Shown: piece by piece, positions 1 to 64,000 of the stretch
Layout: each line of letters opens with the position of its first letter
Numbering within the stretch: the first letter of the stretch is position 1
Assembly (NCBI RefSeq): GCF_036687315.1
Contig: NZ_CP144683.1
Coordinates: 1,302,001-1,366,000, forward strand
Length of the DNA: 64,000 bases
Direction: 5' to 3'
Source of the DNA: Sphingopyxis sp. TUF1
Lineage (GTDB): Bacteria; Pseudomonadota; Alphaproteobacteria; Sphingomonadales; Sphingomonadaceae
Position numbers and translations under genes: made by a program
Notes under the pieces: model-generated
Databases searched by the model: none
What the model was told of the DNA's origin: nothing
Seen by the model: the letters and a program-made list of their open reading frames with translations, nothing else

Positions 1-246
1 TGCGCCTGGCAGGTGAAGGAGGCTAAGGACCGCCCCGCCGACTTCGCGATGCTGAAAGTGCAGGCAACGCGGATGCTGGAGGCAGTCGCGCGTGAGGCGG
101 CGCAGATACTCGGCGGCGCATCCTATATCACCGGCAGCAAGGTCGAACGCATCTACCGCGAGGTCCGCGTCAATGCCATTGGGGGAGGCAGCGAGGAAAT
201 CATGCTCGACCTCGCGGGACGGCAGTTATTCGGGAAGAAAGATTAG
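1..246 (+). CDS. acyl-CoA dehydrogenase, C-terminal part (5' end outside window)
   Basis: The reading frame is open from base 1 to the TAG at 244-246, so only the last ~81 residues are present. They match the C-terminal helical domain of flavin-dependent acyl-CoA dehydrogenases: an ILGGASYI segment followed by VERIYREVRV and an IGGGSEEIML stretch. In this family that stretch lies near the FAD site and the tetramer contact. The enzyme oxidises acyl-CoA thioesters to enoyl-CoA. Substrate range cannot be judged from this fragment. Codon use is host-like, in contrast to the next two genes. Confidence 0.85.
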   Translation, partial: CAWQVKEAKDRPADFAMLKVQATRMLEAVAREAAQILGGASYITGSKVERIYREVRVNAIGGGSEEIMLDLAGRQLFGKKD

Positions 247-250
247 CCAC

Positions 251-982
251 ATGGACGTACAAATCATAGAGCTTGCGCGCTCCTATCTCGCCAAATCGCC
301 GAACAGTCGAGCCGCCAAAGCCATTCGATTGATGCTTGAAAGAGGATCAGCCACTACGCATGACCTGAACCTGTTAGGATACAATCACCCGCCGCGTGCT
401 ATTGGTGACGTCAAGGATCTCGGGTTCCCGGTGATTAAGGAAATGGTGCGCGGGCCGGACGGCAGAAGGATGGCTTCATATCGCTTCGGTTCGGCCGAGG
501 ATATTCGTCAAGGACAGATTGGCCGCACGAACTTTTCAAAATCATTCAAAACGCGACTGATTGCGAAATATGGTTCTCGCGACGAAATCACCATGGCCGA
601 ACATCCGGCTAGAGCATTGCAAATTGATCATCGGATTCCTTACCGTGTCGGTGGAGACGCTAGTTTGAGCGTCGATGATGTCGATTCTTACATGCTTCTC
701 GATGCAAAATCTCAACGCGCAAAATCATGGTCTTGCGAACAATGCCCGAATTTCCTGGAAACCAAGAGCCCAGATATTTGCCGCCGTTGTTTTTGGGCCT
801 ATCCGACCGACTACGACCATATCGCCATGCGAGACGAACGGCGGGTGGATATCATCTGGCACGGTGATGAAGTTGCCGAATATGATCTTCTAGCCGAACA
901 ATCCGTACGTGAGGGCCTACCGATCGAGCAACTGCTGAAACGCTTAGGCCGCAATGAGGTCACGCGCCGAAGCGGGCGCTGA
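251..982 (+). CDS. HNH-type restriction endonuclease (type II-like)
   Basis: 243 residues from the ATG at 251, only 4 bases after the acyl-CoA dehydrogenase stop. Residues ~18-65 look like a winged-helix DNA-reading domain. The nuclease core is LQIDHRIPYRVGG around D126-H127, followed by RAKSWSCEQC and CRRC, giving four cysteines (162, 165, 177, 180) that would bind a structural zinc. This arrangement is typical of HNH type II restriction enzymes. It converges on an adenine methylase gene, with 39 bp of overlap at the 3' ends, so it is most likely the nuclease of an R-M pair. Base composition is clearly less GC-rich than the flanks, suggesting transfer. The recognition site is unknown. The family call is firm and the R-M role is inferred from context. 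Confidence 0.82.
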   Translation: MDVQIIELARSYLAKSPNSRAAKAIRLMLERGSATTHDLNLLGYNHPPRAIGDVKDLGFPVIKEMVRGPDGRRMASYRFGSAEDIRQGQIGRTNFSKSFKTRLIAKYGSRDEITMAEHPARALQIDHRIPYRVGGDASLSVDDVDSYMLLDAKSQRAKSWSCEQCPNFLETKSPDICRRCFWAYPTDYDHIAMRDERRVDIIWHGDEVAEYDLLAEQSVREGLPIEQLLKRLGRNEVTRRSGR

Positions 983-1849
983 GAAGCTTTCGGCACCCAT
1001 CCCGATGCCGTGGGACAGATAGAGGCTTTCGAAAGTTTCCGCACGTTTTCCGTTCAATGTTGCTTGCGAAGAGCGACCGGCGTGCAGGAGCAAGCGAGTT
1101 AGCCTCAAATCCTCGGGCAACGGCGGACCGTAGGTTCGCTCCCCGCTTTGCCCATCATAGGATAGTCCGAACCGAAGGTTTCTCGAACGAAATTCCCTTA
1201 GACCGGCTATCAAACGCTCTTGCGACATCCATTCTGCGTAGCGTTTATCACGCCCCTGGGACGTTCCAAGATAGGGTGGATCCATATAAACATAATCCGC
1301 AGGAGCAGCGTCTGCAGTTGTTAACAACCAATCGCCTTCTCGAACCTCAGTTCGGTCACGCAACAGAAAAGATGCACCGTGCAATTCGCGGCGCATTTTG
1401 TCAGGTTTCATGCCCATACGCCGCTTATCGACAGATTGCGTGAAAGATCCTCGACGATTAAATCGTATGGCATTTTTTACACACCTACATGTCAGATACA
1501 GCAAGTCAACTGGATCATTGTACTGATTAAAACGATCTCGTATTCTGTTAAAATAATCTAGCTCTTGATCAAGCTGCCCCCGCCATATCTTCTCATATTG
1601 ATCGGCGACAGTGTCGGGATCGGAAATAATCTGTCGCCACAAGCTTGCCATCGGAACCAAAGAGTCGGCGATAACGAATTTCTTCGGTTGACGCACTCGC
1701 GCGGCCCACAAAGACATCGCCGCCGAACCCGCGAACGGTTCAAACCAGACATCAATATCGTGGGGAACATAGTTGCCGATTGTCGGAGCGAGACCCCTTT
1801 TGCTGCCTTGATATGGTATGGGATGAGGAACCCGAGCAATTGTCATCAT
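944..1849 (-). CDS. D12-class DNA adenine N6-methyltransferase
   Basis: About 301 residues from the tandem ATG at 1849/1846. A longer upstream frame exists (to 1927), but family homology begins only after this ATG. N-terminal PIPYQGSKRGLA is motif X, FEPFAGSAAMS (~residues 37-45) is the SAM-binding motif I, and DPPY at ~190-193 is catalytic motif IV. The order X-I-IV is the alpha class of Dam/DpnM-type m6A methylases (PF02086). It would protect host DNA from the convergent HNH endonuclease. GC is low for this genome, as in the nuclease. The target sequence cannot be read from the protein. Confidence 0.88.
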   Translation of the reverse strand: MMTIARVPHPIPYQGSKRGLAPTIGNYVPHDIDVWFEPFAGSAAMSLWAARVRQPKKFVIADSLVPMASLWRQIISDPDTVADQYEKIWRGQLDQELDYFNRIRDRFNQYNDPVDLLYLTCRCVKNAIRFNRRGSFTQSVDKRRMGMKPDKMRRELHGASFLLRDRTEVREGDWLLTTADAAPADYVYMDPPYLGTSQGRDKRYAEWMSQERLIAGLREFRSRNLRFGLSYDGQSGERTYGPPLPEDLRLTRLLLHAGRSSQATLNGKRAETFESLYLSHGIGMGAESFSAPASARDLIAA

Positions 1850-1997
1850 GAGACCATAGCAGGAACGTAAAAACCCGCAACATTCTGGAGGAAACTCCAA
1901 CCAATTCGGAGCAAGTGGTCTCGACACCTGCCGCCTGCTTGCCGGACGGAGCTTTGTCTGCTTTGCTGATCGGAATCTTCATATCGCGAGTATAATC

Positions 1998-3200
1998 ATG
2001 AATACCTCCACCTCCTTCCCCGCCGAGGCCGAAAGCCTCCTCGACGATCTCGTCGATCTCCGCCGCGCGATTCATCGCGAGCCCGAATTGGGACTTCACA
2101 ACCCGAAGACGCTCGCGAAGATCAAGGAGGCGCTCGCCGGCCTGCCGCTCGAATTTCGCGAGGGGCCATCGACGACCGGGCTGGTCGCGATTCTGCGCGG
2201 TCCCGCCAACGGGCGCACCGTGCTGCTGCGCGGCGATATGGATGCGCTGCCGCTGGTCGAGGATACCGGGCTCGACTTCACCTCCGAAACCACCGGCGCG
2301 ATGCACGCCTGCGGACATGACACGCATGTCGCGATGCTCGTCGGCGCGGCGAAGCTGCTGTGCGCCGCGCGGGACCGCCTGCCCGGCACCGTGATGTTCA
2401 TGTTCCAGCCCGGCGAAGAAGGCCATCATGGCGCGCGCTTCATGCTTGACGACGGGATCATCGATCCGCTGCCCGACGCCGCCTTTGCGCTCCATATCAT
2501 GCCCAACGCGCCGCACGGCATTTTTGCCGGGCGCGCGGGGCCGCTGCTCGCTTCGTCCGACGTCCTGTCGATCACCGTCAAAGGCGCGGGCGGCCATGCC
2601 TCGATGCCGCATGATGCGGTCGACCCCATCCCCGTCGCCTGCGCGATCGTCACCGCGATCCAGACGATGGTAACGCGCCGCATTTCGGTGTTCGACCCCG
2701 CGGTAGTCACGATTGCGAAGATCGCCGCGGGCACGACGAACAATATCATCCCCGAGACCGCCGAAATGCTCGGCACGATCCGCACCCTGTCGCCCGAACG
2801 CCGCGCAATGGTTGCGCGCGAGCTGAAACGCCTCGCCCCCGCGATCGCCGAAGCGCACGGCTGCACCGCCGAGGTGCATATCGAGGAGGGCTTCCCCGTC
2901 ACCATCTGCGACAGCCGCGCCGCCGCCTTTGGCCAGCGCGTCGTCGAGGATGTGTTTGGCGAAGAAGCCTGGCTGACGATGGACAATCCGGTGATGGGCG
3001 CCGAGGATTTCTCCTACGTCCTCGAAAAAGTCCCCGGCGCGATGTTCTGGCTCGGCGCGAGCGAACAAGGCAGCGACTGGCGCCAATGCTGCGGGCTGCA
3101 CTCGAACCGCATGGTCCTCGACGAAAAGGTCATGGCGCGCGGCGCGGCGCTGCACGCGGCGCTCGCCGAGCGATTTTTGAACGAGGGGTTCGGCACATGA
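1998..3200 (+). CDS. M20 family amidohydrolase (hippurate hydrolase/aminoacylase type)
   Basis: 400 residues. The M20D di-metal peptidase signature is clear: LLRGDMDALPLVE (~77-87), HACGHDTH (~103-110) and PGEEGHHGA (~138-145), with MPHDAVDPI in the lid domain and MGAEDFSYV near the end. Members hydrolyse N-acyl or N-benzoyl amino acids, or indole-acetyl conjugates, in the cytoplasm. The natural substrate is not predictable. The next gene starts inside its stop codon (ATGA), so the two are probably translated together. Composition returns to the host norm here, marking the right edge of the R-M island. Confidence 0.9.
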   Translation: MNTSTSFPAEAESLLDDLVDLRRAIHREPELGLHNPKTLAKIKEALAGLPLEFREGPSTTGLVAILRGPANGRTVLLRGDMDALPLVEDTGLDFTSETTGAMHACGHDTHVAMLVGAAKLLCAARDRLPGTVMFMFQPGEEGHHGARFMLDDGIIDPLPDAAFALHIMPNAPHGIFAGRAGPLLASSDVLSITVKGAGGHASMPHDAVDPIPVACAIVTAIQTMVTRRISVFDPAVVTIAKIAAGTTNNIIPETAEMLGTIRTLSPERRAMVARELKRLAPAIAEAHGCTAEVHIEEGFPVTICDSRAAAFGQRVVEDVFGEEAWLTMDNPVMGAEDFSYVLEKVPGAMFWLGASEQGSDWRQCCGLHSNRMVLDEKVMARGAALHAALAERFLNEGFGT

Positions 3201-3442
3201 TCAACATCATCGGCGCGATCGTCTCGGGTCTCATCATCGGCGCTCTCGCGCGCTTCTTCTATCCCGGCGCGGTGCAGATGGGCTGGATCGCGACGATCCT
3301 GCTCGGCATCGGCGGCTCGCTCCTCGCCGGCCTCGCAACATCGCGCGGCCGCGGCGACTTCAGCCGCGCGGGCTGCCTCGCCTCGGTGATCGGCGCGATC
3401 GTGCTGATTTTTATCGGGCGCCTGCTCGGCGTCGGCGGTTAG
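3197..3442 (+). CDS. GlsB/YeaQ/YmgE family small membrane protein
   Basis: 81 residues starting at the ATG that overlaps the amidohydrolase stop by four bases. It has three hydrophobic segments (residues ~3-18, 27-44, 58-78) with glycine-rich turns (LLGIGGSLLAG), the pattern of the transglycosylase-associated/GlsB family (PF04226) of stress-induced inner-membrane proteins. The molecular role of the family is not established. Its stop codon overlaps the convergent nadB stop by four bases, so there is no intergenic space or terminator between the two transcripts. Confidence 0.8.
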   Translation: MINIIGAIVSGLIIGALARFFYPGAVQMGWIATILLGIGGSLLAGLATSRGRGDFSRAGCLASVIGAIVLIFIGRLLGVGG

Positions 3443-5031
3443 GGGACCAGCACCGTATCGACCGCCTCCGGCAGCATATCCGGATAATCGAGCGTATAAT
3501 GCAGCCCGCGGCTTTCCTTGCGGTGGAGCGCGCTCTTCACGATCAGGTCGGCGCATTGCAGCAGGTTCCTGAGCTCGATGAGGTCGGTCGTGACGCGGAA
3601 GTGGCCGTAATAATCCTCGACCTCGCCGGTCATCATCTGGATACGGTGCTGCGCGCGCTCGAGGCGCTTGGTGGTGCGTACGATGCCGACATAATTCCAC
3701 ATGAAGCGGCGGATTTCGGTCCAGTTCTGTTTGATGACCACCTCCTCGTCGGAGTCCGTGACGCGGCTTTCGTCCCAGGCGCGGATCGCGGGCGGCGGTT
3801 CAAGCTGGTCCCAGCGCGCGATAATGTCCTTCGCTGCTGCCTCGCCGAACACGAAACATTCGAGCAGGCTGTTCGACGCGAGGCGATTGGCGCCGTGCAG
3901 TCCGCTTTCGGTACATTCCCCCGCCGCGTACAGCCCCGGCAGGTCGGTACGCCCGGCCAGGTCGATCAGCACCCCGCCGCAGGTATAATGCTGCGCCGGC
4001 ACCACCGGGATCGGCTGCTTCGTCATGTCGATGCCGAGGCCGAGCAGCTTGTCATAGATGTTCGGGAAATGCCCCGCGACGAAATCGGGGTCCTGATGGC
4101 TGATGTCGAGGTGGACATAGTCGAGCCCGTAGCGCTTGATCTGGTCGTCGTTGGCGCGCGCCACCACGTCGCGCGGCGCGAGTTCGGCGCGCGGGTCGTA
4201 ATCGGGCATATAACGATGCCCGGTTTCGGGATGCTTCAATATCCCCCCCTCGCCGCGCACCGCCTCGGTAATCAGGAAATTCTTGACCTCGAGATTGAAC
4301 AGGCAGGTCGGGTGGAACTGCATCATTTCCATGTTGCTGACGCGGCATCCCGCGCGCCACGCCATCGCGATGCCGTCGCCGGTCGCGCCGCGCGGCGCGG
4401 TCGAGAATTGATAGACGCGCCCCGCGCCGCCGCTCGCGAGAATCGTCGCGCGGCCGACATGCGCGCGGACCTCGCCGCTCGCCTCGTCGAGCGCATAGAC
4501 GCCCCACACGCGGCCCGACCCCGAATAGCGTTCCTCGTGTCGGCCGGTGATCAGGTCGATGCACGCCTGCCCGGGCAGCAACGTGATGTTCGGATGCGCC
4601 TCCGCGGTCTTCAATAGCGCCGCCTGCACCGCCCAGCCGGTTGCGTCGTCGACATGGACGATGCGGCGGTGCGAATGCCCGCCCTCGCGCGTCAGATGGA
4701 GCGCTTCGGCATCTTTGTTGAACGGAACGCCCATTTCGACGAGCCGTTCGATCGAGGCGGGCGCATTTTCGACCACAAACTCGACCGTCTCGCGCCGGTT
4801 GAGACCTGCACCCGCGACCATCGTGTCCTCGATATGATTTTCGAACGTGTCGCCCGCGTCGAGCACCGCGGCGATCCCGCCCTGCGCCCACGCCGTCGAT
4901 CCGCCCGTCAGTTCGCCCTTTGCGAGCACGAGCACGCGGCAATGCCCGGCGAGCGCGATCGCCGCGGTCAGACCCGCGGCGCCCGAGCCGATGACGATGA
5001 CGTCGTGGGGGGTGGACGTCGTGTCGGTCAT
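3439..5031 (-). CDS. nadB: L-aspartate oxidase
   Basis: 530 residues from the ATG at 5031. The FAD-binding GSGAAGLTAA (~15-24) follows the start directly. It also has the succinate dehydrogenase/aspartate oxidase motifs GGSTAWAQGGIAA, HSHRRIVHVDD and MEMMQFHPTCLF, and CGGVLIDLAGRTDLPGLYAAGE before the C-terminal helical domain. The enzyme oxidises L-aspartate to iminoaspartate, the first step of de novo NAD synthesis. nadA and nadC are not in the window. The start overlaps the stop of the upstream DUF559 gene (ATGA), and its purine-rich ribosome-binding site (GGGAGGGGAGAGG) is the 3' arm of a palindromic repeat. Translation may therefore depend on the fold of that hairpin. Confidence 0.93.
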   Translation of the reverse strand: MTDTTSTPHDVIVIGSGAAGLTAAIALAGHCRVLVLAKGELTGGSTAWAQGGIAAVLDAGDTFENHIEDTMVAGAGLNRRETVEFVVENAPASIERLVEMGVPFNKDAEALHLTREGGHSHRRIVHVDDATGWAVQAALLKTAEAHPNITLLPGQACIDLITGRHEERYSGSGRVWGVYALDEASGEVRAHVGRATILASGGAGRVYQFSTAPRGATGDGIAMAWRAGCRVSNMEMMQFHPTCLFNLEVKNFLITEAVRGEGGILKHPETGHRYMPDYDPRAELAPRDVVARANDDQIKRYGLDYVHLDISHQDPDFVAGHFPNIYDKLLGLGIDMTKQPIPVVPAQHYTCGGVLIDLAGRTDLPGLYAAGECTESGLHGANRLASNSLLECFVFGEAAAKDIIARWDQLEPPPAIRAWDESRVTDSDEEVVIKQNWTEIRRFMWNYVGIVRTTKRLERAQHRIQMMTGEVEDYYGHFRVTTDLIELRNLLQCADLIVKSALHRKESRGLHYTLDYPDMLPEAVDTVLVP

Positions 5032-5483
5032 GCCTCTCCCCTCCCGCAGGCGGGAGGGGCTGGGGGTGGGCCTGAATTCAGCGCCGCCACTATCGTCATC
5101 AACACACCTTCCAGATCGGACATCACATCGGCGTTGGAAAAACGTAGCGTCCAATAGCCTTGGGCGCGCAGATAGCCATCCCTTCGGCGGTCTTCCTCTT
5201 GCTGGGCGTCGTGTGAAATGCCGTCGAGTTCAATGACAAGTTTCGCCTCGCGGCACAAAAAGTCAGCCACGTAAGGACCGATTGGCATCTGGCGACTGAA
5301 TTTCCAGCCTTCGAGCTGACGCTTTGAGATGGCGCGCCACAGCGTTCGCTCGGGCGGCGTGGCCTCGCGGCGAAGTCGCTGGGCATTGAGCGTCTCGCGT
5401 GGGCGGAACTTGCGGACAGGCCCACCCCCGACCCCTCCCGCTTGCGGGAGGGGAGAAGAAGCGTCGGCGTTTTCTTCACCCAT
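5028..5483 (-). CDS. DUF559 protein (Vsr-like PD-(D/E)XK nuclease fold) framed by inverted hairpin repeats
   Basis: 151 residues. The core from ~28 to ~130 is DUF559: RRRE-type helix with TPPERTLW, then VADFLC (D74), LVIELDG (E85, D87) and SH, and a final WTLRF strand. This is the metal-binding layout of very-short-patch-repair-like nucleases. The first ~25 and last ~14 residues are encoded by two inverted copies of an intergenic hairpin repeat. The start overlaps the end of the ABC ATPase gene by 8 bases and the stop overlaps the nadB start by 4, so the gene sits seamlessly in the operon. Function is unknown. It may be a passenger or mobiliser of the repeat. Confidence 0.75.
   Translation of the reverse strand: MGEENADASSPLPQAGGVGGGPVRKFRPRETLNAQRLRREATPPERTLWRAISKRQLEGWKFSRQMPIGPYVADFLCREAKLVIELDGISHDAQQEEDRRRDGYLRAQGYWTLRFSNADVMSDLEGVLMTIVAALNSGPPPAPPACGRGEA
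5036..5073. repeat. hairpin repeat, left copy bordering the DUF559 gene
   Basis: A 10-bp perfect stem (CCCCTCCCGC at 5038-5047, GCGGGAGGGG at 5050-5059, loop AG) is followed by CTGGGGGTGGGCCTG. The copy at 5417-5458 is the same unit inverted. On the nadB strand the purine arm lies just before the nadB ATG and provides its Shine-Dalgarno sequence. Confidence 0.85.
5417..5458. repeat. hairpin repeat, right copy bordering the DUF559 gene
   Basis: CAGGCCCACCCCCGA leads into a 10-bp stem (CCCCTCCCGC at 5432-5441, loop TT, GCGGGAGGGG at 5444-5453). It is the reverse complement of the 5036-5073 unit apart from a few loop and linker bases. It is translated as the SPLPQAGGVGGGP stretch of the DUF559 protein. 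Confidence 0.85.
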
Positions 5484-6399
5484 TCGCCGCGCGCGTCAGG
5501 TTGAGGAACACATCCTCCAGATCAGCCTCGCGCGTCGAAACGTCAACGATGCCATGCCCCATTGCGTTCACCGCGGCGAGCACCTCGCCCGCATTGGTGC
5601 GATCCTTGTTGTAATGAATCGCGAGCCCCCGTTCGCCCTCGCGCTCGACCTTGTCGAAGGCGGGGTGCGCGGGCAGCGTGGAAAGATCGGCGTCTAGCGT
5701 CACGACGACGATCTTCTCGCGCGCCATGTCAACCAGTTCGCGCGTCGGCTTGTTCGCGATCAGCCGGCCGTGGTTGATGATCGCAATCCGGTCGCACAGC
5801 TCCTCGGCTTCTTCCAGATAATGCGTCGTCAGCACCACGGTTACGCCGCGGTCGTTCAGCGACTGCACATAGTCCCAAAGCTGCTGGCGCAGTTCGATGT
5901 CGACCCCCGCGGTGGGTTCGTCGAGGACGATGATCGGCGGCGAATGCACCATCGCCTTCGCCACGAGCAGGCGCCTTTTCATGCCGCCCGACAAGGTGCG
6001 GGCATAGGCGTCGCGCTTGTCCGAGAGGTGCACCGCGGCAAGCAGCTCGTCCGAAATGCGCTTCGCCTTGGGCACGCCATAGAGCCCCGCCTGATTCTCC
6101 AGCGTCTCGAACGGGGTGAAAAAGGGATCGAAAACGATTTCCTGCGGCACGATGCCGATCGAATATTTGGCGTTCCGGGGATCGGCGTCGATATCGAAGC
6201 CCCAGATACTCGCATGACCGCTCGTCTTGTTGACGAGGCCTGCCAGAATGTTGATCAGCGTCGACTTGCCCGCACCATTGGGGCCGAGCAGCCCGAAAAT
6301 CTCGCCCCGCGGCACGTCGAAACTGACATTGTCGAGCGCCTGCTTGCCGCCGGCATAGAGTTTGGAGACGGCGTCGATGCGGATCGCGGCTTCGGTCAT
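5476..6399 (-). CDS. ABC transporter ATP-binding protein (ABC-2 exporter type)
   Basis: 307 residues from the ATG at 6399, preferred over the ATG at 6411 because GGAAG lies just upstream of it. Walker A GPNGAGKST (~39-47), signature LSGGM (~136-140), Walker B IIVLDEPTAGVD (~156-167) and the switch histidine in TTHYLEE are intact. It resembles the YadG/NodI-type ATPases that energise ABC-2 permeases. The expected permease gene is not adjacent: a DUF559 gene and nadB follow instead. It may therefore work with a permease encoded elsewhere, or the operon may have been interrupted. Substrate is unknown. Confidence 0.87.
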   Translation of the reverse strand: MTEAAIRIDAVSKLYAGGKQALDNVSFDVPRGEIFGLLGPNGAGKSTLINILAGLVNKTSGHASIWGFDIDADPRNAKYSIGIVPQEIVFDPFFTPFETLENQAGLYGVPKAKRISDELLAAVHLSDKRDAYARTLSGGMKRRLLVAKAMVHSPPIIVLDEPTAGVDIELRQQLWDYVQSLNDRGVTVVLTTHYLEEAEELCDRIAIINHGRLIANKPTRELVDMAREKIVVVTLDADLSTLPAHPAFDKVEREGERGLAIHYNKDRTNAGEVLAAVNAMGHGIVDVSTREADLEDVFLNLTRAANG

Positions 6400-6460
6400 G
6401 GCCGCTTCCATAGCCGCGTGTTATCCCATGCGAAAGCCGCGATTTCTGGAGGAGCATTGC

Positions 6461-6583
6461 ATGAGCGCCAAATTGGAAACTCGCCGGCTGGTCAATATCG
6501 ATCCGGCGCGGTCGCGACCCGGCGCCCCATGCACGCAGCCGATTGCCGAGCCTTCGCACGCTTGCTATGGGCGCGGCCGATGA
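6461..6583 (+). CDS. possible 40-residue peptide ahead of the CHCC zinc-finger gene
   Basis: A short frame from the ATG at 6461 has a strong ribosome-binding site (CTGGAGGAG, 7-8 bases upstream). It ends with a TGA that overlaps the next ATG (ATGA), the usual sign of translational coupling. The peptide is basic and has two cysteines (APCTQP, HACYGRGR). It resembles no family known to me. It may be a leader peptide or a small protein, or the strong site may simply serve the downstream gene. Confidence 0.4.
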   Translation: MSAKLETRRLVNIDPARSRPGAPCTQPIAEPSHACYGRGR

Positions 6584-6783
6584 CCCAGCCCGCACCCGCC
6601 CCCGAAACCATCCGCACGCCCAAGACGCGTATCGCCTGCGACGGCACCGGCGACGGACTCGCCGATGCGGCGCTCGGCCATCCGCGCGTCTGGCTCGAAA
6701 TCGATCCCGACGCCGGCTTTGTCGACTGCGGCTATTGCGACCGCCGCTTCATCCTGATCGGCGGGGTTGCCGATAAGGCATAG
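6580..6783 (+). CDS. CHCC zinc-finger domain protein (NDUFS6-like)
   Basis: 67 residues. The zf-CHCC pattern is present: cysteine in RIACDG, histidine in LGHPRVWLEI, then DCGYCDRRF with the C-x2-C pair and a hydrophobic end FILIGG. The family (PF10276) is the bacterial relative of the zinc-binding NDUFS6/13-kDa accessory subunit of respiratory complex I and is common as a lone small gene in alphaproteobacteria. Its start overlaps the stop of a 40-codon frame. Role in complex I assembly is a family-level inference. Confidence 0.8.
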   Translation: MTQPAPAPETIRTPKTRIACDGTGDGLADAALGHPRVWLEIDPDAGFVDCGYCDRRFILIGGVADKA

Positions 6784-6834
6784 CCCGAACGAACAGCCTT
6801 TGCACCCATGGCGCCGCGCCCCTATATCGGCGCA

Positions 6835-8277
6835 ATGACCAGTCCTACCGACCCCCGCCGCTTCCTCTATCGCGCCGACGCGCTCGACCCCGATCTGGCG
6901 CAAAAGCTTGCGCGCGAGGCCTTGGCCAAGGCCGACGATGGCGAGCTTTACCTGCAATATCGCGCGACCGAGAGCTTCGGGTTCGACGACGGACGCCTCA
7001 AGACCGCCGATTATTCGACTGACGCGGGTTTCGGCCTGCGCGCCGTGTCGGGCGAGATGACGGGCTTCGCGCACGCCAGTGACATCAGCGCGGGGGCGAT
7101 CCGCCGCGCCGCCGAGACGCTCGCTTTGCTCGATCCCGCGAGCCAGACCCCCGCGGGCCCGCCGCCGCGCACCAACCGCCATCTTTACGATGAGGCGAAC
7201 CCGCTCGACCTGATCCCCTTCGCGAAGAAGGTCGATTTGTGCCAGAAGGTCGACGCTGCCGCGCGCGCGCGCGATCCGCGCGTCGTGCAGGTGTCAGTCG
7301 CGCTCGCGGGCAGCTGGTCGGTGGTAGAGATCGTCCGCGCCGACGGCTTCCTTGCAACCGATATCCGCCCGCTCGTCCGCCTCAACGTCTCGATCGTGGT
7401 CGAGGAGAATGGCCGGCGCGAAAGCGGTTATTTCGGCCTCGGCGGCCGGTACATGTACGATCATCTGTTCGAGGAGGCGCAGTGGAACCGCGCGATCGAC
7501 GAGGCGCTGAGCCAAGCGCTCGTCAATTTGCGCGCGGTGGACGCGCCCGCTGGCGAGTTCACGGTGCTGCTCGGCCCCGGCTGGCCCGGCGTGCTGCTCC
7601 ACGAAGCCGTCGGCCACGGCCTCGAAGGCGATTTCAACCGCAAGGGTACCAGCGCCTTTTCGGGCCGTATCGGCGAGCGTGTGGCGGCCCCCGGCGTCAC
7701 CGTCGTCGATGACGGCGCGATGGAAAGCCCCGTCGGCGGCGGCCGCCGCGGTTCGCTGAGCATCGACGACGAAGGCACCCCGACCGGCGAGACCGTGCTG
7801 ATCGAGGACGGCATTCTGAAAGGCTATATGCAGGACCGCCTCAACGCGCGGCTGATGGGGGTCGAACCCACCGGCAACGGGCGCCGCGAAAGCTTTGCGC
7901 ACGCGCCGATGCCGCGAATGACCAACACCTTCATGCGCGGCGGCAATGACGATCCGGCCGAGCTGCTGTCGCGGGTCAAGAACGGCATTTTTGCCAAGAG
8001 CTTCGGCGGCGGACAGGTCGACATCGTGTCGGGCAAGTTCGTTTTCAGCTGTACCGAAGCCTACAAGATCGAGAACGGCAGGCTGGGCGACTCGATCAAG
8101 GGTGCGACGCTGATCGGCGACGGGCCGAGCGTGCTCACCAAGGTCACCGGCATCGGCAACGACATGGCGATCGACGAGGGCATCGGCGTCTGCGGCAAGG
8201 CGGGGCAAAGCGTCCCCGCGGGCGTCGGCCAGCCGACCTTGCTGGTGAGCGGGCTGACCGTGGGCGGGACGGCCTGA
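6835..8277 (+). CDS. tldD: metalloprotease TldD
   Basis: 480 residues from the ATG at 6835 (an in-frame ATG at 6808 gives a short non-conserved extension). LLHEAVGHGLEGDF carries the HExxxH zinc motif at ~256-261, and the downstream GDFNRKGTSAFSGRIG and FVFSCTEAYKIENG blocks are typical of TldD. TldD partners TldE (PmbA) in a heterodimeric metalloprotease that trims unfolded peptides, for example in microcin B17 and CcdA processing. The partner gene is not in this window. A BIME-like repeat follows the stop. Confidence 0.93.
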   Translation: MTSPTDPRRFLYRADALDPDLAQKLAREALAKADDGELYLQYRATESFGFDDGRLKTADYSTDAGFGLRAVSGEMTGFAHASDISAGAIRRAAETLALLDPASQTPAGPPPRTNRHLYDEANPLDLIPFAKKVDLCQKVDAAARARDPRVVQVSVALAGSWSVVEIVRADGFLATDIRPLVRLNVSIVVEENGRRESGYFGLGGRYMYDHLFEEAQWNRAIDEALSQALVNLRAVDAPAGEFTVLLGPGWPGVLLHEAVGHGLEGDFNRKGTSAFSGRIGERVAAPGVTVVDDGAMESPVGGGRRGSLSIDDEGTPTGETVLIEDGILKGYMQDRLNARLMGVEPTGNGRRESFAHAPMPRMTNTFMRGGNDDPAELLSRVKNGIFAKSFGGGQVDIVSGKFVFSCTEAYKIENGRLGDSIKGATLIGDGPSVLTKVTGIGNDMAIDEGIGVCGKAGQSVPAGVGQPTLLVSGLTVGGTA

Positions 8278-8284
8278 CAACCGC

Positions 8285-8376
8285 GTCATTGCGAGGAGCG
8301 CAGCGACGAAGCAATCTCCAGCTACCGGACTTGCGGACGGCGATGGCTGGAGATTGCTTCGCTTCGCTCGCAATGA
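8285..8376. repeat. BIME-like paired palindrome, CATTGCGAGGAGCG family
   Basis: Two inverted arms, CGTCATTGCGAGGAGCGCAG and its complement ending in CTCGCAATGACG, enclose GCAATCTCCAGC and its complement. The same unit recurs at 18061-18150 and 24374-24468. It lies between tldD and the next gene and is not coding. Confidence 0.85.
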
Positions 8377-8493
8377 CGAGTGTGTGACCGCCCTCACTTG
8401 GCGTTCGCCCAATCCGCGCATATAGCAGAGTCAAACAAGAACAGCTTTCGGTCGCATCATCCGCGGGAGCATCCCCGCAACAGGGAGGTCTGC

Positions 8494-9711
8494 ATGCGTT
8501 CGAGTTTGCGTTTCGTTTCCGTCGTCACCATCGCCGCGATGCTCGCCGCCGTTCCAGGGTCGGCGCAAAGGACCAGCGGCCCCAAGGAACGCTATGAAAT
8601 GGACGTCGCGACGATGTCCGGCTTTGCCGCGATGAGCAGCGGCAGGGGCGGCCTGGGCGGCGCGATGAGCATGGCTTTCGGGGGTGACCCCAGCAGCCGC
8701 GTTGCGCACCAGCTACTCCTCCGCCTCGGCTCGAACCAGTCGCCGGCCGCGCCGCCGCCCAAGGGCGATCATTTCTTCCTGCCGCAGGCGAAGATGGGCA
8801 AATCGGTCCCGCTGACCTTTGAACAGGGCAAGGAAGAGCCCGGCACCACACCGTTCGAACGCCCCAAGGGCCGCCTGCTCCTTTATTGGGGATGCGGCGC
8901 CAAGGCCGGACCCGGTCAGCCGGTGGTCATCGATTTCGCCAAGGTCGCCGCCGGGCAGATCCCGCCAAATTTGTTTTCGAGCGCGGTGCCGGTGATCCGC
9001 GAAGTCAGCAAAGCGAACAGCAAATCCTATATCGACTGGCCCAATAGCAAGGGCGGCAAGCAGCCGGGGTCGGGCTCGTCCTTGCTCGGCGCGCACCGGG
9101 TCGCCAGCAATATCGGACCCGACATCAATTTCACGCTTGCGCAGGATTATATGCAGGGCCTCTCGGCGTCGACCGCGATCCAAGGCGATCAGTCGGTGAT
9201 GGTCCGCTGGAATTCGGTGCCCGGCGCAACAGGGTATGTCGCCTGGACGATCGGCGGGATGGGCAATGGCAGCGGCAAGAATGATCTTGGCGACATCGTC
9301 TGGTGGACGAGCAGCGCGTCGAAGGAGTTCGGCGGCGGCCTGTGGGACTGGCTTCCTCCGTCGGTCGTGGCAAATCTGATCGCCAAGAAGATCGTCATGC
9401 CGCCCGCGCAGACAAGCTGCCAGATTCCCGCCGAGGTCAAAAAGGCGTCGGGCGAAACGATGATTGGCAATCTCAACGCTTTCGGTCCCGAGGCAAACTT
9501 CTCCTATCCGCCCAAGCCCGCGGGCAATGCGGTGTGGAACATCGACTGGACGGCGAAGGTCCGCTTCCGCTCACACACCATGCTGATGATCGGCGCCGAT
9601 TTCGGCGGCATGGGCGGGATGAGCGGCGGCGGCGACGCACCTGCCGAAAAGCCGAAGAAAAAGAAGTGCAAGGGGCCGCTCGGCATCCCGCTGCCCGACG
9701 GGGCGTGCTGA
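8494..9711 (+). CDS. secreted protein of unknown function with methionine/glycine-rich segments
   Basis: 405 residues from the ATG at 8494, chosen for the GGGAGG ribosome-binding site and because a signal peptide follows at once (MRSSLRFVSVVTIAAMLAAV, cleavage near SAQR). The mature protein has FAAMSSGRGGLGGAMSM near its start, a conserved-looking RLLLYWGCGAKAGPGQP core, and a C-terminal Met/Gly stretch (FGGMGGMSGGG) followed by a lysine run (PKKKKCKG). No enzyme motif is recognisable. A periplasmic or surface location is inferred from the signal peptide. This type of protein seems to occur in sphingomonads, but I cannot name the family. Confidence 0.7.
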   Translation: MRSSLRFVSVVTIAAMLAAVPGSAQRTSGPKERYEMDVATMSGFAAMSSGRGGLGGAMSMAFGGDPSSRVAHQLLLRLGSNQSPAAPPPKGDHFFLPQAKMGKSVPLTFEQGKEEPGTTPFERPKGRLLLYWGCGAKAGPGQPVVIDFAKVAAGQIPPNLFSSAVPVIREVSKANSKSYIDWPNSKGGKQPGSGSSLLGAHRVASNIGPDINFTLAQDYMQGLSASTAIQGDQSVMVRWNSVPGATGYVAWTIGGMGNGSGKNDLGDIVWWTSSASKEFGGGLWDWLPPSVVANLIAKKIVMPPAQTSCQIPAEVKKASGETMIGNLNAFGPEANFSYPPKPAGNAVWNIDWTAKVRFRSHTMLMIGADFGGMGGMSGGGDAPAEKPKKKKCKGPLGIPLPDGAC

Positions 9712-9791
9712 CCGCGCGGTCAGCGCCCGTTCACACCAATTGGGGTAGGCGGGTCGGCGGTAGGGCCATGACTGAAGACAGGAGTCGAACC

Positions 9792-10190
9792 ATGCGTCAT
9801 CTGTTCCCGGCGCTGATCGCCGCCGCCGCATTCGCGGCAACCCCCGCCGCTGCCGCCGAAAAGCGCGACCCCGAAGCCAAGCTCGCCAAGCTGCTTGAAG
9901 GCCGCGTTGCAGGCGAGCCGCAAAATTGCATCATGCTGTCGAGCGTCACCAGCTCGCAAATCGTCGACAAAACCGCGATCGTCTATCGCATCGGCAGCAC
10001 ACTCTGGGTCAACCGCCCCAAAAATGGCGCCGAATCGCTCGACGACGACGATATTCTCGTCACCAAGACGACGGGCAATCAATTGTGCAGTATCGATACG
10101 GTCGAACTGCGCGACAGCAGCAGCCGGACATATGCGGGTTTTGTCTCGCTCGGCGATTTCGTTCCCTATAAGCTGGTCAAGGCAGAATAA
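9792..10190 (+). CDS. small exported protein of unknown function
   Basis: 132 residues from the ATG at 9792 (CAGGAGTC upstream). It has a clear signal peptide, MRHLFPALIAAAAFAATPA with an AAAAEK cleavage region. The mature ~110 residues contain two cysteines, in QNCIML and NQLCSID, that could form a disulfide, and an otherwise mixed beta-rich pattern. No known domain is recognised. It is separated from the upstream gene by ~80 bases, so it may be its own unit. Confidence 0.7.
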   Translation: MRHLFPALIAAAAFAATPAAAAEKRDPEAKLAKLLEGRVAGEPQNCIMLSSVTSSQIVDKTAIVYRIGSTLWVNRPKNGAESLDDDDILVTKTTGNQLCSIDTVELRDSSSRTYAGFVSLGDFVPYKLVKAE

Positions 10191-10230
10191 GCTCAGGCGC
10201 GGGTTGCGCCCAAAGCCACCTCAACTAAGC

Positions 10231-10309
10231 TCGTCATCCCGGCGCAGGCCGGGATCTCGCCGTTGCGGTTTGACGTAATGGTAAGATTCCGGCCTGCGCC
10301 GGGATGACG
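10231..10309. repeat. BIME-like paired palindrome, CGTCATCCCGGCGCAGG family
   Basis: CGTCATCCCGGCGCAGGCCG is matched about 75 bases downstream by GGCCTGCGCCGGGATGACG. It is intergenic and ends shortly before the DUF924 gene. Confidence 0.85.
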
Positions 10310-10340
10310 CAAGCAGGAAGCCGCGATCTTGGCCGAAAAC

Positions 10341-10898
10341 ATGATTCCCCCTCCCCCCGCCGACTGGGCCCGGCAACTGCTCGCCTTCTGGTTCGACGAC
10401 CATGGCATGGACGATTGGTACGGCGGCGACCCCGATTTCGACGCCGAAGTGCGTGCGCTGGCGGAAGACTGGCACCGCGCGCTCCGCTCCCAGCCTGCTG
10501 AAGCCTTCCTGACCGATCCCAACACCGCGCTCGCCGCGGCGATCCTGTTCGACCAGGTGCCGCGCAACATCTATCGCGGCCATGCCGACGCGTTCGCGAC
10601 CGATTCGCAGGCGCGTGAGATTGCGCGAGGGATCGTCGCAAGGGGCTGGGACCAGGATTGGCCCGACGCCCGGCGTCAATTCGCCTATCTGCCCTTCGAA
10701 CATAGCGAGGATATTGCCGACCAGCGCGAATCGCTGCGGCTGATGAGCCAGCTCGCGGATCCGATCTTTCGCGATTACGCCCAAAAGCATTTCGACATCA
10801 TAGACCGCTTCGGCCGATTCCCGCATCGCAACGACGCGCTCGGCCGCAAGACCCGGCCCGACGAGGAAGCAGCAATAGAAGAGGGCAAGAATTGGTGA
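10341..10898 (+). CDS. DUF924 family protein
   Basis: 185 residues from the ATG at 10341; a TTG four codons earlier is possible. It has the family features: LLAFWFDDHGMDDWYGGDPDFD near the start, FDQVPRNIYRGHADAFATD, YLPFEHSED in the middle, and FGRFPHRNDALGR near the end. The fold is all-helical and TPR-like. Biochemical function is unknown for the family. The next gene begins 29 bases downstream on the same strand, and the two are probably co-transcribed. Confidence 0.85.
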   Translation: MIPPPPADWARQLLAFWFDDHGMDDWYGGDPDFDAEVRALAEDWHRALRSQPAEAFLTDPNTALAAAILFDQVPRNIYRGHADAFATDSQAREIARGIVARGWDQDWPDARRQFAYLPFEHSEDIADQRESLRLMSQLADPIFRDYAQKHFDIIDRFGRFPHRNDALGRKTRPDEEAAIEEGKNW

Positions 10899-10927
10899 TA
10901 GGGCGGGCGCTCTGACGGAGACGCGCC

Positions 10928-11494
10928 ATGGCCGAATTCACCGATACGCTGACCGACAAGCATATCGCCTTTATCGAAAAGCAACCGATCTTCTTCACCG
11001 CGACCGCCGCCGAGGGCGCGCGCATCAACCTGTCGCCCAAGGGTTACGCCGACAGCTTCCGCGTGCTTTCGCAGAGCCAGGTCGCCTATCTCGACCTCGG
11101 CGGATCGGGTAACGAAACCCACGCGCATCTTGCCGCCGACGGCCGCATCACGATCATGTTCTGCGCCTTCGACCGCACCGCGCTGATCCTGCGCATCTAT
11201 GGTCGCGGCCGCCCGGTGCTGCCGCAGGACGCCGAGTGGGACGCGCTCGCTGCACATTTCACATTGCTCGCCGGCACGCGGCAGATTTTCGTGATCGACG
11301 TCGAAAGCGTACAGACGAGCTGCGGCTGGGGCGTGCCGATGATGGAGTTGCAGACAGAGCGCGAAACGCTGCAAAAATATCACCGTCAGGCCGACCCCGT
11401 GCTGTGGGTCGAAAAATTCAAGAAACGCGACGGCAGCATCGACGGCCTGCCGACGCGCCCGACCGACCGATTCATCTCCGGCGAACCCGCCTGA
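10928..11494 (+). CDS. pyridoxamine 5'-phosphate oxidase family protein
   Basis: 188 residues. The N-terminal half has the split beta-barrel pattern of FMN-binding PNPOx-like proteins (FFTATAAEGARINLSPKGY, AYLDLGGSGNETHAHL, ITIMFCAFDRTALILRIYGRG). The C-terminal half is a helical extension ending in a conserved CGWGVPMMEL segment. It probably binds FMN or a similar flavin. It is not the vitamin B6 enzyme PdxH, which is longer and has other signatures. Its stop overlaps the DUF2007 start by one base. Confidence 0.8.
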   Translation: MAEFTDTLTDKHIAFIEKQPIFFTATAAEGARINLSPKGYADSFRVLSQSQVAYLDLGGSGNETHAHLAADGRITIMFCAFDRTALILRIYGRGRPVLPQDAEWDALAAHFTLLAGTRQIFVIDVESVQTSCGWGVPMMELQTERETLQKYHRQADPVLWVEKFKKRDGSIDGLPTRPTDRFISGEPA

Positions 11495-11706
11495 TGCCGC
11501 TGGTCGAGCTGGTGCGCCTGCCCAATGGCGCCGAGGCGGAACTGCTGCGCGGCCGCCTCGAAAGCGCCGGCGTCCACGCCGTCTGCTTCGATGCGGGCAT
11601 GAACATCGCCGAAAGCGTCGGGCTGATGATCCCGGTGCGCATCATGGTGCTCGACGAGGATCTGGACGAAGCGCAGGCGCTGATGGCGGAGTTTGGCGCC
11701 AATTAG
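11494..11706 (+). CDS. DUF2007 domain protein
   Basis: 70 residues starting at the A of the upstream TGA (TGATG coupling). The sequence MPLVELVRLPNGAEAELLRG, then a GVHAVCFDAGMN segment and a final VLDEDLDEAQALM is typical of the small DUF2007 signal-transducing-like proteins (PF09413). These usually follow a larger gene in an operon. Function is unknown. Confidence 0.75.
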   Translation: MPLVELVRLPNGAEAELLRGRLESAGVHAVCFDAGMNIAESVGLMIPVRIMVLDEDLDEAQALMAEFGAN

Positions 11707-11722
11707 CAACCCAACCCTATCT

Positions 11723-11803
11723 CCGTTCGTCCTGAGCTTGTCGAAGGACCGTTTTTCCTTGAAGAAAAGAAGGACAGTGGTTCGACAATCTCAGCACGAA
11801 CAG
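11723..11803. repeat. BIME-like paired palindrome, CCTGAGCTTGTCGAAGG family
   Basis: TTCGTCCTGAGCTTGTCGAAG and, ~50 bases on, the inverted arm TTCGACAATCTCAGCACGAA. Relatives are at 31545-31628 and 40810-40897. Confidence 0.82.
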
Positions 11804-11829
11804 AAGATAGGTCAGTTCAAACCTCTCCC

Positions 11830-12528
11830 ATGATCAAGGTCGCGAGTTACAATATGCGCAAGGGCATCGGGCTCGACCGTCGCCGCGATCCCGGCCGCGT
11901 GCTTGCAGTGCTGCGCGAACTCGACGCCGACATCGTCGCGCTGCAGGAGGCCGACCGTCGCTTCGGCACGCGCGCGAGCGCGATCCCGCCGCACATGTTC
12001 GAGGAGCATAGCGATTATGTGCCCGTCGACCTCTTAAGCGGCCGCCCCTATGCGATCGGCTGGCATGGCAATGCGCTGCTCGTGCGCAGGGGCGCCGAGG
12101 TTGAGGAAAGCCACGCGCTCCACCTGCCGACGCTCGAACCCCGCGGCGCAGTCGCCGCAACGGTCCGGATCGGCGAGACGCGGCTTCGCGTCGTCGGCAT
12201 GCACCTCGACATTTCGGGACTGCGCCGCCGCCAGCAGGCGCGCGCCATCCTGCACCATATAGCCGAAGGCGAGAGATTGCCGACAATCCTGATGGGCGAC
12301 TGCAACGAATGGCGCCCCACGGGCGGCTGCCTCGCCGACTTCGGCGCCGATCACCGGCTGGTCGATACCGGACACAGCTTTCACAGCCGCCGCCCGGTCG
12401 CCAAGCTCGATCGCATCTTCGCGTCGCCCGACCTCGATCCGGTCGATGCCGGAGTCCACCGCAGCGCGCTTGCGGCACGCGCGTCGGATCACCTGCCGAT
12501 CTGGGCGCGGTTCCGGGCGGCGGGGTAG
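11830..12528 (+). CDS. endonuclease/exonuclease/phosphatase (EEP) family hydrolase
   Basis: 232 residues. The EEP superfamily order is visible: VASYNMRKGIG (metal-binding Asn), DIVALQEADRR with the catalytic Glu, MHLDISGLRRRQQ, LMGDCNEWRP (metal Asp/Asn), KLDRIFAS, and a final ASDHLPIWARF with the catalytic Asp-His. Such proteins cleave phosphodiester or phosphomonoester bonds in nucleic acids, lipids or inositol phosphates. No signal peptide is seen. The substrate is not determinable. Confidence 0.85.
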   Translation: MIKVASYNMRKGIGLDRRRDPGRVLAVLRELDADIVALQEADRRFGTRASAIPPHMFEEHSDYVPVDLLSGRPYAIGWHGNALLVRRGAEVEESHALHLPTLEPRGAVAATVRIGETRLRVVGMHLDISGLRRRQQARAILHHIAEGERLPTILMGDCNEWRPTGGCLADFGADHRLVDTGHSFHSRRPVAKLDRIFASPDLDPVDAGVHRSALAARASDHLPIWARFRAAG

Positions 12529-12581
12529 CAACAAGCGCACCGGACCGCGGCCTTAGGGTGGGGTGCGGACATAACCCACTC

Positions 12582-12661
12582 TCGTCATTCCCGCGAAAGC
12601 GGGAACCCAGTGTGGGGTCAGCCTACGCACGCTGTGGGTCCCCGCTTTCGCGGGGATGACG
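12582..12661. repeat. BIME-like paired palindrome, CATTCCCGCGAAAGCGGGAA family
   Basis: A hairpin unit (TCATTCCCGCGAAAGCGGGA) and an inverted partner (CCCGCTTTCGCGGGGATGAC) about 45 bases later. The same family occurs inside ileS at 44655-44729. Confidence 0.85.
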
Positions 12662-12680
12662 AAGCGGGGTGCGGGGCGAC

Positions 12681-12704
12681 GACGTGTTTCGGCCGAAACA
12701 CGTC
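12681..12704. promoter_or_regulatory. perfect 24-bp palindrome upstream of glnK
   Basis: The half-site GACGTGTTTCGG is followed directly by its exact reverse complement. Its centre is about 170 bp upstream of the -24 element of the glnK promoter, a distance compatible with an upstream activator site. It does not match the NtrC consensus and is not one of the paired repeats nearby. The role is unproven. Confidence 0.45.
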
Positions 12705-12839
12705 ATTGCTGCGATCGCCGGTGGTCGTCGTGCGCGGCAAGCAGAATGCGCCTAAATTTTAGGCAATGCCCTGCCTCCTCTGCCCATGAAACGCACGATC
12801 CAGCGCGCCAGAGCCACAAGATCCGTCACAAAATGTTAA

Positions 12840-13250
<411 letters not shown>

Positions 13251-13268
13251 ATGACGAAGGGGGAAACT

Positions 13269-14642
13269 ATGACGTTCGCAAACAAGATTGCGGCGGGCGC
13301 CGGGGCCGTGGGCCTTTCGCTGTTCGCGGCTTTGCCAGCCTGGGCGCAGGAGGCGGCCGCCGAGGCAGCGCCCGCCGTCGCCGAAGCCGTACCGACGCCC
13401 GATAAGGGCGACACCGCCTGGATGATGACTGCGACCGTGCTTGTCATGGCGATGATCGTGCCGGGCCTCGCGCTCTTTTACGGCGGCCTCGTCCGCGCCA
13501 AGAATATGGCGTCGGTGCTGACGCAGATCATCGCCGTCGCCGCGCTCGCGATGATCATGTGGGTGATGTTCGGTTACAGCCTCGCCTTTGGCGGCGACGC
13601 CAACCAGTTCATCTCCGCGGGCAAGACCTTCCTCGCCGGCGTGACCGCCGATTCGACCGTCGCGACCTTCACCGACGGCGTCGTGATCCCCGAATTCGTG
13701 TTCATCGCCTTCCAGATGACCTTTTCGGCCATCACCGTCGCGCTCGTGCTCGGCGGCTTGGTAGAGCGCATGAAATTTTCGGCGATCATGGTGTTCGCGA
13801 TCATCTGGCTGACCATCGTCTATTACCCGATCGCGCACATGGTCTGGTATCTGGGCGGCACCGATGAGGCGACCGGGCTGATCTTCGGCTGGGGCGCGCT
13901 CGACTTTGCGGGCGGGACCGTTGTCCACATCAACGCGGGTATCGCGGCGCTCGTCGGCTGCCTGATCATCGGCAAGCGTTCGGGGTATCAGAAGGACATC
14001 ATGGCGCCGCACTCGCTGACCATGACGTTGATCGGCACCGGCCTGCTGTGGGTGGGCTGGTTCGGCTTCAACGCCGGTTCGGCGCTCGAAGCCAATGGTT
14101 CGGCGGGCCTTGCCCTCATCAACACCTTCACCGCCACCGCCGCCGGCGTGCTTTTCTGGATGCTCACCGAACGTGCGCTCGGCCACAAGGGGTCGCTGCT
14201 CGGCGCCTGTTCGGGTGCGATCGCCGGCCTCGTCGCCGTGACCCCGGCCGCGGGCAATTCGGGTCCGTTCGGCGCGATCCTGCTCGGCGCGGTCGCGGGG
14301 ATCGTCTGCTGCTGGTTCGTGATGAAGATGAAACCGAAGCTCGGTTTCGACGACTCGCTCGACGTCTTCGGCATCCACGGCCTCGGCGGCATCATCGGCT
14401 CGGTCGGCACCGCGGTGACGATGCTCGCCGCGCTCGGCGGCCCGGCGGGCGACGACTATGTTCTTGGCAGCCAGCTCTGGATCCAGGTCAAGTCGGTCCT
14501 CGTCGCGATCCTCTGGTCCGGCATCGGCTCGGCGATCGCCTTCTATGTCGCGAAGCTGGTCACCGGCGGGCGCGTTACCGAAGAGGTGGAGCGCGAAGGC
14601 CTCGACCTCGGCGAACATGGGGAGCGCGCCTACAATATGTAA
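13269..14642 (+). CDS. amtB: ammonium transporter AmtB
   Basis: 457 residues from the ATG at 13269, which has GGGGGAAACT before it; an ATG at 13251 abutting the glnK stop is possible. It has a signal-like N-terminus and an Ala/Glu-rich linker (AQEAAAEAAPAVAEA). Then follow ~11 membrane spans with the Amt signatures LALFYGGLVRAKN, FAGGTVVHINAG and DVFGIHGLGGIIGS, which contain the pore histidines. The channel takes up ammonium and is gated by GlnK. It is the last gene of the nitrogen-regulated operon and is followed by a strong terminator. Confidence 0.95.
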   Translation: MTFANKIAAGAGAVGLSLFAALPAWAQEAAAEAAPAVAEAVPTPDKGDTAWMMTATVLVMAMIVPGLALFYGGLVRAKNMASVLTQIIAVAALAMIMWVMFGYSLAFGGDANQFISAGKTFLAGVTADSTVATFTDGVVIPEFVFIAFQMTFSAITVALVLGGLVERMKFSAIMVFAIIWLTIVYYPIAHMVWYLGGTDEATGLIFGWGALDFAGGTVVHINAGIAALVGCLIIGKRSGYQKDIMAPHSLTMTLIGTGLLWVGWFGFNAGSALEANGSAGLALINTFTATAAGVLFWMLTERALGHKGSLLGACSGAIAGLVAVTPAAGNSGPFGAILLGAVAGIVCCWFVMKMKPKLGFDDSLDVFGIHGLGGIIGSVGTAVTMLAALGGPAGDDYVLGSQLWIQVKSVLVAILWSGIGSAIAFYVAKLVTGGRVTEEVEREGLDLGEHGERAYNM

Positions 14643-14727
14643 CGAGACAGGATACCCGTCGCCGCACGTCTCTCTCCTTTCAATCGACGGCGGCGGGATC
14701 CTCACCAGGTTCCTCCTGCGAACCACT

Positions 14728-14756
14728 GGCCGGGGTTTCACCCCGGCCATTTTTTT
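14728..14756 (+). terminator. Rho-independent terminator after amtB, with a decayed second copy
   Basis: GGCCGGGG (14728-14735), loop TTTCA, CCCCGGCC (14741-14748), then ATTTTTTT. A similar unit follows at ~14782-14810 (GGTTTCACCCCGGCCATTTTTTTT), but its left arm is degenerate. A third GGCCATTTTTT lies near 14827. The rest of 14643-14970 is the leader of the next gene, with the AGGAGGAGGATTATC ribosome-binding site just before 14971. Confidence 0.85.
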
Positions 14757-14970
14757 GAACCTGTGGCCGGAACGGCCATGGGCCGAGGTTTCACCCCGGC
14801 CATTTTTTTTGAAATTTGGTCGGAATGGCCATTTTTTCCACCGTGGCGCGGATGCAACAGGCTGCGCGCAATCGGCTGCGAAAGATTCGTGCGCCATTGC
14901 GCAATTGTAACAAGAGGCGCACCTTCGCCGCCGGACCGACGTCAGATCGGCCACCAGGAGGAGGATTATC

Positions 14971-17331
14971 ATGAATGCACGGGCATATTTGCTCGCGGGC
15001 CTGTCGTCGCTCGCTCTCGTTACCACCCCGGCCATTGCGCAGGACGCGGCCGCCGAGGACGACGGCAACATCATCATCGTCACCGCGACGAAGCGCGACG
15101 CCAATCTTCAGGACATTCCCTTTTCGATCAACGCGCAGACCGCAGAGGATATTCAAAAATCGGGTGCGGTGACGCTCGAGGATCTGTCGCGTAATGTCGC
15201 TGGCCTGTCGGTGCAGAATCTCGGCCCCGGCCAGAGCCAGGTGTCGGTGCGCGGCGTTTCCGCGGGGCAGGTCGTGCGCGACCAGCCGGGCGTCAAGGAA
15301 CAGGTCGGGGTCTATCTCGACGAAAGCGTGATCTCGCTCTCGCTCTTTACCCCCGACATCGATCTTTACGATTTGAACCGCGTCGAAACGCTCCGCGGGC
15401 CTCAGGGCACACTCTTCGGTTCGGGCTCGGTCGGCGGCACGATCCGCTACATCACCAACCAGCCCAAGATCGGCGTGATGGAGGGCAGCGTCGAGGCGAA
15501 CCTGAACCTCGTCGACGGCGACGACATCGGCGGCCATCTGAAGGGCGCGGTCAATGTGCCGATGGGCGACAATGCCGCGCTGCGCGCCGTCGGCTATTAC
15601 ACACGCTACGGCGGCTTCATCAATGCGATCGGGCCGGCGGGCAAGGAAGATGTCAACAGCGGCGAACGCTATGGCGGGCGCCTCGCGCTGACCTTCGAAC
15701 CCAGCGACAATCTGTCGATCACCCCGCGCGTTGTCTATCAAAAGGTCAAGGCCGACGGGTTCAACCGGCAGGACATCTATAACCTCTACGCCAATGAATT
15801 CACGACGACGCGGCCCGCGGTGACGTTCGACGAGCGCGAGCAATATCTGCTGCTGCGCGAAGCGTTCGAGGATGAAACGCTGATCGCCGACCTCAAGATC
15901 GATGTCGGCTTGGGCGGCGCGACGCTCACCTCGGTGACAAGCTATATCAACCGCGACATCCTCGTCAGCCGCGACGCGAGCGCGCTCACCGGATCTGTTT
16001 CGGTCGACCTCGGCTTCCCCGATGCGGGCGTGCTGCTGCCCTCGAACCTGCTCGACACCACCGACCTTGAAACCTGGACGCAGGAAGTCCGCGTGGCGTC
16101 GGACAATGACGGGCCGTTCCAGTGGCTCGTCGGCGGCTTCTATTCAAAGATCGACCGCGTCTACACGCAGACGCTGCCGACGCCGGGCTATGATGCGGTC
16201 ACCGACGCAACTCTGGGCGCGGGCACGTCCGACGCGGTGCGCAACGGCTTCGGTCCCGATTCGCCGTACAACGCCTTCCTGCCCTATGACATCAAGCAGT
16301 TCGCGATCTTCGGCGAGGTCAGCTACGACATCTCCGACGCCTTCACCGCGACCGCGGGCGGGCGTTATTATGACTTCAAGGAAACGCGCAGCTTCGTGTC
16401 GGGCGGGCTTTTCGCCAACGGCGACAACCGCACCGACAGCACCAAATCGAGCGGCTTCACTCCGCGCTTCCTGCTCTCCTATGATGTTAGCGACAATGTC
16501 ACAGTCAACGCGCAGGCATCGAAGGGATTCCGCCTCGGCGGGGTCAACGATCCCCTGAACCTGCCACTTTGCTCCCCCGAAGACGAGGCGCTGTTCGGCG
16601 CCTTTCAGGATTATGACGACGAAACGCTGTGGAATTACGAACTCGGCGTGAAGACGCAGGGGCGCGGTTTCACCTTCAACGCCGCGGGCTTCTATAACGA
16701 CATCAAGAATCTTCAGGTCACGCTCGACGCCGGCACCTGTTCGTCGCGTATCGTCTTCAACGTGCCCAAGGCGCATTCGATGGGCGTCGAGTTCGAGCTG
16801 GGCCTATCGCCCGCCGACGGGCTCGACCTCAACCTGTCGGGCAGCATTATCGAGGCCGAGTTCGACTCGACGCTGCCGGGCGCACTGACGGCCGCGACGG
16901 GCATCCGCGACGGCAACCGTCTGCCCTCGGTGCCCAAGTTCCAGCTGACGGCATCGGGCAGCTATGAATGGCCGATCGGCGACAGCGCGAACATGTACGT
17001 CGCGGCGTCGGTCCAGCATGTGGGCACGCGCTATACGCAGCCGGCGGATCAGGAAAATAATCCGCGCACCTTCGTCCACGGCCTTCCGTTCGGCGGCGCG
17101 CCGGCGGGGGCATCGACGACGGTCGACCTGCAACTGCCCGACTATCAACTCGTCAACTTGAGCGCCGGGGTCGACTTCGACAACGGCCTGTCGCTGATCG
17201 CCTATGTCAACAATGTCTTCGACGAAAATGCCCTGCTGTCGTTCGACCGCGAACGAGGCGGGCGCGCACGCCTCGGCTACACCGTCGGCCAACCGCGCAC
17301 CTTTGGCATCACCGCGCGCAAGACGTTCTGA
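14971..17331 (+). CDS. TonB-dependent outer-membrane receptor
   Basis: 786 residues. Signal peptide MNARAYLLAGLSSLALVTTP with cleavage after AIAQ; TonB-box-like NIIIVTATKR; plug domain with RGPQGTLFGSGSVGGTIRYITNQP (~residues 138-161); and a long beta-barrel ending in the terminal aromatic GITARKTF. In sphingomonads this group (the FyuA/Fiu-like plug with NVAGLSVQNLGPGQSQVSVRG) is often used for siderophores, but also for aromatic or plant compounds. The ligand is not evident and no Fur or other uptake gene is adjacent. A strong ribosome-binding site (AGGAGGAGG) precedes the start. Confidence 0.92.
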   Translation: MNARAYLLAGLSSLALVTTPAIAQDAAAEDDGNIIIVTATKRDANLQDIPFSINAQTAEDIQKSGAVTLEDLSRNVAGLSVQNLGPGQSQVSVRGVSAGQVVRDQPGVKEQVGVYLDESVISLSLFTPDIDLYDLNRVETLRGPQGTLFGSGSVGGTIRYITNQPKIGVMEGSVEANLNLVDGDDIGGHLKGAVNVPMGDNAALRAVGYYTRYGGFINAIGPAGKEDVNSGERYGGRLALTFEPSDNLSITPRVVYQKVKADGFNRQDIYNLYANEFTTTRPAVTFDEREQYLLLREAFEDETLIADLKIDVGLGGATLTSVTSYINRDILVSRDASALTGSVSVDLGFPDAGVLLPSNLLDTTDLETWTQEVRVASDNDGPFQWLVGGFYSKIDRVYTQTLPTPGYDAVTDATLGAGTSDAVRNGFGPDSPYNAFLPYDIKQFAIFGEVSYDISDAFTATAGGRYYDFKETRSFVSGGLFANGDNRTDSTKSSGFTPRFLLSYDVSDNVTVNAQASKGFRLGGVNDPLNLPLCSPEDEALFGAFQDYDDETLWNYELGVKTQGRGFTFNAAGFYNDIKNLQVTLDAGTCSSRIVFNVPKAHSMGVEFELGLSPADGLDLNLSGSIIEAEFDSTLPGALTAATGIRDGNRLPSVPKFQLTASGSYEWPIGDSANMYVAASVQHVGTRYTQPADQENNPRTFVHGLPFGGAPAGASTTVDLQLPDYQLVNLSAGVDFDNGLSLIAYVNNVFDENALLSFDRERGGRARLGYTVGQPRTFGITARKTF

Positions 17332-17496
17332 TTGGGCGCGAAAGGGTCGGAACGGCGCGTCGGTCCGGCCCTTTCGCAGTCACGCTGCACTGCACAACAT
17401 TTAGGCAGCGCTGCCGCTAATTTAGGCCTTCCCAACATGACATTAATATGGCATTCATTGCGTCAACAGTTTCAGGAGGGGAGAGCCTGAAAGGCT

Positions 17497-17528
17497 GGGC
17501 CGGAACGAAAGTTCCGGCCCTCTTTTTT
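17497..17528 (+). terminator. Rho-independent terminator without an obvious gene in front
   Basis: GGGCCGGAAC, loop GAAA, GTTCCGGCCC, then TCTTTTTTT: a 10-bp perfect stem with a GNRA-like loop and U tract. The TonB receptor stops 165 bases upstream and has its own GC stem (GCGAAAGGG...CCCTTTCGC, 17338-17376). Between the two lies an AT-richer segment with two TTTAGGC motifs and an AGGAGGGGAGAG stretch. This could be the end of a small RNA or of the receptor mRNA. Confidence 0.8.
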
Positions 17529-17653
17529 TGTGCGCAGCAAAGATGCCGCCCGAAACTGACAGTTTTCAGGGCTTGTTGCGGCGATAGTGCAGCATGGCGG
17601 AAACGCGCCAGCGAAGGCCTGCCAGCGCCGAATCACTCACCATTCTCCCGACA

Positions 17654-18028
17654 TCATCGCGCCATTTCCGACTGCGAAAACATGAAGCTGTTGCCGTCGG
17701 GATCGTAGAAGGTCAGCAGTTTCACCATCCCCGGTGTATGCGGAATCTCGCCGTCCTGCCGCACGCCCTGGGCATCGAGATGCGCTTTCGCCTCCGCAAT
17801 GTCGGCGACCTCAAACACATTGGTCGCGCCGCCGCCCTGCACGACGTTTTCGACTTGGCTGAGGCCGATATTCACCCCCGCCATCGGCGTCTTGAGTTCG
17901 CACCAGCCGATGTCGTCGGCGCGGTAGAGCAGCTCGCAGTGCATCACCCGTTCGTATCAGGCGATCGATGCGGTCATGTCCCTGACCCCCATCGAGCAGG
18001 TGAGTTCGGACCCGATCTTCAATGCCAT
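17654..18028 (-). pseudogene. VOC/glyoxalase-family gene with an in-frame stop codon
   Basis: From the ATG at 18028 (GGAGGAAC ribosome-binding site) the frame encodes MALKIGSELTCSMGVRDMTA, then SIA, then a TGA at 17959-17957. It resumes as YERVMHCELLYRADDIGW to the end at 17654. VOC proteins normally have SIAWYE or SIAFYE here, so one Trp codon (TGG to TGA) is the likely change. The remainder has VNIGLSQ, NVFEVADIAEAKAHL, and the terminal FYDPDGNSFMF metal-ligand strand. A restart at the GTG/ATG at 17947-17942 would lack the first strand and helix. It is either a recent pseudogene or a sequencing error. Confidence 0.75.
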
Positions 18029-18060
18029 ATGATTGTTCCTCCTTCGCCAAAAAAGACCGT

Positions 18061-18150
18061 CGTCATTGCGAGGAGCGTAGCGACGAAGCAATCCAGGGCG
18101 GTTTCCGCCTACTCTGGATTGCCGCGTCGCCTCCGGCTCCTCGCAATGAC
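18061..18150. repeat. BIME-like paired palindrome, CATTGCGAGGAGCG family
   Basis: CGTCATTGCGAGGAGCGTAG and the inverted arm CTCCTCGCAATGACG at the right end, with CCAGGGCGG and TCTGGATTGC inside. It lies between two divergent genes. Confidence 0.85.
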
Positions 18151-18221
18151 GATGCGCTTGAATCGGAGCGCGGGGCCCAGTCCTCTTGCCTATAAAGTCC
18201 TGTTTGTATAGTTACTTGCAA

Positions 18222-18764
18222 ATGCCGTCAAGCGCGCCCGACCCGCTGCTCGTGCAGCTCGGCAGCCATCGTTGGCTTGTGCCTTTGCTCGCCGATCTGG
18301 CGGCGCATCGCGGCGCGCGCTTCGTCGAGCTGGTCCATCGCCTCGGCCTTTCGCGCGATAGCCTGACGCGCACCCTCGACGCCGCCGTCACGATCGGCTG
18401 GGTCCGGCGCAATCCCGGCCACGGTCACCCGCTGCGCCCCGAATATATCCTCACCGAAGCGGGCGCCGTCGCCGCCGCGCGCGCCGCGACGATCGCCGAA
18501 GCACAAAGTGCGGTCGGCCTCCCTGCTGGCGCCGCAACGCGGTGGAGCCTGCCGATCGTCGCAGGCATCGGCGCTGGGCACGACCGCTTCAACGCGCTGT
18601 CGCGCCTGCTCGCGCCCGCCACCCCGCGCGCGCTGTCGCAGGGGCTGACGGCGCTGGGGGAGCATGGGTTGGTGCGGCGCGAAGTACTCGATATGCGCCC
18701 GCCGGCGAGCCGATACGATCTGACGCGACGCGGGCGCGTTTTGGCGGAGGCGTGCGCGATCTAA
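18222..18764 (+). CDS. winged helix-turn-helix regulator, HxlR-like
   Basis: 180 residues from the ATG at 18222; the longer frame to 18186 has no support. The first half reads LLVQLGSHRWLVPLLADLAA, FVELVHRLGLSRDSLTRTLD and LRPEYILTEAG, the HxlR/MarR-like winged helix with an N-terminal 'W..ll..La' helix. A second similar unit follows (ALSQGLTALGEHGLVRREVL, PPASRYDLTRRGRVLAE), so the protein looks like two tandem wHTH domains. It probably regulates nearby genes, for instance the GMC oxidoreductase. No DNA-binding site was identified. Confidence 0.7.
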   Translation: MPSSAPDPLLVQLGSHRWLVPLLADLAAHRGARFVELVHRLGLSRDSLTRTLDAAVTIGWVRRNPGHGHPLRPEYILTEAGAVAAARAATIAEAQSAVGLPAGAATRWSLPIVAGIGAGHDRFNALSRLLAPATPRALSQGLTALGEHGLVRREVLDMRPPASRYDLTRRGRVLAEACAI

Positions 18765-18792
18765 AGCCCATCCCCTTCAGGGGAGGGCGATG

Positions 18793-20379
18793 CTATCCCA
18801 AAGCCATCTTCACAAAATCCGCGGCACGCTCGCCGATCATGATGCTCGGCGCATTGGTGTTGCCGCTGACGAGCCGCGGCATGACGCTCGCGTCGGCGAC
18901 CCACAGCCCGTCGATGCCATTCAGCTTCAGCGTCGGATCGACCACCGCGTCCGCATCGCTCCCCATCCGGCAGGTGCCGACGGGGTGATAGACGGTGTCG
19001 GCGCGGCTGCGGATCATCGTGTCGAGTGCGGCGTCGTCGTCGAGGTTCACCGGATGGCGATCGACCCCCGCATAGTCAGCGAGCGGCGGCGCCGCGACGA
19101 TGCGGTGCATCATCCGCACTCCCGCGCGCAATACCGCCATGTCGCGCTCGTCGGTCAGGAATCCGGGATCGATTGCCGGTGCAGCGGCGGCATCGCCCGA
19201 TGCCAGCCGTACCGTCCCGCGGCTTTCGGGGCGCAGCACGCAGGCGTGGCACGAAAAGCCGTGCCCCTTCACCTTGGTCCGCCCATGATCCTCGAGCATC
19301 GCGGGGACGAAATGATATTGCACGTCGGGCGCGGGCAGGTCGGGGCGCGACTTCCAGAAGCCCCCCGCCTCGGCGAAACAGGTGGTCATGATGCCGCTGC
19401 GCTTGGTGCGATGCTCGAAAATCGCCTTCACCATCCGCCAAGTGCCACTGGCACTGTTGCCGAGCGGATCGGTCGAGCGCGTCTCCCAGCTCGACACATA
19501 ATCGATATGGTCCTGAAGGTCCGCGCCCACTGCCACGCGGTCGGCGATCACCGAAATGCCCTGTTCGCGCAGATGCGCCCCCGGCCCGATCCCCGACAGC
19601 ATCAAAATCTGGGGCGACCCGAACGCCCCCGCCGACAGCACGACACCGCCCCGCGCGCGCAGCGTCTCGCGGCGGCGCCCACAGCGGATTGCCACGCCCA
19701 CCGCGCGCCCGTCTTCGATCACTATCTGCTCGACCAGCGCGCCGGTACGGATGTCGAAATTGGCGCGCCCGCGCAGCGGTTCGACATAGGCGCGCGCCGC
19801 CGACCAGCGTTCGCCGTCCTTCTGCGTCACCTGATACAGCCCGAAACCCTCATTATCAGGCCCGTTGAAATCGGCGGTGCGCGGCAATTGCAACGCCCCC
19901 GCGCTTTCGATGAAACGGCGGCTCGTCACATTGGGCCAGCGCTGGTCCATCACATTCAGCGGCCCGTCCGCGCCGTGAAACTCGTCGCCGCCGCGCTCAT
20001 TGCCCTCGCTGCGCTTGAAATAGGGCAGCACATCGGCGTAGCTCCACCCCGTCGCGCCCAGCGCCGCCCATTGATCATAATCGAAGCGGTGCCCGCGGAT
20101 ATAGACCATCGCGTTGATCGCGCTCGACCCGCCCAGCCCGCGCCCGCGCGGCTGGTATCCGGTGCGGCCGTTGAGCCCCTTCTGCGGCAGCGTGTCATAT
20201 TGATAGTTCGACGATTTGGGGATGAAGGGCATGAACCCCGGCGTCTTCACCCGCATGATATCGTTCGTCCCGCCCGCTTCGATCAGGCAGACGCTGCGCT
20301 TGCCGTCCTCGGCGAGCCGCCCCGCCGCCGCGCTTCCCGCGCTGCCCCCGCCGATGACGATGATGTCGAACTGATCCAT
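18793..20379 (-). CDS. GMC family FAD-dependent oxidoreductase
   Basis: 528 residues from the ATG at 20379. FDIIVIGGGSAGSAAAGRLA is the Rossmann FAD motif and LIEAGG follows. GRGLGGSSAINAMVYIRG is the GMC signature 1 and GAFGSPQILMLSGIGP is signature 2. The C-terminus has TVYHPVGTCRMG with the catalytic His, then DGLWVADASVMPRLVSGNTNAPSIM. The family oxidises alcohols to aldehydes (choline dehydrogenase and relatives). The usual BetB partner is not adjacent, so choline is not assured as substrate. It stands alone between repeats. Confidence 0.9.
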   Translation of the reverse strand: MDQFDIIVIGGGSAGSAAAGRLAEDGKRSVCLIEAGGTNDIMRVKTPGFMPFIPKSSNYQYDTLPQKGLNGRTGYQPRGRGLGGSSAINAMVYIRGHRFDYDQWAALGATGWSYADVLPYFKRSEGNERGGDEFHGADGPLNVMDQRWPNVTSRRFIESAGALQLPRTADFNGPDNEGFGLYQVTQKDGERWSAARAYVEPLRGRANFDIRTGALVEQIVIEDGRAVGVAIRCGRRRETLRARGGVVLSAGAFGSPQILMLSGIGPGAHLREQGISVIADRVAVGADLQDHIDYVSSWETRSTDPLGNSASGTWRMVKAIFEHRTKRSGIMTTCFAEAGGFWKSRPDLPAPDVQYHFVPAMLEDHGRTKVKGHGFSCHACVLRPESRGTVRLASGDAAAAPAIDPGFLTDERDMAVLRAGVRMMHRIVAAPPLADYAGVDRHPVNLDDDAALDTMIRSRADTVYHPVGTCRMGSDADAVVDPTLKLNGIDGLWVADASVMPRLVSGNTNAPSIMIGERAADFVKMALG

Positions 20380-20460
20380 ATCTGCCGCTCCCCTCGCCAC
20401 CGGTTCAGGTGGTCAATCGCGACTTACATGAATGTCATTAGAGGGTGTGGCAACCCCTCT

Positions 20461-20534
20461 CCGTTCGTGTCGAGCGAAGTCGAGACACGTCTGCGCCAGC
20501 CTTCGCGTGTCTCGACTTCGCTCGACACGAACGG
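20461..20534. repeat. BIME-like paired palindrome, CCGTTCGTGTCGAGCGAAGT family
   Basis: CCGTTCGTGTCGAGCGAAGT with an inverted arm CTTCGCTCGACACGAACGG. The same family is at 46081-46163. Confidence 0.85.
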
Positions 20535-20547
20535 ACAGAGGGCCGCG

Positions 20548-21462
20548 CTACTCCGCCGCTTCCTCACTCGGCCGCCCCGCCGCCCAGCGTTCCTTGATCG
20601 TCGCGCTCGTTGCGCGGCTGCCGTCGTGACTCCAGCCGGGTTCGCGCCACATATAGCTAAGCTTGTGCCGCCATGGCGCGGCCCAGACATCCTTCGCAAT
20701 CCCGACCCATTCGTGGACCGCGGCCCAGAGGATGTTGAAGCTGCCGAGCTGCTTGACGATGCCGTACCGCACCGGCTCGTCGTCGCGTTCGGGAACGAAG
20801 CTGCCGAACATCTTGTCCCAAACGATGAACACGCCCGCATAATTGGCGTCGAGGTAGCGCGGGTTCACGCCATGATGCACACGGTGGTGTGACGGCGTAT
20901 TCATCACCGCCTCGAACCATCGGGGCATCCGCCTGATCGCCTCGGTATGGATCCAGAATTGGTAGATCAGGTTCAGCCCCGCGCAAAAAAAGACCATCGC
21001 CGGCGGAAAACCGATCAGGAACAGCGGCAGGCGGAACAGAAAGGCCAGGCTGAAAAAGCCCGTCCACGTCTGCCGCAGCGCCGTCGACAGATTATAATGC
21101 TGCGAACTGTGGTGGATGACATGGCTTGCCCAGAACCAGCGCACCCGGTGCGCGCTGCGGTGAAAGGCATAATAAGCGAGGTCATCGAGGACGAAGCAGA
21201 GGATCCACGCCCACCACCATGTCTCCAAAGCGATGCCGATGTCGAACAGGCGGAACTGGTGGACCCAGACCGCCATCGCGATCACCGCCGCGCCGACGAG
21301 CGCACCCGCAACCTGGCTGCCCGTGCCGAGCAACAAAGACGTCAGCGTATCGCGGGCTTCGTAGCGGCTCCTGTCCTGGCGCCGCGAGACGATCATTTCG
21401 ACGATCAGCAGCAGGATGAAACCGGGCACCGCATAGACGACGGGATCGGGCAGCTCAGGCAC
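20548..21462 (-). CDS. sterol desaturase/fatty acid hydroxylase family membrane protein
   Basis: About 304 residues from a GTG at 21462, chosen because GAGGTGG lies just upstream and the longer ATG start at 21501 would overlap the previous gene by 47 bases. It has four or five membrane spans and the histidine clusters of the di-iron hydroxylase family: HRSAHR, HVIHHSSQHYN, and HRVHHG. Members hydroxylate or desaturate sterols, carotenoids or sphingoid lipids. A sphingolipid or carotenoid substrate would fit a sphingomonad but is not shown. It is last in a three-gene operon. Confidence 0.85.
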   Translation of the reverse strand: MPELPDPVVYAVPGFILLLIVEMIVSRRQDRSRYEARDTLTSLLLGTGSQVAGALVGAAVIAMAVWVHQFRLFDIGIALETWWWAWILCFVLDDLAYYAFHRSAHRVRWFWASHVIHHSSQHYNLSTALRQTWTGFFSLAFLFRLPLFLIGFPPAMVFFCAGLNLIYQFWIHTEAIRRMPRWFEAVMNTPSHHRVHHGVNPRYLDANYAGVFIVWDKMFGSFVPERDDEPVRYGIVKQLGSFNILWAAVHEWVGIAKDVWAAPWRHKLSYMWREPGWSHDGSRATSATIKERWAAGRPSEEAAE

Positions 21463-21859
21463 GGACCACCTCGCGCATCCGGCTCGCCCACATTCCCGCA
21501 TCCTTCCCCAGCTGCAACGTCACCGCGCCGAAAGTCTTTTCGGGCATCGTCAGCGTCAGGAAATCCTTGTCGAGCCGCCCGATCACGCTGGCATCGACCG
21601 GCCGCGCGGCAAAGAAATTGCCGTGCGCGCGCACCAGCATCATCCGCCCTTCGGCATTGCGCACGATCGCGGCAAAGCCCGCGCGATCACGCGCAACCTC
21701 GACCCCACGAAACCCCGCCTCGGCCTCTTCGGCAAGGCGGATCGCATGGCCCGCATCCTCGATCCGCGGATCGGCGCCCAGCCCCATCCGCCCGACCAGC
21801 CAGGCGACGAACAGCACCGCGACAAGCGACGCGCCCGTCTGGACGAGAACTGCCGTCAC
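21455..21859 (-). CDS. membrane-anchored protein of unknown function
   Basis: 134 residues. One N-terminal hydrophobic segment (TAVLVQTGASLVAVLFVAWL) is followed by a soluble ~110-residue domain with no recognised family. The gene overlaps both neighbours: its start lies 4 bases inside the upstream TIGR01244 gene, and its stop overlaps the hydroxylase GTG by 8 bases. It therefore belongs to that operon. An accessory role for the hydroxylase is possible but only by position. Confidence 0.6.
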   Translation of the reverse strand: MTAVLVQTGASLVAVLFVAWLVGRMGLGADPRIEDAGHAIRLAEEAEAGFRGVEVARDRAGFAAIVRNAEGRMMLVRAHGNFFAARPVDASVIGRLDKDFLTLTMPEKTFGAVTLQLGKDAGMWASRMREVVRA

Positions 21860-22290
21860 CGCTCCCCCGCCAGCGCGTCGAGCATCGGCCGCAGGCCGGT
21901 GAGGTCATAACCCGCCTTCGCCGCCGCATCGACAATCGCGCCGACATCGTCGCCCGCGCGCGCGCGCGCCAGCGCCCACAAATGCGTCGAGCGCGTTCCC
22001 GACCGGCAATAGGCGAGGATCGGCCCCGTCGCATCGCCGAGCAGCTTGTCGAGCGCATCGATCTGCGCGTGGCTGAACCCCGCATGGCCGATGGGGATCG
22101 CCGCATAGGCCAGCCCTTCGGCCGCCGCGGCATGGGCGATGTCACCGCCCTGCGGCGCCGCGGGCTCCTCGCCGTCGGGGCGGTTGTTGACGATCATCGC
22201 AAAGCCCTGCGCCTTGGCCTCGGCGACATCCTCGATGCCGATTTGCGGGGCGACACTGAATTGGGCGGACAGGGGACGAAAATCGCTCAT
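21856..22290 (-). CDS. TIGR01244/DUF442 phosphatase-like sulfurtransferase-family protein
   Basis: 144 residues. The pattern FSVAPQIGIEDVAEAKAQGF, then VNNRPDGEEPAAPQ and a C-terminal LAYCRSGTRSTHLWAL is the DUF442 (beta-lactamase-hydrolase-like) family. CRSGTRS is the C-x5-R loop shared with protein tyrosine phosphatases and rhodanese-like enzymes (Cys ~110). In related bacteria such domains are linked to sulfide handling (BlhA, Bigr operon). The context here, first in an operon with a membrane hydroxylase, does not suggest that role. Confidence 0.8.
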   Translation of the reverse strand: MSDFRPLSAQFSVAPQIGIEDVAEAKAQGFAMIVNNRPDGEEPAAPQGGDIAHAAAAEGLAYAAIPIGHAGFSHAQIDALDKLLGDATGPILAYCRSGTRSTHLWALARARAGDDVGAIVDAAAKAGYDLTGLRPMLDALAGER

Positions 22291-22401
22291 ACCAGCGATC
22301 TACTCCCGCCGTGTGGCTGCTGACAAGCGTGAAGGTGCGAAGGCAGCCGGGGGTGGGGGGCTTTGGGGTGGTGAGCTGCCATTGGTAAAGAGCGCGAGCA
22401 T

Positions 22402-22521
22402 CCTCTCCCGCAAGCGGGAGGGGCAGCGAGACTTACGAACTTTGTTCGTTAGTCGCAGCGGGGTGGGCCATCGCACCGTCGCTGCCCACCCCCAACCCCT
22501 CCCGCCTGCGGGAGGGGAGAA
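22402..22521. repeat. BIME-like paired palindrome, CCTCTCCCGCAAGCGGGAGG family
   Basis: Two inverted hairpins (CTCCCGCAAGCGGGAG and CTCCCGCCTGCGGGAG) are separated by ~70 bases that include GTTCGTTAGTCGCAGCGGGG. The hairpins are the same family as those framing the DUF559 gene at 5036-5458, but no gene lies between them. Confidence 0.85.
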
Positions 22522-22551
22522 GAATGGCAGCTATAGGTCGAAATCGAACGC

Positions 22552-24327
22552 TCAAAACTGCCGGATCACATTCAGAAATGCATCGCCCCACGCTTCCAGC
22601 TTCTTCGCGCCGACCCCCGGAATCGCGGCAAGGTCGCTGCGCGTCGCCGGGCGCTCGCTCGCCATCGCGCGCAGCACCGCGTCGTGAAAGATGACATAGG
22701 GCGGCACTCCCGCCTCGGCGGCCAGCTCGCGCCGAACGCCACGCAACGCGTCGAACAGCGGATCGCCGACGGGGTTGGCGGCAGCGCGGTCGCTTCGGCT
22801 GGACCGCTGCGTGCGCTTCACCGGCGGCTCGGCGATCAGCACCGCGGCGTCGCCCTTCATCACCGCGCGGCCCGCGGGACCGAACATCAGCCCGCCATGC
22901 TCGGTCGCCTGCAACGCCTCGCGCGCGACGAGCGTGCGCACCAGCGGCTTGATCAGCCGCGCGTCCTCGCCCTCGACGATTCCGAACACCGACAATTTGT
23001 CGTGCCCGCGGCTGACGACCCGCTCGTGGCTCCGGCCGGTCAGCACCGCCTCGACATGCCCCGCGCCGAAACTCTGCCCGGTGCGATAGACCGCGCTCAT
23101 CAATTTCTGCGCGAGCACCGTCGCGTCGACCTGTTTCGGCGGATCGAGGCAAGTGTCGCAATTGCCGCAGCGTTCGGGCGGGTTTTCGCCGAAATGGCGG
23201 AGCAGCAGCGCGCGGCGGCACTCGACCGTCTCGACAAGCGCCGCGAGCGCGTTGAGCCGCGCGCGCTCGCCCGCGACGCGCGCCTCGGGCAGCTCGGACA
23301 GGCGCGAGCGGGCGCGCGCGAAATCGTCCGCCGCCCACAGCATCAGCGCCTCGGCCGGGTCGCCGTCGCGGCCCGCGCGGCCCGTTTCCTGATAATAGCT
23401 CTCGATCGATTTCGGCAGGCCGGCATGCGCGACGAAACGTACATCGGGTTTGTCGATCCCCATGCCGAAGGCGACCGTCGCTGTGACGATCCCGTCCTCC
23501 GACGCCACAAAATCATGCTGCACCTGCGCGCGCCATTCGGGGGCGAGCCCGGCGTGATAGGCGGCGACATTGCGCCCAGTCGCTGCGGCGAGCCTTTCGG
23601 CCATGCGTTCGGTCCCGTCGCGCGTCGGGCAATAGACGATTCCCGGCCCCGGATTGGCGGCGATGAAATCGGCGAGTTGCTTGGCCGGGCTCACCCGCGG
23701 CATCACTCGGTAGCGGATGTTCGGCCGGTCGAAGCCCGCGAGCACCAGCCCCTCGGCGGGGATACCCAGCTGGACCAGAATGTCCTCACGCGTGTGCTTG
23801 TCGGCGGTTGCCGTCAAAGCCAGCCGCGGCACCGAGGGAAAGGCATCGAGCAACAGCCTGAGCAGCCGGTAGTCGGGGCGAAAATCATGCCCCCATTCGG
23901 ACACGCAATGCGCCTCGTCGATGGCGAAGAGCGCGGGCATCCGCGCGTCCATGAGCGCGCGGAACCCCTCGCCCGTCGCGCGCTCGGGCGCGATATAGAG
24001 GAGGTCGAGCTGGCCGTCGCGATAGGCCTGGCGCGTATCGGCGAAATCGGCATCGACGCTGGTCAGGCTCGCCGCGCGAATCCCCGCTGCGCGCGCGCCG
24101 CGCAGCTGGTCGTGCATCAGCGCGATCAGCGGCGACACCACGACGACGCAGCCGTCGAGCGCCACGGCGGGCAATTGATAGGTCAGCGACTTGCCCGCCC
24201 CCGTCGGCATCACCGCCAGCGTGCGCTCGCCCGCCATCACCCGATCGACGACCTCGGCCTGACGGCCCCGAAAATGATCGAAGCCGAAGGTGGATTTGAG
24301 CAGCGGGAGGAGCGCGTCGGCGGACAT
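22552..24327 (-). CDS. recQ: ATP-dependent DNA helicase RecQ
   Basis: 591 residues. Walker A is MPTGAGKS (~40-47), DEAHCVSEWGHDFRPDYR (~137-154) carries the DEAH box and RecQ aromatic loop, and LTATADK is motif III. QETGRAGRDGDP is the motif VI arginine finger. CRRALLLRHFGENPPERCGNCDTCL is the zinc-binding domain, then a winged helix, and a C-terminal HRDC domain (PLFDALRGVRRELAAEAGVP). It unwinds DNA 3' to 5' in RecF-pathway recombination and fork repair. Length and domain order are normal. Confidence 0.95.
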   Translation of the reverse strand: MSADALLPLLKSTFGFDHFRGRQAEVVDRVMAGERTLAVMPTGAGKSLTYQLPAVALDGCVVVVSPLIALMHDQLRGARAAGIRAASLTSVDADFADTRQAYRDGQLDLLYIAPERATGEGFRALMDARMPALFAIDEAHCVSEWGHDFRPDYRLLRLLLDAFPSVPRLALTATADKHTREDILVQLGIPAEGLVLAGFDRPNIRYRVMPRVSPAKQLADFIAANPGPGIVYCPTRDGTERMAERLAAATGRNVAAYHAGLAPEWRAQVQHDFVASEDGIVTATVAFGMGIDKPDVRFVAHAGLPKSIESYYQETGRAGRDGDPAEALMLWAADDFARARSRLSELPEARVAGERARLNALAALVETVECRRALLLRHFGENPPERCGNCDTCLDPPKQVDATVLAQKLMSAVYRTGQSFGAGHVEAVLTGRSHERVVSRGHDKLSVFGIVEGEDARLIKPLVRTLVAREALQATEHGGLMFGPAGRAVMKGDAAVLIAEPPVKRTQRSSRSDRAAANPVGDPLFDALRGVRRELAAEAGVPPYVIFHDAVLRAMASERPATRSDLAAIPGVGAKKLEAWGDAFLNVIRQF

Positions 24328-24373
24328 TGTGGGTGGCGATAGGGAAGTTGAAGCGGCGGGGGAAGACCCCGCT

Positions 24374-24468
24374 CGTCATTGCGAGCGAAGCGAAGCAATC
24401 TCCAGCCATAAATCTGACGCACGCTTGATAGCTGGAGATTGCTTCGTCGCTACGCTCCTCGCAATGAC
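24374..24468. repeat. BIME-like paired palindrome, CATTGCGAGGAGCG family
   Basis: CGTCATTGCGAGCGAAGCG and the inverted arm CGTAGCGACGAAGCAATC read on the other strand, with GCAATCTCCAGC and GCTGGAGATTGC inside. It lies between recQ and the antiporter gene. Confidence 0.85.
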
Positions 24469-24473
24469 GCGCA

Positions 24474-26117
24474 TTACGCCAAGGTCAGCATCGCCCGCTC
24501 GGTCATGCGCGTCGCGGTTTCGCGTTCGGCCATCACCACATGGTCGGCGCCGCGGCGCACCAGGTCGGCGACCTCCTCGTCCGAATGCGCGCGCGCGACG
24601 ATGACCAGTTTGGGATTGATTGCCCGCGCGCGCCGCACGATCGCCCCCGCCTCGACACCCTCGGGAATCGCGATCAGCAGCGTCGACGCGGAATCGAGCC
24701 CGGCCTGGCGCAGGACGCTTTCCTTGGTCGCATCGCCGACAATCACCGTCGCGCCCGTTTTGCGCGCCGCCGCCGCCATATCCTTCTGGTCCTCGATCAC
24801 CGTCAGCCCCTCGCCGCGTCCGCAGATCAGGCTGCCGATATGGCTGCCCACACGCCCATAGCCGACCAGCACCACCCCTGCATTGCACGGCTCGGGAACC
24901 GCCTCGGCCGCGTCGCTCGTCGGTTCGGGCGCAGGTTCGTCGGCGCGGATGCGCTTCACCGCCAGCGTGAACAGAATCGGGTTGAGCAGGATCGACAGCA
25001 TCGACCCGGCCAGGATCAGATCGCGCCCGGTGTCGGGCAGCACTTGCAGCCCGACGCCCAGCCCCGCAAGGATGAAGGAAAATTCGCCGATCTGCGCCAG
25101 GCTGACCGAGATGGTCAGCGCGGTCTGCGATTTGTGGCCAAAGGCGCGGACGAGCGCGAAGGCCGCGAGCGACTTGCCCACGACGATGATCGCGACCGTC
25201 GCAATCACCGGCCCCGGCTGTTCGACGATCACCTTGGGATCGAACAACATGCCGACCGACACGAAAAACAGCACGGCGAATGCATCGCGCAGCGGCAGCG
25301 TTTCCTCCGCCGCGCGCCGCGATAATTGCGTCTCGCCCAGGATCATGCCCGCGAAAAAGGCGCCGAGCGCGAAACTCACGTCGAAGATCACTGCCGCGCC
25401 AAACGCGACCCCCAGCGCGATCGCCAGCACCGCCAGCCGGAACAGTTCGCGCGATCCCGAATGCGCGACCCAGTGCAGCACCGCGGGGAGCACGCGCCGC
25501 GCGATCAGGAACATGAAGGCGACAAAGCCGACGACTTTGACCAGCACGACGCCCGCCGATTGCAGCAGCCCGGCGCCGTTCGCTTCATCGCCGCGGCTAC
25601 CGAACATCGCGGGCAGCAGCACCAGCGCGAGCACCATGACCAGATCCTCGACGATCAGCCAGCCGACCGCGATCCGTCCCTTTTCGGTCTCGATCATGTC
25701 GCGCGCCTGAAGCGCGCGAAGCAGCACGACGGTCGAGGCGACCGACAGCGCGAGCCCGAACACCGCGCTACCCTCGATTGACCAGCCGAGATACAGCCCC
25801 AGCATTATGCCGAGTGCGGTCGCCACGGTGATCTGCGCCAGCGCCCCCGGCACCGCGATCCTGCGCACCGACAGCAGGTCTTTCAGCGAAAAGTGCAGCC
25901 CGACCCCGAACATCAGCAGAATGACGCCGATCTCGGCGAGCTGCATCGCAAGTCCGGTGTCGGCGACAAAGCCCGGCGTAAACGGGCCGACCAGAATGCC
26001 CGCAAGCAAATATCCGGCAATCGGCGAAATGCGAAGCCGATGCGCGAGCGCACCCATCAGAAAGGCGACACCGAGCCCGGCGACGACGGTCCCGATCAGC
26101 GTTGTGTCATGCGGCAT
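24474..26117 (-). CDS. ybaL: YbaL family monovalent cation:proton antiporter (CPA2)
   Basis: 547 residues. About 12 membrane spans from residue 8 carry the CPA2 signatures GYLLAGILVGPFTPGFV, LMFGVGLHFSLKDLL, and SVASTVVLLRAL. A cytosolic Rossmann TrkA-N domain (VVLVGYGRVGSHIGSLI, ~395-410, then TVIEDQKDM and IVGDATKESVL) occupies the last 150 residues. The family exchanges K+ or Na+ for protons and is controlled by nucleotides bound at the RCK domain. No ancillary KefF/G-type protein is adjacent. The neighbouring arsenic operon is a separate unit. Confidence 0.9.
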   Translation of the reverse strand: MPHDTTLIGTVVAGLGVAFLMGALAHRLRISPIAGYLLAGILVGPFTPGFVADTGLAMQLAEIGVILLMFGVGLHFSLKDLLSVRRIAVPGALAQITVATALGIMLGLYLGWSIEGSAVFGLALSVASTVVLLRALQARDMIETEKGRIAVGWLIVEDLVMVLALVLLPAMFGSRGDEANGAGLLQSAGVVLVKVVGFVAFMFLIARRVLPAVLHWVAHSGSRELFRLAVLAIALGVAFGAAVIFDVSFALGAFFAGMILGETQLSRRAAEETLPLRDAFAVLFFVSVGMLFDPKVIVEQPGPVIATVAIIVVGKSLAAFALVRAFGHKSQTALTISVSLAQIGEFSFILAGLGVGLQVLPDTGRDLILAGSMLSILLNPILFTLAVKRIRADEPAPEPTSDAAEAVPEPCNAGVVLVGYGRVGSHIGSLICGRGEGLTVIEDQKDMAAAARKTGATVIVGDATKESVLRQAGLDSASTLLIAIPEGVEAGAIVRRARAINPKLVIVARAHSDEEVADLVRRGADHVVMAERETATRMTERAMLTLA

Positions 26118-26184
26118 GATGTCATGCGTAAAGGCCGCAGGCGCGCGCGGTCAACCCAAGGCAAGTGATTTTGTTATATTTGTT

Positions 26185-26835
26185 TCACCGCGCGGCGAAC
26201 AGCCAGCGGCCGCATGCCCATGCCGCCATCGCGCCGCCAAGCTGTGCCGCGACGAAGGCGGGCACGTCGGCGGGCGCGATCCCGGCGAAACTGTCCGACA
26301 GGCTGCGCGCCACCGCAATTGCGGGATTGGCAAAACTCGTCGACGAAGTGAACCAATAAGCCGCGGTAATATAGAGCGCGACGCTCGGCGCCACCCAGTC
26401 GGGGCGGTGCCGCACGGTGCCGAGGATTGTCAGAATGAGGCCAAAGGTCGCGACGAACTCGCCCGCCCATTGCCCGCCGCCGGTGCGCGCCTTCGCCGAA
26501 AATTGCAGCAGCGGCAGATCGAACATCAGATGCGCCGCCCACACGCCAAGGATGCCACCCGCAAGCTGCGCGGCGACGTAAAGCACCGCAGTGCGCGGCG
26601 CGATTCCGCGGCCGAGCGCCATCACCAGCGTCACCGCGGGGTTGAAATGCGCGCCCGACACCGGCGCCAGCATCGCGATCAGCACGAACAATATCGCGCC
26701 CGTCGCGAGCGCATTTGCGAGCAGCGCGACCCCGACATTGCCGCCCGACAGCGTCTCGGCCATGATTCCCGATCCGACGACGGTCGCGAACAGGAAAAAG
26801 CTGCCGATCGCTTCGGCCGCGACCGGCCGGGTCAC
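26185..26835 (-). CDS. aqpS: aquaporin family protein (AqpS-like, arsenic operon)
   Basis: 216 residues from a GTG at 26835 that overlaps the arsC TGA. It has six membrane spans and two NPA boxes: HFNPAVTLVMALGRG and FANPAIAVARSLSD. In Sinorhizobium meliloti the aquaglyceroporin AqpS replaces an As(III) pump and lets arsenite, produced from arsenate by ArsC, leave down its gradient. Position here, last in arsR-arsI-arsC-aqp, supports the same job. No acr3 or arsB is present in this cluster. Confidence 0.85.
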   Translation of the reverse strand: MTRPVAAEAIGSFFLFATVVGSGIMAETLSGGNVGVALLANALATGAILFVLIAMLAPVSGAHFNPAVTLVMALGRGIAPRTAVLYVAAQLAGGILGVWAAHLMFDLPLLQFSAKARTGGGQWAGEFVATFGLILTILGTVRHRPDWVAPSVALYITAAYWFTSSTSFANPAIAVARSLSDSFAGIAPADVPAFVAAQLGGAMAAWACGRWLFAAR

Positions 26836-27341
26836 GCCGCGCCCTCCACCTGCCCGATCGCGTTCAGCGCGACGCGCCGCTCCGCCGGCGTCATGTCTTC
26901 GAGCGGCAGCGCGAGCATCGCGGCGACGCGCATTTCGAGCAGCCGGAATGTTTCGGCAAAGGCCGCATCTTCGGCCGCTGCGCCGCCCGTCACCTCGGCA
27001 GGGTCGGCAAGCCCCCAATGCGCGCGCGTCGGCGCCCCCGTGAACAGCGGGCACGCCTCGCCGGCCGCATTGCCGCACACGGTGATCGCGATGTCGATGC
27101 GCGGCGCGTCGGGGGCAGCGAACGCGTCCCAGCTTTTCGAGCGGAACGCCGAAACGTCAAAGCCCTTGGCGCCGAGCAGGCGGAGCGCCGCGGGGTGCGG
27201 CGCGCCCCTGGGCTTGCTCCCCGCGCTATACGCGCGCAGCCGCCCACCGCTCATGCGGGCGATCAGCGCCTCGCCCAAAATGCTGCGCGCCGAATTGCCG
27301 GTGCACAGCACCAGCACGCCAAGCCCCTCCCCCGCCGTCAT
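26832..27341 (-). CDS. arsC: arsenate reductase, low-MW phosphatase family
   Basis: 169 residues from the ATG at 27341, one base after the arsI stop. LVLCTGNSARS (C13-R19) is the C-x5-R active-site loop of LMW-phosphatase-type ArsC. ITVCGNAAGEACPLF carries two further cysteines, in the place of the thioredoxin-type resolving pair, and HWGLADPAE follows. It reduces arsenate to arsenite. The C-terminal ~40 residues (RRLEMRVAAML..., ERRVALNAIGQ) are also typical. It is the third gene of the ars operon. Confidence 0.88.
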   Translation of the reverse strand: MTAGEGLGVLVLCTGNSARSILGEALIARMSGGRLRAYSAGSKPRGAPHPAALRLLGAKGFDVSAFRSKSWDAFAAPDAPRIDIAITVCGNAAGEACPLFTGAPTRAHWGLADPAEVTGGAAAEDAAFAETFRLLEMRVAAMLALPLEDMTPAERRVALNAIGQVEGAA

Positions 27342-27342
27342 A

Positions 27343-27819
27343 TCAACAGCAGGCTTTGGGTGCCGCTTGCTGCGGGATGGTCGGCGCGCAGCACGCACCC
27401 TCAGCGGCATTGTCCGACGCCAGCGTGCTCAAATCGGGATTGTCACCGTACACCGTCGCCTCGCCATTGGTCAGGAACGCTTCCCACACCACTCCGTCAG
27501 GATCGGCGATCCAGCTCTTCTCCGATCTGGCGTAGCAACAGGTCGTCGCGCCTTCTTCGAGCACCGGCGCCCCGGCGTCCTTCAGCCGACCATAGACCGC
27601 CTTCAGCTCGCCCTCATCCTCTACCTGCAACCCGACATGCTCGATCCCGCGATGTGCGCCGTCGCGCACCGAGATCGCAAAATTGATCCGCGGATCGTCG
27701 AGCATCCATTTGGCATAGTCGGGCTTGGTGACGCTCGGCGCGGCGCCGAAGAGTCCGCTGTAAAAGGCGATCGACTTGTCGAGGTCGGCGACCCCCACAT
27801 GCATATGAAACCGGCTCAT
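27343..27819 (-). CDS. arsI: ArsI/CadI family organoarsenical C-As lyase
   Basis: 158 residues from the ATG at 27819, which overlaps the arsR stop (ATGA). It is a VOC-fold protein: FHMHVGVADLDKSIAFYSGLFG at the start, HVGLQVED (His61), then the vicinal cysteine pair in ATTCCYARSEKSW (C94, C95), and DPDGVVWEAFLTNGE. The CC pair is the hallmark of ArsI, which binds trivalent methylarsenicals and cleaves the C-As bond. CadI homologues share it. The C-terminal tail is cysteine-rich (GACCAPTIPQQAAPKACC). It suggests resistance to methylarsenite as well as to inorganic arsenic. Confidence 0.85.
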   Translation of the reverse strand: MSRFHMHVGVADLDKSIAFYSGLFGAAPSVTKPDYAKWMLDDPRINFAISVRDGAHRGIEHVGLQVEDEGELKAVYGRLKDAGAPVLEEGATTCCYARSEKSWIADPDGVVWEAFLTNGEATVYGDNPDLSTLASDNAAEGACCAPTIPQQAAPKACC

Positions 27820-28160
27820 GCGCTTTTCCTTTCGGTTTGAATTTCGGTGGCACATCCCGCAGCGGGCGCGCAGGCCGCCCCGCCGCAGCAATTTTCCATG
27901 AGGAAGCCGACGAGCGCATTCATCGCGCCATAGTCGGCCGAATAGATGAGCGAGCGCCCGTCGCGCCGCTGCGCGATCAGCCCCGCGTTGGTGAGCTGCG
28001 CAAGATGGAAGGACAGCGACGACGCCGGCACCCCCAGCGCCTCGGCAATCGCCCCCGCCGCCAGCCCCTCGGGCCCCGCCTGCACGAGCAGCCGGAACAG
28101 CGCCAGCCGATGCTCCTGCGCCAGCGCGCCGAGCGCGCGGATAACAGCTTCGGATTCCAT
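27816..28160 (-). CDS. arsR: ArsR family arsenite-responsive repressor
   Basis: 114 residues from the ATG at 28160, preferred over 28172 because GGAGG lies 6-7 bases before it. The winged helix is clear: LGALAQEHRLALFRLLVQAG, IAEALGVPASSLSFHLAQL (recognition helix), and RRDGRSLIYSADY (wing). Arsenic-binding cysteines are not in the classic alpha3 position but near the C-terminus, NCCGGAACAPAAGC, as in other ArsR subtypes. It should repress arsR-arsI-arsC-aqpS from the AT-rich region just upstream. Confidence 0.88.
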   Translation of the reverse strand: MESEAVIRALGALAQEHRLALFRLLVQAGPEGLAAGAIAEALGVPASSLSFHLAQLTNAGLIAQRRDGRSLIYSADYGAMNALVGFLMENCCGGAACAPAAGCATEIQTERKSA

Positions 28161-28260
28161 CGCGGCCTCCATGATTCGATAATCGTGGAAATATGGAATC
28201 TTACTTCATTCGTCAAACGATATTTTGACAATCATCGAAATCTAAAGCAGATCGAAGGAC
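28161..28260 (-). promoter_or_regulatory. AT-rich arsR upstream region, likely operator/promoter
   Basis: The bases before arsR hold GATTCGATAATCGTGG and, a little further, GATATTTTGACAATC on the other side, in sharp contrast to the GC-rich genes. GATTC and GAATC (28173-28177 and 28196-28200) form an imperfect dyad around AATCGTGGAAATAT, which could be the ArsR operator. This is inference from position and symmetry only. Confidence 0.4.
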
Positions 28261-28261
28261 G

Positions 28262-28465
28262 CTACCTGCCTGCATCGCGGGTCCAGCCGCGATGCTCGAC
28301 GAGCCGCTGGCCGTTGTCCACGAAGTCAAATCCGACCCAGACTTCCTCGACATCGTGTACGCATAGGGCCGAACGTATCAGCAAAACGGCGTACTCTAAG
28401 AGAGTATTTGGTGAGTTGGTTTGCAGCGTGCCTGAAGGGATGTGGTCGCCGAAAGTTCGCTAACG
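28262..28465 (-). pseudogene. possible remnant of a coding sequence, no start codon
   Basis: On the minus strand a frame closed by TAG at 28264-28262 reads ...GDHIPSGTLQTNSPNTLLEY, AVLLIRSALCVHDVEEVWVG, FDFVDNGQRLVEHRGWTRDA. It looks protein-like but has no ATG or GTG, and is bounded upstream by a stop near 28470. It abuts the VapC45-like gene. It may be the tail of a gene lost when the toxin-antitoxin island arrived. I do not recognise the family. Confidence 0.25.
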
Positions 28466-28861
28466 GCCAATAGCACGGAAGCGTTGCCCGGACATGGGTA
28501 CCTCAAAGCATCCATTGGCATTGAGACGATGCTGATCACGAATAGCGGGCCAAAGCATCATCAGCCGGGCGGCTTGATGAAAGAGTGGTCGTTTCTGCAG
28601 CGATGGACCCAGGAAGAAGCCTACAAGACCTTGTCGTATAAAGAGTTCTCTCGATGGCCGACGCTTGGCTATCCGCATATCAGCTGAAATTACTGCCCAA
28701 CGCCCTTCCTTACCTAACTCGGGAATCCATTCTTCATCTTTTAGATTGGATCGACCAAACTTCGCGCGAAGCGAAACAATCTCATCCCCATCGGCCTCGA
28801 AAACGGTGTGCAATGCCGTCGCGAGCCTAGGCGGAAGATCATTGTCGATCATGACTTTCAC
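28460..28861 (-). CDS. VapC45-like PIN-domain protein (putative toxin)
   Basis: 133 residues whose ATG overlaps the upstream stop (ATGA). The N-terminus MKVMIDNDLPPRLATAL, then GRSNLKDEEWIPELGKEG, WAVISADMRIAKR and a final hydrophobic strand GFFLGP is the PIN-like VapC45 pattern. Acidic residues D6, D8, D43-E44 and D61 could form the metal site. PIN toxins are usually RNases. It is translationally coupled to an antitoxin-like gene and the pair has lower GC than its neighbours. Toxin activity is a family-level inference. Confidence 0.7.
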   Translation of the reverse strand: MKVMIDNDLPPRLATALHTVFEADGDEIVSLRAKFGRSNLKDEEWIPELGKEGRWAVISADMRIAKRRPSRELFIRQGLVGFFLGPSLQKRPLFHQAARLMMLWPAIRDQHRLNANGCFEVPMSGQRFRAIGR

Positions 28862-29556
28862 GCCGGTGCAAGCCGTCCAATCTGCCGTTCAAAGGCGAGA
28901 GCATCACGAACCACCGAAGTTGCCAGTTCGAAAATGCGGGCGACCTTATCTACCGACCGACCCTCTGCTTGGTAAGCTTGGGCCAGCCTAATCGTTGGCA
29001 CCCCTCCGGCGTCCGTGATCGGCTGACCAAAGGAACGCTCTGGATCGGCGACGACCTGCCTGCTCTTTTCGAAGGGGAACCAACGCGTCGCCTTCTCCTC
29101 GTCAAAATCGAGATCGAGAAAGGAGCGCTCGATTATCTTTGGAAAGGCGTGTTGGCGACTTTTAAGATCAATGACATCGTGTGAACCATCGTCATCCAAT
29201 CGCTCAAGAAATAAGCGCTGACCATCTGTTCGGAAACGAGCGCTTGAGAACGGATGGCTATCTTTGGCTATTTCGGCAGCGGTCGACAAGCATAAGCGGA
29301 TGGTGGGCAGGCCGAAGCCTATATTGCGCAGCTTTCCAACCATCCGGGCTTCGATCAAGTCTCGAAAACCAAGCAGTGGTTCGTCCTGATCAAGCCCATA
29401 TTGAGGCGTCCACAGCGGCTGCTGTCGCACCCTTGGACCGTGATGATCATATGAATAACCAAAGAGCCAACGGCGGATGGAAGTCGACGGCACACCGAGA
29501 AGTTTACCAGCTTCCGCCAGTGAATATGCTCCAATGCCATATGCCGCGTCACTCAT
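28858..29556 (-). CDS. VapB45-like antitoxin with MerR-like N-terminal HTH and DUF433
   Basis: 232 residues from the ATG at 29556 (AAGGAGAG ribosome-binding site). Residues ~8-60 (YSLAEAGKLLGVPSTSIRRW, then LGFRDLIEARMVGKLRNIGF) form a MerR-type helix-turn-helix unit. The C-terminal part (GVPTIRLAQAYQAEGRSVDK, VARIFELATSVVRDALAFER) is the DUF433 helix bundle of VapB45-type antitoxins. It precedes and overlaps the PIN-like gene, the order expected for an antitoxin that also represses the operon. Codon use is less GC-rich than the flanks. Confidence 0.75.
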   Translation of the reverse strand: MSDAAYGIGAYSLAEAGKLLGVPSTSIRRWLFGYSYDHHGPRVRQQPLWTPQYGLDQDEPLLGFRDLIEARMVGKLRNIGFGLPTIRLCLSTAAEIAKDSHPFSSARFRTDGQRLFLERLDDDGSHDVIDLKSRQHAFPKIIERSFLDLDFDEEKATRWFPFEKSRQVVADPERSFGQPITDAGGVPTIRLAQAYQAEGRSVDKVARIFELATSVVRDALAFERQIGRLAPA

Positions 29557-29628
29557 GGCGCTCTCCTTATCACGTCCATATAATTCACAAGAATGAATTT
29601 GCGCCTTATCGGTGCCAATGAGCACCGC

Positions 29629-31443
29629 TCAAACCGTCCCCTCCTCCTTCTCCGCCTGCTGCCGCGCCCACATGTCGGCATAGAGCCCGCGCATCCGCAG
29701 CAGTTCATCGTGCGTCCCCGTTTCGGCGACGCGGCCCTTGTCGAGCACTATGATGCGGTCGGCGTTCGTCACCGTCGACAGGCGGTGCGCGATCACGAGC
29801 GTCGTGCGGCGCGCCGCGATTCTTTCGAGCGTATCCTGGATCGCGGCTTCGGTGCGGCTGTCGAGCGCGCTCGTCGCTTCGTCGAGGATCAGCACCGGCG
29901 GGTTTTTGAGCAAGGTCCGCGCAATCGCGACGCGCTGCTTCTCGCCGCCCGACAGTTTCAGCCCGCGCTCGCCGACCTCGGTGTCATAGCCCTGCGGCAG
30001 CAAGGCGATAAAGCCGTCGATCGCCGCGCCCTCGGCCGCCGCCGCAATTTCCTCGGCGCCCGCGCCTTCGCGGCCATAGGCGATATTGTAACCGATCGAA
30101 TCGTTGAACAGCACCGTGTCCTGCGGGACGATGCCGATGCTCGCGCGCAGGCTTTGCTGCGTCACCTGCGATATGTCCTGCCCGTCGATCAGGATGCGCC
30201 CGCCCTGCGGATCGTAAAAGCGGAACAGCAGCCGCGCGATCGTCGACTTGCCCGCGCCCGACGGTCCGACGATCGCCAGCGTCTCGCCCGCGCCGACCGC
30301 AAAGCTCACGCCATTCAGGATCGTGCGGTCGGGCTCGTAACCGAAGACCACATTTTCGAACGTCACCGCGCCGCCGTTCACCGCCAGCGGCGCCGCGCCC
30401 GGCGCATCCGAAATCTCGGGCGGCGTGTCGATCAGGCGGAACATCGCTTCCATATCGATCAGCCCCTGGCGAATTACGCGATATACCATGCCGAGCATGT
30501 CGAGCGGGCGGAACAGCTGCGCGAGCAAGGTGTTCACCAGCACCACGTCGCCGACCTTATATTCGCCGACCGACCAGCCCCACACGGTGTACGCCATCGC
30601 CCCCGCGAGCGCGGCGTTGGTGATCAGGCTCTGCCCGATGTTCAGCCACGCCAGGCTGTTCTCGCTCTTCACCGCGGCGCGCGCATATTGGTCGGCGACG
30701 TCGCGGTAGCGCGCTTCCTCGCGTCCCTCGGCGCCGAAATATTTGACCGTCTCGTAATTCAGCAGGCTGTCGACGCTGCGCCCGATCGTCAGCGTGTCGA
30801 GGTCGTTCATCCGCGTGCGCAGCGCGTTGCGCCAGTCAGTCACCTTGCGCGTGAAGATGATATAGACGACGACCATCAACGCGGTCGCGCTCGCCAGGCC
30901 GAAGCTGAACTTCGTCCAGAAGATGATCAGCACCGCGGCGAGCTCGATCACCGTCGGCGCGATGTTGAACAACAGGAAATAGAGCATCGTGTCGATGCTC
31001 TTGGTTCCGCGTTCGATCACCTTGGTGACCTCGCCCGTCCGCCGCGCGAGGTGGAAGCGCAGGCTCAGCGCGTGAAGGTGGCTGAAGGTCGCGATCGCCA
31101 GCTCGCGCGTCGCATCCTGCCCCACGCGCTCGAACACGACGTTGCGCAAATTGTCGAACAGCACCCCGGCAAAGCGCGCCCCGGCATAGGCGAGCACCAA
31201 TCCGATCGCGAGCGCCACGCCCGCTTCCATCCCCGGCACCATGCGGTCGATCGCGGCGCCATAGAGGAAACCCATCGACAGCTGCACGCCCTTCGACGCG
31301 AGCACGATAAGCCCCGCGAAGATGATCCGCGCCTTCGCCTGCCGCTGCCCTGCGGGCCACAGATACGGCAGGAAGCGCCGCAGCGTGGCGAGGACGGGCG
31401 GCTCGCGGCCGGCATCGGCGGAGGTGGCGGTGTCGGGAGGCAT
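29629..31443 (-). CDS. Atm1-type ABC transporter, fused permease-ATPase
   Basis: 604 residues. Six membrane spans (~40-330) with the conserved Atm1 segment RTRMNDLDTLTIGRSVDSLL and NYETVKYFGAEGREE lead into a nucleotide-binding domain: Walker A IVGPSGAGKST (~391-401), signature LSGGEKQR (~497-504), Walker B LILDEATSALD (~518-528), and H-loop IAHRLST. It closely recalls NaAtm1 of Novosphingobium, which exports glutathione-bound metals or glutathione derivatives from the cytoplasm, and yeast Atm1. It may relieve heavy-metal stress. Its promoter should lie near 31450-31540. Confidence 0.92.
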   Translation of the reverse strand: MPPDTATSADAGREPPVLATLRRFLPYLWPAGQRQAKARIIFAGLIVLASKGVQLSMGFLYGAAIDRMVPGMEAGVALAIGLVLAYAGARFAGVLFDNLRNVVFERVGQDATRELAIATFSHLHALSLRFHLARRTGEVTKVIERGTKSIDTMLYFLLFNIAPTVIELAAVLIIFWTKFSFGLASATALMVVVYIIFTRKVTDWRNALRTRMNDLDTLTIGRSVDSLLNYETVKYFGAEGREEARYRDVADQYARAAVKSENSLAWLNIGQSLITNAALAGAMAYTVWGWSVGEYKVGDVVLVNTLLAQLFRPLDMLGMVYRVIRQGLIDMEAMFRLIDTPPEISDAPGAAPLAVNGGAVTFENVVFGYEPDRTILNGVSFAVGAGETLAIVGPSGAGKSTIARLLFRFYDPQGGRILIDGQDISQVTQQSLRASIGIVPQDTVLFNDSIGYNIAYGREGAGAEEIAAAAEGAAIDGFIALLPQGYDTEVGERGLKLSGGEKQRVAIARTLLKNPPVLILDEATSALDSRTEAAIQDTLERIAARRTTLVIAHRLSTVTNADRIIVLDKGRVAETGTHDELLRMRGLYADMWARQQAEKEEGTV

Positions 31444-31544
31444 GCGCGCCCCATGTAGGGGGGCTGGCGTCGAACGCCAAGCTTCAGCTAGCGAGCTTCG
31501 AAGATCGGGCCTTTCTCACCCAAAGGCACACAGAACCCAAAATC

Positions 31545-31628
31545 CCGTTCGCCCTGAGCTTGTCGAAGGGCCGTTTTTACTTTCGGCGTGGCAAAAGAAC
31601 GGTGCTTCGACAAGCTCAGCACGAACGG
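31545..31628. repeat. BIME-like paired palindrome, CCTGAGCTTGTCGAAGG family
   Basis: CGTTCGCCCTGAGCTTGTCG and the inverted arm CGACAAGCTCAGCACGAACG, about 40 bases apart. Other intergenic bases in 31444-31678 show nothing further. Confidence 0.85.
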
Positions 31629-31678
31629 AGTGGGAAGACGCTTTGCGCCTTCGCGCCTTTGCGTGAGAAAATTCTTCT

Positions 31679-31828
31679 CTACCGCCCCGCGCGTTGCCCC
31701 ATATGGCGGATGATGCGGTCGATCAGGCGGCGTTCTTCCGATGTCGGCGTCGGCACGATGGCTTCGGGCGGTTGCTGGCGGCGGCCGAAGAGCGGGCGGC
31801 GCGGCGGAACGAGGGAGGAGAAGCGCAT
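31679..31828 (-). CDS. possible 49-residue basic peptide downstream of lptA
   Basis: A short frame from the ATG at 31828 to TAG at 31679: MRFSSLVPPRRPLFGRRQQP, then PEAIVPTPTSEERRLIDRII and RHMGQRAGR. Third codon positions are almost all G or C, as in real genes here. The C-terminal half would form an amphipathic helix. It lies where lptB is found in many relatives, but is far too short. The ribosome-binding site is weak. Function is unknown and it may be spurious. Confidence 0.35.
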   Translation of the reverse strand: MRFSSLVPPRRPLFGRRQQPPEAIVPTPTSEERRLIDRIIRHMGQRAGR

Positions 31829-31933
31829 GGGGGCTTGCCTTCGATCTGGCAGTGTCGCCCCCCGGCACCGCAGGTGAATCTGGTCCGCGCCGAAGGTGAA
31901 GGCGCGTGGTTGCAGATCGGTGAAGAAGGCTGG

Positions 31934-32509
31934 TTACTGCTTTCTTTCCGGTACGGTGAAGGTGCCGGTGACGCGCCCGCCGGTACCGCCCTCGACCGGA
32001 TTGCCGTCGGGTCCGCGCGTTGCGCCGCGGCCGTCGACCGTCGCGCGGCCGCTGTTCAGATCGATCACCAGCCGCCCGCCGCGCAGATTGTTGCCGCGCT
32101 GGCGCAGTTCGACATTGCCCACCATCGTGATCAGCCGCCGGTCGAGGTCATAGATGGCGACATTGCCGCGCGCCGATTCGTCGCCCTTCACCACCGTAAC
32201 GCCGCCCGTTGCGTCGAGCCGGTTGACGTCGGTGCCGCCCGCGCGCGTATAGGCCACCGTCATCCGCGGCGCGGTTACGACCAGCCCCGCTTGCGTCACC
32301 CTGACCCCGCCCGCCAGTACGACGCGGTCGGCGCGGTCCTGCACCTCGATGCTGCCCGCGGCGAAATCGACGGGCGCATTGCTGTTGTGATTGGCGAGCG
32401 CCTGCGCCGCCGCGCGGTCGCCGCCGCCCGCCGACAGGATTGCCAGGCTCGTCAGCACAAAGCCCGTGCCCGCAAGCGCCAGGCTCTTTCGCGTCCAAAG
32501 CCGGTTCAT
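31934..32509 (-). CDS. lptA: LptA-type LPS transport periplasmic protein
   Basis: 191 residues. Signal peptide (KSLALAGTGFVLTSLAILSA) then the OstA/LptA jelly-roll repeats: VDFAAGSIEVQDRADRVVLA, GGVRVTQAGLVVTAPRMTVAY, RLDATGGVTVVKGDESARGN, YDLDRRLITMVGNVELRQRG. In the Lpt machine it forms the periplasmic bridge that carries LPS (or, in sphingolipid-based envelopes, related glycolipids) to the outer membrane. Its start overlaps the lptC stop by four bases. lptB is not downstream as it often is. Confidence 0.87.
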   Translation of the reverse strand: MNRLWTRKSLALAGTGFVLTSLAILSAGGGDRAAAQALANHNSNAPVDFAAGSIEVQDRADRVVLAGGVRVTQAGLVVTAPRMTVAYTRAGGTDVNRLDATGGVTVVKGDESARGNVAIYDLDRRLITMVGNVELRQRGNNLRGGRLVIDLNSGRATVDGRGATRGPDGNPVEGGTGGRVTGTFTVPERKQ

Positions 32510-33144
32510 CTGATCGCTCCCTGGTTGATTCGCAGCCGGGCATTGCCCTCCAGCCGGACGATCCGCTTGTCGAGGTCGGCGGACAGCGCGTTGGCCGAAA
32601 ATTGCCCGATGTTCAATGCGCCATTCACCCCGCCCGTTCCGGTGAGGGTGCGCGTCTTCAGATCGACCGCGACATTGCTGGCGTCGAGCCGGTATCCGTT
32701 CGCGCTGCGCACCTGCACCAATCCGGGCACCGCAACCTTTTCGGTTTCCATATTATAGGCACTGTCGCGCGCGACGATCGTCGCCGGGCCATCGGACAGG
32801 CGGATCGCCCCCGATAGGTCGGTCATCCGCACGATCGGTTCGGCCGAGCTTTTCTGCACCGCGCTGCCCGCGAGCAAGGCAAAGGGCTGCCCCTTGCCAT
32901 CTTGCCCGCGATACTCCGCGCGCGTCACCTTCATCCGCTCGCTCGCCATATCGACCTTGTCCTTGGCAAGCAGGAAGCTGATTTCGGCGCGCTGGGTGAA
33001 GGGCGAAAAGACCAGCACCGCCGCGACGACGCCGATCACCAGCGGCAGGCCGTAACGCAGGATGCGTACCAGCCGGTCGTGGCTCGACCCGCTTCGCGCC
33101 CACATCTGGCGCATCGTGCGGTCAAGGTCGGCGCGTTCGGACAT
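32506..33144 (-). CDS. lptC: LPS export protein LptC
   Basis: 212 residues from the ATG at 33144. The N-terminus is cytoplasmic, with a single membrane span (ILRYGLPLVIGVVAAVLVF, ~30-48) and a periplasmic beta domain with AEYRGQDGKGQPFALLAGSA, DLKTRTLTGTGGVNG and FSANALSADLDKRIVRLEGN. It couples the inner-membrane LptBFG ATPase to LptA. It sits between rnd and lptA in a tight operon, the common alphaproteobacterial order. Confidence 0.85.
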   Translation of the reverse strand: MSERADLDRTMRQMWARSGSSHDRLVRILRYGLPLVIGVVAAVLVFSPFTQRAEISFLLAKDKVDMASERMKVTRAEYRGQDGKGQPFALLAGSAVQKSSAEPIVRMTDLSGAIRLSDGPATIVARDSAYNMETEKVAVPGLVQVRSANGYRLDASNVAVDLKTRTLTGTGGVNGALNIGQFSANALSADLDKRIVRLEGNARLRINQGAIR

Positions 33145-33160
33145 GCTTGCGAATCGACCC

Positions 33161-33778
33161 TCAGCTGTGCGCGAAAATATCGACCTCGGGCCACCCGGCA
33201 AGGTCGAGCGCCGCGCGCGTCGGCAGGAAATCGAAACAGGCCTGCGCCAGCGCCGTGCGCCCCTCGCGCGCCAGCCGCGCGTCGAGGACTTCCTTCATCG
33301 CGTGCAGGAAGCGCACGTCGCTCGCGGCATAGTCGCGCTGCGCCTCGCTGAGTTCGGCGGCGCCCCAGTCGCTCGACTGCTGCTGCTTCGACACTTCCTG
33401 CCCCAGAAGCTCGCGCACCAGTTCTTTCAGCCCATGGCGGTCGGTGTAGGTGCGGATCAGCTTCGATGCGATCTTGGTGCAATAAACCGGCGCGGTCACG
33501 ACGCCCAGCGCCTGCTGCAACGCGGCGATGTCGAAGCGCGCGAAATGGAACAGTTTCAATCGGCCCGGATCGGTCAGAATCGCCTTCAGCACCGGCGCAT
33601 CATAGGCGCTGCCGGGCTTGAACCGCACCAGATGCTCGTCGCCCATCCCGTCGCTGATCTGGACGAGGCACAGCCGGTCGCGCAGCGGATTGAGCCCCAT
33701 GGTTTCGGTATCGATCGCGACCGCGCCGGCGCCAAGCACGCCTTCGGGCAAGTCTTCTTCGTGGAAATATACGCTCAT
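33161..33778 (-). CDS. rnd: ribonuclease D, short form
   Basis: 205 residues. The DEDDy 3'-5' exonuclease motifs are complete: AIDTETMGLNPLRDRLCLVQ (D and E), KLFHFARFDIAAL (D), and YAASDVRFLHAM (Y and D). The HRDC domains of E. coli RNase D are absent, as in many alphaproteobacterial homologues that are only ~200 residues. It trims tRNA and other RNA 3' ends. It is first in an rnd-lptC-lptA operon; a promoter should lie in 33779-33860. Confidence 0.9.
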   Translation of the reverse strand: MSVYFHEEDLPEGVLGAGAVAIDTETMGLNPLRDRLCLVQISDGMGDEHLVRFKPGSAYDAPVLKAILTDPGRLKLFHFARFDIAALQQALGVVTAPVYCTKIASKLIRTYTDRHGLKELVRELLGQEVSKQQQSSDWGAAELSEAQRDYAASDVRFLHAMKEVLDARLAREGRTALAQACFDFLPTRAALDLAGWPEVDIFAHS

Positions 33779-34040
33779 CCCGCCGCCTTAGGCCAAGCGG
33801 ACGCGCCGCTCAATGACTGGTTTTCGCTCGCTTGGCGGGCGCGCGACGGGCTGCGGCAATTCGAATGATATTCGCGACGACGCCACTGCAATTTTCTGTT
33901 CGCAGCCTGTGGATAATTAGGCTATATCTTGCGTCCTTAGGTGGCATGGGGCGAGTCTGTGCCCGTGGCGATCTGCGTCCCCGTCCGACGCAAGGAGCCG
34001 GTTGAATGGGGTATGGACGACCGAAAGCGACTACTAAGCA

Positions 34041-34823
34041 ATGAGTTTCAACAAGGATCGCCGTGGCCATCGCGGACGCGGCAAGCGCGATGATTTCGGC
34101 AATTTCGACAGCTTCGAACCGGCCCCCTACGGCGGCGACTCCTACGGCGGCGGCCGTGGCGGTTTCGGCGATCGTGATCGCGGCGGCTTCGGCGGTGGCG
34201 GCGGCGGCGGATTTGGCGACCGCGGCGGCTTCGGCGGCGGCGATCGTGGCGGCGGTGGCGGTTTCGGCGGCGGACGCGGCGGCGGGATGCCGGCGCAGGT
34301 CGTCGGCGAGGGCCAGGGCACGGTGAAATTCTTCAATCCGTCCAAGGGTTTCGGCTTCGTCGCGCGCGACGATGGCGGCGAAGATGTCTTCGTCCACATC
34401 AGCGCGGTCGAACAGGCGGGGCTTCAGGGCCTGGCGTCGGGCCAGCCGCTCGGCTTCACGCTTGTCGAACGCAACGGCAAGGTGTCGGCGATCGACCTCA
34501 AGATCGAGGGCGAACCGATGCCGGTCGAGGAATTCGCCCCGCGTCGCGACGACCGCGCGGGCGGCGACCGTCCCGGCGGCGCGCGCGGACGGCGCCAGCT
34601 GACCGGTGAACGCACCTCGGGCACCGTCAAATTCTTCAACACGACCAAGGGCTTCGGCTTCATCGCGCGCGATGACGGACAGGCCGACGCCTTCGTCCAC
34701 ATCAGCGCGGTGCAGCGCGCGGGCATGACCGGCCTCGAAGAAGGCGACCGCGTCGCCTTCGACATCGAAGTCGATGACCGCGGGAAATTCGCCGCGGTGA
34801 ATATCCAGCCGCATCAGGACTGA
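34041..34823 (+). CDS. double cold-shock-domain protein with RGG-rich N-terminus
   Basis: 260 residues. After a basic start (MSFNKDRRGHRGRGKRDDFG), residues ~31-82 are almost only Gly, Arg, Phe and Asp (GGFGDRDRGGFGGG repeats), like eukaryotic RGG boxes. Two cold-shock domains follow, at ~93-155 and ~194-256, both with intact RNP1 (KGFGFVARDD, KGFGFIARDD) and RNP2 (DVFVHI, DAFVHI). A linker rich in Arg and Gly separates them. It should bind single-stranded RNA or DNA and melt structure. The Gly/Arg tail might promote condensate formation. About 170 bases of non-coding leader precede it. Confidence 0.88.
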   Translation: MSFNKDRRGHRGRGKRDDFGNFDSFEPAPYGGDSYGGGRGGFGDRDRGGFGGGGGGGFGDRGGFGGGDRGGGGGFGGGRGGGMPAQVVGEGQGTVKFFNPSKGFGFVARDDGGEDVFVHISAVEQAGLQGLASGQPLGFTLVERNGKVSAIDLKIEGEPMPVEEFAPRRDDRAGGDRPGGARGRRQLTGERTSGTVKFFNTTKGFGFIARDDGQADAFVHISAVQRAGMTGLEEGDRVAFDIEVDDRGKFAAVNIQPHQD

Positions 34824-34845
34824 TCGGCGGCACGACCGGACATGG

Positions 34846-34878
34846 AAAGGGCGGCCTTGGGGTCGCCCTTTTTATTTG
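34846..34878 (+). terminator. Rho-independent terminator after the cold-shock gene
   Basis: AAAGGGCGGCC, short loop TTGG, GGTCGCCCTTT, then TTATTTG. The stem has one mismatch or G-U pair. It starts 23 bases past the stop codon. Confidence 0.8.
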
Positions 34879-34923
34879 TTTGGTGTGGTAAATGCCCGGT
34901 TTCGGCCGATTAGGGGCATAATA

Positions 34924-35062
34924 TCCTCCCTGTGGCCGAAGGCCATGGGGAGGTGGCAGCGCGAAGCGCTGACGGAGGGGCTTTGGCGCAAACGTCGCCG
35001 CCCCTCCACCACGCCCTTCGGGCGCGGTCCCCCTCCCCACCGCTTCGCGGCAGGGAGGATTT
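34924..35062. repeat. BIME-like paired palindrome, CCTCCCTGTGGCCGAAGGCC family
   Basis: CCTCCCTGTGGC...CCATGGGGAGGTGG at the left, GCGCGAAGCGCTGACGGAGG in the middle, and CCGCTTCGCGGCAGGGAGG at the right form nested inverted arms over 139 bases. Copies are at 56238-56372 and 62915-63052. Confidence 0.88.
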
Positions 35063-35118
35063 AGCGGCCGATTACCACTCCAAAGCCGCCCCTCCCGCAG
35101 ACGGAAGGCACCCTCAGC

Positions 35119-35574
35119 TCAATACCCCAGCGTCGCTTCCAGAAACCAGATGCGTTGCTGCGTCTCGTCGGCCCAGCCGTCGACCAGCCCGCTTGTCGCA
35201 ATATCGCCATCGGCTTCGGCAGCCGCCTTGACCTCCTTGAGCTGCGCGAGCAGCAGCTTGTTGTCCTCGGCCAGGTTGCGGATCATCGTATCGGCCTCGA
35301 CGCCGCCCGCATCATCGTCGCGGATCGACGTGCGGCGGCCGATGTCGCCGATCGACCGCAGCGTCGCGGCGCCGTTCTTGCGCACGCGTTCGGCGATCAG
35401 GTCGGTTGTCGCGAAAATCTGCGCCGCCTGTTCGTCGAACAGCAAGTGCAGTTCGCGAAAGCGCGACCCCTGAACGTGCCAATGATAATTCTTGGTCTTG
35501 AGATAGAGCGCAAAGCTGTCGGCAAGCAGCGCGTTGAGCGCATCGGCAACCGCGGGCGTATTTTTGTCGGACAT
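35119..35574 (-). CDS. dps: Dps family DNA-binding ferritin-like protein
   Basis: 151 residues from the ATG at 35574 (AAAGGA upstream); a TTG two codons earlier is less likely. The ferritin-like four-helix pattern has the Dps ferroxidase residues: NYHWHVQGSRFRELHLLFDE (His, His, Asp, Glu) and AERVRKNG. It stores iron as ferric oxide using H2O2 and may coat DNA in stress. The N-terminal tail is short (SDKNTPAVADALN), so DNA binding may be weak. It is a single gene with a promoter in the AT-rich bases 35590-35690. Confidence 0.9.
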   Translation of the reverse strand: MSDKNTPAVADALNALLADSFALYLKTKNYHWHVQGSRFRELHLLFDEQAAQIFATTDLIAERVRKNGAATLRSIGDIGRRTSIRDDDAGGVEADTMIRNLAEDNKLLLAQLKEVKAAAEADGDIATSGLVDGWADETQQRIWFLEATLGY

Positions 35575-35687
35575 AGGCAAATCCTTTCGTTACGCCGCCT
35601 ATATAACAACGGCGGACGTCCTTTTCCCATCGAAGCTTTGGCTAAGTTTCATCGGCAAAAACGATGAAAGCTGATCGCGTCATTATT

Positions 35688-36254
35688 TCATCCGATCAGT
35701 CCGAACGCCCCAAGCGCGGTGCGGATGCCCCATAGGACAAGGATTGCCGCGGCCACCCAGCGGAGCAGCAGTGCCGCGCGCTGCTCGGCGAGCGCAGGAC
35801 CGAAAGCAAGGAAAGGCAGCATCGCCAGCGTCCAGCCCACCAGCCCGCCCGCCGCGGCCCATTGCCCTGCGCCGCTCGTCGCCGCGAGCGCGCCGATCAG
35901 GAAATGGCTGCGGTCCCCAAACTGGTTAGCCAGCAGCTGCACGCCGAGTTCCGCCGCCGACGCATCGGCCAGCCCCTCGGCCGGCTCGGCCTTCGACCGC
36001 CACAGGATCGCGACCGCCGCCGACAGCAGCGCCAGCGCGACGAACAGCGCGGCAATTCCCGGCCCGATCATCCGGTTGGCGACCGACCCTGCGAATGCGG
36101 CGACAAGCGCGTTGATGAGGAAAGCGCCGAACATGATACCGACGGTGACGCGCCGGTCGGCGCGCACGGCGATCAGCCGCGCCAGCGCGATCCCGCTGCG
36201 CCCGTCGGCATTGGCGAGCAGCACCGCCACCAGCGCGAACATGATTGCGTCCAT
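35688..36254 (-). CDS. TMEM165/GDT1 (UPF0016)-like membrane transporter
   Basis: 188 residues with six hydrophobic spans in two homologous halves. The second half carries QFGDRSHFLIGALAATSGA, a close variant of the family's E-x-G-D-K/R-T/S motif. In the first half the expected ELGDKT is replaced by NADGRSGIALA, so one acidic residue is shifted or lost. GDT1 family members export Mn2+ or Ca2+ against protons. The altered motif leaves the ion specificity open. Confidence is moderate. Confidence 0.65.
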   Translation of the reverse strand: MDAIMFALVAVLLANADGRSGIALARLIAVRADRRVTVGIMFGAFLINALVAAFAGSVANRMIGPGIAALFVALALLSAAVAILWRSKAEPAEGLADASAAELGVQLLANQFGDRSHFLIGALAATSGAGQWAAAGGLVGWTLAMLPFLAFGPALAEQRAALLLRWVAAAILVLWGIRTALGAFGLIG

Positions 36255-36287
36255 GACGACAGGCTGTGCGGCGTCAGTCCGCGTGCG

Positions 36288-36617
36288 TCAATGACCGAGC
36301 CGCGTCGCGACCGACGCGAGCCAGGCTTCGTGCATCGCCGCCGGCATTGGCCCGCGCGGCGCCTGCACCGCGTCGCTCATCGCGTCGAGATAGGTCAGGA
36401 TCGCCGCACGATAACCGCCCCCCGCCACCGCCGACTCAAGCCGGCTCGCCAGCGTCTCGACCGCGGCAAAGCCATGGTCGCGCGCGAGGCAGCGTATGTC
36501 GTCGATCCCCTGCACGATGTGGGTAAGCGCACAATGCGGCAAAGCGGCCGCCAGCGCGCCGATCTGGCCCGTGATCCGGTCCTGGATGTCGAGATATGGG
36601 TCGGTCTGGGTCTGCAT
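36288..36617 (-). CDS. small helical protein of unknown function (possibly Hpt-like)
   Basis: 109 residues, no signal peptide or membrane span. It is predicted all-helical, with HIVQGIDDIRCLARDHGFAAVETLASRL in the middle. The length and helix pattern recall histidine phosphotransfer domains, but the conserved HxLKG core is not visible. It lies 53 bases downstream of the diguanylate cyclase gene on the same strand and may share its transcript. Confidence 0.55.
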   Translation of the reverse strand: MQTQTDPYLDIQDRITGQIGALAAALPHCALTHIVQGIDDIRCLARDHGFAAVETLASRLESAVAGGGYRAAILTYLDAMSDAVQAPRGPMPAAMHEAWLASVATRLGH

Positions 36618-36669
36618 CGTCCATCCCCTGCTTGGGGACTGACGATGCGCGCTTTTGGTTAACGCGGCG

Positions 36670-37314
36670 TTAGCGGTGCCCGAGGGGGACGCCCTGCTTC
36701 TGCTTGCACTTGTACATGTCGCGGTCGGCGGCGGCCAATATATCCGATTCGTTCATGCCCGTTTGCAACATCGCCACGCCGAAACAGGCGGACAAAGCGA
36801 TGTCGTTGCCGTCATATTGCGCGGGCGCCGCGGTCAGCACGCCGCACAATCGCTCGACCTGCGCACGCGCGCCCTCTTCGCTCGACTGATCGAGGATCAG
36901 CCCAAATTCGTCGCCGCCGATGCGTGCGGCGACGTCAGTGGCGCGAATCGACGAAGACAGCCGCTTGGCAACCTCCATCAGCGCGAAATCGCCCGCGGCA
37001 TGGCCGAAATTATCGTTGATATATTTGAGCTGGTTGACGTCGATGAACACGACCGCGGCGCGCTCGGCATGCCGCTCGAAGCGCGCCATGCGGTGATGAA
37101 TCGCGGTCAGGAAATAACGGCGATTGAACAGCGGAGTCAGCGTGTCGCGTTCGGACACGCGCTCGAGTTCGGCGACGGCGATCTTCAACACGCGATTTTC
37201 GCGGCGCAGCGCGTCGCGTTCGCGGCGTATTTCCCGCAGCTGATCTTCGATGGAGTCAACGGAAACGGCGGCAAACTGGTCTACCGCGATCCGTGCCCCC
37301 CCTACGCTATCCAT
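36670..37314 (-). CDS. diguanylate cyclase (GGDEF domain)
   Basis: 214 residues from the ATG at 37314. An N-terminal coiled coil (IEDQLREIRRERDALRRENR, ~22-50) leads into a GGDEF domain. The active site GGDEF is intact at ~133-137 and the allosteric inhibitory site RATD is five residues before it (~124-127). The domain also has LFNRRYF and DVNQLKYINDNFGHAAGD, the GTP/metal-binding parts. It makes cyclic di-GMP and should be feedback-inhibited. No sensor domain is present, so the coiled coil probably controls dimerisation. Confidence 0.92.
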   Translation of the reverse strand: MDSVGGARIAVDQFAAVSVDSIEDQLREIRRERDALRRENRVLKIAVAELERVSERDTLTPLFNRRYFLTAIHHRMARFERHAERAAVVFIDVNQLKYINDNFGHAAGDFALMEVAKRLSSSIRATDVAARIGGDEFGLILDQSSEEGARAQVERLCGVLTAAPAQYDGNDIALSACFGVAMLQTGMNESDILAAADRDMYKCKQKQGVPLGHR

Positions 37315-37521
37315 GCCTAGTCCCCGGCGCGTCCTGACATCCACCGGCGGGATGCCGACGGCTATGATGCGCAAGACACTAGCCGCGACTTGATACCAAT
37401 CGGTAAACGCCGTGGCAGGCGTTGCGAAATTGGCGGCGTTGCCCGCGCGCGGCCTTGCCGCTAGGGGGAGGGCGGCGGCGATTCACCGATGGACCGGCCG
37501 CCCGCACAAGGAGGGATCGGG

Positions 37522-38031
37522 ATGGGCGACAGCGCGCCGCAGGCCGAGGTGAGCGTGGGCGTCATCATGGGCAGCCAGTCGGACTGGCCGACCATGGCCC
37601 ATGCGGTTCAGATCCTCGACGAATTCGGCATCGCGCACGAGGTTCAGATCGTCTCGGCGCACCGCACGCCCGACCGCCTCGTGGCTTATGCCAAAAGCGC
37701 CGCCGACCGGGGTTTGAAGGCGATCATCGCCGGCGCCGGCGGCGCCGCGCACCTGCCCGGCATGGTCGCGGCGATGACGCGCGTGCCGGTGCTCGGCGTC
37801 CCCGTCCAGTCGGCGGCGCTGAGCGGCGTCGACAGCCTCTATTCGATCGTCCAGATGCCCGGCGGCGTTCCCGTCGCGACCTTTGCGATCGGCAAAGCGG
37901 GGGCAACCAACGCCGGCCTGTTCGCCGCGGCACTGCTCGCGAACGAGGATGTAGGCCTCGCCGAAAAACTCACGGCGTGGCGCGAGACGCAGACGAACAG
38001 CGTCGCGCCCGCACCCGTTCGCGAAGGCTGA
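37522..38031 (+). CDS. purE: 5-(carboxyamino)imidazole ribonucleotide mutase
   Basis: 169 residues from the ATG at 37522, with CAAGGAGGGATC before it. The class I PurE core is clear: [35 protein letters not shown] (catalytic His), [42 protein letters not shown] and [17 protein letters not shown]. It converts N5-CAIR to CAIR in purine synthesis together with PurK, whose gene follows within a few bases. Confidence 0.95.
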
Positions 38032-38036
38032 CGCGC

Positions 38037-39122
38037 TTGCTGGCTCCCGGTTCGACGATCGGCATTTTGGGCGGCGGCCAGCTCGGCCGGATGCTGGCGG
38101 TTGCCGCGGCGCAGCTCGGCTACCGCACCCACATCTACGCCCCCGACGCCGAAAGCGTCGCTGCCGACGTCGCCGCGCACCACACGCAGGCGGCGTGGGA
38201 CGACGAACCGCGCCTCGCCGCCTTTGCCGCCGCGTGCGACGTCGTCACCTTCGAATTCGAAAATGTCCCGGTCGACACGGTGCGCTACCTGTCGGGGCAT
38301 GTCGCGGTGCGTCCCGGCGCGCCCGCGCTGAAGGTTGCGCAGGACCGCCTCACCGAAAAATATTTCGTCGCCGAACTCGGCGGTCGTCCGGCGCCGTTCG
38401 CGGCGGTGCCCGATCGCGCCGCACTCGATGCGGCGCTGGCCGAGGTTGGCGCGCCCGCCATCCTCAAGACCGTGCGCATGGGCTATGATGGCAAGGGGCA
38501 GGCGCGCATCATGACGCCCGCCGACGCCGACGCCGCATGGGATGCGATCGACCGTCACGCCGCGGTGCTCGAAGGCTTCGTGACCTTCGCGCACGAATTT
38601 TCGGTAATCCTCGTGCGCGGAATCGACGGCGAAGTGCGCTTCTGGGACAGCCCCGTCAATGTCCATGCGAACGGCATTCTCGCCAGCTCCAGCCTGCCGC
38701 CGCCGCGCGATGTGCTGGGTCAACAGGACGAAGCGCGCGCGCTGATGGCGGCGATCGCCGCCGAGCTCGACTATGTCGGCGTGCTCACCGGCGAGTTCTT
38801 CGCCACCGACGACGGTCCGGTGTTCAACGAAATGGCGCCGCGCGTCCACAACAGCGGCCACTGGACGATTGAAGGCGCCGTGACGAGCCAGTTCGAAAAC
38901 CATATCCGCGCGGTCGCCGGCCTGCCGCTCGGCAGCACGGCTTGCGGGCCGCTTCCCGTTACGATGCGCAACCTGATCGGCGCCGACATCGCCAGCGTGG
39001 CGACGCTGCTCGCCGACGACGCCGCGCACGTCCATCATTATGGCAAGGCGGCGGTGCGCGACGGCCGCAAGCTCGGCCATGTCACGTGGGTCGGCGTTGA
39101 GGCGGGACATACAACGGCATGA
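38037..39122 (+). CDS. purK: N5-carboxyaminoimidazole ribonucleotide synthase
   Basis: About 361 residues. There is no ATG near the start: the TTG at 38037, 5 bases after the purE stop, is the best choice, with a CTG at 38028 as an alternative. IGILGGGQLGRMLAVAAAQLG opens the protein. ATP-grasp motifs follow: FEFENVPVDTV, KTVRMGYDGKGQARI, FAHEFSVILVRG, FFATDDGPVFNEMAPRVHNSGHWT. It makes N5-CAIR from AIR, bicarbonate and ATP. It overlaps folA by four bases. Confidence 0.93.
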   Translation: MLAPGSTIGILGGGQLGRMLAVAAAQLGYRTHIYAPDAESVAADVAAHHTQAAWDDEPRLAAFAAACDVVTFEFENVPVDTVRYLSGHVAVRPGAPALKVAQDRLTEKYFVAELGGRPAPFAAVPDRAALDAALAEVGAPAILKTVRMGYDGKGQARIMTPADADAAWDAIDRHAAVLEGFVTFAHEFSVILVRGIDGEVRFWDSPVNVHANGILASSSLPPPRDVLGQQDEARALMAAIAAELDYVGVLTGEFFATDDGPVFNEMAPRVHNSGHWTIEGAVTSQFENHIRAVAGLPLGSTACGPLPVTMRNLIGADIASVATLLADDAAHVHHYGKAAVRDGRKLGHVTWVGVEAGHTTA

Positions 39123-39610
39123 ACCATCCCGAAATCACGCTGATCCTCGCGCGCGCCGCCAATGGCGTGATCGGCGCGCACGGCAAAATGCCCTGGCACC
39201 TGCCCGCCGACCTCCGCCGCTTCAAACAGCTCACCATGGGCCGCCCGATGATCATGGGGCGCAAGACGTTCGACAGCTTCCCCGCGGTACTCGAAGGCCG
39301 CCGCCACATCGTCCTCACCCGCGATGCCGACTGGCAGGACGAGGGCGCCGAACCCGTCTCAAGCGTCGAGGACGCGCTGAAGCTCGCCAATGCGCCGCAC
39401 GTGATGGTGATCGGCGGCGCCGAAATCTATCGCCTGTTCCTGCCTATGGCCGACCGGATCGAGCTCACCGAAGTCGCGATCGAGCCCACGGGCGATGCGG
39501 TGATCGACTATCCCGATCCAGCGCTCTGGCGCCAGATAGCGCGCGAGGATCATCCCGCCGACGACGCAGGGCGCCCCGCCTACAGCTTCGTGACGCTGAC
39601 AAGGAGATAG
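39119..39610 (+). CDS. folA: dihydrofolate reductase
   Basis: 163 residues; the start overlaps the purK stop (ATGA). It has the DHFR signatures ITLILARAANGVIGAHGKMP and PWHLPADLRRFKQLTMGRP. Asp30 in the ADLRRF segment is the proton donor, and MIMGRKTFDSFP plus VIGGAEIYRLF bind NADPH. It regenerates tetrahydrofolate for purine and thymidylate synthesis, which fits its place after purEK. Length is normal for a chromosomal trimethoprim-sensitive type. Confidence 0.94.
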   Translation: MNHPEITLILARAANGVIGAHGKMPWHLPADLRRFKQLTMGRPMIMGRKTFDSFPAVLEGRRHIVLTRDADWQDEGAEPVSSVEDALKLANAPHVMVIGGAEIYRLFLPMADRIELTEVAIEPTGDAVIDYPDPALWRQIAREDHPADDAGRPAYSFVTLTRR

Positions 39611-39612
39611 CG

Positions 39613-40794
39613 ATGCGCCGCTGGTTGATTGCCCTCTTGATCCTCATCGCGCTCGCCGCGGCCGCCTTTTTCGCGCTCGCGCCGGGGTTCGTCGAACGCG
39701 ACCTCAACCGCATCGACGGCAAGCCGCTGCCACAGGTTTCGGCGCGCGCCAAGGCGCTGCACCGGACGCTGACGATCGTCGATCTGCACAGCGACACCCT
39801 GCTGTGGAAACGCAGCATCCTCGATCGCGCGACCCGCGGCCATATGGACCTGCCGCGGCTCGAAGACGGCAATGTCGCGCTGCAAATCCTCGCGAGCACC
39901 ACCAAGTCGCCCAAGGACCAGAATTACGACGCGAACGCCAGCGACACCGACAATATCACCAGCCTGGTGATCGCACAGCTTCAGCCGGTACGCACCTGGA
40001 ACTCGCTGCTCGAACGCTCGCTCTGGCACGCCGAAAAGCTCCACCGCGCCGTCGCGGCATCGAACGGCACGCTGAAACCCGTCGCGACTGCCGCCGACCT
40101 CGAGGCCCTGCTCGCCGCGCGGCGCGGCACGCCGCGCGCCACCGGCGCGATGCTCAGCGTCGAAGGACTGCACAATCTCGAAGGCGACATCGCGAACCTC
40201 GACAAGCTCTACGCCGCGGGCTTCCGCATGGCCGGGCTCACCCATTTCTTCGACAATGAACTCGCCGGGTCGATGCACGGGCTCAAAAAGGGCGGGCTAA
40301 CCCCGCTCGGGCGCCAGGTCGTCACGGCGATGGAGGCAAAGGGCATGGTCGTCGACATCGCCCATTGCTCGGCCGCCTGCGTCGCCGACATCCTCAAAAT
40401 GGCGCGGCGGCCCGTCGTCTCGAGCCACGGCGGCGTGCAGGCGACGTGTCGGGTCAACCGCAACCTCAGCGACGAACAGATCCGTGGGCTGGCTGCGACC
40501 GGCGGGCTGATCGGTATCGGCTATTGGGACGCCGCGGTGTGCGACACCTCGCCCGCCAGTATCGCCCGCGCGATGAAGCATGTCCGCGATCTCGTCGGCA
40601 TCGACCATGTCGCGCTCGGCAGCGATTATGACGGCGCCACCACGGTGCGCTTCGACACGGCGCAGCTGGCGCAGGTGACGCAGGCGCTGATCGACGCCGG
40701 GTTCAGCGACGACGAAATCCGCGCCGTGATGGGCGGCAATGCGGTGCGCGTGTTGAAAGCGGGGCTCGTTCCGCTGACCCCGCCGGCGCCATGA
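39613..40794 (+). CDS. membrane-type dipeptidase (M19, renal dipeptidase family)
   Basis: 393 residues from the ATG at 39613 (AGGAGATAG overlapping the folA stop). An N-terminal signal anchor (WLIALLILIALAAAAFFALA) is followed by IVDLHSDTLLWKR (zinc ligands His and Asp), AMLSVEGLHNLEGD (bridging Glu), VDIAHCSAACV and VSSHGG with further His ligands, and DHVALGSDYDG near the end. The family hydrolyses dipeptides, including some with D-residues at the C-terminal side. It should act in the periplasm, probably lipid- or membrane-bound. Confidence 0.9.
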   Translation: MRRWLIALLILIALAAAAFFALAPGFVERDLNRIDGKPLPQVSARAKALHRTLTIVDLHSDTLLWKRSILDRATRGHMDLPRLEDGNVALQILASTTKSPKDQNYDANASDTDNITSLVIAQLQPVRTWNSLLERSLWHAEKLHRAVAASNGTLKPVATAADLEALLAARRGTPRATGAMLSVEGLHNLEGDIANLDKLYAAGFRMAGLTHFFDNELAGSMHGLKKGGLTPLGRQVVTAMEAKGMVVDIAHCSAACVADILKMARRPVVSSHGGVQATCRVNRNLSDEQIRGLAATGGLIGIGYWDAAVCDTSPASIARAMKHVRDLVGIDHVALGSDYDGATTVRFDTAQLAQVTQALIDAGFSDDEIRAVMGGNAVRVLKAGLVPLTPPAP

Positions 40795-40809
40795 CCATGT
40801 CTCCTATTT

Positions 40810-40897
40810 CCGTTCGTGCTGAGCTTGTCGAAGCACCATCCTTCTTCTCGCGGCGCCGGAAAGAAAGAACGGCCCCTCGACAAGCTCAGGGCGAACC
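40810..40897. repeat. BIME-like paired palindrome, CCTGAGCTTGTCGAAGG family
   Basis: CCGTTCGTGCTGAGCTTGTCG and the inverted arm CGACAAGCTCAGGGCGAACC, ~45 bases apart, between the dipeptidase and ribF genes. The ribF ribosome-binding site (GAGGCAGG) lies just beyond. Confidence 0.85.
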
Positions 40898-40912
40898 CGT
40901 TGAGGCAGGTCG

Positions 40913-41839
40913 ATGATCCGCCTCGACGGCCACGCCCGCATCGAGGCGCCCCTCCGCGGCGGCGTCATCGCGCTCGGCAATTTCGACGGGTTCCACGCCG
41001 GGCATCAGGCGGTCGTCGGCCGCGCGGTTCGCCATGCGAAGGACGAGGGACGCCCGGCGATCGTCGCGACCTTCGATCCGCATCCGGTGCGTTTCTTCAA
41101 ACCCGACGTCGCCCCCTTCCGCCTGACGACGCTCGACCAGCGGCAGGAACTGTTCGCCGCGGCGGGCGCCGACGCGATGCTCGTCCTGCCGTTCGACGCC
41201 GCGCTCGCGGGCACCACCGCCGAGGATTTCATCACCGGGCTTTTGCTCGACCGCTACGGCGCCGCCGGGGTCGTCACCGGCGCCGATTTCGTGTTCGGCA
41301 AGGGGCGCGGCGGCAATGTCGTCACCCTCGCCGACCATGCCCGCCGCCTCGGCTTCTTCACCGAAATGGTCGCGCCGGTCGAGGATGACGCGGTGATCTC
41401 GTCGAGCCGCATCCGCGAAGCCTTGCAAGCCGGCGACTGCGCCACCGCCGCGCGCCTGCTCACCCGCCCCTTCACCGTTCGCGGAGTGGTCCAGCACGGC
41501 GACAAGAACGGCCGCCTCTTGGGCTTTCCGACCGCGAATATCGACATGGGCAATTACCTCCGTCCGCGTTACGGCATCTATGCCGTCACCGGCAAGCTGC
41601 CCGACGGCCGCATCCTCAAGGGCGCCGCGAACCTCGGCATCCGCCCGAGCTTCGATCCGCCCAAGGAATTGCTCGAACCGCATTTCTTCGACTTCGCCGA
41701 GGATCTCTACGGACAGGAAATCGACGTCGCCTTCCACGCCTTCATCCGGCCCGAGGCCAAATATGACGGCATGGACGCGCTGATGGCGCAAATCGCGGCG
41801 GACTGCGACAAAGCGAAGGCGCTGCTCGCCGACTTCTAA
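40913..41839 (+). CDS. ribF: bifunctional riboflavin kinase/FAD synthetase
   Basis: 308 residues. The N-terminal adenylyltransferase domain has ALGNFDGFHAGHQAVV (nucleotide-binding HxGH-like), ATFDPHPVRFFKPD and SSSRIREAL. The C-terminal kinase domain has GVVQHGDKNGRLLGFPTANI and the flavin-site PRYGIYAV and GAANLGIRPSF. It makes FMN then FAD. The neighbourhood ribF-ileS-lspA is common in proteobacteria; here a 200-base repeat region separates ribF from ileS. Confidence 0.95.
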   Translation: MIRLDGHARIEAPLRGGVIALGNFDGFHAGHQAVVGRAVRHAKDEGRPAIVATFDPHPVRFFKPDVAPFRLTTLDQRQELFAAAGADAMLVLPFDAALAGTTAEDFITGLLLDRYGAAGVVTGADFVFGKGRGGNVVTLADHARRLGFFTEMVAPVEDDAVISSSRIREALQAGDCATAARLLTRPFTVRGVVQHGDKNGRLLGFPTANIDMGNYLRPRYGIYAVTGKLPDGRILKGAANLGIRPSFDPPKELLEPHFFDFAEDLYGQEIDVAFHAFIRPEAKYDGMDALMAQIAADCDKAKALLADF

Positions 41840-41840
41840 C

Positions 41841-42003
41841 CCCTCTCCCATTTAGGGAGAGGGCAGCCAGACTTGCCAGCTTGCTGGCTTAGTCGCAGCG
41901 GGTGAAGGGCGGCGCGCTATCGACAGGTCACACCCCCTCACCCAGCTTCGACTAGCGAACAAGTTCGCAAGTCTGCGCAACCCTCTCCCTTGAAGGGAGA
42001 GGG
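41841..42003. repeat. BIME-like paired palindrome, CCTCTCCCATTTAGGGAGAGG family
   Basis: Two hairpins (CCCTCTCCCATTTAGGGAGA and CCCTCTCCCTTGAAGGGAGA) bracket an inverted inner pair (AGACTTGCCAGC..., TTAGTCGCAGCGGGTGA and CACCCAGCTTCGACTAG). It fills most of the ribF-ileS gap and leaves ~45 bases for the ileS leader. Confidence 0.85.
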
Positions 42004-42048
42004 ACAGAGGTTTGCTCCCGCACAAAACTGCGCTAAGCGCCGCGCACC

Positions 42049-45030
42049 ATGACCGACACGCCCTCCACCGAGCAACGCGACTATCGCGACACCGTCTTCC
42101 TGCCCAAGACCGACTTTCCGATGAAGGCCGGCCTGCCGCAGAAGGAGCCGCTGATTCTCGCCAAATGGATCGAGGGCAATCTGGAGGGGCAGATTCGCGC
42201 CAGCCGCAGGGGCCGCGACCAGTTCATCCTCCACGACGGCCCGCCCTACGCCAATGGCGACATGCACATCGGGCACGCGCTCAACCATATCCTGAAGGAC
42301 ATGGTCGTCCGCACGCAAACGCTGAAGGGCAAGGATGCGCCCTACGTTCCCGGCTGGGACTGCCACGGTCTGCCGATCGAGTGGAAGGTCGAGGAGCAGT
42401 ATCGCAAGAAAAAGCTCAACAAGGACGAGGTTCCGGTCGAGGAATTCCGCGCCGAATGCCGCGCCTATGCGCAGCATTGGGTCGACACACAGCGCGAGCA
42501 ACTCAAGCGCCTCGGCATCGGCGGCGACTGGGACCATCCCTACCTCACGATGGATTATGAGGCCGAGGCCACCATCGTCCGCGAACTGCTCAAATTCGCC
42601 GCCAACGACATGCTCTATCGCGGCGCCAAGCCGGTGATGTGGTCGCCGGTCGAAAAGACCGCGCTCGCCGAAGCCGAGATCGAATATGAGGACATCGTCT
42701 CGACTCAGATTGATGTGGCGTTTGAGATTACAAAGGCACCGAACGCTCCCGAATTGGTCGGCGCTTATGCAGTAATCTGGACAACGACCCCTTGGACGAT
42801 CCCTGTCAACCAAGCACTGGCCTTCAACTGGGATGAGGCGTACTCAGTTCTGAACCTAGGCGACCATCGGTACGTGATGGCGACCAAGCTCGTTCCTGCA
42901 TTCATCCAGCGCGTGGCAAAAACAACCGGCGTGGAACCAGAGCATTCGCTTTCTTGGATCAAAGCAGACGAGCAGTGGTTCTACGGGCTACTACTGGAGG
43001 ACGCGGAAGCCCGCCACCCGATGCACGCGCTCGGCGGCTTCTTCGCGCGCCCGCGCCCCTTCCTCGCGGGCGATTTCGTCACGACCGACAGCGGCACCGG
43101 GCTCGTCCATATGTCGCCCGACCATGGCGAGGATGATTTTGACCTCTGCAAGGCGAACGGGCTCGACCCCGTGTTCGCGGTCGAGGGCGACGGTAAATAT
43201 CGCGAAGACTGGAGCTGGCTCGGCGGCCAAGGCAGCGTCATCAACCCCAAGTTCAACGCCCCTGACGGCCCGATCTGCACCGGCCTGCGCGAAGCCGGCG
43301 GGCTGCTCGCGGCGTCGGCCGACTATAAGCACAGCTATCCGCACAGCTGGCGCTCGAAGGCGAAGGTCATCTATCGCTGCACCCCGCAATGGTTCGTGCC
43401 GATGGACAAGGTGATGACGCATATCGAGCCCAAGGCGCCGCGCGAGCAGCGCTGGGAAAGCGAAGGCGGCGCGATCAACCCCGCCGAGGAAGGCCTCTGC
43501 GACGCGCCGACCTTGCGGCAGGCCGCGATGCACGCGATCGACCGCACCCGCTTCGTCCCCGAAAAGGGCCGCAACCGCATCGGATCGATGGTCAAGGACC
43601 GTCCCGACTGGGTGCTGTCACGCCAGCGCGCGTGGGGCGTGCCGATCACGCTCTTCGTCGACCGCAAGACCGGGCAATATCTCAACGACCCACTCGTCAA
43701 CGACCGCATCGTCAATGCGGTGCGCGAGGGCGGCGTCGATGCATGGTGCGACGCACGCGCGCAGGAGTATCTTGGCGACGCCTACAACGCCGCCGATTAC
43801 GAACGCATCACCGACATTCTCGACGTCTGGTTCGATTCGGGCTGCACCCACGCCTTCGTGCTCGAAAGCGGCAAATGGCCCGCGCTCGTCCGCCACGACG
43901 GCGGCACCCACAGCGCCGACCTCTATCTGGAGGGCAGCGACCAGCATCGCGGCTGGTTTCAGTCGTCGCTGCTCGAAAGCTGCGGCACGCGCGGGCAGGC
44001 GCCGTACAAGGCGGTGCTGACGCACGGCTTCACGATGGACGCCAAGGGCCTCAAAATGTCGAAATCGCTCGGCAACACGATCAGCCCGATCGACCTGATG
44101 CGCGACTATGGTGCCGACATCCTGCGGCTGTGGGCGCTGTCGGTCGATTTCACCGAGGATCACCGCATCGGCAAGGAAATCCTCGCCGGGGTCGCCGACC
44201 AGTATCGCAAGCTCAGGAACACCTTCCGCTACCTGCTCGGCGCGCTCGACGGGTTTTCGGAGGAGGAGCGCATCACCGACGTCGCGGCGATGCCCGAACT
44301 CGAACGCTATATGCTGAGCCTGCTCGCCGATCTCGATGCGAAGCTGGCGCGCGCGGTCGATGATTTCGACTATAACAGCTACACGCGCCTGCTCGCCGAT
44401 TTCTGCAACGAGGATCTGTCGGCCTTCTATTTCGACATCCGCAAGGACGTCCTCTACTGCGACCTCGGCCCCGCCGCTCCGCTCGGCACCGACACCCGCC
44501 GCGCCTATCGCAGCGTGCTCGACACGCTGTTCCACGCGCTCGTCCGCTATGCGGCGCCGGTGCTGGTGTTCACCAGCGAAGAGGTTTGGGGCACGCGCTA
44601 TCCCGATGCGGGCAGCGTGCATCTGCTGGAATGGCCTGACCTCGACCAGCTGATGCATTCCCGCGAAAGTGGGAATCCAGTGCGCGCGTCGGCTGATCCC
44701 ACCCTGGGTTCCCGCCTTCGCGGGAACACGGAATTGGTCGAAAAGTGGGCGCTGATCCGCAACACTCGCGCCCTCGTTACCGAACGCATCGAACCGCTGC
44801 GCCGCGAAAAAGTCATCCGCTCCAGCCTTGAAGCCGAAGTCTGGCTACCGAACGAAGGTGGCGACGTCGATTTTGAAGAAATCTTCATCACATCGACCAT
44901 CCACACCGGCGAGTGGGACGTGAAGCGCACCGAAAACCACAAATGCGGCCGCTGCTGGCGCCATCTGCCCGAAGTCACCAACGACGGCGCCTTGTGCAAT
45001 CGGTGCGAGACGGTATTGGGGGCGGGATGA
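42049..45030 (+). CDS. ileS: isoleucyl-tRNA synthetase with an in-frame intergenic repeat and a mosaic segment
   Basis: 993 residues. Class I motifs are intact: PYANGDMHIGHALNH (HIGH at 73-76) and KMSKSLGNT (669-673). WTTTPWTIP (244-252) marks the CP1 editing domain, and a C-terminal zinc site uses CGRC (966-969) and CNRC (983-986). Two oddities: bases ~42702-43010 (residues ~218-320) use far more A/T-ending codons than the rest, and bases 44655-44729 are a copy of a palindromic repeat translated in frame (MHSRESGNPVRAS...LGSRLRGN, ~869-894) in the anticodon-binding region. Neither breaks the frame. The lspA start overlaps its stop. Confidence 0.95.
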   Translation: MTDTPSTEQRDYRDTVFLPKTDFPMKAGLPQKEPLILAKWIEGNLEGQIRASRRGRDQFILHDGPPYANGDMHIGHALNHILKDMVVRTQTLKGKDAPYVPGWDCHGLPIEWKVEEQYRKKKLNKDEVPVEEFRAECRAYAQHWVDTQREQLKRLGIGGDWDHPYLTMDYEAEATIVRELLKFAANDMLYRGAKPVMWSPVEKTALAEAEIEYEDIVSTQIDVAFEITKAPNAPELVGAYAVIWTTTPWTIPVNQALAFNWDEAYSVLNLGDHRYVMATKLVPAFIQRVAKTTGVEPEHSLSWIKADEQWFYGLLLEDAEARHPMHALGGFFARPRPFLAGDFVTTDSGTGLVHMSPDHGEDDFDLCKANGLDPVFAVEGDGKYREDWSWLGGQGSVINPKFNAPDGPICTGLREAGGLLAASADYKHSYPHSWRSKAKVIYRCTPQWFVPMDKVMTHIEPKAPREQRWESEGGAINPAEEGLCDAPTLRQAAMHAIDRTRFVPEKGRNRIGSMVKDRPDWVLSRQRAWGVPITLFVDRKTGQYLNDPLVNDRIVNAVREGGVDAWCDARAQEYLGDAYNAADYERITDILDVWFDSGCTHAFVLESGKWPALVRHDGGTHSADLYLEGSDQHRGWFQSSLLESCGTRGQAPYKAVLTHGFTMDAKGLKMSKSLGNTISPIDLMRDYGADILRLWALSVDFTEDHRIGKEILAGVADQYRKLRNTFRYLLGALDGFSEEERITDVAAMPELERYMLSLLADLDAKLARAVDDFDYNSYTRLLADFCNEDLSAFYFDIRKDVLYCDLGPAAPLGTDTRRAYRSVLDTLFHALVRYAAPVLVFTSEEVWGTRYPDAGSVHLLEWPDLDQLMHSRESGNPVRASADPTLGSRLRGNTELVEKWALIRNTRALVTERIEPLRREKVIRSSLEAEVWLPNEGGDVDFEEIFITSTIHTGEWDVKRTENHKCGRCWRHLPEVTNDGALCNRCETVLGAG
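44655..44729. repeat. paired palindrome inserted in frame within ileS
   Basis: GCATTCCCGCGAAAGTGGGA and the inverted GGTTCCCGCCTTCGCGGGAA, ~30 bases apart, are the same family as 12582-12661. The unit adds about 25 residues to IleS with no stop codon. Confidence 0.88.
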
Positions 45031-45548
45031 GCAGCGCCCGTTCCCCCTATCTGCGCTTCGGCCTGATTTTCGCCGCGGTCGCCTTCCTTCTCGACCAGCT
45101 GACAAAATGGGTCATCACCGTCCCGCTGTCGCTCGAATCCAAGGGGGTCATCGAACTGACCAGCTTTTTCGACCTGCGCTGGGCCGAAAACTGCGGCATC
45201 TCGCTGTCGATGTTCGCGAGCTGCACCGACACGACGCGCTGGACGCTCGTCGCGGTGACGGGGATCGTCGCCGCCGCGGTCGCCTTCTGGATGACGCGCG
45301 AACAGGCGAAGGGCGACGTGATCGCGCTTGCGATGATCCTCGGCGGTGCGCTCGGCAATATCGTCGATCGCGTGCGTTTCGGCTATGTCGTCGATTTCGC
45401 CGACCTGCACATCGGCGATTTCCGCCCCTTCATGATCTTCAACGTCGCCGATGCGTGCATCACGCTCGGCGTGCTTTTGCTGGTTGCGCGCGCGCTGCTC
45501 TTGGGCGAAAAGGCGGGCCACGCGGACGCCAAGCCGTCCACCGAGTAA
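45027..45548 (+). CDS. lspA: lipoprotein signal peptidase
   Basis: 173 residues starting in the ileS stop (ATGA). It has four membrane spans and the LspA signatures: LLDQLTKWVIT (first conserved Asp), RWAENCGISLSMF in place of the more usual N-x-G-x-A, GALGNIVDRVRFGYVVDF with catalytic Asp, and FNVADACITLG with the second catalytic Asp. It cleaves prolipoproteins in the inner membrane. The next gene encodes a lipoprotein, a likely client. Confidence 0.93.
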   Translation: MSSARSPYLRFGLIFAAVAFLLDQLTKWVITVPLSLESKGVIELTSFFDLRWAENCGISLSMFASCTDTTRWTLVAVTGIVAAAVAFWMTREQAKGDVIALAMILGGALGNIVDRVRFGYVVDFADLHIGDFRPFMIFNVADACITLGVLLLVARALLLGEKAGHADAKPSTE

Positions 45549-45573
45549 ACGGGGCGCATAGGAGAATATTTTA

Positions 45574-45993
45574 GTGAACCGGACCACCGCCATCCTGGCT
45601 GCCTCGATTATTGCCACCACCCTGTCGGCCTGCGGGTCGAACAGCCTGTTCAGCCGCGACCGTCCCGACGAGATGATGGTGTCGCGTCAGGCGCCGCTCG
45701 TCGTGCCGCCCGATTTCGCGCTCACCCCGCCCGCGCCCGGCACCGCGCGCCCCGGCGGCGAATCGACCGCCGAACAGACGCTGCGGGCGCTCTTCGGCGG
45801 CCCCTCGGCACGCAGCCCCGGCGAAACGCAGATCATCGGCAGCGCCGACGGCGCGCGCGCCGACCCCGGCATCCGCAGCCAGGTCGGCAGCCCCGCGACA
45901 CAGGTCGTCGACAAGGGCCTCGTCGTCCGCGACATCCTCGCCGCCCCCGAAGGCGACGGCCGCGACGCGCAGGCATCGATTCCGGGCGCGTAA
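45574..45993 (+). CDS. DUF3035 lipoprotein
   Basis: 139 residues from a GTG at 45574 (AGGAGAATATTTTA upstream). Type II signal peptide MNRTTAILAASIIATTLSAC with lipidation Cys20. The mature protein is proline/alanine-rich: SRQAPLVVPPDFALTPPAPG is the conserved DUF3035 (beta-barrel assembly complex subunit BamF-like) block. The family is found across alphaproteobacteria, often after lspA, and BamF is a Caulobacter BAM component. That exact role here is inferred. Confidence 0.75.
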   Translation: MNRTTAILAASIIATTLSACGSNSLFSRDRPDEMMVSRQAPLVVPPDFALTPPAPGTARPGGESTAEQTLRALFGGPSARSPGETQIIGSADGARADPGIRSQVGSPATQVVDKGLVVRDILAAPEGDGRDAQASIPGA

Positions 45994-46080
45994 ACGCTCC
46001 ACCCTGTCGCATCGTGACATGGATTGAACGTCCCGAAGACCACTGACGGTTTCGGGCGGGATGCCGGCCGCAACCTCTTT

Positions 46081-46163
46081 CCGTTCGTGTCGAGCGAAGT
46101 CGAGACACCCATCGACGCTAAGCCTGGGCCGAGGGGCATCTCGACTTCGCTCGATGCGAACGG
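46081..46163. repeat. BIME-like paired palindrome, CCGTTCGTGTCGAGCGAAGT family
   Basis: CCGTTCGTGTCGAGCGAAGT with the inverted arm CTTCGCTCGATGCGAACGG. It lies in the gap between the DUF3035 and dxs genes, which converge. No other feature was seen in 45994-46253. Confidence 0.85.
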
Positions 46164-46253
46164 ATTAGGAGGGCGGCAAAGACGGCGTTTGGTCGAAACC
46201 GGGCTTCAACCGGTATTTCGCCGCCGCGTATCGCTTCTGCTCCGCGCAGCAGC

Positions 46254-48182
46254 TCAAGCCCGCGCGCCCGCTTCCTCGACCCCCGCGCTGTTGTGGCGCA
46301 GCGCCTTCAGCACGCAATCGACGATCTGCGGCGCGTTGAGCCCCGCTTCGTCATATTGCAGTTCGGGTTTGTCCTGGTCCTGAAACACATCGGGCAGGCG
46401 CAGCGTGCGCAGCTTCAGCCCCGCGTCGATCAGCCCCTCGTCGCTTGCCAGCGTCAGCACATGCGCGCCCAGCCCGCCGATGCTGCCTTCCTCGACCGTC
46501 ACGCACACTTCATGGCTCGCGAGCGTCTTGCGGATCAATTCCTCGTCGAGCGGCTTGGCGAAGCGCAGGTCGATCACGCTCGTCGAAAGGCCGCGTGCTT
46601 CCAGCGTGTCGGCGGCCTTCAGCGCCTCGGCGAGGCGCGTGCCGAGCGAAAAGATCGCGACGGTCTTGCCGCTCCGCACGACGCGCCCCTTGCCGATCTC
46701 CAGCTTTTCGGGAACCGCGGGCAGCGCGACGCCGGTGCCGTTGCCGCGCGGATAGCGGAAGGCGATCGGGCCATCGTCATATTCGGCGGCGGTGTAGGTC
46801 ATATGGACCAGCTCGGCCTCGTCGGCGGCGGCCATCACCACCATGTTGGGCAGCGTCGCGAGATAGGTAACGTCGAACGATCCCGCATGCGTCGATCCGT
46901 CGGCACCGACCAGCCCCGCGCGATCGATCGCGAAACGCACCGGCAAATTCTGGATCGCGACGTCATGCACGACCTGATCGTAGGCGCGCTGGAGGAAGGT
47001 CGAATAGATCGCCGCGAACGGCCGCATCCCCTGCGCCGCCAATCCCGCGGCAAAGGTCACCGCATGTTGCTCGGCGATGCCGACGTCGAAGCTGCGCGTC
47101 GGATGCGCCTTGGCGAATTTGTCGACCCCCGTCCCCGACGGCATCGCCGCGGTGATTGCGACGATGCGCGGGTCGGTATCGGCGAGCTTCGCCAGCGTTT
47201 CGCCGAACACATTCTGGTACGCGGGCGGCCCCGGCGGCGCCTTCGCCTGCTCGCCGGTGATGACGTCGAATTTCTGGACGCCATGATATTTGTCGGCGGC
47301 GGCCTCGGCGGGGGCATAGCCCTTGCCCTTCTTGGTCACCGCATGGATCAGCACCGGGCCATGTTCGCTGTCGCGGACATTTTCGAGGATCGGGATCAGA
47401 TGGTCGAGATTATGCCCGTCGATCGGCCCGACATAATAAAAGCCGAGCTCTTCGAACAGCGTCCCGCCCATCGCCATGCCGCGCGCATATTCGTCGGTCT
47501 TTTTCGCCGCCTTGTGCAGCGGTTCGGGCAATTTGCGCGCAAAGCGCCGCGCGATTTCGCGCAGCTCGATAAACGGCCGCGACGACACCAGCTTCGCCAG
47601 ATACGCTGACAGCCCGCCGACCGGCGGCGCGATCGACATGTCATTGTCGTTCAGGATGACGATCAGCCGGTTGCCCGCCTGCTTCGCATTGTTCATCGCC
47701 TCATAGGCCATGCCCGCCGACATCGACCCGTCGCCGATCACCGCGATCGCGCGGCCCGGCTGATCCTTCAGCTTGTTGGCGATCGCAAACCCCAGCGCCG
47801 CGCTGATCGAGGTCGACGAATGCGCCGCGCCGAACGGGTCATATTCGCTCTCGCTGCGCTTGGTGAACCCCGACAGCCCGCCGCCTTGGCGAAGCGTGCG
47901 GATGCGGTCGCGGCGCCCGGTGATGATCTTGTGCGGATAACATTGGTGGCCGACGTCCCACACAATCTTGTCGCGCGGGGTGTCGAAGACATAGTGCAGC
48001 GCGGTCGTCAGTTCGACGACGCCCAGCCCGCTGCCCAGGTGCCCGCCCGTCGTCCCGACGGCGGAAATCATCTCGGCGCGCAGCTCGTCGGCGAACTGGC
48101 GAAGGTCTTCGGGCTTCAGCTTGCGGAGGTCGGCGGGGACATCCACCGTGTCGAGCAGCGGCGTATGCGGACGGTCGGTCAT
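46254..48182 (-). CDS. dxs: 1-deoxy-D-xylulose-5-phosphate synthase
   Basis: 642 residues. TPP and transketolase motifs are in order: [16 protein letters not shown] (~44-60), [18 protein letters not shown], the Mg-TPP site [18 protein letters not shown] (~144-161) with [26 protein letters not shown] (catalytic Glu in the pyrimidine domain), and [19 protein letters not shown]. It condenses pyruvate and glyceraldehyde-3-phosphate, the entry to the MEP isoprenoid pathway and to thiamine and pyridoxal synthesis. thiC is nearby, but on the opposite strand. Confidence 0.96.
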
Positions 48183-48238
48183 CAGGCGGTCATACTGGTA
48201 ACCGCCGATACTGTCGAACGAAAAGGATTAAGCATATC

Positions 48239-48327
48239 GTCGCCCCCGCGCAGGCGGGGGCCGCCATCGGTTTACACAACACGGGCGGGCAAGGCGGTCA
48301 GCGGCCCCCGCCTTCGCGGGGGCGACG
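48239..48327. repeat. BIME-like paired palindrome, CGTCGCCCCCGCGCAGGCGG family
   Basis: CGTCGCCCCCGCGCAGGCGGG and the inverted GCCCCCGCCTTCGCGGGGGC, with CGGTTTACACAAC between. The right arm forms the last 10 codons of the adjacent membrane-protein gene. A near copy is at 63159-63249. Confidence 0.87.
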
Positions 48328-48570
48328 CGGTATGTCACCCGCTCCATCCTCCTCCTCGCCACGCTCTTTCGCCGCATCGACCTGCGCGTAGAGCCCGCGC
48401 ACCATCAGGTCGGTGAACACCAGCATCACCCCGATCATCCCGACCAGCAGCGCGATTGCGGCAACAGGAAACGGCCCGACGCTCCCGATCGCCCCGCGCC
48501 GCATCGCGAGCGCGAGAAGCGCCGCCGCCGCCATCAGCGCATAGCCGATCAGGCGCGGGACCCGGCTCAT
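48298..48570 (-). CDS. small two-span membrane protein whose C-terminus runs into a repeat
   Basis: 90 residues from the ATG at 48570. Two hydrophobic segments (LIGYALMAAAALLALAM and FPVAAIALLVGMIGVMLVF) are followed by a charged tail (YAQVDAAKERGEEEDGAGDI). The last residues PRRPREGGGR are encoded by the palindromic repeat, so the native stop seems to have been lost and replaced when the repeat inserted. No family is recognised. The longer frame upstream (to 48861) overlaps the divergent gene and is not supported. Confidence 0.6.
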   Translation of the reverse strand: MSRVPRLIGYALMAAAALLALAMRRGAIGSVGPFPVAAIALLVGMIGVMLVFTDLMVRGLYAQVDAAKERGEEEDGAGDIPRRPREGGGR

Positions 48571-48752
48571 GCGCCCATCCTGGGCAGGGAACCAACAGGC
48601 CTCGCGGGGAATAGGACAGCGGTCGTGATGGTGCGGTGCATAAAAGACGCATGAAAGCAAAATCGCATCGCCGCAAGACGAAGTCGTTGCAATAGCCCGC
48701 GCTTTACCTACACCGTTGGAAAGAGGGGCAAGATCATAGGAATGACCGACGC

Positions 48753-49769
48753 ATGTCCATGCCCCGCCCGCTGCGCCCCGCCCGCATTGCCCGCTGCGCA
48801 CACCCGCTGATTCTCTGCGCGGCGCTGCTTTTCGCCGCGCCTGCGGCGGCCGAGGATGCACCGCCGCCCCGCGATCCCTCCGCCGAAATCCTCGTTTCGC
48901 CTGTCGCGGACCAGCCCGAGGCGCCGCGCTATTATCAGAATAGCGACATCGACGAAGACATATTGCTGCCCGCGGCGCGCGAGGACGACGACAATCCCGA
49001 ACGCACCTGGTCGCGCGACTATATCGCGGTCGCCGCAGGGGTGCTCAGCACGTCGAAATATAATGGCGACGACGACCGCCGCCTTCTTCCCGCCTTTTAC
49101 GTGCGCGGGCGGGTCAGCGGCTATTCCTTCTCGACGCGAGGCACCAATTTCCAGGTCGACCTGATCCGCCAGCGGCGCGGGCAGAAAACCGATTTCAAAT
49201 TCGGCCCGATCATCAGCCTGCGCAGCGACCGGACGGGCAAGATCGACGACCCGCAGGTTGCAGCGCTCGGCAAGCGCAAGCTGGCGGTCGAAACGGGGCT
49301 TTTCGTGGGCGTAACGCACACCGGCGTCATCACCAGCGCCTATGACCAGATTTCTTTCCGCTTCTCCGCGCTCAAGGATGTGTCGGGCCGCCACGGCAGC
49401 TGGGCCGCCTCGCCGACGATCGATTACGGCACGCCGCTGTCGAAGCGCGCCTATGTCGGCGTGTCGGCGTCGGTCAATTTCTATGGCAAGGGTTTCGGCC
49501 GTTATTATTACGACATCGACCCCGCGGGCAGCGCGGCGAGCGGCCTGCCCGTCTATGACGGCGCGGGGCGAAAGGCGACCGCGGGCAAATATACGCTGGG
49601 GCTCGCCGGCGCCTATGCGCTGTCGGGCGATCTGCGCAAAGGCCTCGTCCTGCTCGGCGGCGCGCAATATGGCCGCCTTGGCAAAGATTACGCCCGCTCG
49701 CCGATCGTCGCCGACCTCGGCGACGCCGATCAGTGGCTGTTCGGCGGCGGGCTGGCGTACCAGTTCTGA
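48753..49769 (+). CDS. MipA/OmpV family outer-membrane protein
   Basis: 338 residues. The signal peptide ends near AAPAAAED, then comes an acidic linker (DPSAEILVSPVADQPEAPRY). The barrel part has the MipA pattern: YIAVAAGVLSTSKYNGDDDRRLLPAFYVRG, alternating beta strands every ~20 residues, and the C-terminal aromatic FGGGLAYQF. MipA in E. coli scaffolds peptidoglycan synthesis, but most members act as porins or have unknown roles. It is a single gene 83 bases before the TPP riboswitch. Confidence 0.82.
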   Translation: MSMPRPLRPARIARCAHPLILCAALLFAAPAAAEDAPPPRDPSAEILVSPVADQPEAPRYYQNSDIDEDILLPAAREDDDNPERTWSRDYIAVAAGVLSTSKYNGDDDRRLLPAFYVRGRVSGYSFSTRGTNFQVDLIRQRRGQKTDFKFGPIISLRSDRTGKIDDPQVAALGKRKLAVETGLFVGVTHTGVITSAYDQISFRFSALKDVSGRHGSWAASPTIDYGTPLSKRAYVGVSASVNFYGKGFGRYYYDIDPAGSAASGLPVYDGAGRKATAGKYTLGLAGAYALSGDLRKGLVLLGGAQYGRLGKDYARSPIVADLGDADQWLFGGGLAYQF

Positions 49770-49841
49770 CGCCTTTCGGCCTGGTATGACCTGCGGCCGC
49801 GGCATCAATTTGGCGGGTGACTTTACGGCCGCGGGCGCTAG

Positions 49842-51902
<2,061 letters not shown>

Positions 51903-52142
51903 GTCGATTGGAGCTCACCATTTTACCGGTTTTAGGCAAAGCAATGAGCTCTTGACTTACAGAAAATTTACGGGTTCTCTGTTCGCAGAGGCGTAGTAGC
52001 CGAGGAGAGGGGCCACCGTAACAGAAACTGATGGTTTTTCGAGACTCGCGGGTTGAACAGTTCTTACTGGGTGCACTCTGCGGGAACGCCACTCTAAAAT
52101 GGAGTGCGTGGAAACCCTTTACTTCTTGGCCCCCTCCGATTC
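51903..52142 (+). ncRNA. structured leader RNA upstream of the reverse transcriptase
   Basis: No long frame fills this stretch. A stem GAGCTCA/TGAGCTC (51911-51917, 51945-51951) is followed at once by a -35-like TTGACT (51952). Then come a UUCG tetraloop hairpin (CTCTG TTCG CAGAG, 51977-51990) and a long-range stem GAGGGGCCA (52007-52015) with TGGCCCC(C)TC (52127-52136). Inside that stem are GGGTT/AACCC (52050-52054, 52113-52117), CAGT TCTT ACTG (52058-52069) and ACG(C)CACTC/GAGTGCGT (52086-52109). The closing stem ends just before the RT ATG, like the a1/a2 pair of retrons. Folding was done by eye. Confidence 0.6.
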
Positions 52143-53675
52143 ATGCAGAATGCAATTCGCTCCGAAATAAAGCGCGTTTCTGATCGTGTTTTTGCTCGGA
52201 AGAAATCTAGGCTAAATACAGAAGAAGACTATAGAGAACGCTTTGAAAAGCGCACCGGCATTGAGGCTGGCCTGCCTCCAGACAGCGGCCTTGGACCTGT
52301 CAATCGGCATTTTGACCCAAAATACTGCAAGAGAAATGCAAATTTCTTAGCAAAGACGATATGGCATAAGGTAATTTCGGGGCAATACGCACCACAGCCC
52401 GCCCTAAATTTTTTCATCGACAAGGAAGATGGAACGAAAAGAAGCCTGATGGCATTTTCGATTCCGGATACGGCACTAGCCAACATACTTATGAGAAGAC
52501 TAAGAGAGAGGAATATTAAAAGATTCTCTCCCCACTCATTCGCATACCATCCTGATAAGAATATATTTGATGCAATACTAGATCTTAGATCATTTATCAT
52601 GGATACAGATAAGATATATTCTGTCCAGATAGATTTTAAGAATTATTTTGATTCCATTCCCAGCACATATCTATTGAGACTTTTGGATAATCCAGAATTA
52701 TTCTCGCTTACCCCTTCAGAGAAGAAAGTTCTCAGGGAGTTTATTTTTCATAAGTATGCTCAGCGAGGCGCCTACGAGAAAGGCGAATTTCTCTCGCGAT
52801 GGAGGGGGACGCCTCAAGGCTCATCCATCTCTCTCATTTTAGCAAATCTTGCAAATCACTCACTCGACACAGCGCTCGAAAAGCTTCCGGGAAAGTTCGT
52901 GCGATTTGCAGATGATGTCACCGCTTTGTGCGAGTCATATGAAGACGCGATAAAAATCGAACGATGCTTCTTTGAACATTGCCATCGCACTGGCATTGAA
53001 ATGAACAGAAAAAAATCTCCCGGGATAGCTGTTCTAGCTAACAAAGAAGCAGAGATTAGGACTGTAGATCATATAGACTATCTCGGATACAGATTCACTG
53101 AAAATGGCCTCATTCTTTCTGACAAAACCGTATTAAGAATAAAAGCAAAGATATCGAAAATGGTATCCGTGTATTTAACGCACTACATTTCCAATGCCGG
53201 ATTTAATCACTATCGCGTTGGGGTCGCTGGTCGTTACGATTGGGATCTACTCGGACTGATATCAGAAATTAGAAACTACTTATACGGCGGGCTATATGAA
53301 GGCGAAATCGGCGCCATGATGAAAAGCGGCAAAAAACTTAGAAAAATGAAAGGCTTGATGAGCTTTTACGCTCTTCTTGACGATAAAGAGCGACTGAAGC
53401 ATCTCGATGGATGGCTTGCGGGAGTCATCGAGAGGGCCATGCGAAAGCGCAACGCGATTCTAAATGATAAATATAATTTGGCTGGTCTCACACCGAGCTC
53501 AGAAAGCCTGATACGAGGGGATTGGCTCAATCTTGATGCTTGGAAAGGCGATCAAAAGCCCGAGGTGAGGTTGCCGAGCTTTGTGCGAGGCTGGCGCGCA
53601 GCTCGGAAATACTATTTGACCTTTGGCCTTAAAGACGTTGAGCCACCGAAGTATGGATACCAATACAAAGGTTGA
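52143..53675 (+). CDS. reverse transcriptase of an uncharacterised, defence-like group
   Basis: 510 residues from the ATG at 52143 (a GTG at 52104 adds 13). Palm motifs: YSVQIDFKNYFDSIP (D164, D170), RGTPQGSSISLILANLAN (QG at 225-226), KFVRFADDVT (FADD, 255-258, instead of YADD), GIEMNRKKSPGI and DYLGYRF. The QGSSIS-L form (no SP), the lack of maturase X, D/En or integrase parts, and a ~170-residue C-terminal helical domain (YGGLYEGEIG, LMSFYALLDDKERLKHLDGW) argue against a group II intron or DGR enzyme. It stands alone, AT-rich among GC-rich genes, with a structured leader. It is probably a DRT/UG- or retron-type defence RT; the subgroup is not determined. Confidence 0.85.
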   Translation: MQNAIRSEIKRVSDRVFARKKSRLNTEEDYRERFEKRTGIEAGLPPDSGLGPVNRHFDPKYCKRNANFLAKTIWHKVISGQYAPQPALNFFIDKEDGTKRSLMAFSIPDTALANILMRRLRERNIKRFSPHSFAYHPDKNIFDAILDLRSFIMDTDKIYSVQIDFKNYFDSIPSTYLLRLLDNPELFSLTPSEKKVLREFIFHKYAQRGAYEKGEFLSRWRGTPQGSSISLILANLANHSLDTALEKLPGKFVRFADDVTALCESYEDAIKIERCFFEHCHRTGIEMNRKKSPGIAVLANKEAEIRTVDHIDYLGYRFTENGLILSDKTVLRIKAKISKMVSVYLTHYISNAGFNHYRVGVAGRYDWDLLGLISEIRNYLYGGLYEGEIGAMMKSGKKLRKMKGLMSFYALLDDKERLKHLDGWLAGVIERAMRKRNAILNDKYNLAGLTPSSESLIRGDWLNLDAWKGDQKPEVRLPSFVRGWRAARKYYLTFGLKDVEPPKYGYQYKG

Positions 53676-53722
53676 GTTTGAACTTAGGCAACACATACCA
53701 ACACGACGCTACACTCCCACCC

Positions 53723-54235
53723 ATGCGCGCCCGGAACCCCCTCTACGTCATGGCCAAGCCGCCGCCGGAGGTACAGGCGGCGATCGTCGCGCTGCCGCGC
53801 AACGATCCCGGGCGCGGCCCGGACCTTCTCCACGTCACGCTCATCTCGCTCTACGACCTGCACTATGCGCCGCCCGAGTGGCTGCCCGCGACCATCGCCG
53901 CGCTGGACAGCTTCGCCGCGGCGCCCTTTCCGCTCCGCTTCGACCGGATCGAGAACCGCAAGGCGGTGACGCTGCGCACGCGCGATCCGCTGGCCGAGGC
54001 GCGGGCGTTCCAGAAGGCGCTGGTGAACCACCTGCTGCGCGAGAAAGCGCCGATCATGGACGGCACCACCCCCGAACCGCACATCACGATCAACTATCGC
54101 GGCGACCGGCTGGGTTCCCAGAAAATCCCGCCGATCGGCTGGACGGTCGATGAAATCATCCTGACCGAAAGCATCGTCGGCAAGACCACCCATGTCGAGC
54201 ACGGCCGCTGGCCGCTGCGCGGGGTTGCAGGCTGA
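53723..54235 (+). CDS. 2H phosphoesterase (2'-5' RNA ligase family)
   Basis: 170 residues from the ATG at 53723. Two H-x-T/I-x motifs, LLHVTLISLYD (~40) and EPHITINYRGD (~120), give the twin histidines of 2H phosphoesterases such as ThpR/LigT. They act on 2',3'- or 2',5'-phosphodiesters in RNA or cyclic nucleotides. It follows the reverse transcriptase by 47 bases on the same strand, but has host-like GC, so it is more likely a resident gene next to the island. A second member of the same superfamily is at 59475. Confidence 0.82.
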   Translation: MRARNPLYVMAKPPPEVQAAIVALPRNDPGRGPDLLHVTLISLYDLHYAPPEWLPATIAALDSFAAAPFPLRFDRIENRKAVTLRTRDPLAEARAFQKALVNHLLREKAPIMDGTTPEPHITINYRGDRLGSQKIPPIGWTVDEIILTESIVGKTTHVEHGRWPLRGVAG

Positions 54236-54270
54236 TCGATGGCGGACGCGGAAGGGCTCTTCCTTCTTTC

Positions 54271-54345
54271 GTCACCCCGGATTTGATCCGGGGTCCAGCT
54301 TTTCACCGTCGCTGAGCGGGACCCCGGATCAAGTCCGGGGTGACG
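54271..54345. repeat. BIME-like paired palindrome, GTCACCCCGGATTTGATCCG family
   Basis: GTCACCCCGGATTTGATCCGG and the inverted CCGGATCAAGTCCGGGGTGAC, ~35 bases apart. The right arm overlaps the end of the DUF2726 gene. Confidence 0.86.
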
Positions 54346-54985
54346 ATGAGGAATGGGGTCGCCCCACCAGCTTGCGCACCATCGCCCGCACCTCGGCGGG
54401 CGTGTCGCCGCTGACCACCTCGACATAGCCGATGCCCGCACGGCGCAGCGCCTCGCGTTTCACCGCATCGCGCGCGGCGCTATTGTCGCTCAAATGATGA
54501 CCCTTGCCCTGCATCTCGACCGCGTGGAGCGGGCGGCAATCGGCGTCGACGATCAGCAAATCGACGCGCTTCGAATTGACTGCAAAGAAGGCCGCCTCGT
54601 CCGGGCTCGCCAAAATCTCGCCCAGCGACACTTGTCCCATCGCGCGCCAGCCGGGGCTTTCGTCGGCCAGTGCCTTGTCGAGCACCGAGAGCAAGCGCCG
54701 CTCGCCCGCGTTGAGCAAGGGCCGCGCGGTAAACGGCGCTGCCATCACGACACGAAGCTGCTCGGCGGCGGTCGCGATCGGGTCGAGCGGTTTCGATGGC
54801 TGCACCGCCTTCGCCTTGCCGTCCCACGCGCGCTTTCCGCCGCGCCTTTGCCACCGCTCGCGTCGCTCGGCGCGTTTCCACCCCTCGACGATCCGCTCGA
54901 CGCCCATGCCGATCACCGCGCCGACCGCAAGGACGAGCGCCAGCAACAGCGGTTTGTCGATCAGGGCCACGATCTCACTCGGCAT
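54329..54985 (-). CDS. DUF2726 domain protein with membrane anchor
   Basis: 218 residues from the ATG at 54985; an ATG at 54997 is possible. One membrane span (LIDKPLLLALVLAVGAVIGM) and a basic linker (RRERWQRRGGKRAWDGKAKA) precede a C-terminal DUF2726 domain: LLNAGERRLLSVLDKAL, VSLGEILASP, FDLLIV-like RVDLLIVDADCRPLHAVEMQGKGH and RDAVKREALRRAGIGYVEV. The fold is related to PD-(D/E)XK nucleases. The last residues (PHSSSSPRT) come from the adjoining repeat. Role is unknown. Confidence 0.78.
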   Translation of the reverse strand: MPSEIVALIDKPLLLALVLAVGAVIGMGVERIVEGWKRAERRERWQRRGGKRAWDGKAKAVQPSKPLDPIATAAEQLRVVMAAPFTARPLLNAGERRLLSVLDKALADESPGWRAMGQVSLGEILASPDEAAFFAVNSKRVDLLIVDADCRPLHAVEMQGKGHHLSDNSAARDAVKREALRRAGIGYVEVVSGDTPAEVRAMVRKLVGRPHSSSSPRT

Positions 54986-55095
54986 GGCGCGCGGCATAGC
55001 GTGACGCTGGTTACCAAGGGGTAAGCCCTCCCCCCACCGTCCACCCCCGCAAAAACCCCTTTCCTACATCGCATCGCCATGCTTCATCCTGTTCG

Positions 55096-55752
55096 ATGAC
55101 CCAGCCCAAACCCCATGCTCGCCCCGCGCGGCCGCGTGGTCCGGCATTGCAAGGCCCGGCGCCGCAAAGCCTGACCGCCGCGCTGTCCTCCTTCACCCCC
55201 GCGCAGCTTCAGCGCCAGCGCAGCAGCGGCTGGACCCCCGACCGCCAGCGCAAATTCATCGAGGCGCTCGCCGCATCGGCCTGCGTGACCGAGGCGGCGG
55301 CGAGCGTCGGGCTGTCGGCGACATCGGCCTATAACCTCCGCCGCCGCCCCGATGCCCATGTGTTCCGCCATGCGTGGGATACCGCGATCGATTGCGGGAT
55401 GCGGCGGCTGGTCGATGCCGCGCTGGCGCGCGCGGTCCACGGCGTGCCCGTCCCCATATTCTACAAGGGCGAACAGGTGGGCGAGCGGCGCGAATATCCC
55501 GAACGGCTCGCGATGTTCCTGATGCGCGCGCACGACCCCCATCGCTTTTGCGCCGCAGGTGCGGGCGACGCGGGCCGCAGCGCCGCGCCCGCCCATGGCG
55601 ACCCCGCCGAAGCCCGGCTGGCCGATGCGCTCGCACGGATCGGCGCGCCCGCCGACGACCCGCCGACCCCCGCCCCGCTGCGCCTGCCCGGCCCGACTGC
55701 CGATGACGGCGATGGCGATGGCGATGGCGACGGCGCGCGGCCAAGTGACTGA
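55096..55752 (+). CDS. HTH protein resembling phage terminase small subunits
   Basis: 218 residues. A proline/arginine-rich start is followed by a helix-turn-helix region (RKFIEALAASACVTEAAASV, GLSATSAYNLRRRPDAHVFR) and HAWDTAIDCGMRRLVDAAL, which recalls DNA-packaging terminase small subunits. YKGEQVGERREYPERLAMFL then leads to a low-complexity tail ending in (DG)5, encoded by GATGGC tandem repeats at 55708-55736. No large terminase or other phage gene is near. It may be a domesticated DNA-binding protein. Sphingomonads often carry such orphans. Confidence 0.6.
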   Translation: MTQPKPHARPARPRGPALQGPAPQSLTAALSSFTPAQLQRQRSSGWTPDRQRKFIEALAASACVTEAAASVGLSATSAYNLRRRPDAHVFRHAWDTAIDCGMRRLVDAALARAVHGVPVPIFYKGEQVGERREYPERLAMFLMRAHDPHRFCAAGAGDAGRSAAPAHGDPAEARLADALARIGAPADDPPTPAPLRLPGPTADDGDGDGDGDGARPSD

Positions 55753-55806
55753 TTTCATGGGTTCGGGGGTGACAAGTTTGACAAGTTAAGGCACAGCAAG
55801 ACGGAA

Positions 55807-56232
55807 ATGACTGACACCGCCCCCACCGGCCCCGATGCGGGCGCAACCTTTTATCACGGCACGCGCGCCGACCTCGCCGTCGGCGACCTGCTCGCCGCGG
55901 GCTGGACCAGCAATTACGACACCGAAAAGCCGCTGTCGTGGATCTATTTCTCCGCCGCGCTCGAGTCGGCGATCTGGGGCTGCGAACTCGCCGCGGGTGA
56001 CGGGCGCGAACGCATCTATATCGTCGAGCCCACCGGCGACTGGTTCGACGACCCCAACCTCACCGACAAGAAATTCCCCGGCAACCCGACGCGCAGCTAT
56101 CGCAGCCGATCGCCGCTGCGCATCGTCGGCGAAGTCGAAAGCTGGACCTCGCACCCGCCCGAGGTGCTGCAGGCGACGAAGGACGCACTTGCGAAGTTGA
56201 AGGCGGAGGGAAGGGACGTCATCATCGACTAA
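55807..56232 (+). CDS. arr: NAD+--rifampin ADP-ribosyltransferase (Arr)
   Basis: 141 residues, the usual Arr length. The family blocks are present: FYHGTRADLAVGDLLAAGW (the His-Tyr NAD+ site), KPLSWIYFSAALESAIWGCE, ERIYIVEPTGDWFDDPNLTD, and KKFPGNPTRSYRSRSPLRIV with the conserved Asp/Arg residues near the end. Arr inactivates rifamycins by ADP-ribosylating the C23 hydroxyl. Chromosomal copies are common in environmental bacteria. There is no integron or transposon around it, so it is probably an intrinsic gene. Confidence 0.9.
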   Translation: MTDTAPTGPDAGATFYHGTRADLAVGDLLAAGWTSNYDTEKPLSWIYFSAALESAIWGCELAAGDGRERIYIVEPTGDWFDDPNLTDKKFPGNPTRSYRSRSPLRIVGEVESWTSHPPEVLQATKDALAKLKAEGRDVIID

Positions 56233-56237
56233 ACCAA

Positions 56238-56372
56238 TCCTCCCTGTCGCGAAGCGATGGGGAGGGGGACCGCCGCCGCAGGCGGTGGTGGAGGGGCAGC
56301 GACGGTAGCGCCAAGGCCCCTCCGTCAGCGCTTCGCGCTGCCACCTCCCCATGGCTTCGCCACAGGGAGGAT
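56238..56372. repeat. BIME-like paired palindrome, CCTCCCTGTGGC family
   Basis: CCTCCCTGTCGCGAAGCGAT at the left and CCATGGCTTCGCCACAGGGAGG at the right form inverted arms, with CGTCAGCGCTTCGCGCTGCC inside. Copy of 34924-35062, in the opposite orientation. Confidence 0.88.
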
Positions 56373-56400
56373 CGCGTTAAACCCACGAAGGAGAACCCCC

Positions 56401-56850
56401 ATGCCATCCCCCATCCGCACCCTCACCCTCGCCGCGCTGGTCGCGCTCGCGCCCACGGCCGCCGCTACCGCCGCCGCCGCGGAGACCGCGCCGACCACCC
56501 AGCCCGCACCCCTCCAGCAACTGCGCATCTATGAAATCCCGCGCGCCAACGAAGGCGTGTTCCACGACCGTTTTCGCGATCATACGCTGCGCATCATGGC
56601 GCGCCATGGCTTTGCCGTCCGCTCGATCTGGCGGAGCGAGCATGAGGGCAAGGTCGAGTTCGTCTATCTGCTCGACTGGCCCGACGCCGCGACGATGAAG
56701 GCCGCCTGGGCCGCCTTCATGGCCGACGCCGAGTGGACGGCGATCAAGCGCGAAACCGGCGCGCGCCACGGCCGCTTCGTCGATTCCATTTCGGAACGCA
56801 CGCTCGACCCCCTGCCCTGGTCGCCCGACCGCGCGGCGGCGGGGAGCTGA
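56401..56850 (+). CDS. secreted NIPSNAP family protein
   Basis: 149 residues from the ATG at 56401 (AAGGAGAACCCCC upstream). Signal peptide MPSPIRTLTLAALVALAPTA, cleavage near ATAAAAET, then one NIPSNAP (PF07978) domain: LRIYEIPRANEGVFHDRFRD, HTLRIMARHGFAVRSIWRSE, VEFVYLLDWPDAATMKAAWA and FMADAEWTAIKRET. The fold is a dimeric alpha-beta barrel related to ABM monooxygenases. The function is unknown. Confidence 0.85.
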   Translation: MPSPIRTLTLAALVALAPTAAATAAAAETAPTTQPAPLQQLRIYEIPRANEGVFHDRFRDHTLRIMARHGFAVRSIWRSEHEGKVEFVYLLDWPDAATMKAAWAAFMADAEWTAIKRETGARHGRFVDSISERTLDPLPWSPDRAAAGS

Positions 56851-56991
56851 AGCGGTGAGGCGCGTCGGCGCGGCGGACCATAGAAGGGACGGCGGAACCC
56901 TTGCGCTCTCTCGGGGGTCTATTCCGGCAGAGGGGCAATAAAGCCTGCCTTGCCCACCTGGCCCGGCACGCGACCTTATGGAGTGATGCCG

Positions 56992-57441
56992 ATGAACAAG
57001 TTGATGACCCTGCCCCTTGCCGCCGCGACCGCGATGCTCGGCGCCTGCGCCTCGACGGGCGGTTATGGCTATGACGATGGCGGCTATGGCTATTACGACC
57101 GCAATTATTACGACCAATATGGCCGGTATGATTATGATCGCCCCGATCCGCGCTACGGCGGCTATTATGCCGATCAATATTATCGCGAGGATCGCCGCTA
57201 TCGCGAACGCCGCCTGTCGAACAATGACCGCATCTATCGCGGCCGCGACGGCCAATATTATTGCCGCCGCAACGACGGATCGACCGGGCTGATCGTCGGC
57301 GGCGTCGTCGGCGGCATTGCGGGCAACGTCATCGCGCCGGGCGATTCGAAAACGCTCGGCACCGTGCTCGGCGCGGTCGGCGGCGCGGTCGCCGGACGCG
57401 CGATCGAACGCAGCGGCAACGACGACGTGCGCTGCCGCTAA
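56992..57441 (+). CDS. glycine-zipper lipoprotein with a Tyr-rich segment
   Basis: 149 residues from the ATG at 56992 (GGAG 9 bases before). Lipobox AMLGAC (Cys ~17). A tyrosine/aspartate/glycine-rich stretch (YGYDDGGYGYYDRNYYDQYG, ~23-60) follows, then a basic RRYRERRLSNNDRIYRG and YYCRRNDGSTG. The C-terminus is a glycine-zipper 2TM domain (GLIVGGVVGGIAGNVIAPGD, LGTVLGAVGGAVAGRAIE). Such 17-kDa-antigen-like lipoproteins reside in the outer membrane. The Tyr-rich part is unusual. Confidence 0.8.
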   Translation: MNKLMTLPLAAATAMLGACASTGGYGYDDGGYGYYDRNYYDQYGRYDYDRPDPRYGGYYADQYYREDRRYRERRLSNNDRIYRGRDGQYYCRRNDGSTGLIVGGVVGGIAGNVIAPGDSKTLGTVLGAVGGAVAGRAIERSGNDDVRCR

Positions 57442-57481
57442 AAGGGCATTTAGCGCCGCGGAGAGGCTGGTGGGCCGTGCC

Positions 57482-58363
57482 CTATCCGGCGATCTCCGCG
57501 GTCGCGGCGCGCTCGATCGCCGGGCGCCAGTGGCGCGCGACGGGCAGAAGGAAAATCTCCGCCAGCACGCGCTCGATCTCGTCCGCCGTCAGGTATCGCC
57601 GGTCGATGCGCCCGTCGGCGAGCCGCGTCGTCAGCCGGTTGTCGCGCAGGCCGTAGCGCGCCTCGGCGGTCGTGCGCGCAGCGATCAGCTGGTGGCGGAA
57701 ATGCGAATCGGGATGCGCCGACGTGTACCAGTTGCCGACCTCATAATCGATCGCCGGCGGCGGCGCGTCCTCGATGCGGTAGAGCGTCCGCCATTCGCTT
57801 TCGATCAGCGCCGCGACCTGCCATTCGGCGCCGTGCCGGACGATGCGATAGCTTTCGTGGCGCGTCGGCTGCGGCGCCTCGTCGTCCATCGCCAGCGGCT
57901 GCGGCGGCACCGCGGCGCCAAAGCCGACGTCGGTCAGCCAGGCGCGGCCGTCGATCCTGACGCGCACCACCATATGCGAGCGCGGCGTCGGTGGCGCATC
58001 GTCGGGCAGCATCCAGCGCACCCGGCCGATCAGCCCCTCGGCATCGAAACCGATCGCACGCAGCGCGCGCAGGAACAGGCCGTTCTGCTCGAAACAATAA
58101 CCGCCGCGCCGCTGGCCGATCAGCTTGGCCTCGACCGCCGCCGCGCCGATGTCGATCCCGGCGCCGGTCAGCGCATCGATCGCCTCGAATGGAATCGCCG
58201 CGATATGCGCCGCCTGCAAGCCCGCGAGCACATCGAGCGTCGGCGCGAGCGCACCGCGATAGCCGATCCGCGCAAGATAGCGCGGCAGGAAGGTGGCGGG
58301 CGCCGCTTCATTCTCGGTTTGGCCGGAATCGGACACGGCGGCGGCGGGGGGTTGGTGCAGCAT
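57482..58363 (-). CDS. nat: arylamine N-acetyltransferase
   Basis: 293 residues. The NAT triad is visible: RRGGYCFEQNGLFL (Cys90), PRSHMVVRVRI (His130), and AWLTDVGFGAAVPPQPL (Asp145). Domain order and length match bacterial NATs (~280). It transfers acetyl from acetyl-CoA to arylamines and hydrazines such as isoniazid. The physiological substrate is unknown. The gene is convergent with the lipoprotein gene and 40 bases from it. Confidence 0.92.
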   Translation of the reverse strand: MLHQPPAAAVSDSGQTENEAAPATFLPRYLARIGYRGALAPTLDVLAGLQAAHIAAIPFEAIDALTGAGIDIGAAAVEAKLIGQRRGGYCFEQNGLFLRALRAIGFDAEGLIGRVRWMLPDDAPPTPRSHMVVRVRIDGRAWLTDVGFGAAVPPQPLAMDDEAPQPTRHESYRIVRHGAEWQVAALIESEWRTLYRIEDAPPPAIDYEVGNWYTSAHPDSHFRHQLIAARTTAEARYGLRDNRLTTRLADGRIDRRYLTADEIERVLAEIFLLPVARHWRPAIERAATAEIAG

Positions 58364-58529
58364 GTCGGGGGCTCCATTGCGAATCGATGCCCCGGTTTAT
58401 GAAAGCTCAACGGCGGTTGAGGTCAAATAAAAAGCGACCGACATTGGTCCTCGGATGGTTTTCGACCTTAGGCCAATGGCTTGGCAACATCAGCGCCCAA
58501 TGTTAAAAGGAAAGCAAAGGGTGGAGTGA

Positions 58530-59408
58530 ATGATGGCGGTATCACTACTCATCGCGGCGCTCTTGGCGGCTCAACCGGCAACGACTGCTGAAGAAAAAAC
58601 CGACATAATCGTCACTGGCGAACGTACCCGCGAACAGCGGAGCAAGAGCTTTGTCGATGCTATCGCGCGGGCTTCAGCCAAAAGGCAAATTGCCCGGTTC
58701 GAAGATCCACTCTGTCCGACGAGTATCGGCCTGACCGAAGCCGACGCCGCAACGGTCGAACGCCGCCTGCGCCGGGTGGCAGAGGCTGCGGGTGCGCGCA
58801 CCGCCAAACGCGGCTGCCGCACCAATCTCGTGATCCTGATCGTCGATGACCGGGAAAAGGCGATTGCCCACTGGCAAAAAAACCGGCCCGACTTTTTCGA
58901 GGGTCTGACGAAAGCCGAGATCGACGCGCTCCAAAACGGGATCGAGCCTGTCGCGGCATGGCAGATTGTCGCGCTGAAAGGCGCCGACCGGCGTCCGGTG
59001 GGCCGAACGCAGGAAGGGGTGATCGATTATACGGTCCATAATCAGGTCGTTCCGACCCGCATCGGCACCACGATCCAGTTCGAATTCTACGGCGCTTTCC
59101 TACTCGTCGAAGCGTCGGCTCTCAAAGACATGACTTTGATGCAGCTCGCCGATTATGCCGCCATGCGGACCCTCGCCAGAACCGATGCCGCATCGGCGAG
59201 CGGCCAGTCGGCTCCGACCATCCTGTCGCTTTTCGATGCCGGCGGCCCGGCCGCCGCACCGCCGAGCGTGACCCACTGGGATCTTGGCTTCCTGACCGCG
59301 CTCTACCGGATCGATCCGGCGTTCGACGAGCGCGCGCAGCGCAAGGCGATAGCGCATATCGTAAGCCAGCAGGTAGCCAAAGCGTCCGAGGAAACGACCG
59401 ACGACTGA
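58530..59408 (+). CDS. secreted protein of unknown function with a TonB-plug-like N-terminus
   Basis: 292 residues. A short signal peptide (MMAVSLLIAALLAAQPATTA) precedes EKTDIIVTGERTREQRS, which looks like the TonB-box region of receptors, but no barrel follows. The rest is soluble, with CPTSIGLTEADAATVERRLR, CRTNLVILIVDDREKAIAHW, FEFYGAFLLVEASALKDMTL and ILSLFDAGGPAAAPPSVTHW. Two cysteines (in DPLCPTS and RGCRTN) may pair. The same IVTGER start occurs in several unrelated secreted sphingomonad proteins. The function is not recognised. Confidence 0.65.
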   Translation: MMAVSLLIAALLAAQPATTAEEKTDIIVTGERTREQRSKSFVDAIARASAKRQIARFEDPLCPTSIGLTEADAATVERRLRRVAEAAGARTAKRGCRTNLVILIVDDREKAIAHWQKNRPDFFEGLTKAEIDALQNGIEPVAAWQIVALKGADRRPVGRTQEGVIDYTVHNQVVPTRIGTTIQFEFYGAFLLVEASALKDMTLMQLADYAAMRTLARTDAASASGQSAPTILSLFDAGGPAAAPPSVTHWDLGFLTALYRIDPAFDERAQRKAIAHIVSQQVAKASEETTDD

Positions 59409-59474
59409 CCCGATTCGACTCTTCCCCTAAATCGGAACATAATGAGAACATTGATCCGATTCGGAGGAGCTATC

Positions 59475-60059
59475 ATGGATCCGATGTTCCGCTATTTTCT
59501 GGGCTTTCAGGTGCCCGCCGACCGCGCGGGCTGGCTGGCGCGCCGCTTGCCGCCCGTGGCGGGCGACCTGTTCGCCGGGCTGAAGCCGCAAAATTACCAC
59601 CTCACGCTCTGCACGATCGACGAAACGCGCGCCGCGCATCCCTTTCTGCGGCAAAGGGTCGCGGCGGCGCTGGAAGCAGGGCTACCGGCGGCAACGACGA
59701 TCGGCTTCGGCCGCATTGTCGGCCGCGGCGTCGGCGCCGAACTGGTGACCACGGGCAGCATCGCGGGCATCCGCGCGCTTTACGCGGAACTCGTTGCAAG
59801 GCTCGCCCCGCATGGGATTGCGCCGCTCTACCGCGAATCGGGACTGCGCCCACACATCACGCTCGGTTATGGCGAGCACCCGTTCGAGCCTGTCGCCGTC
59901 ACATGGAACTGGACGCCGCGCGAGCTGGTGCTGATCGAAAGCCATGTCGGCCACAGCCGCCACCGCGTGCTGCAACGCTGGATGCTCGAACCGCCGGCGC
60001 AGGCCGCGTTCGATTTCATGGACGATGCCCTGCCCCCACCGCTGCGCCGCGCCGCTTAA
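59475..60059 (+). CDS. 2H phosphoesterase (2'-5' RNA ligase family, ThpR-like)
   Basis: 194 residues from the ATG at 59475 (GGAGGAGC upstream). NYHLTLCTIDE (~40) and RPHITLGYGEH (~125) are the two HxTx motifs. RYFLGFQVPADRAGWLARRL at the start and RELVLIESHVGHSRHRVL near the end are typical of ThpR/LigT, which forms or breaks 2',5' or 2',3'-cyclic bonds in RNA. It is closer to classic ThpR than the homologue at 53723. Confidence 0.87.
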   Translation: MDPMFRYFLGFQVPADRAGWLARRLPPVAGDLFAGLKPQNYHLTLCTIDETRAAHPFLRQRVAAALEAGLPAATTIGFGRIVGRGVGAELVTTGSIAGIRALYAELVARLAPHGIAPLYRESGLRPHITLGYGEHPFEPVAVTWNWTPRELVLIESHVGHSRHRVLQRWMLEPPAQAAFDFMDDALPPPLRRAA

Positions 60060-60068
60060 ACCTGCAAA

Positions 60069-60482
60069 TTATGCTCGAGCGATCTCGCAGTTGAGCAGCT
60101 TCGACACCGGGCAATTCTTCTCCGCCTCGGCGGCGAGCGCCGCGAATTCGTCGGGCGAGATGCCGGGGACGTTGCCCGTCAGCACCAGCGCCGACTTGGT
60201 GATCGTAAAGCCGCCGTCCTGCTGCTCGAGCGTCACCGCCGCGCTCGTCTCCAGCGTGTCGCCCGAATAGCCCGCGCGCGCGAGGCCGAAGGACAGCGCC
60301 ATGGTAAAGCAAGCCGCATGCGCCGCGGCGATCAGCTCCTCGGGGTTCGTCCCGGGCAGCCCTTCGAAGCGCGTTCCAAAGCCATAGGGCTGCTCGTCGA
60401 GCACACCCGATTTGGTCGTGATCGATCCCTTGCCCTCTTTGCCGAAGCCTTCGTAACGGGCGGATGCGCGGTTGACGGTCAT
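60069..60482 (-). CDS. osmC: OsmC family peroxiredoxin
   Basis: 137 residues. GKGSITTKSGVLDEQPYGFG, then GTNPEELIAAAHAACFTMAL (peroxidatic Cys ~58) and KNCPVSKLLNCEIARA (second Cys ~124) are the OsmC marks. It reduces organic hydroperoxides using a Cys pair, with electrons from dihydrolipoamide or lipoyl proteins. OsmC rather than Ohr is suggested by the TKSGVL and the FGTRFEG blocks. It converges with the 2H gene, with only 9 bases between stops. Confidence 0.92.
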   Translation of the reverse strand: MTVNRASARYEGFGKEGKGSITTKSGVLDEQPYGFGTRFEGLPGTNPEELIAAAHAACFTMALSFGLARAGYSGDTLETSAAVTLEQQDGGFTITKSALVLTGNVPGISPDEFAALAAEAEKNCPVSKLLNCEIARA

Positions 60483-60517
60483 GGCATGTCTCCTTGGTTA
60501 GCGCCGACGCCTTTAGC

Positions 60518-60865
60518 TCACTCTGATCGATTTTGCCGCGCCACCCCCGCGCGGTCGAGCTCGCCGCCCAGCCGCCCGGTCAGCCACAACGCCCACATCC
60601 GGAAATCGGCGGCAAGGCTCCACAGCGGATAGGTGAAGGTCGCGGGCCGGTTCTTTTCGACCGCGAAATGCGCGACCCACGCAAAGGCATAACCCGCGAG
60701 CGGCAGCGCAATCAGCCACCCCCACCGCCCGCTCAGCACCGCACCGACGGCGATCGCCACGACCAGGCTGGTCCCGGCATAATGGAGCGCGCGCGTCGAT
60801 GCCTTGCTGTGCTCGCGCAGGTAAAAGGGCCAGAAATCGGCAAAGCTCGTATAGCGCCGCGCCAT
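60518..60865 (-). CDS. DUF962/Mpo1-like membrane protein
   Basis: 115 residues from the ATG at 60865; an ATG at 60877 is possible. YTSFADFWPFYLREHSKAST and RALHYAGTSLVV carry the conserved histidines, and FAWVAHFAVEKNRPATFTYP and LWSLAADFRMWALWLTGRL complete the Mpo1/DUF962 pattern. Yeast Mpo1 is an Fe2+-dependent dioxygenase that shortens 2-hydroxy fatty acids, an attractive role in a bacterium with 2-hydroxylated sphingolipids. It is last in the ung-tauE-yaiI cluster. Confidence 0.85.
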   Translation of the reverse strand: MARRYTSFADFWPFYLREHSKASTRALHYAGTSLVVAIAVGAVLSGRWGWLIALPLAGYAFAWVAHFAVEKNRPATFTYPLWSLAADFRMWALWLTGRLGGELDRAGVARQNRSE

Positions 60866-60897
60866 GGCGCCAAACATGTCGCGCCCGCGCCGCGCGG

Positions 60898-61362
60898 TCA
60901 AGCCGTCTGCCGCTTGATCCGCACCAGCGCCGCGTCCAGCGCCTGCAAAAATTGCGAGCGATCGGCTTTCGAAAAGGGCGGCGGCCCGCCCAGTCCCGCA
61001 CCCATCCCGGCGCGCAGATCGGCCATGATCGCGCGTGTCGCGATCGCCGGGCCGATCGACGCCGGCGTGAAGGGCTTGCCATTGTGCGCCAGCACGCTTG
61101 CCCCGGCCTTCAGCGCGCGGTCGGCGAGCAATATGTCGGCCGTGACGACGACGCTACGCGCATTTGCCGCCTCGGCGATCCAGTCGTCGGCGGCGTCGAA
61201 GCCGTCCGACACGACCACCCGCTCGATCAGCGGGTGCTCGGGCACGCGCAGCCGGCTGTTGCTGACGACCTTCACCTCAGCTTCGTGCCGCCACGCGACG
61301 CGATAGATTTCCTCCTTCACCGGGCAGGCGTCGGCATCGACGAGGATGACGGGCACGCTCAT
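60898..61362 (-). CDS. yaiI: YaiI/YqxD family (DUF188) protein
   Basis: 154 residues from the ATG at 61362, which overlaps the TauE stop. VILVDADACPVKEEIYRVA opens the family pattern; VVSNSRLRVPEHPLIERVVV, DWIAEAANARSVVVTADILL, ADRALKAGASVLAHNGKPFT and DLRAGMGAGLGGPPPFSKAD follow. The fold is PIN/NYN-like, with acidic residues suggesting a nuclease, but the activity is unproven. The gene is in a compact operon with the TauE-type exporter. Confidence 0.9.
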   Translation of the reverse strand: MSVPVILVDADACPVKEEIYRVAWRHEAEVKVVSNSRLRVPEHPLIERVVVSDGFDAADDWIAEAANARSVVVTADILLADRALKAGASVLAHNGKPFTPASIGPAIATRAIMADLRAGMGAGLGGPPPFSKADRSQFLQALDAALVRIKRQTA

Positions 61363-62117
61363 CCGCCCATCCCGTCCCACAGCAGCTTCGCGCCGAGCAG
61401 CACCATCAGCAGATAGATGAGCACATAGAACCGCTCGGGCTGCATCGCCTTCATCCAGCGCACGGTGAGCAGCGTCGAGACGATCGCAAGCGGCATCAGC
61501 AGCAGCGCCGCGACGACCACCTCGTGCGGAAAGGCGCCGAGCGCCAGATAGGCGGGCACCTTCATCCAGTTGACGATGGCGAACAGGATCGCGCTCGTCC
61601 CGATGAAGGTCAGGTGCGGCAGCTTGCGCGGCGTCACCCACATCTGGAACGGCGGCCCGCCTGCGTGGGCGATCTGGCTCGTCAGCCCCATGATGGCGCC
61701 AAAAATCGTTCCGACCCACCCCGGCGAGCGCGATGCGGCAACGATCCGCCCGCCGCGCTCGACCCACAGGCGATAGAGGCCGAAAGCAAGCGTGATCGCG
61801 CCCAGCGCCGCCATCAGCTGCGCCTCGTCCACGCGCTCGGCATACACATAGCCCGCGACAATCCCCACCGCCGCACCCGGCAGCATCCAGCCGATGATCC
61901 ACCCGTCCCACGTCTTGCGGAACGACCAGACGCTGATGACATCCTGCACGATCAGGATTGGCAGCAGCAACGCGGCCGCGGTCGCGGGCGGCAGTACCAG
62001 CGCGGCAAGCGGCGTCGCGAGCGCGCCGACCCCCGCCAGCCCGCCCTTCGCCATGCCGAGCAGGATCACCGCGGCGACCAGCACCGCCAGCGTCACCGGA
62101 TCGGCGAGCAGGCTCAT
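61359..62117 (-). CDS. TauE/SafE family sulfite/anion exporter
   Basis: 252 residues from the ATG at 62117. Eight hydrophobic spans, and the repeated TauE/SafE motif: GMAKGGLAGVGALATPLAAL in the first half and GLTSQIAHAGGPPFQMWVTP in the second. The family exports sulfite, sulfoacetate or other small anions. The substrate is not predictable. It follows ung by 10 bases and overlaps yaiI by four. Confidence 0.88.
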   Translation of the reverse strand: MSLLADPVTLAVLVAAVILLGMAKGGLAGVGALATPLAALVLPPATAAALLLPILIVQDVISVWSFRKTWDGWIIGWMLPGAAVGIVAGYVYAERVDEAQLMAALGAITLAFGLYRLWVERGGRIVAASRSPGWVGTIFGAIMGLTSQIAHAGGPPFQMWVTPRKLPHLTFIGTSAILFAIVNWMKVPAYLALGAFPHEVVVAALLLMPLAIVSTLLTVRWMKAMQPERFYVLIYLLMVLLGAKLLWDGMGG

Positions 62118-62127
62118 CGCGCCCCGT

Positions 62128-62832
62128 TCATGCGCCGGGATCGTCGGGCAACCGCCAGTCGATCGCGCCGCGCCCCTGCGCCTCGAGAAAGGCATTGGCC
62201 TGGCTGAACGGCCGCGACCCGAAAAAGCCGTTATGTGCCGACAGCGGCGAGGGATGCGGCGCGCGCAGGATCAGGTGCGGGCTGCCCGCCCCCAGCCCCG
62301 GCACATTCGCCGCCTTCTTCTGCGCATGGCTGCCCCACAGGATGAACACCTTGGGCGCCGGATCGGCGGCGACCGCGGCGACCGCGGCGTCGGTGAACTT
62401 CTCCCACCCCTTGCCCTGATGCGACGCCGCCTGCCCCGCCTCGACCGTCAGGCAATTGTTGAGCAGCAGCACGCCCTGCCGCGCCCAATGCGCCAGATGG
62501 CCGTGCGGCGCGGGGGCGATGCCCAGGTCGCTGCGCAATTCCTTATAGATATTGACGAGGCTCGGCGGCACCCGCACGCCCGGCTGCACCGAGAAGCAAA
62601 GCCCATGCGCCTGCCCCGGTCCGTGATAGGGGTCCTGCCCCAATATCACGACGCGAACATCTTGCGGCGGCGTCGCGTCCATCGCAGCGAACCAGTCACG
62701 CGGACGCGGATAAATCGTCTTGCCGTTCGCGCGCTCGCCTTCCAGAAATTGCTTGAGCGCCGCCATATAAGGCTGCGCAAACTCGCCGCCGATGCGCGCG
62801 AGCCAGTCGGGATGCAGTTTGACCTCGGCCAT
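62128..62832 (-). CDS. ung: uracil-DNA glycosylase
   Basis: 234 residues. The family 1 UDG motifs are complete: VVILGQDPYHGPGQAHGLCF (catalytic Asp67), VNIYKELRSDL, LLLNNCLTVEAGQAASH (Asn in the uracil pocket), WGSHAQKK and HPSPLSAHNGF (catalytic His, DNA-intercalation loop). It removes uracil from DNA at the start of base-excision repair. It is the first gene of an ung-tauE-yaiI-DUF962 operon. Confidence 0.96.
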   Translation of the reverse strand: MAEVKLHPDWLARIGGEFAQPYMAALKQFLEGERANGKTIYPRPRDWFAAMDATPPQDVRVVILGQDPYHGPGQAHGLCFSVQPGVRVPPSLVNIYKELRSDLGIAPAPHGHLAHWARQGVLLLNNCLTVEAGQAASHQGKGWEKFTDAAVAAVAADPAPKVFILWGSHAQKKAANVPGLGAGSPHLILRAPHPSPLSAHNGFFGSRPFSQANAFLEAQGRGAIDWRLPDDPGA

Positions 62833-62914
62833 GACCGCGCTTCACCAGAGCGGCGCAGGCTTGTCCAGTCCCGCCTCCAGGCGAATGCCAGCAAGCGGCC
62901 GATCAGGGGCATAA

Positions 62915-63052
62915 ATCCTCCCTGTGGCGAAGCCATGGGGAGGTGGCAGCGCGAAGCGCTGACGGAGGGGCAATGGCGCCAACGTCGCAGAGCCCCTCCA
63001 CCACTCGCTGCGCGAGCGGTCCCCCTCCCCATCGCTACGCGACAGGGAGGAT
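62915..63052. repeat. BIME-like paired palindrome, CCTCCCTGTGGC family
   Basis: CCTCCCTGTGGCGAAGCCATG at the left and GCGACAGGGAGG at the right, with GCGCGAAGCGCTGACGGAGG inside. Same orientation as 34924-35062. Confidence 0.88.
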
Positions 63053-63062
63053 ATTATCATCA

Positions 63063-63131
63063 TCGTCATCCCGGACTTGCTCCGGGTTCCGTAACGACGG
63101 CGCGGCTATGGATCTCGGATCAAGGGATGAC
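63063..63131. repeat. degenerate paired palindrome, CGTCATCCCGGACTTGCTCC family
   Basis: CGTCATCCCGGACTTGCTCCG has an imperfect inverted partner GGATCAAGGGATGAC. Related to 10231-10309 and 54271-54345, but more decayed. Confidence 0.65.
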
Positions 63132-63158
63132 AAATGTCTGGCAACGACCGGAAGCAGC

Positions 63159-63249
63159 CGTCGCCCCCGCGAAGGCGGGGGCCGCTGTCGGTTTACGCAG
63201 CGGCGTAGGCAAAGGCCGACTGCGGCCCCCGCCTTCGCGGGGGCGACGG
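63159..63249. repeat. BIME-like paired palindrome, CGTCGCCCCCGCGAAGGCGG family
   Basis: CGTCGCCCCCGCGAAGGCGGG and inverted CCCCCGCCTTCGCGGGGGCGACG, with CGGTTTACGCAGC inside. Near copy of 48239-48327. Confidence 0.87.
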
Positions 63250-63298
63250 TCAATTGGAACGTCCGCTCCCCACCCCAAAACCGCCAAAAACCCCCCCC

Positions 63299-64000
63299 TT
63301 AAATCCTCCCCCGCACGCTCAAAAACATCCGCCGCCCCAGATAGTCATATTGCGTCCCGAACGCCGGCGCCTGTCCGATCACCGGCGGCGACGCGGTTAC
63401 TCCGGTCGAGACCTGCGGCGGCGGCGTGTCGAACAGATTGGCGATGCCCAGCGTGATGCGGAACCGCTCGGCAACATCGCGGCTGACCGACAGCGAGTGA
63501 TAGAAGGTCGCGGGCACGCTCACATCGGGACAGAAACGCCCGCCGGGGCGGTAGCTCGACGTGCGGCACGGATCGCCGCCTTGCGCGCGCAGCAGCTCGT
63601 CCATGTTCGACGCCGCGCCGGTGACGTCGAGGCCATAGAAAAGCGTCCATTGGTCCTTCGTCCAGCCGAGCGTGAAGTCGCCGACCCATTTCGGATTGCC
63701 GATCGTGCCATTGTCGTCGATCACCGTGCCGGGGAACAGCGCGACCTTGTCCTCGACCTGCCACGTCATCTGCGCGCGGAACGCCAGCGACCCCAGTCTG
63801 CCCAGATCCTGATCGAGCGCGAGCGACAGGTCGACGCCGCGGTTCCGCTGGCGGCTGATGTTGACATAACGGTCGGTGACGCTCGCGACGCTCCCGCTAT
63901 CGGGCCCGGCGGTCGCGCGCGTGAACAGACCGCACAGCGGCTCGTCGGGGAAGAATTCGGAATCATAACAGCCCGACAGGATATTGCCCGCGCCGAGCAG
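63299..64000 (-). CDS. TonB-dependent receptor, C-terminal part (5' end outside window)
   Basis: The minus-strand frame is open from base 64000 to the TAA at 63299, ~233 residues. Barrel strands typical of large sphingomonad receptors are visible: DRYVNISRQRNRGVDLSLAL, FRAQMTWQVEDKVALFPGTV, WVGDFTLGWTKDQWTLFYGL, SLSVSRDVAERFRITLGIAN and LFDTPPP. The terminal strand is DYLGRRMFLSVRGRI. The NRGVD and GIANLFD segments are the usual last barrel signatures. The ligand is unknown and the plug lies outside the window. Confidence 0.88.
   Translation of the reverse strand: MLGAGNILSGCYDSEFFPDEPLCGLFTRATAGPDSGSVASVTDRYVNISRQRNRGVDLSLALDQDLGRLGSLAFRAQMTWQVEDKVALFPGTVIDDNGTIGNPKWVGDFTLGWTKDQWTLFYGLDVTGAASNMDELLRAQGGDPCRTSSYRPGGRFCPDVSVPATFYHSLSVSRDVAERFRITLGIANLFDTPPPQVSTGVTASPPVIGQAPAFGTQYDYLGRRMFLSVRGRI

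Follow-up and report, generated by a model that had tools for sequence, protein, structure and literature searches.

The window, i.e. the whole stretch of 64,000 nucleotides from Sphingopyxis sp. TUF1 that was analysed, encodes at 52143-53675 on the forward strand an intact reverse transcriptase (RT) of 510 residues, which is flanked by thiC (end at 51902) and a 2H phosphoesterase gene (ATG at 53723). The GC content of the RT gene is 43.5%, compared with 64.6% for the window, 64.9% for thiC and 68.8% for the 2H gene. ATG 52143 is the better supported start compared with an upstream GTG, as related proteins begin with MQNAI or alike. A sequence-only reading had described an AT-rich RT of 510 residues between these two genes, with D164, D170, QG225-226 and FADD 255-258, and all of this could be confirmed. 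The assigned features are listed here, with A6 denoting the ten-leader alignment and R1 the covariance model that are both described below.

51952..51956 (+): TTGAC, a -35-like box of the putative promoter of the non-coding RNA (ncRNA), at conserved spacing to the GGCG hairpin
about 51990..52139 (+): predicted DRT9-branch ncRNA (R1 match)
51990..52001 (+): SL1, the 5' hairpin GGC-GUAGUA-GCC (A6)
52004..52015 (+): closing stem P2, 5' strand; A52015 may pair in SL3 instead (A6)
52015..52035 (+): SL3 (fold with template loop open; A6)
52045..52084 (+): SL4 (fold with template loop open; A6)
52087..52110 (+): SL5, the hairpin directly 5' of the template loop (fold with loop open; A6)
52111..52127 (+): predicted open template loop GAAACCCUUUACUUCUU, in which 52123-52126 (UUCU) take the place of the SenDRT9 U4 (A6; SenDRT9-like leaders)
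52128..52137 (+): closing stem P2, 3' strand (fold with loop open; A6)
52143..53675 (+): DRT9/UG28-family reverse transcriptase, 510 aa (PADLOC Drt9, 510 bits; Foldseek ranks 1-6 all DRT9)
52905..52916 (+): codons of FADD 255-258, YADD in SenDRT9-like rows (sequence reading, alignment)
53649..53666 (+): codons of the tail KYGYQY (503-508), with Y504 and Y506 as probable priming tyrosines (conservation of Y504; SenDRT9 Y496/Y498)
53698..53722 (+): right edge of the variable slot (congener match resumes at 53697-53698 in 18 of 29 loci)

An untypical member of the DRT9 family

Pfam recognizes RVT_1 alone in the protein, and no NCBIfam model scores above its own cut-off; a group II intron RT was rejected at 138 bits against a cut-off of 300. 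The Drt9 model of PADLOC covers residues 1-506 with 510 bits (1.3e-153; second-best model 110 bits), and the nearest solved sequence in a PDB sequence search is a DRT9 (E=2e-55). With the AlphaFold2 model of the RT (pLDDT 90.7), Foldseek places DRT9 chains at ranks 1-6 (TM to query 0.82-0.86, 28-29% identity), followed at rank 7 by a group II intron RT with a TM of 0.56, the group II intron RTs lying at 0.54-0.56. As PADLOC score, PDB sequence match and the DRT9-first Foldseek ranking agree, and with the RT phylogeny as a further line, the protein is assigned by sequence and predicted fold to DRT9/UG28. The earlier suggestion of a possibly undescribed defence RT is thus not upheld, and an undescribed RT class was rejected on the 510 bits to Drt9.

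It is, judged by these model scores, an untypical DRT9: the SenDRT9-like loci L039 and L049 reach 712 and 632 bits, and other loci score 538 (L042), 529 (L001), 516 (L034) and 484 (L048). With the Salmonella system SenDRT9 (PDB 9NLV, 9NLX, 9IOA, 9VKU, 9VMA) it shares the same predicted RT fold over the whole length, at 28-29% identity in structural alignments; further common features are the C-terminal tyrosines, the latch K/R and an ncRNA upstream that combines a 5' hairpin, a closing stem and a template loop. It differs in a loop with UUCU instead of U4, in FADD instead of YADD, in PQGSS instead of PQGTS, in 15 extra residues before the QG motif, and in an ncRNA that lacks the terminator-like SL6 hairpin of the SenDRT9-like leaders.

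A separate branch within DRT9

A search of 5.8 billion proteins gave 7,997 scored candidates, 517 of them at E<=1e-30, and the best 120 of these 517 are 52-89% identical to the RT, its own entry aside; the sources of the near relatives carry names such as Sphingomonadaceae and Sphingomonas. In a tree of 37 rows the RT falls in a 27-row clade (100/100) with P0002 as nearest neighbor (89%), while four SenDRT9-like rows lie across a 98/95 branch, and L034 and the pair L048/L124 in between. According to a warning of the tree tool, the long branches of the SenDRT9-like rows and of the outgroups come together, which makes the root unsure, the branch split being independent of the root; L039 is absent from the tree, and its SenDRT9-like place rests on the 712 bits to Drt9 and the motif alignment. 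By this sequence tree, the RT belongs to a DRT9 branch that is separate from Salmonella DRT9.

The branch also has marks in the protein. Among the best 120 of the 517 relatives, a simple pattern finds FADD in 102, YADD in 12 and another or no motif in 6, and PQGSS is present in 111 of the 120, whereas the aligned SenDRT9-like rows (n=5) show YADD and PQGTS, and an insert of about 15 residues ahead of the QG motif is absent from them; this insert is shorter in L048 and L124. Both catalytic aspartates are retained, with FADD in place of the YADD of the SenDRT9 type. K94 and R100 correspond to K98 and R104, reported as the latch residues of SenDRT9 (PMC12489045), and are invariant in 40 aligned relatives; the SenDRT9 lock residue R140 corresponds to H136. 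SenDRT9 residue numbers were counted on an alignment of the RT with the DRT9 PDB sequence. The C-terminus reads KYGYQYKG and hence offers Y504, Y506 and also Y508, so that two tyrosines near the end are present as in the SenDRT9 type. Y504 is invariant in the 40 aligned relatives, the second tyrosine varying in place among relatives, and by analogy with Y496/Y498, the reported primers of SenDRT9 (PMC12483538), Y504 and Y506 are probably the priming tyrosines.

The leader as a structured non-coding RNA

A covariance model (R1) was built from the leaders of L042, L047, L043 and L037, with that of the window excluded, and was run against 40 sources (324 kb, both strands). Its best window match lies at 51990-52140 (37.5 bits, E=2e-6; second-best 19.1 bits), and it also matches L001, L041, L033, L122 and L035 at E<=1.1e-5, each just 5' of the RT. 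No match at E<=1 is found in the leaders of L034, L048, L124, L121, L123 and the SenDRT9-like loci. Eleven of the 40 sources are viral stretches that were chosen for a 16-nt motif and have no RT, and these reach up to 26.2 bits (E=9e-4).

Some loci were dropped before the counts: L045 is near-identical to L042, L044 has an RT out of frame at the active site and a leader with an unrelated 5' half, L121 and L123 have a deletion from mid-ncRNA into the RT start, L125 has an RT without N-terminus, and the contig of L040 starts inside the leader. L035 was kept for the RNA counts despite its broken RT, and L034, L048 and L124, whose leaders have no R1 match, had their loops placed by eye and were used in the loop-repeat test only. 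The damage in L035/L036, L044, L121 and L123 is of different kinds.

In the resulting ten-leader alignment A6, 94.2% of the cells are paired and 30 of 43 pairs changed on both sides, figures that are inflated because A6 was fitted to the structure of the model, and its rows L042 and L047 are near-identical and not independent. On each of five measures all 500 shuffles fell short of A6, and pairing in slid structures was at most 44.7%. The four-row MAFFT starting alignment has two-sided change in 12 of 43 pairs with 97.6% paired. Over the ten leaders, P2 has two-sided change in 7 of 12 pairs (98.2% of cells paired), SL4 in 10 of 11 and SL5 in 7 of 8, and the inner helix of SL3 is 98.3% paired, its three outer pairs only 70%. 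A long stem 52007-52015/52127-52136 that had been proposed from the letters alone is part of P2 (about 52004-52015/52127-52137), supported by the R1 match and the two-sided changes.

The order of elements is SL1, closing stem, SL3, SL4, SL5, an open loop of 16-17 nt, the closing strand and the RT start, and the distance from ncRNA end to RT start is 3 nt in the window and 3-21 nt in the ten leaders. The minimum free energy fold of the window leader (-59.1 kcal/mol) pairs part of the template loop, and holding the loop open gives -57.3, at a cost of 1.8 kcal/mol. L037, L041, L042 and L047 have the open loop in their own minimum free energy fold, L043 and the window only when it is held open. 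The support for the ncRNA is comparative, and the folding energy alone is unimpressive (z -1.64; 11 of 200 shuffles fold equally well). From this comparison of sequences the leader is a real, conserved, structured ncRNA.

In 12 of 13 leaders, a number that includes near-identical ones, the first base of TTGAC lies 37-39 nt 5' of the GGCG hairpin, L041 being the exception. This spacing suggests an ncRNA start near 51990. A generic sigma-70 promoter and terminator scan of 51850-52200 found nothing. An Rfam family for the leader was rejected, as the three matches at E<=1 in 51500-54500 are all below the gathering scores and none lies in the leader.

The earlier idea of a defence RT with an adjacent structured RNA is probably right; the RNA is conserved, and its long stem closes directly 5' of the ATG. 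That reading had also seen the leader as retron-like; in a retron the leader would be an msr-msd and the long stem a1/a2. A structured RNA directly upstream of the RT and a stem that ends just before the RT start are indeed what retrons would offer, but the RT family and the RNA layout differ: the retron NCBIfam models stay far below their cut-offs (St85 49.7 vs 235) and PADLOC has Drt9 as best model, recognized retrons appear at ranks 46 and 50 among the best 50 Foldseek rows, and the RNA consists of one closing stem, inner hairpins and an open loop. We regard a retron as hardly conceivable here.

The ncRNA layout also resembles that of DRT10/UG17, for which the literature describes a variable template loop just 3' of SL5, a place similar to that in DRT9 (PMC12632851; PMC12483538). 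However, the RT scores 92.8 bits to UG17 and 510 to Drt9, its immediate neighbors are thiC and the 2H gene and not the SLATT gene found next to DRT10/UG17, DRT10 is described to prime from a serine, unlike the tail tyrosines here, and the 12 loops compared show no repeat enrichment. DRT3a likewise has a short repeat loop in an analogous ncRNA position according to the literature, but the RT scores 79 bits to Drt3a and has no second RT as immediate neighbor.

The template loop lacks the U4 tract

DRT9 is described as copying poly-U into poly-dA, and the DRT9 passages of PMC12483538 and PMC12632851 call the poly-U tract "universally conserved". At the place of the U4, the window reads ACUUCUU, aligned as UUUAC-UUCU-U. 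The SenDRT9-like leaders read CUUAC-UUUU-ACU (L039), CUUAC-UUUU-ACUU (L127), CUUAA-UUUU-ACUU (L128) and CUUAA-UUUU-AAUU (L049), whereas the loops of the window branch read CUGAC-UCUC-A (L042 and L047), CUGAC-UCUC-C (L043), CUGAC-UCUA-A (L037), CUUAC-UCUA-U (L122), CUUAC-UUUA-A (L041), UUUUUCUUUUAU (L033), AUGUAUUACA (L001) and GAUUAGAUUA (L035, with the broken RT). UUUU thus stands at the aligned place in 0 of 10 branch leaders, compared with 4 of 4 readable SenDRT9-like leaders. In L033, runs of four and five U adjoin the aligned tetramer, and in 7 of the 10 branch leaders the entire ncRNA is devoid of four consecutive U. The sole run of at least four U in the window ncRNA is the U5 at 52035-52039, outside the loop, and that of L041 lies in SL4.

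Since the loop has UUCU at the U4 place and the active site FADD for YADD, the system is not filed under the SenDRT9-type poly-dA systems, although its mode of action is probably theirs except for which nucleotides are used. The sequence-only reading had named a known DRT type with the same leader as its refutation. Of this the known type, DRT9, is found for the protein, but not the same leader: the layout is DRT9/DRT10-like, and the branch leaders lack the U4 template of the studied DRT9s. The published ncRNA covariance model was seeded by BLASTp from SenDRT9 and comprises 201 systems, and the RT tree has 438 homologues (PMC12483538). The window branch may have been missed by that model, and we say only this much because the two sets were made differently. 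A search of the openly available literature recognized no DRT9 without poly-U; subscription papers were outside its scope. What is new is the DRT9 branch without U4 template, the DRT9/UG28 family itself being known.

What DNA would be made

We think it very probable that the locus is a two-part antiphage system of the DRT9/UG28 family, composed of the ncRNA of about 150 nt and the RT, with a mechanism that follows the studied relatives. By analogy with these, the ncRNA would be made from its own promoter, with a start near 51990, followed by the RT, which would bind it as an oligomeric RNP, the SenDRT9 type being a hexamer. On infection, the RT would start DNA on its own C-terminal tyrosine (Y504/Y506) and copy the short open loop 52111-52127 again and again into long simple-sequence DNA, which would kill or arrest the cell before phage release (abortive infection). 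On the side of observation stand the RT family, the predicted fold, the ncRNA with its structure, the place of the loop, the tail tyrosine and a genomic slot that is common with defence cargo.

Without a U4 in the loop, the product is unlikely to be pure poly-dA. Provided that copying and slippage of the aligned tetramer occur as in SenDRT9, CUUCUU in the window would give (GAA)n, and CUCU in L037, L042, L043, L047 and L122 would give (GA)n. Such a short-tandem-repeat template is quite conceivable, if somewhat below even probability. Five of the 10 leaders contain CUCU, with a near-identical pair among the five, and the loops that serve DRT3 and DRT10 occupy the corresponding position (PMC13174585; PMC12632851), with DRT3a reported to copy an ACACAC template into poly(GT) (PMC13174585). 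Yet when 12 loops were compared with shuffled ones, nine from the ten leaders of A6 and three, those of L034, L048 and L124, positioned by eye, their direct repeats were of no greater length (sum 32 vs 31.3, p=0.45), L034 and L124 having only 2-nt repeats. The window loop carries CUU-CUU, but over the 12 loops there is no enrichment that would support a DRT10-like A-B-A' repeat rule. The four SenDRT9-like loops show repeats that none of 3000 shuffles equals, although their reported product is poly-dA, so that repeats do not predict the product.

That the RNP still makes poly-dA, with the RT slipping on the UUU/UU of the loop or on the U5 at 52035-52039, appears rather unlikely to us. The RT is a true DRT9 relative, the required U runs are at hand in the window, and L033 (64% identical) has UUUUUCUUUU and L041 UUU in the loop; but deletion of a single U (U124) from the SenDRT9 tract is reported to have abolished defence (PMC12483538), the U5 sits unconserved in the SL3-SL4 linker, and most branch ncRNAs have no U4 at all. 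An RT that makes untemplated or semi-random DNA in the manner of Abi, DRT1 or DRT4, with the ncRNA as scaffold only, would explain the variable loop, whose tetramers are UUCU, UCUC, UCUA, UUUA, UAUC and UACC. We consider this improbable, as DRT9 has been placed among the RNA-templated Class 2 RTs (PMC12632851) and the pre-tetramer (C/U)U(G/U)AC is kept in 7 of 10 branch leaders, the SenDRT9-like one being CUUAC in two of four and CUUAA in the other two. The probability that is left beyond repeat, poly-dA and untemplated synthesis goes to another product or to no DRT9 system.

Taken as a whole, DRT9 could comprise two machines, of which the window branch, with its own ncRNA, FADD and palm insert, would write, in place of a U4 copy, a mixed-base purine-rich DNA set by the loop, under a control without ExoI. 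We put this forward tentatively, at not far short of even probability; the DNA may be (GAA)n here and (GA)n in relatives, and the U4 may have been lost or never been present. The control part concerns ExoI, which is reported to keep DRT9 poly-dA low in E. coli (PMC12483538; PMC13174585). The ExoI C-terminal family PF08411 was found in none of 13 genomes, i.e. this one and 12 relatives, with a positive E. coli control, and the control circuit therefore cannot match that of E. coli. The expectation is a silencer of another kind, or no silencer.

The described rule becomes testable with a branch that shares the fold and the RNA layout but lacks poly-U: either poly-dA is made without U4, or DRT9s write different DNAs. 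The natural series of loops is a means to ask what makes a Class 2 RT produce a homopolymer or a repeat, a question that is tied to the proposed bacterial origin of telomerase. Should the two-machine reading be true, homopolymer and tandem-repeat RTs would be linked within one family.

Distribution and genomic slot

The RT is rare. It was found in 4 of 396 genomes of the order, its own included and one of the four broken, in none of the 18 same-genus genomes listed in that search, and in 5 of 398 genomes of the phylum, again with its own. Elsewhere it occurs in 6 of 238 genomes in the family of G890, and in G183 alone (1/348) and G921 alone (1/110) of their orders, and searches of the genera around G670, G1660 and G1540 added no locus. 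In viral contigs, the window RT, L124 and L033 as queries gave no relative, and L037 and L122 only contigs already known. A search of E. coli genomes with only the L042 DNA gave no match. Phage records had no match at E 1e-20 and 1e-30; two plasmid records matched. The pattern GGCGTAGTAGCCGAGG occurs in 71 viral stretches; every RT-bearing one among them had been known before, and 11 of the 71 were among the 40 sources of the R1 search.

The 2H gene has a match in 29 of 40 same-genus genomes, own included. Upstream of it in 12 congener regions, thiC lies 1.75-3.96 kb away in 11, the twelfth ending at the contig edge, and the first cargo ORFs, read by eye, look different in each region. From ten of the 11 regions a single cargo ORF each was compared with PADLOC, and four of these ten match: a SoFic (384 bits), a dCTP deaminase (472), a DRT8 (439) and an OLD/Gaj/AriA-like ATPase (101); the other six have no model at E<=1e-5. 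Judged by its sequence content, the thiC/2H slot is a cargo hotspot, and it is a handy place to search for small defence systems in the genus. In L160 the next gene, at most about 60 nt after thiC, is a 2H gene truncated at its 5' end.

Cargo and edge of the thiC/2H slot

The variable slot between thiC and the 2H phosphoesterase gene, which carries the DRT9 reverse transcriptase in the window, is occupied in one congener by a DRT8 reverse transcriptase, a second type of defence reverse transcriptase found at this same place.

L173 689-2353, minus strand: DRT8 reverse transcriptase (439 bits)

The cargo ORFs in the slots of six other congener regions (L165, L166, L167, L168, L170 and L172) gave no PADLOC match and, save for DUF7946/DUF7947 in L166, no Pfam match; they are candidates for unknown defence genes. 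At the slot edge of one congener (L150/L162), copies of the 2H phosphoesterase gene, both partial and complete, stand in tandem. In the window, a strong palindromic repeat lies intergenically 3' of the 2H gene (54262-54346), and the microRNA match that it gave, mir-2300, scored below its gathering score.

Template loops of DRT9 relatives

In three SenDRT9-like loci (L039, L127 and L049), the template loop contains a direct repeat of 5-6 nt around the UUUU (U4), for example UUACUU-UUACUU, and for four SenDRT9-like loops taken together the repeats exceeded those of all 3000 shuffles. These repeats are present although poly-dA is the reported product. A further relative is plasmid-borne.

L048 3001-5131: DRT9 relative on a Thioclava plasmid

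Its putative template loop, UUAGAUUAUCUACC, is without U4, and a SLATT gene overlaps the end of its reverse transcriptase gene.

Other gene pairs in the window

A low-GC block lies at 92-1927.

92-982, plus strand: ORF whose C-terminal part is rich in cysteines and HNH-like on visual inspection
944-1927, minus strand: D12-class adenine methyltransferase (MethyltransfD12, E=2.8e-30)

The ORF at 92-982 had no Pfam match, and together with the adjoining methyltransferase it may form a small restriction-modification pair. A second pair, also of low GC, looks like a toxin-antitoxin operon.

28460-29625, minus strand: HTH_66 protein and PIN_10 protein genes, overlapping by 4 nt
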